This document shows, piece after piece, positions 1 to 10,425 of a stretch of DNA of 10,425 nucleotides; position 1 is the stretch's first letter, and each line of letters starts with the position of its first letter. Made by a program: the position numbers and the translations under genes. The DNA comes from a bacterium (GTDB taxonomy: Bacteria; UBP15; UBA6099; DSWB01). The notes beneath the pieces were generated by a model. It ran no database searches. It was given only the letters and a program-made list of their open reading frames with translations, and was not told where the DNA came from. The stretch is taken from NCBI GenBank assembly GCA_020061125.1, contig JAGUYV010000444.1:1-10425 (forward strand), written 5' to 3'.

Positions 1-1
1 C

Positions 2-94
2 GCCCAGTCCATGCCCCTGGTGTTTCTGGGCGCGTTCGCCGTGGTGGCGTTCACCGTGTCCCTGTTCCTGTTCGAGTTCGTGTTTGAAGATTGA
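2..94 (+). CDS. C-terminal end of an unidentified membrane protein (5' truncated by the window)
   Basis: An open frame from the window edge ends at TGA 92-94 and encodes about 30 residues. Nearly all are hydrophobic (a run of Val, Phe, Leu and Ala such as FLGAFAVVAF), and it closes with the acidic tail FEFVFED. This is what the last transmembrane helix of an integral membrane protein, with a short charged end, looks like. The pattern is compatible with the last helix of an ABC-2-type or CcmB-like permease, but so little is present that no family can be assigned. The stop lies 42 bases before the next predicted start on the same strand, so the two genes may be co-transcribed. Confidence 0.5.
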   Translation, partial: AQSMPLVFLGAFAVVAFTVSLFLFEFVFED

Positions 95-136
95 CGGGCG
101 CGGCGTTCCACGCTCTTGACGGAGGTTCTTTCCGCA

Positions 137-541
137 ATGCCGAAAATGCCGATAGGAGACCAGGCCCTGTGGTCGCGCACCAAGTCGCTGGTTGCCGCCG
201 GTGGGCTTGAGAACATGCTGGAAATTCTAATGCAGGAAACCGGCTGGAACGAGAAGCAGGCGCGCAAATACGCGGGTCTGGCGCTCAAGCACTGCGCCGT
301 GGATTACCACGGCTCGCGCATGGCGCGGGACCGCAATATCGGGCTTGTCTGGGCTGGCGTTGCGCTGGCGCTTTTCGTACTCATACAGGCCCTGGGCCGC
401 ACCTTGAGCAGCATGACGCAAATTGCCCCTCCCGTGATCCTTTCCATCGGCATTTACTTCCTGCTGCGAAGCCTCAAAACCGGGGCTATGGTGACCCGCG
501 CGCGCCGCAAGCTCCCGCCCCCGCCCCACGAACAGCCCTGA
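137..541 (+). CDS. Small membrane protein with two predicted transmembrane helices, function unknown
   Basis: This 134-residue protein is not one I recognise. Its first 65 residues are soluble and charged, with helical character. Two hydrophobic segments follow, at about residues 68-86 (GLVWAGVALALFVLIQ) and 96-113 (PPVILSIGIYFLL). The protein ends in a basic and proline-rich tail (RARRK, then four prolines), so the tail is probably cytoplasmic. I chose ATG 137 because GGAGG lies at 121-125, 11 bases upstream. ATG 146 in the same frame is an alternative, and a TTG at 116 is less likely because it lies before the ribosome-binding site. The gene follows the truncated membrane protein by 42 bases and may share its transcript. 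The single Cys (residue 53) and the absence of a signal peptide give no further clue to its role. Confidence 0.65.
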   Translation: MPKMPIGDQALWSRTKSLVAAGGLENMLEILMQETGWNEKQARKYAGLALKHCAVDYHGSRMARDRNIGLVWAGVALALFVLIQALGRTLSSMTQIAPPVILSIGIYFLLRSLKTGAMVTRARRKLPPPPHEQP

Positions 542-577
542 CTTTCCGCAGCTCCGGCAATTTTTAACACAATTTCT

Positions 578-614
578 GCAATCTATTGCGCCGTTTTTAT
601 TGCAATGCTAAAAT
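578..614 (+). promoter_or_regulatory. Sigma-70-type promoter for the histidine kinase, with an operator-like inverted repeat
   Basis: A -35-like TTGCGC (586-591) is followed after exactly 17 bases by TAAAAT (609-614). A TG at 606-607 makes this an extended -10. The start of transcription would be near 621, giving a leader of about 40 bases before the kinase ATG. A perfect inverted repeat, GCAAT-CT-ATTGC (578-589), overlaps the -35, and an 8-bp palindrome ATTGCAAT (599-606) lies just before the -10. A regulator binding there could block the promoter, but that part is inference. The region is visibly more AT-rich than the flanking genes. Confidence 0.5.
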
Positions 615-662
615 CCGATATTATTATCCTTGCAGCAAAAACCGCCATTGCCGGGGATTGCA

Positions 663-2714
663 ATGAACGACCCAAAGACTCCGGGAACGCAAGACGACTC
701 GTCCGGGGAAACATCGCAAATGCAAGATCTCGAACTGCTCAAGTCCATTTTCAACGGAATTGAAGAGATCATTTATGTCTGCGATCCCGAGACGCATGAG
801 TTGCTGTTCGTAAACAGCGCGTTCAAGCGCATCACGGGAGAAATCCCGACCGGCAGCAAATGCCACAAAGTCCTGCAAAACCGGGAAACGCCCTGCCCCT
901 TCTGCACCAACACCATCATCTTTCATGATAAACCGGGGCATGCCCATGTCTGGGAGTTTCAAAACCAGGTGACGGGCCGCTGGTATCGCTGTTCGGACAA
1001 AGCCATTCCCTGGGCCGGCGGCCGCATGGTGCGCTTCGAGCTGGCCACGGACATCACGGACTACAAGGACCAGCAGGCCCGCTCCGGAAACGCGCTGGAG
1101 CAAAGCGAATCTCTGGTCCGCTCCATCACCGACAACCTGGTCAACGGCATGGTGTACCAGATCATCCGCCATGCGGACGGCGCCAGGGAAATGACTTACT
1201 TGAGCGAAAGGGTCAGGGACTTCTACGGAGTCACCCCGGAGCAGGGCATGGCCGACGCCAGCCGCATCTATGGACGCGTTCACCCGGACGACGGCCGCAG
1301 GCTCTTCGAGCTCGAAGAGCGCGCTCACGAAACCATGTCCGTATTCCAGTCCGAGGCCAGGGTCATGAGGCCGGACGGGACCTGGCGCTGGAGCCTGTTC
1401 GTGTCGCGGCCCACCGCGCTCGGCGGCGGCCTCACGCGATGGGACGGCATCGAGTTCGACATCACGGACCGCAAAACCGCGGAGATCGAACTTGAGACCT
1501 ACAAGCTCCACCTCGAACAGCTCGTGGAGGAACGCACCGCGGAACTGCAGTCCACCACCGAACAACTGCTGCATGCGCAGAAAATGGAAGCCATCGGCCA
1601 GCTCGCGGGCGGCATCGCGCACGATTTCAACAATATCCTTTCCATCATCAGCGGCACCGCGGAGCTGCTCCTCAAATCCACTCCCGCGGACGCGCCCATC
1701 GCGGCCAAACTCGAACGCATTCTCAACTCCGGCATGCGCGCCAAAGACCTCACCATGAAGCTGCTCACCTTTGCGCGCAAGGAAAAACTCAATGTCAAAA
1801 CAGTCTGCCCGGAAACCATCGTGGCGGATATCGTGGACACGCTCACCAGCACCACAACGGAGAAGATCCGCATCTCCCACGACTGCGCGCCCGGTGCGCC
1901 ATGCATCCGCGCGGATGCGAACCAGCTCTTTCAGGCTCTGCTGAACATCTGCCTCAACGCCATAGACGCCATGCCGGGCGGCGGCAGCCTGCGCATGCAA
2001 ATCCGCACCGAGTCCATTGAGCATGACGAGGCAAAGGAAAACGGCGTTCAAAGCGGCGATTTCGTGGTGATTGAAATCAGCGACACCGGAACCGGAATTG
2101 AACCGGATAAGATCGCGAACATCTTCGAGCCGTTCTACACAACAAAGAGCCAGGGCAAAGGCTCGGGCCTGGGCCTGTCCGTGGCGCACGGCATCATAGC
2201 CTCGCACGGCGGTTTCATTAAGGTCGAGTCGAGCGCCAACCAAGGCGCAACATTCCGTTTGTTTCTGCCCGCCACGGACCCGGAACCGGATGAAGCGCCT
2301 CATGGCGCGCCCGCACAAGCGCAAACATCACAGGGCAGAATTCTGATCATTGACGATGACGAGGCGTTTGTGGAGATGCTCAAGGAAGCGTTGGAGCTTG
2401 ACGGCTTTGAAGTGGAAACCGCCGTGTCGGGACCGCAGGCCATCGAATGCTACCGGCACGCCATGCGACGCACGGACGCTATCATTCTGGACATGATCAT
2501 GACGGAAATGGGCGGCGTGGAGGTGTTCGCCGAGTTGAAAAAACTGAATTCCGGCGCGAAAATCGCCCTGTGCTCCGGATACAACAAGGACGGCGACGCC
2601 ACGGCCCTGCTCGAATCCGGCGCCATGGCCTACATCCAGAAACCGTTCGTGATCTCCGAGGTCACGGAAACGCTCACGCGCATGATAAACGGCAAGCCCG
2701 CGCAAGCGCAGTGA
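663..2714 (+). CDS. Soluble hybrid sensor histidine kinase (PAS-PAS-HisKA-HATPase-REC)
   Basis: This 683-residue protein has no transmembrane segment or signal peptide, so it should sense a cytoplasmic cue. PAS domain 1 (about 20-135) ends at the typical DIT motif (Asp130) and contains five cysteines: Cys40, Cys67, Cys78, Cys81 and Cys110. Cys78-Cys81 form a CPFC motif. PAS domain 2 (about 150-270) is of the PAS_3 type and ends at DITD near residue 266. A coiled coil (about 270-310) leads to the H-box IAHDFNN with phospho-acceptor His320. The ATPase domain has its N-box Asn432 and a DTGTG motif starting at Asp474, then the GSGLGL lid. The C-terminal receiver (about 560-675) has the acidic pocket IIDDDE (564-566), phospho-acceptor Asp610 in LDMIM and the conserved Lys660. 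All catalytic residues are present. No response regulator or output gene is adjacent, so the downstream partner is unknown. ATG 663 is preferred because GGGGA (653-657) lies 5 bases upstream. A TTG at 630 would add 11 residues but has no better site. Confidence 0.9.
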   Translation: MNDPKTPGTQDDSSGETSQMQDLELLKSIFNGIEEIIYVCDPETHELLFVNSAFKRITGEIPTGSKCHKVLQNRETPCPFCTNTIIFHDKPGHAHVWEFQNQVTGRWYRCSDKAIPWAGGRMVRFELATDITDYKDQQARSGNALEQSESLVRSITDNLVNGMVYQIIRHADGAREMTYLSERVRDFYGVTPEQGMADASRIYGRVHPDDGRRLFELEERAHETMSVFQSEARVMRPDGTWRWSLFVSRPTALGGGLTRWDGIEFDITDRKTAEIELETYKLHLEQLVEERTAELQSTTEQLLHAQKMEAIGQLAGGIAHDFNNILSIISGTAELLLKSTPADAPIAAKLERILNSGMRAKDLTMKLLTFARKEKLNVKTVCPETIVADIVDTLTSTTTEKIRISHDCAPGAPCIRADANQLFQALLNICLNAIDAMPGGGSLRMQIRTESIEHDEAKENGVQSGDFVVIEISDTGTGIEPDKIANIFEPFYTTKSQGKGSGLGLSVAHGIIASHGGFIKVESSANQGATFRLFLPATDPEPDEAPHGAPAQAQTSQGRILIIDDDEAFVEMLKEALELDGFEVETAVSGPQAIECYRHAMRRTDAIILDMIMTEMGGVEVFAELKKLNSGAKIALCSGYNKDGDATALLESGAMAYIQKPFVISEVTETLTRMINGKPAQAQ

Positions 2715-2731
2715 TCGTTCATCTGGCGATT

Positions 2732-2752
2732 GCGCTATCGGCGGCGCTTTTT
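2732..2752 (+). terminator. Weak terminator candidate between convergent genes
   Basis: A short GCGC (2732-2735) can pair with GCGC (2744-2747), and five T residues follow (2748-2752). The stem is only 4 bp with an 8-base loop, so it would be inefficient. It lies in the 39-base gap between the stop of the kinase and the stop of the oppositely oriented hydrolase, where a terminator is expected. Confidence 0.25.
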
Positions 2753-2753
2753 C

Positions 2754-3803
2754 CTATTTGAGATATTTCTCGAAAAATTCGAATACGACTTCCCTGGCGG
2801 CCTCGTGGTCCTCGCGCTTGATGGCGTGCCCCTGGCCCTGGAACACCGTACACTTGCTCTCGACGCCGCGCGCCTGCATGGCCGCAGCCACGGCTTCGCA
2901 GTCCTGCTCGAATCCCACCGGGTCCTCGGATCCGACATACATCAGAAGCGGCACCGTGAGCCGTTCCGCGAACAGCGCGGGCGAACGGCGCAGAATCTCG
3001 AACCGGCGTTCAGGCACTTTGGCGACATCGCGATCCTTGATGCCGATCAGCGACTTCAGTTTTTTGATCCCCTCTTTGGTGACCAGAATATACAGCACGG
3101 ACTCCACGCCCGCGGGAGTCTTGATCCACTGCGACACCATGCTCCGGATTTCCGGGGCCGTGAGATTGATCGGGGACGCGAACGAGGCCGCGGCTTTGAC
3201 CCGGCCGGTGCGCAGCAAAGCGCTCAAGGTCAGCCCGCCGCCGTGGCTCACGCCCATCATCACGATGCGATCCGGATCCACCACGGCCAGGCCCGCCGCG
3301 CATTCCATGAGATTCAAAATGTCGTGGACCTCGTCGCCGAGCACATCCATGTCCCCTTCGGCTTTGGGAAACAGCCGCTCGTTGTCCTGCTCGCCGCGGT
3401 AGGTGGCCAGCGCGGCCGCATAGCCCCGCTTCACAAACCGCTCTGCTTCCTCGATGTCGAATCCGGAAATGCCGCTGAAACCGCTGTGGTTGAACACCGC
3501 CAGAGGGAACGGGCCGGTCCCGTGCGGCAGCGCCAGGATGCCGGTCTGCCTGAAGCCGTCCGAATTGTAGGTGATGTGCCTGATCACGCCGCCGTCAATG
3601 TCCTTGAAAACTTCGCCCAGCACGAAATCCACGCATTGCGGCGCGTATTGCGTGCTCGACAAAACATGATCCAGTTCTTCGGGGGTAGCGGGCGCAAACA
3701 GCGCGGAGACATAATCCTGCTGTGCGCGTGCCGGGGCCATGCAGAGGCACAGCGCCAACAGGCACGCAGTCCACGGCGCGAAAAACTTATTCCATAAATT
3801 CAT
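2754..3803 (-). CDS. Exported alpha/beta hydrolase (dienelactone hydrolase/peptidase S9-like fold)
   Basis: This 349-residue protein begins with a clear Sec signal peptide: Lys6, a hydrophobic core at about 12-23, and a signal-peptidase I site ARA after residue 27. It should therefore act in the periplasm or outside the cell. The nucleophile elbow GVSHGG places the catalytic serine at Ser186. The likely acid is Asp294 (in GSEDP) and the likely histidine is His326 (in GQGHAIK), in the order and spacing of an alpha/beta hydrolase triad. A loop NHSGFSG upstream of the elbow probably forms the oxyanion hole. The substrate cannot be read from the sequence; esters or peptides are possible. ATG 3803 is chosen over an upstream in-frame ATG at 3911. 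The signal peptide starts there and GGAG (complement of 3813-3816) lies 9 bases away. The upstream extension would read through the palindromic element described separately. The gene converges with the kinase. Confidence 0.85.
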   Translation of the reverse strand: MNLWNKFFAPWTACLLALCLCMAPARAQQDYVSALFAPATPEELDHVLSSTQYAPQCVDFVLGEVFKDIDGGVIRHITYNSDGFRQTGILALPHGTGPFPLAVFNHSGFSGISGFDIEEAERFVKRGYAAALATYRGEQDNERLFPKAEGDMDVLGDEVHDILNLMECAAGLAVVDPDRIVMMGVSHGGGLTLSALLRTGRVKAAASFASPINLTAPEIRSMVSQWIKTPAGVESVLYILVTKEGIKKLKSLIGIKDRDVAKVPERRFEILRRSPALFAERLTVPLLMYVGSEDPVGFEQDCEAVAAAMQARGVESKCTVFQGQGHAIKREDHEAAREVVFEFFEKYLK

Positions 3804-3834
3804 GAGAAAGCGCTCCAGAGTAACAGGAGATTGA

Positions 3835-3861
3835 ACCCAAATTCGCCGTTGGAATTTGGGT
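3835..3861. repeat. Perfect 10-bp inverted repeat, hairpin with 7-base loop
   Basis: ACCCAAATTC (3835-3844) is exactly complementary to GAATTTGGGT (3852-3861) around a 7-base loop. It lies 32 bases upstream of the hydrolase start, in what should be its 5' leader or promoter. It could be an operator, a leader hairpin, or one terminal hairpin of the composite element formed with the two repeats next to it. Confidence 0.75.
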
Positions 3862-3863
3862 GG

Positions 3864-3981
3864 CAATCGCAAGAAGGCATGAGACGCAAGGCAGCAGGCG
3901 CATTTTTGCATTGAATAGAACTGCGGTTCATGAACAAGAAAATGCGCCGATAACGCAGCGAATCGTGCCTTGTTGCGATTG
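3864..3981. repeat. 118-bp nested palindromic element (REP/MITE-like)
   Basis: Three pairs of perfect arms are nested inside one another: CAATCGCAA (3864-3872) with TTGCGATTG (3973-3981); CAAGGCA (3887-3893) with TGCCTTG (3966-3972); and GGCGCATTTT (3897-3906) with AAAATGCGCC (3939-3948). Near the centre is a 10-bp perfect palindrome, GTTCATGAAC (3926-3935). As single-stranded DNA or RNA the segment would fold into one long, interrupted stem-loop. It encodes no plausible protein. Its size and structure resemble non-autonomous palindromic elements (MITEs, or repeats mobilised by IS200/IS605-type transposases). No second copy is present in this window, so repetitiveness is an inference. I checked the arms for integron attC consensus cores and did not find them. 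Confidence 0.65.
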
Positions 3982-3983
3982 TA

Positions 3984-4019
3984 GGATTCGTCAAATCTTT
4001 CTCTTCTATTGACGAATCC
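3984..4019. repeat. Perfect 11-bp inverted repeat, hairpin with 14-base loop
   Basis: GGATTCGTCAA (3984-3994) is exactly complementary to TTGACGAATCC (4009-4019), with a pyrimidine-rich 14-base loop on the + strand. It begins two bases after the 118-bp palindrome and mirrors the hairpin on that element's other side. It may be an end of the same mobile unit. Alternatively it could add to transcription termination of the transporter gene, which is read toward it on the - strand. Confidence 0.75.
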
Positions 4020-4027
4020 GGGATGAA

Positions 4028-4045
4028 ACCCGGCGCGCGCCGGGT
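4028..4045 (-). terminator. GC-rich palindrome just after the transporter stop, probable terminator
   Basis: The 18 bases form a perfect palindrome that can fold as ACCCGGC-GCGC-GCCGGGT. Its edge lies 3 bases beyond the transporter's stop codon on the - strand. Only three T residues follow in that direction before the run breaks, so the signal is less than ideal. The next hairpin (3984-4019) could back it up. Confidence 0.5.
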
Positions 4046-4048
4046 GCG

Positions 4049-5797
4049 TTATTTCTTCTTCTTTTTACCGCCCTTGTTTTTGCCGCCTTTTCCCTTGTTC
4101 TGCGGGGGCCGCGCGCCGCCGGATTTCTTGCCGCCGCCCTTGCCCGGCTGCTGCGCCTTTTCAAGCTGGCGCGCCAGTTCCTCACCCTGCTTTTCGAGCT
4201 CGGTGATCGTGGGTTCGTTGGCCTTGGGGATGTACGGCACGCTGATGACCACAATGGCCGCGATGAGCATGCACACCGCGCCCTGGATGAACATCCAACG
4301 ATAGCCCAGCGCTTCATTGCCCGCGGTGAGGGTTTTCTGGATAATGGTGCCCGCGATGACCACGCTCAAGAACTGGCCCAGGCCGGTCACAGTGGAATAG
4401 AAGCCCATGTACAGGCCCATTTTGGACTCGGGCATGAGGGTGGGCAGAATCGTGGCCATAATCACCACGCAGATGGTCATGCCGATGGCGGCGAAGGAAA
4501 TCACTCCGAATGCGATTTTGATCACGCCGCTTGTTTCCGAAGTCACATGCTTGTTGAGCGCGAGCAGGGCCTTGAGGGTCTTTTCGCGCGCCGGACTGTC
4601 AGCGCCCATGACCGCTGACACGGCCGCGCCGCAGCCCTTTTCGTCCAGCCCTCCGTTCAGGCACCAGCGCATGGCCTCGGACTTCTTGTCCGGCAGGCCG
4701 TCTTCGTTGATGTCCTTTTTCTTGCCGTTCGCGTCCTGTACAAATTTGTCCTCGACGAACAAAGAGAAATCCGCGCCGGCGATATCCACCTTCTGCTTTT
4801 GCGCCAGGTCCGCCACCACTTTCGGGCTGCCAAGGTTCAAATTCGAGACCGAGCTTCTGGGTCCAATCACGAAATACGCGATGACCAGGGCCGCGAACAT
4901 GGTGAGCATGCCCGCGAACACCATGTGCTTGCGGCTGATTTTGTCGCCGATGATGCCCACCGGCACGGCCAGGATCACGGACACGATCACAATGGCGCCG
5001 AGCACATAGCCCGCGGGTTCGTTCGGGATGTTGGCGTAAAATTCCATGAACTTGGTGAAGAACTGCACGAACACGCCCAGGCCCAGCCAGAAGAACAGGT
5101 TCGAGATGAGGAAGATGGTGAGGTCCCGGTACTTGGGCATGTCGCGGGCCACATCCACAAGGCTCATGGCCATGGCTTTGAAGCGGCTCTCCGGCTCGGG
5201 CAGTTTGTCCGGCACGAATTCCTTGATGGAGAACACCGTGGCCAGGGTGCAGCCCAGGTGCACCGCGGCGAGCACATAGAACGCCAGAAACTTGTTCGAG
5301 GTGTAAATGATGGAAAATAGGACCGCGTATGCGAGCAGGGTTCCGATGCCGCCGAAGGCGCTGAAGAACGCGTTGGCGGTCCCGAGTTTTTCGTTGGGGA
5401 TAACTTCGGGTACCAGAGAGAAATATGGCACGGCCGCGAACTGGATGCCGAAGTAGCACACGGTCAGCACCGCCACCAGCGCCCAGATGTTGGTCATGTG
5501 CGGAATGAGCGCGATAAGCGGCGCGGAGATCAGCCCGCCCAGCAGCATGAGCGGCCGCCTCTTGCCCATGCGGGACACGGTCTTGTCGCTGAACACGCCG
5601 AAGAAGAACGACAGCGCAATCATGAGCTTGCCGATGCCCACGATGTACCCGCCCACGGCGTTACCGATGCCGAACTGCGTCTGCAGGAACGGCAGCATCA
5701 CCGCCCCGTCGAAACTCCAGAATCCCACCAGGCCGAAGTTGATGAGGTTCAGCAGCACCATGGTGCCGATTGTCGCATTTTTCTTGTGTGCGTCCAT
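4049..5797 (-). CDS. Major facilitator superfamily transporter (GPH/SLC45 sugar-symporter type) with periplasmic insertion
   Basis: This 582-residue protein has about 12 hydrophobic helices. The cytoplasmic loop 2-3 has the MFS signature as SDKTVSRMGKRRP, and the second half has the equivalent GDKISRKH. The paired SD..SR.G.RRP form resembles sugar:cation symporters of the GPH and SLC45 groups, so a glycoside or related solute is the best guess. Two features are unusual. First, residues about 312-423, between helices 9 and 10, form a hydrophilic insertion of about 110 residues that should face the periplasm. It contains DINEDGLPD (Asp362 to Asp370), which matches the calcium-loop pattern DxNxDGxxD, and two cysteines about ten residues apart. 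Second, the C-terminus (after about residue 530) is a charged helix followed by a Gly/Lys tail ending in KKKKK, predicted to be cytoplasmic. The start at ATG 5797 has a modest AAGG site nine bases upstream. No metabolic gene is adjacent to indicate the substrate. Confidence 0.85.
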   Translation of the reverse strand: MDAHKKNATIGTMVLLNLINFGLVGFWSFDGAVMLPFLQTQFGIGNAVGGYIVGIGKLMIALSFFFGVFSDKTVSRMGKRRPLMLLGGLISAPLIALIPHMTNIWALVAVLTVCYFGIQFAAVPYFSLVPEVIPNEKLGTANAFFSAFGGIGTLLAYAVLFSIIYTSNKFLAFYVLAAVHLGCTLATVFSIKEFVPDKLPEPESRFKAMAMSLVDVARDMPKYRDLTIFLISNLFFWLGLGVFVQFFTKFMEFYANIPNEPAGYVLGAIVIVSVILAVPVGIIGDKISRKHMVFAGMLTMFAALVIAYFVIGPRSSVSNLNLGSPKVVADLAQKQKVDIAGADFSLFVEDKFVQDANGKKKDINEDGLPDKKSEAMRWCLNGGLDEKGCGAAVSAVMGADSPAREKTLKALLALNKHVTSETSGVIKIAFGVISFAAIGMTICVVIMATILPTLMPESKMGLYMGFYSTVTGLGQFLSVVIAGTIIQKTLTAGNEALGYRWMFIQGAVCMLIAAIVVISVPYIPKANEPTITELEKQGEELARQLEKAQQPGKGGGKKSGGARPPQNKGKGGKNKGGKKKKK

Positions 5798-5871
5798 GTC
5801 CGGTTGCCTTGACTCCCGTTCCGCCGAATTTTAAAGATTCCTTATTATGGCGCCGTCCGGCGCATTCGCAG

Positions 5872-5900
5872 ATCATAGCACAACACAACCCGCGCGGCAA
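5872..5900 (-). promoter_or_regulatory. Sigma-70-type promoter for the MFS transporter
   Basis: Read on the - strand, TTGCCG (complement of 5895-5900) is followed after 17 bases by TATGAT (complement of 5872-5877). Transcription would start near 5865, giving a leader of about 68 bases. That leader begins with a small GCGCC/GGCGC hairpin (5850-5863), which could stabilise the 5' end of the message. Confidence 0.5.
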
Positions 5901-5930
5901 AGGAATCGGCAATGCCTCATGCATGCGCGT

Positions 5931-5959
5931 TTGACGCTCCTGCGTTCCGGAAATAGAAT
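5931..5959 (+). promoter_or_regulatory. Sigma-70-type promoter for the HIT gene
   Basis: TTGACG (5931-5936) and TAGAAT (5954-5959) are separated by exactly 17 bases and differ little from consensus. Transcription would begin near 5966, about 55 bases before the HIT start codon. The -35 lies 30 bases from that of the divergent transporter promoter, so the two could share a regulator. Confidence 0.6.
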
Positions 5960-6020
5960 GATTCCTGCTTGAGTCGCGCTGCGCGGCTTCATGCGTAGAA
6001 TGAACATCCGGAGGTCCGGT

Positions 6021-6437
6021 ATGCCGGCGAACGACTGCATATTCTGCAAAATCGTGTCAGGGGAGCTGCCCTGCCACAAGGTGGACGAGGGCGAGCACAC
6101 CATCACCATCATGGACGCGTTTCCCGCCACCAGGGGCCACATGCTGGTCATCACAAAACAGCACCGCACGGATGTGCTCGAAATGACGGACGCGGAACTG
6201 GCGGAAACCAACATCCAGCTCAAGAAGGCCGCGGCCGCGGTTCGCGCGGTCACGAACTGTCCGGCCATCAACCTGTTGAACAACTGCGGCGCCCTGGCCG
6301 GCCAGATGGTGTTCCACGCGCATTTCCATGTTATCCCGCGCTATGAGACCGACCAGTTTCAGTTGCGGTTCTCGAAGATTCAGTCCAGCGACGACGAAAA
6401 AGCCGCGCTGGCCGCGCAAATCAAGAACAGCCTGTGA
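6021..6437 (+). CDS. HIT (histidine triad) family nucleotide hydrolase/transferase
   Basis: This 138-residue cytoplasmic protein is the usual length for a HINT/Fhit-type HIT protein. These enzymes hydrolyse nucleoside phosphoramidates or dinucleoside polyphosphates. The diagnostic triad HAHFHVIPR is intact: His99, His101 and His103, where the middle histidine would be the nucleophile. The N-terminal CIFC (Cys6 and Cys9) is the zinc-ligand start typical of HINT-type members. The conserved block with PATRGHMLVITKQH is present. ATG 6021 is chosen over an ATG at 5991 because GGAGG (6010-6014) lies 6 bases upstream and the family's N-terminus normally begins just before the CxxC. The lipoprotein gene follows after 35 bases and is probably in the same transcript. 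The physiological substrate is unknown. Confidence 0.92.
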   Translation: MPANDCIFCKIVSGELPCHKVDEGEHTITIMDAFPATRGHMLVITKQHRTDVLEMTDAELAETNIQLKKAAAAVRAVTNCPAINLLNNCGALAGQMVFHAHFHVIPRYETDQFQLRFSKIQSSDDEKAALAAQIKNSL

Positions 6438-6472
6438 CCCGTGCACAGACCATGCCAGGAGATCACATTCCC

Positions 6473-7321
6473 ATGACCGCGCTGCGCGCCACCGCATTCA
6501 TTCTTGTTGCAGCAATCATCTCCATGTCCGGCTGTGACCGGTTCCAGCGCCGCGCGCAAGATCCGTACAAGAACATGCGCACCGTGCGCCAGCAAAACAT
6601 CACCAAAACAATTCCCGCAAAGGGCGTGGCCGCGATATCCGTCAAGGAAAACCGGGGCGCGGTCTCCGTGAATTTCGAGCCGGTGGACCAGGTGACCGTG
6701 AGCGCAGTCAAGACCCTCAAGGCCCTTGACGCGAAGAAGGAGGGAAAACACATCGCGGATTTCACCGTGCATTCGGAACTCAAGGACGGCGTGCTCAAGG
6801 TTTTCACCAGATATCCCAAAGGATTCGAGAACAAATATGACGCGCGCGTTGCGTATGAGATCACCGCGCCCGGGGGCACGGATATGGCCATCGAAACGCA
6901 GACCGGGGCTGTGGCGGTCACCAGCGGTGCGGGGGATGTGACCGTGAAGACCGTGGCCGCGCCCGTGGCCGTGAGCGACGCCCTGGGCGCCGTGTCCGTG
7001 ACCACGGATTCGGGCGATGCGCGCGTGCTGCACTGTTTCCGCGGCGCGTCCGTGAAAACCAAAACCGGAAACATCGAATTCCGCACAGAGGCCCCTCCCT
7101 CTGCCAGCACGGTTCTGGAAACGCAGACCGGGCGCGTGGACATCCTCGTCCCGCACCACTCGGACCTGGCGATTTCCGTAGAATCGCCCAATGCGGACAA
7201 CGCCATTGCGGGCTTTGCGTCCCGCGCTCAAGGCGGTAGCCTCACTCTGGGCCAGGGCGCGTTCTCGCTGCACGCACGCTCCAAAAAGGGCGCCGTGTTC
7301 GTAATTCCTTTCAGCGAATAA
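6473..7321 (+). CDS. Lipoprotein with a DUF4097-like repetitive beta domain
   Basis: The 282-residue product starts with a short signal sequence ending in SMSGC, so Cys21 is the likely lipidation site. Asp follows at position +2, which in enterobacteria favours retention in the inner membrane; whether that rule holds here is unknown. After about residue 45 the protein is built of short beta-prone segments rich in Val, Thr, Gly and Ser, with recurring TQTG, SGAGD, DSGDA and TKTGN turns. This resembles the right-handed beta-solenoid DUF4097/putative adhesin family. No catalytic motif is visible, and family functions are mostly unknown. ATG 6473 is chosen because AGGAGA (6457-6462) lies 10 bases upstream and the signal peptide starts there. 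A GTG at 6434 would overlap the HIT stop and put extra polar residues before the signal. Confidence 0.8.
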   Translation: MTALRATAFILVAAIISMSGCDRFQRRAQDPYKNMRTVRQQNITKTIPAKGVAAISVKENRGAVSVNFEPVDQVTVSAVKTLKALDAKKEGKHIADFTVHSELKDGVLKVFTRYPKGFENKYDARVAYEITAPGGTDMAIETQTGAVAVTSGAGDVTVKTVAAPVAVSDALGAVSVTTDSGDARVLHCFRGASVKTKTGNIEFRTEAPPSASTVLETQTGRVDILVPHHSDLAISVESPNADNAIAGFASRAQGGSLTLGQGAFSLHARSKKGAVFVIPFSE

Positions 7322-7333
7322 AAACAATGAGCA

Positions 7334-7411
7334 CCACAGAGGCCACAGAGGGCATGGAGGAAACGGCCAATGGCCGCTTAACATTTCGTTGTTTTCTCCA
7401 CAGCCTCCGTG
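7334..7411. repeat. Degenerate inverted-repeat unit with tandem 9-mers in the intergenic gap 7322-7629
   Basis: CCACAGAGG occurs twice in tandem (7334-7342 and 7343-7351). The arm 7344-7364 is an imperfect inverted match of 7391-7411, with 16 of 21 positions complementary by hand alignment. Between the arms lies a perfect small palindrome, GGCCA-A-TGGCC (7365-7375). The similarity seems to continue weakly outward to about 7424. Nothing in the segment looks coding: the small frame crossing it has no ribosome-binding site and no recognisable content. It looks like a decayed palindromic insertion. From 7425 to 7490 I see nothing specific. Confidence 0.45.
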
Positions 7412-7492
7412 TCTTTTCGTCTCCGGTTATCCGTGCTAATTCCGCTCTCTTCTCTTTGTATCCGCTCCTCACGCAGCCGCACAACTTCCGCA

Positions 7493-7520
7493 TTGACACC
7501 CGCAGGCAGACTGATAGAAT
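7493..7520 (+). promoter_or_regulatory. Near-consensus sigma-70 promoter for the aro genes
   Basis: A perfect -35 TTGACA (7493-7498) is followed after 16 bases by TAGAAT (7515-7520). TG at 7512-7513 makes the -10 extended. The start site would be near 7527, leaving a leader of about 100 bases before the first aro gene. This is the strongest-looking promoter in the window. Confidence 0.65.
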
Positions 7521-7559
7521 GTAACGCGTATTCGCCGACAGAGCGCCGGGGACGCAACG

Positions 7560-7579
7560 GCGCGGCGCTTGCGCCGCGC
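7560..7579 (+). promoter_or_regulatory. Perfect 9-bp GC hairpin in the aro leader
   Basis: GCGCGGCGC (7560-7568) pairs perfectly with GCGCCGCGC (7571-7579) across a TT (in practice a CTTG loop). It sits about 33 bases into the predicted leader and 50 bases before the start codon. No T-run follows, so it is not an intrinsic terminator by itself. It could be a structural or regulatory leader element or a message stabiliser. I see no leader peptide rich in Phe, Tyr or Trp codons that would indicate classical attenuation. Confidence 0.5.
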
Positions 7580-7629
7580 TGCATGACCATGACGCCCGCG
7601 GCCATCAGACTTTCAGGAGATGATTTGAC

Positions 7630-8472
7630 ATGACCGGAAAAGCCATCCGACTCGAACGCATCATCAACCGCGAAACCGGGTGTTCGGTGATCGTGCCCAT
7701 GGACCACGGCGTGACCGTCGGCCCCATTCCCGGACTCATTGACATGGGCAAGGCCGTGGACCAAGTGGCCAACGGAGGCGCCAACGCCGTGATCGGACAC
7801 CTCGGGCTGCCCCTGCACGGTCACCGCAAATCAGGCAAGGATGTGGGCCTGATCCTCCACCTGTCCGCCAGCACCTCGCTGAACACCGACCCCAACCAGA
7901 AGGTGCTTGTCAGCACCGTCGAGCGCTGCATCCGCATGGGCGCGGACGCGGTGAGCATCCATGTGAACCTGGGCGCGGACACCGAGGCGCAGATGCTCAA
8001 GGATCTGGGCGCCGTGTCCCTATCATGCATGGAGTGGGGCATGCCGCTGTTGGCCATGATGTACTGCCGCGGCAAGAAAATCAAAAACGAGTACGATGTG
8101 AAAGTGGTGAAGCACGCGGCGCGCGTGGCCGCGGAGCTGGGCTGCGACATTGTGAAACTGGTATACACGGGCAGCCCCGAGACATTCCGCGAAGTGGTCG
8201 AGGGCTGCTCCATCCCCGTGGTCATCGCGGGCGGCGAGCGCATGGAAACCGACCGCGAGGTGCTGCAGATGGTGCGCGGCATGAAGGACGCGGGCGGCCG
8301 CGGCGTGTCCATCGGACGCAATGTGTTTCAGGCCAAGGACCCCACGGCCATGGTGGCCGCCATCAGCTCCATCGTTCACGGCAATGCGTCCGTGAAGGAC
8401 GCTCTGGAAATTCTCAAGGACAAGGGCAGCCAATCCGGAAGCCGCGCCAAAACCGCAAGCAAGAAAAAATAA
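7630..8472 (+). CDS. aroA': 2-amino-3,7-dideoxy-D-threo-hept-6-ulosonate (ADH) synthase, class I aldolase
   Basis: This 280-residue cytoplasmic TIM-barrel enzyme belongs to the DeoC/FbaB aldolase group, in the archaeal-type branch typified by Methanocaldococcus MJ0400. It condenses a deoxy-ketohexose phosphate donor with aspartate semialdehyde to make ADH, the first step of the DAHP-independent route to dehydroquinate. Key residues are visible: Asp25-His26 (in VPMDHGV), Tyr145 (in MMYCRG) and the Schiff-base Lys176 (in DIVKLVY). They keep the spacing I recall for the archaeal enzyme's Asp33, Tyr153 and Lys184. The phosphate-binding end VIAGGER and [12 protein letters not shown] is intact. The C-terminus adds a short basic tail (KTASKKK). 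ATG 7630 has AGGAGA (7615-7620) nine bases upstream. Because the next gene encodes the following pathway enzyme, ADH synthase is favoured over fructose-bisphosphate aldolase. Confidence 0.9.
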
Positions 8473-8490
8473 CTGCCGGAAAGCAATGCC

Positions 8491-8524
8491 GCGGCGGGGC
8501 CGAACGGTCCCGCCGCTTGTTTTT
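8491..8524 (+). terminator. Intrinsic-terminator-like hairpin inside the aro operon
   Basis: GCGGCGGG (8491-8498) pairs perfectly with CCCGCCGC (8509-8516). The stem extends by one G-T and two C-G pairs to 11 bp around a GAAC loop. TTGTTTTT (8517-8524) follows immediately. This has all parts of a Rho-independent terminator. It lies only 18 bases after the first aro stop and 3 bases before the Shine-Dalgarno region of the second aro gene, so it probably sets a readthrough ratio between them. Confidence 0.75.
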
Positions 8525-8543
8525 GCGAAAGGAGATCGCCGTT

Positions 8544-9545
8544 ATGAAGAAGTTCTGGGTGGATGTGCGGCCATGGAACAAAAAGATCGTGACCACGGCC
8601 CTGGAGAGCGGCGCGCACGCCCTGGTCGTGCCCAAGGGCTGCGCGGAAAAAGTGCGTGAACTCGGCCTCATCACAACCATCAGCGAGGACGGCGATCTCA
8701 AACTGGGCGACGATGTGCAGGAGATCAAAATACAAAACAAAAGCGACGAGGAACAGGTGGCCCGGCTGGGCGCGCACAAGCCCGTGATCGTGGACACCAC
8801 GGACTGGACCATCATTCCGCTGGAAAACCTCGTGGCGCAGAGCGACCACATTATTGCGCGCGTGTCCAGCTCCGAAGAGGCGGCGACCGCGCTCACGATT
8901 CTGGAAAAGGGAACCGCGGGCGTGCTGCTGGCCACCACGGATTTCAACGAGATCAAAAAGACCGCAGCCCTGATTCTGCAGCACAGCGAAGCCCTGCCCC
9001 TCGAAGAAGTGGAAATCACGGGCGTGAAGCCGCTGGGCATGGGAGACCGCGTGTGCGTGGACACCTGCACGAACATGGTCCCCGGCCAGGGCATGCTTGT
9101 TGGGAACGCGGGCGGCGCCATGTTTCTGGTGCACGCGGAGAGCCTGGAGAATCCCTATGTAGCGGCGCGTCCGTTCCGCGTGAACGCGGGCGCGGTGCAC
9201 GCGTACATCCGCGTGCCCGGCGGCAAAACGCGCTACCTGGGCGAGCTGTCCGCGGGTGATGAAGTGCTGATCGTCAACCACTCCGGAGAAACGGTCCCGG
9301 CCGTGGTGGGCCGCTCCAAAGTGGAGAAACGCCCGCTCATGCTCGTGGAGGCGCAGTCCGCGGGCCAGCCCTCGAAACGCATGTCGCTGGTGCTCCAGAA
9401 CGCCGAGACCATCCGCCTCACCAGGCCCGGCGGCGAAGCCGTTTCCATCGTGGCCCTCAAGCCCGGCGACCGGGTGCTTGCTTACCTGGGCGGAGAAGCG
9501 CGCCACTTCGGCATGAAAATCCAGGAGTCCATTCAGGAAAAATAA
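8544..9545 (+). CDS. aroB': 3-dehydroquinate synthase type II (archaeal type)
   Basis: This 333-residue cytoplasmic enzyme catalyses NAD-dependent oxidative deamination and cyclisation of ADH to 3-dehydroquinate. That is the second step of the DAHP-independent pathway known from methanogens (MJ1249 type). It is unrelated to classical AroB. Family hallmarks are evident: the N-terminal FWVDVRPWNKK, the central block with DTCTNMVPGQGMLVGN and MFLVHAES, then FRVNAGAVHAY and GKTRYLGEL. The length fits bacterial members, which are slightly shorter than archaeal ones. ATG 8544 follows an excellent AAAGGAGAT (8528-8535) with an 8-base gap. The gene lies 71 bases after the ADH synthase gene with no recognisable promoter of its own, so it should depend on readthrough of the hairpin in that gap. 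Downstream shikimate-pathway genes such as aroD, aroE or pheA are not in this window. Confidence 0.93.
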   Translation: MKKFWVDVRPWNKKIVTTALESGAHALVVPKGCAEKVRELGLITTISEDGDLKLGDDVQEIKIQNKSDEEQVARLGAHKPVIVDTTDWTIIPLENLVAQSDHIIARVSSSEEAATALTILEKGTAGVLLATTDFNEIKKTAALILQHSEALPLEEVEITGVKPLGMGDRVCVDTCTNMVPGQGMLVGNAGGAMFLVHAESLENPYVAARPFRVNAGAVHAYIRVPGGKTRYLGELSAGDEVLIVNHSGETVPAVVGRSKVEKRPLMLVEAQSAGQPSKRMSLVLQNAETIRLTRPGGEAVSIVALKPGDRVLAYLGGEARHFGMKIQESIQEK

Positions 9546-9567
9546 TTCGCGTGCACGGCAATGTCCG

Positions 9568-9585
9568 ATTGCGCCGTTCCGCAAT
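9568..9585 (+). terminator. Small hairpin after aroB', poor terminator candidate
   Basis: ATTGCG (9568-9573) pairs with CGCAAT (9580-9585) around a 6-base loop, 22 bases after the stop codon. No T-run follows. A second weak stem (9612-9617 with 9626-9631) lies downstream. Neither convinces as an intrinsic terminator, so the aro transcript may run on into the dsrD-like gene. Confidence 0.2.
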
Positions 9586-9649
9586 GTATACAAAGCGCCC
9601 TGCCAACTCCCGGTGTATGTGTTTTTATACCCCAAAACCCCGAAAATAC

Positions 9650-9679
9650 TTGACATCGCCTGATCAAAGTGGATATTCT
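9650..9679 (+). promoter_or_regulatory. Promoter for the dsrD-like gene, followed by a tandem AATCGG repeat
   Basis: A perfect -35 TTGACA (9650-9655) and a fair -10 TATTCT (9674-9679) are 18 bases apart. The sequence before the -35 is A-rich. Immediately downstream is a direct repeat AATCGG-AATCGG (9681-9692), at the expected start site, which could be a regulator half-site pair. The gene's GGAGGG (9705-9710) follows. Confidence 0.55.
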
Positions 9680-9717
9680 TAATCGGAATCGGAACTAAAT
9701 TTCTGGAGGGAAAAAAC

Positions 9718-9972
9718 ATGTCCGACGAACTCAAGAAACAAGTCCTTGACTTTTTTGAATCAAAACGCGGCAAGAAGAACCGCATGACCTACAAAGATGT
9801 GCAGAAGGGCATGCCCGATGCCGACAAGCGCGCCATCAAGGTTGCGCTCGGCGACATGACCACGGACGGCACCCTTAAGTACTGGTCCAGCGGCAGCACC
9901 ACCTACATCATGCTCCCCGACCTGTATGAAGAACTCATCAAGCAGGGCGGCGAAGGACACGCCGAGGACTGA
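9718..9972 (+). CDS. dsrD: DsrD-like protein (dissimilatory sulfite reductase-associated winged-helix protein)
   Basis: This small, charged cytoplasmic protein of 84 residues has the length of DsrD (about 78). It contains the highly characteristic block LKYWSSGSTTY (53-63), nearly the same as the LEYWSSGSTT I recall from Desulfovibrio DsrD. The N-terminal LKKQVLDFFESK helix and the two-helix-plus-beta-wing order also fit that winged-helix fold. DsrD has been reported to activate the DsrAB sulfite reductase, and it is normally encoded just downstream of dsrAB. Here neither dsrA nor dsrB is adjacent: the gene stands alone behind the aro pair with its own promoter, strong GGAGGG site (7-base spacing) and terminator. 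It is either a relocated dsrD or a second paralogue. The match is from memory, without an alignment. Confidence 0.75.
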   Translation: MSDELKKQVLDFFESKRGKKNRMTYKDVQKGMPDADKRAIKVALGDMTTDGTLKYWSSGSTTYIMLPDLYEELIKQGGEGHAED

Positions 9973-9984
9973 TCCGCACAGCAT

Positions 9985-10000
9985 TTGCGCTTCGGCGCAA
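9985..10000 (+). other. Short hairpin with UUCG tetraloop in the dsrD-like 3' region
   Basis: TTGCGC (9985-9990) pairs with GCGCAA (9995-10000) around TTCG, giving the extra-stable C(UUCG)G tetraloop in RNA. It lies 12 bases after the stop codon, before the true terminator. No T-run follows. Its probable role is protecting the message's 3' end. Confidence 0.45.
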
Positions 10001-10040
10001 TCTTCAGGATTCACATTTTTACGACTTCAAGCAGAAGCCA

Positions 10041-10065
10041 AGCCCTCATTTATGGGGGCTTTTTT
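10041..10065 (+). terminator. Rho-independent terminator of the dsrD-like gene
   Basis: AGCCCTC (10041-10047) pairs with GGGGGCT (10054-10060), with one T-G pair and an inner A-T, and a run of six T residues follows (10060-10065). It lies about 70 bases after the dsrD-like stop codon and is the clearest classical terminator at the end of a gene in this window. Confidence 0.8.
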
Positions 10066-10087
10066 CATGCGCGGAAAAGATAATGCA

Positions 10088-10190
10088 GATCACGAATGCA
10101 CACGAATAAAACACAATCAACACGAAGACTTCAATCATTTCAAAATTCGTTGGCGTTGATTCTCTTTTTAGTTCGTTCCGATTCGTGATC
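10088..10190. repeat. 103-bp imperfect palindrome with CACGAAT repeats
   Basis: The outer ends GATCACGAAT (10088-10097) and ATTCGTGATC (10181-10190) are perfectly complementary. The inner arms continue to match with gaps; for example AATCAAC near 10115-10121 faces GTTGATT near 10155-10161. Within the left arm CACGAA recurs at 10091, 10101 and 10121, that is, on a 10-base step. The segment is AT-rich compared with its surroundings and has no coding character. It looks like a palindromic dispersed repeat or miniature insertion in the gap between the dsrD-like gene and the Fe-S gene. Confidence 0.55.
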
Positions 10191-10266
10191 CGCGTTTCCG
10201 GCTGCTTCATGCCTTTGAAAACCGCAAATGGACCTCGCACAAAAAATGCGGTAAACTGACAGGGTG

Positions 10267-10425
10267 ATGGAAGAGCACGGACACAAACGGCAACATGCGG
10301 CGGACCTGACCGGGCCATATGCCCGCGACGCCTGCATCGAATGCGGCGAATGCCTGACGCAGTGCCCGGTGCTGGGACTCAAGCGCGGCGATGCGCAGCG
10401 CGAGATCCGCGACCTGCGCGCGGGC
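10267..10425 (+). CDS. Iron-sulfur protein, N-terminal part (3' truncated by the window)
   Basis: Fifty-three codons are visible before the window ends. The motif CIECGECLTQCP (in the order CxxCxxCxxxCP) is a [4Fe-4S] ferredoxin-type cluster site, placed after a polar, His-rich start. A single N-terminal cluster followed by a charged stretch is common in HdrC/GlpC/DsrK-like electron-transfer subunits, but the visible part cannot distinguish between them or show whether a second cluster follows. The start could be ATG 10267 or the GTG directly before it (10264). The only ribosome-binding candidate, AGGG (10261-10264), is too close. A promoter-like pair TGGACC (10229-10234) and TAAACT (10252-10257) with 17-base spacing would put transcription near the start codon. 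Confidence 0.65.
   Translation, partial: MEEHGHKRQHAADLTGPYARDACIECGECLTQCPVLGLKRGDAQREIRDLRAG

Follow-up and report, generated by a model that had tools for sequence, protein, structure and literature searches.

The composite palindrome lying between an MFS-type transporter gene and an alpha/beta-hydrolase gene, both on the minus strand, is a MITE, i.e., a short non-autonomous transposon, as seen from its repetition, its fixed ends, the WTNAW duplication flanking it and its empty orthologous sites. The window, i.e., the whole stretch of DNA analyzed (10,425 nucleotides), contains a complete copy of this element, and the evidence strongly suggests that it is mobilized in trans by an IS1380-family transposase. 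Overall, a hairpin-ended MITE moved by an IS1380-type DDE transposase is, with high confidence, the best explanation for this sequence.

The element is 187 bp long in the window and 179 bp in relatives, and has no ORF of its own (Table 1). The original prediction described a 118-bp nested palindrome with a central motif, placed between hairpins with 10-bp and 11-bp arms. The core palindrome was recovered, including the arms CAATCGCAA, AAGGCA and GGCGCATTTT, and it is imperfect, as 70 of its 118 positions are self-complementary; no coding role was seen for it. The right hairpin was found exactly as described, while the arms of the left one proved to be 9 bp long, the proposed tenth pair, A3835/T3861, using a base of the target duplication (A3835). 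Likewise, the proposed extent (3835–4019) had to be shifted, since the terminal GGG at 4020–4022 belongs to the element and A3835 is left out. The terminal inverted repeats (CCCRAATYC and CCCGGATTCGTC) are imperfect and about 9–12 bp long. Folding the palindromic stretch as single-stranded DNA gave −51.7 kcal/mol (z = −7.75), with none of 200 shuffled sequences equally stable, and its minus-strand RNA fold reached z = −6.24. No Rfam match was found in the window.

Table 1. Features of the MITE copy in the window and of its immediate flanks.
Feature	Position	Strand	Observation
Left flanking target duplication TTGAA (WTNAW)	3831..3835	.	Adjoins the sharp left end; 4/5 bases equal to the right flank
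Complete MITE copy, 187 bp	3836..4022	+	Copies with 93-97% identity elsewhere in the genome, flanks unrelated
Left terminal hairpin CCCAAATTC-GCCGTTG-GAATTTGGG	3836..3860	+	Arms 3836-3844 and 3852-3860, 9 bp, perfect; left terminal inverted repeat formed by the outer arm; compensatory changes in relatives
Imperfect core palindrome, central GTTCATGAAC at 3926-3935	3864..3981	+	Core conserved in relatives
Right terminal hairpin GGATTCGTCAA ... TTGACGAATCC	3984..4019	+	Arms 3984-3994 and 4009-4019 paired, 11 bp, perfect
Right terminal inverted repeat CCCGGATTCGTCAATAGAA	4004..4022	-	19 nt identical to IRR of the IS1380-family IS in G002
Right flanking target duplication ATGAA (WTNAW)	4023..4027	.	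Flank comparison

Multiple copies with sharp ends, which had been put forward as a sign of mobility, were indeed found in the genome containing the window (G000), whose assembly amounts to 4.1 Mb in 513 contigs and is 78.8% complete. Among 15 BLAST matches, eight are full-length, i.e., the window copy and seven others, with exact ends and unrelated flanks; three further copies run into contig ends, and the remaining matches are partial or solo ends. The aligned copies share the ends CCC[G/A]AAT... and ...GACGAATCCGGG, beyond which their flanks are unrelated. Among 30 relatives, five genomes, all belonging to the same order and to candidate phylum UBP15, contain diverged copies, and none was found in the sixth genome of that order or in the 24 more distant ones. 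Scanning 84,980 species genomes for the core pattern located it in UBP15-type MAGs (UBA6099, ADurb.Bin236, USMO_maxbin.112, USCA_metabat.19_sub and RA.bin91); UBP15 is named only in the UBA6099 record, membership of the other MAGs resting on the shared order. A single core match in an Undibacterium MAG contig and two in viral contigs (IMG/VR) proved to be coding sequence (e.g., MNKKM..) and were rejected.

Several variants of this architecture were encountered. In G002 and G004, the MITE center is swapped for a REP-like palindrome, GTAGGGGCGGGG...GCCCCTAC (L058:1501-1720, L062, L063 and L072), while copies in G006 (L059, L074 and L079) carry an alternate right half, with GGGTGGCACGCACAAACTTGCTTTGTGCGTG in L074 and L079. 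Three loci with the left end but without the core (L069, L071 and L076) were considered as candidate autonomous elements, and neither a transposase nor a right end was found there. A second multicopy repeat, TGATTCTACCCACTACCAAGTGTGCCATGCGCAAAACTTTTTC..., is present at dozens of places in G003/G004 and other relatives (e.g., G004:C53:5778-5899).

Insertion of the element is accompanied by a target duplication. Among 44 distinct copies with both ends readable, the 5-bp flanks are identical in 29, compared with a mean of 4.2 and a maximum of 11 in 2000 shuffled pairings. The duplicated word is WTNAW, its second position being almost always T and its fourth A. Positions 1, 3 and 5 are variable yet equal on both sides, which makes it a direct duplication and not an extension of the inverted repeats. 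The flanks of the window copy differ by one mismatch. Joined flanks were prepared for 16 blocks, 15 of which were in the query used to search four congeneric genomes, and an intact orthologous empty site, seen as one or more uninterrupted matches of about 320 bp, was obtained in sister species for 7 of the 16 copies tested. The join was aligned base by base for L110, L122, L116, L117 and L108, while the empty sites of L114 and L113 were taken from search coordinates alone. In the clearest aligned cases, a single WTNAW is present at the empty site versus two at the filled one. No orthologous empty site was found at the DNA level for the window locus, because the hydrolase of its nearest relatives has only 43% identity. 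Multiple copies, sharp ends and empty sites in sister species thus bear out the non-autonomous mobile element that had been predicted.

A search with PF13701 (IS1380-type DDE domain) led to G002:C153. The corresponding insertion sequence (IS) of G002 is multicopy and 1535 bp long, has 27-nt terminal inverted repeats and encodes a 449-aa transposase which matches NF033539 (transpos_IS1380; E=4.2e-75, 252.9 bits against a cut-off of 180) as well as PF13701. Its other copies in G002 are interrupted at contig ends; all of them are flanked by WTNAW words which, if paired across contigs, would form TTTAA, TTCAA, TTTAT and TTAAA duplications. IS ends are also present at contig ends in G004. At the right end of the window element, 19 of 19 nt are identical to the IRR of this IS, while no other 19-mer in the window scores above 13; the left end matches the IRL at 14 of 19 nt. 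This IS is the likely source of transposase. In the mechanism proposed, an IS1380-family DDE transposase would recognize the terminal repeats (CCCGGATTCG.. on the right and CCC[G/A]AATTC/CC on the left), excise the MITE and paste it into a staggered WTNAW cut. The shape of the element, with each end doubled into a hairpin and a large palindromic core, may be kept by selection or gene conversion, and frequent internal deletion of the MITE would leave 25-bp solo hairpins.

The possibility that the MITE is moved by a different DDE transposon, whose ends and WTNAW target would by chance be those of the IS1380-family IS, appears quite improbable. It would account for the imperfect match of the left end and for the lack of a cognate transposase in the window's own genome; it is opposed by the full identity of the right end, by the same 5-bp WTNAW target and by the presence of both IS ends and MITEs in G002 and G004. 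No intact transposase with a matching repeat was found in the G000 assembly (78.8% complete, 513 contigs), and multicopy ISs tend to drop out of fragmented, incomplete assemblies. The sole IS1380-family gene of this genome (C240, L150) is broken by a stop and has a different terminal repeat, ACCCGCATTACCCATATCAAAA. Sequence searches found no solved structure related to the IS1380-type transposase, and structure prediction performed without alignment gave a mean pLDDT of 32.9, which is not usable.

Solo 25-bp left hairpins between WTNAW words are present in the relatives G002-G006 (e.g., L126, L132, L135, L144 and L147). At the 13 distinct loci examined, the flanks are identical in five cases and consist of two different WTNAW words in eight, a biased count as the pattern search required WTNAW on both sides. 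At the L141 locus, a solo hairpin is found in G002, a full 179-bp MITE with an identical ATAAA in G004 and an empty site in G003. As hairpin and full MITE share site and duplication, internal deletion of the full MITE is the simpler reading there, and such a three-state locus (empty, full MITE, 25-bp hairpin) illustrates a route of MITE decay to a short terminator-like hairpin. The differing flanks of other solo hairpins could, as a guess, result from deletion between neighboring elements. At L129, the solo hairpin has ATTAT on each side; the corresponding site of G003 and G004 is empty, with a single ATTAT. Solo hairpins with a 5-bp duplication are found at several loci, and two solo hairpins have an empty orthologous counterpart. 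Since every terminus consists of two transposase-end motifs complementary to each other, the left 25-bp hairpin might by itself be a minimal unit movable by an IS1380-type transposase, although we consider this unlikely; if true, it would be among the smallest transposable units known.

At the window locus, the element is inserted upstream of the hydrolase gene, with about 32 bp between it and the start codon (3803, minus strand); on its other side, it is 26 bp past the stop codon of the MFS-type transporter gene (4049, minus strand). A terminator-like GC hairpin (4028-4045) stands directly beside the insertion, on the MFS gene side. A preference for insertion beside terminators was considered and dropped, 7 of 49 copies versus 1 of 40 non-coding control sites being too weak for a claim. 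The hydrolase reading frame is open into the MITE (3803-3911), and an ATG inside it could extend the protein at its N terminus; a start at 3803, which is signal-peptide-like, is the more likely one. The insertion is just upstream of the hydrolase ribosome-binding region, and an effect on this gene is a candidate, unproven consequence.

This location and the very stable fold would also fit a regulatory structure of the chromosome (bidirectional terminator, attenuator or structured 5' leader), conserved for its function and not mobile. Compensatory changes that keep the structure point in the same direction. Indeed, an RNAalifold consensus of 26 aligned copies from three genera retains parts of the core along with the left hairpin, with two-sided pair-keeping changes in 5 of 29 pairs (e.g., A-U to G-C at columns 4/22 and U-A to C-G at columns 8/18), counts which correspond to few independent events, as same-genome copies are related. 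These changes agree with the inverted repeats being maintained, whether through DNA, RNA or gene conversion. Against a regulatory origin, the flanks are unrelated at each copy, 5-bp duplications and empty orthologous sites are present, and hydrolase homologs in G002 and G006 (42-43% identity) have no element copy nearby. Moreover, no sigma-70-like promoter and only weak terminator-like matches were seen within the element. The element is multicopy and mobile, and not the single-copy sequence with termination and promoter functions that the original prediction had named as its refutation. A regulatory structure is thus very improbable and is refuted as the primary explanation, while secondary recruitment of the element for regulation at some loci is possible.

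Least probable of all is the mobilization by a single-strand Y1 (HUH) transposase of the IS200/IS605 or REP type which had originally been suggested; in this scenario, the end hairpins would be the recognition sites. In its favor are the hairpin at each end and the four Y1_Tnp genes of G000, although a MITE copy is found on the contig of just one of these genes, at a distance of more than 20 kb. Against it are the 5-bp direct duplication and the single WTNAW at empty sites, as Y1 transposition makes no such duplication, an end sequence matching a DDE-type IS1380 element and the variable but paired W-N-W positions, which exclude the flanks as part of the element. The 5-bp duplication and the empty sites therefore argue for DDE cut-and-paste and not for IS200/IS605 or REP transposition.

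Collectively, these data provide the uncultured candidate phylum UBP15 with a documented, recently active mobile element and a probable source of its transposase. IS200/IS605 elements generate no target duplication; the same holds for REP/BIME elements and IS200/IS605 derivatives, which depend on Y1 transposases. Similarly to the latter, the window element is palindromic, intergenic and multicopy, but in contrast to them it has a 5-bp duplication. Within the IS1380 family, the terminal repeat of ISEcp1 begins with CC. IS1247, another member, has IR 16/13 and DR 5 (PMC3281130). The window element shares the CC-starting terminal repeat and the 5-bp duplication of these ISs; unlike them, it has no transposase, and it is about one-eighth the length of the G002 IS. 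Eukaryotic piggyBac transposons have a 4-bp TTAA target duplication and CCCT-type ends, which the WTNAW duplication and CCCG ends of the window element resemble. The bacterial WTNAW duplication is close to the piggyBac TTAA; IS1380 serves as an outgroup of piggyBac transposons (PMC10813416), and the relation is a lead only.

Prokaryotic MITEs are shorter than 500 bp and intergenic, with terminal inverted repeats, short direct repeats at the target, a stable stem-loop and many partial copies (PMC10969869). Like Chunjie of Geobacter or QMITE1/2 of Coxiella, the window element shares this size, these repeats, the fold, the intergenic site and the partial copies. It differs from those MITEs in that each terminus is a short hairpin beside a separate core palindrome, and in its probable partner, an IS1380-family IS. 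IS1380 is not mentioned in a 2024 review of prokaryotic MITEs (PMC10969869), and no earlier case was found in a limited literature search; MITE partners appear to be extended to this family by the window element. The window element is a well-documented further example of an already known element type, the MITE.
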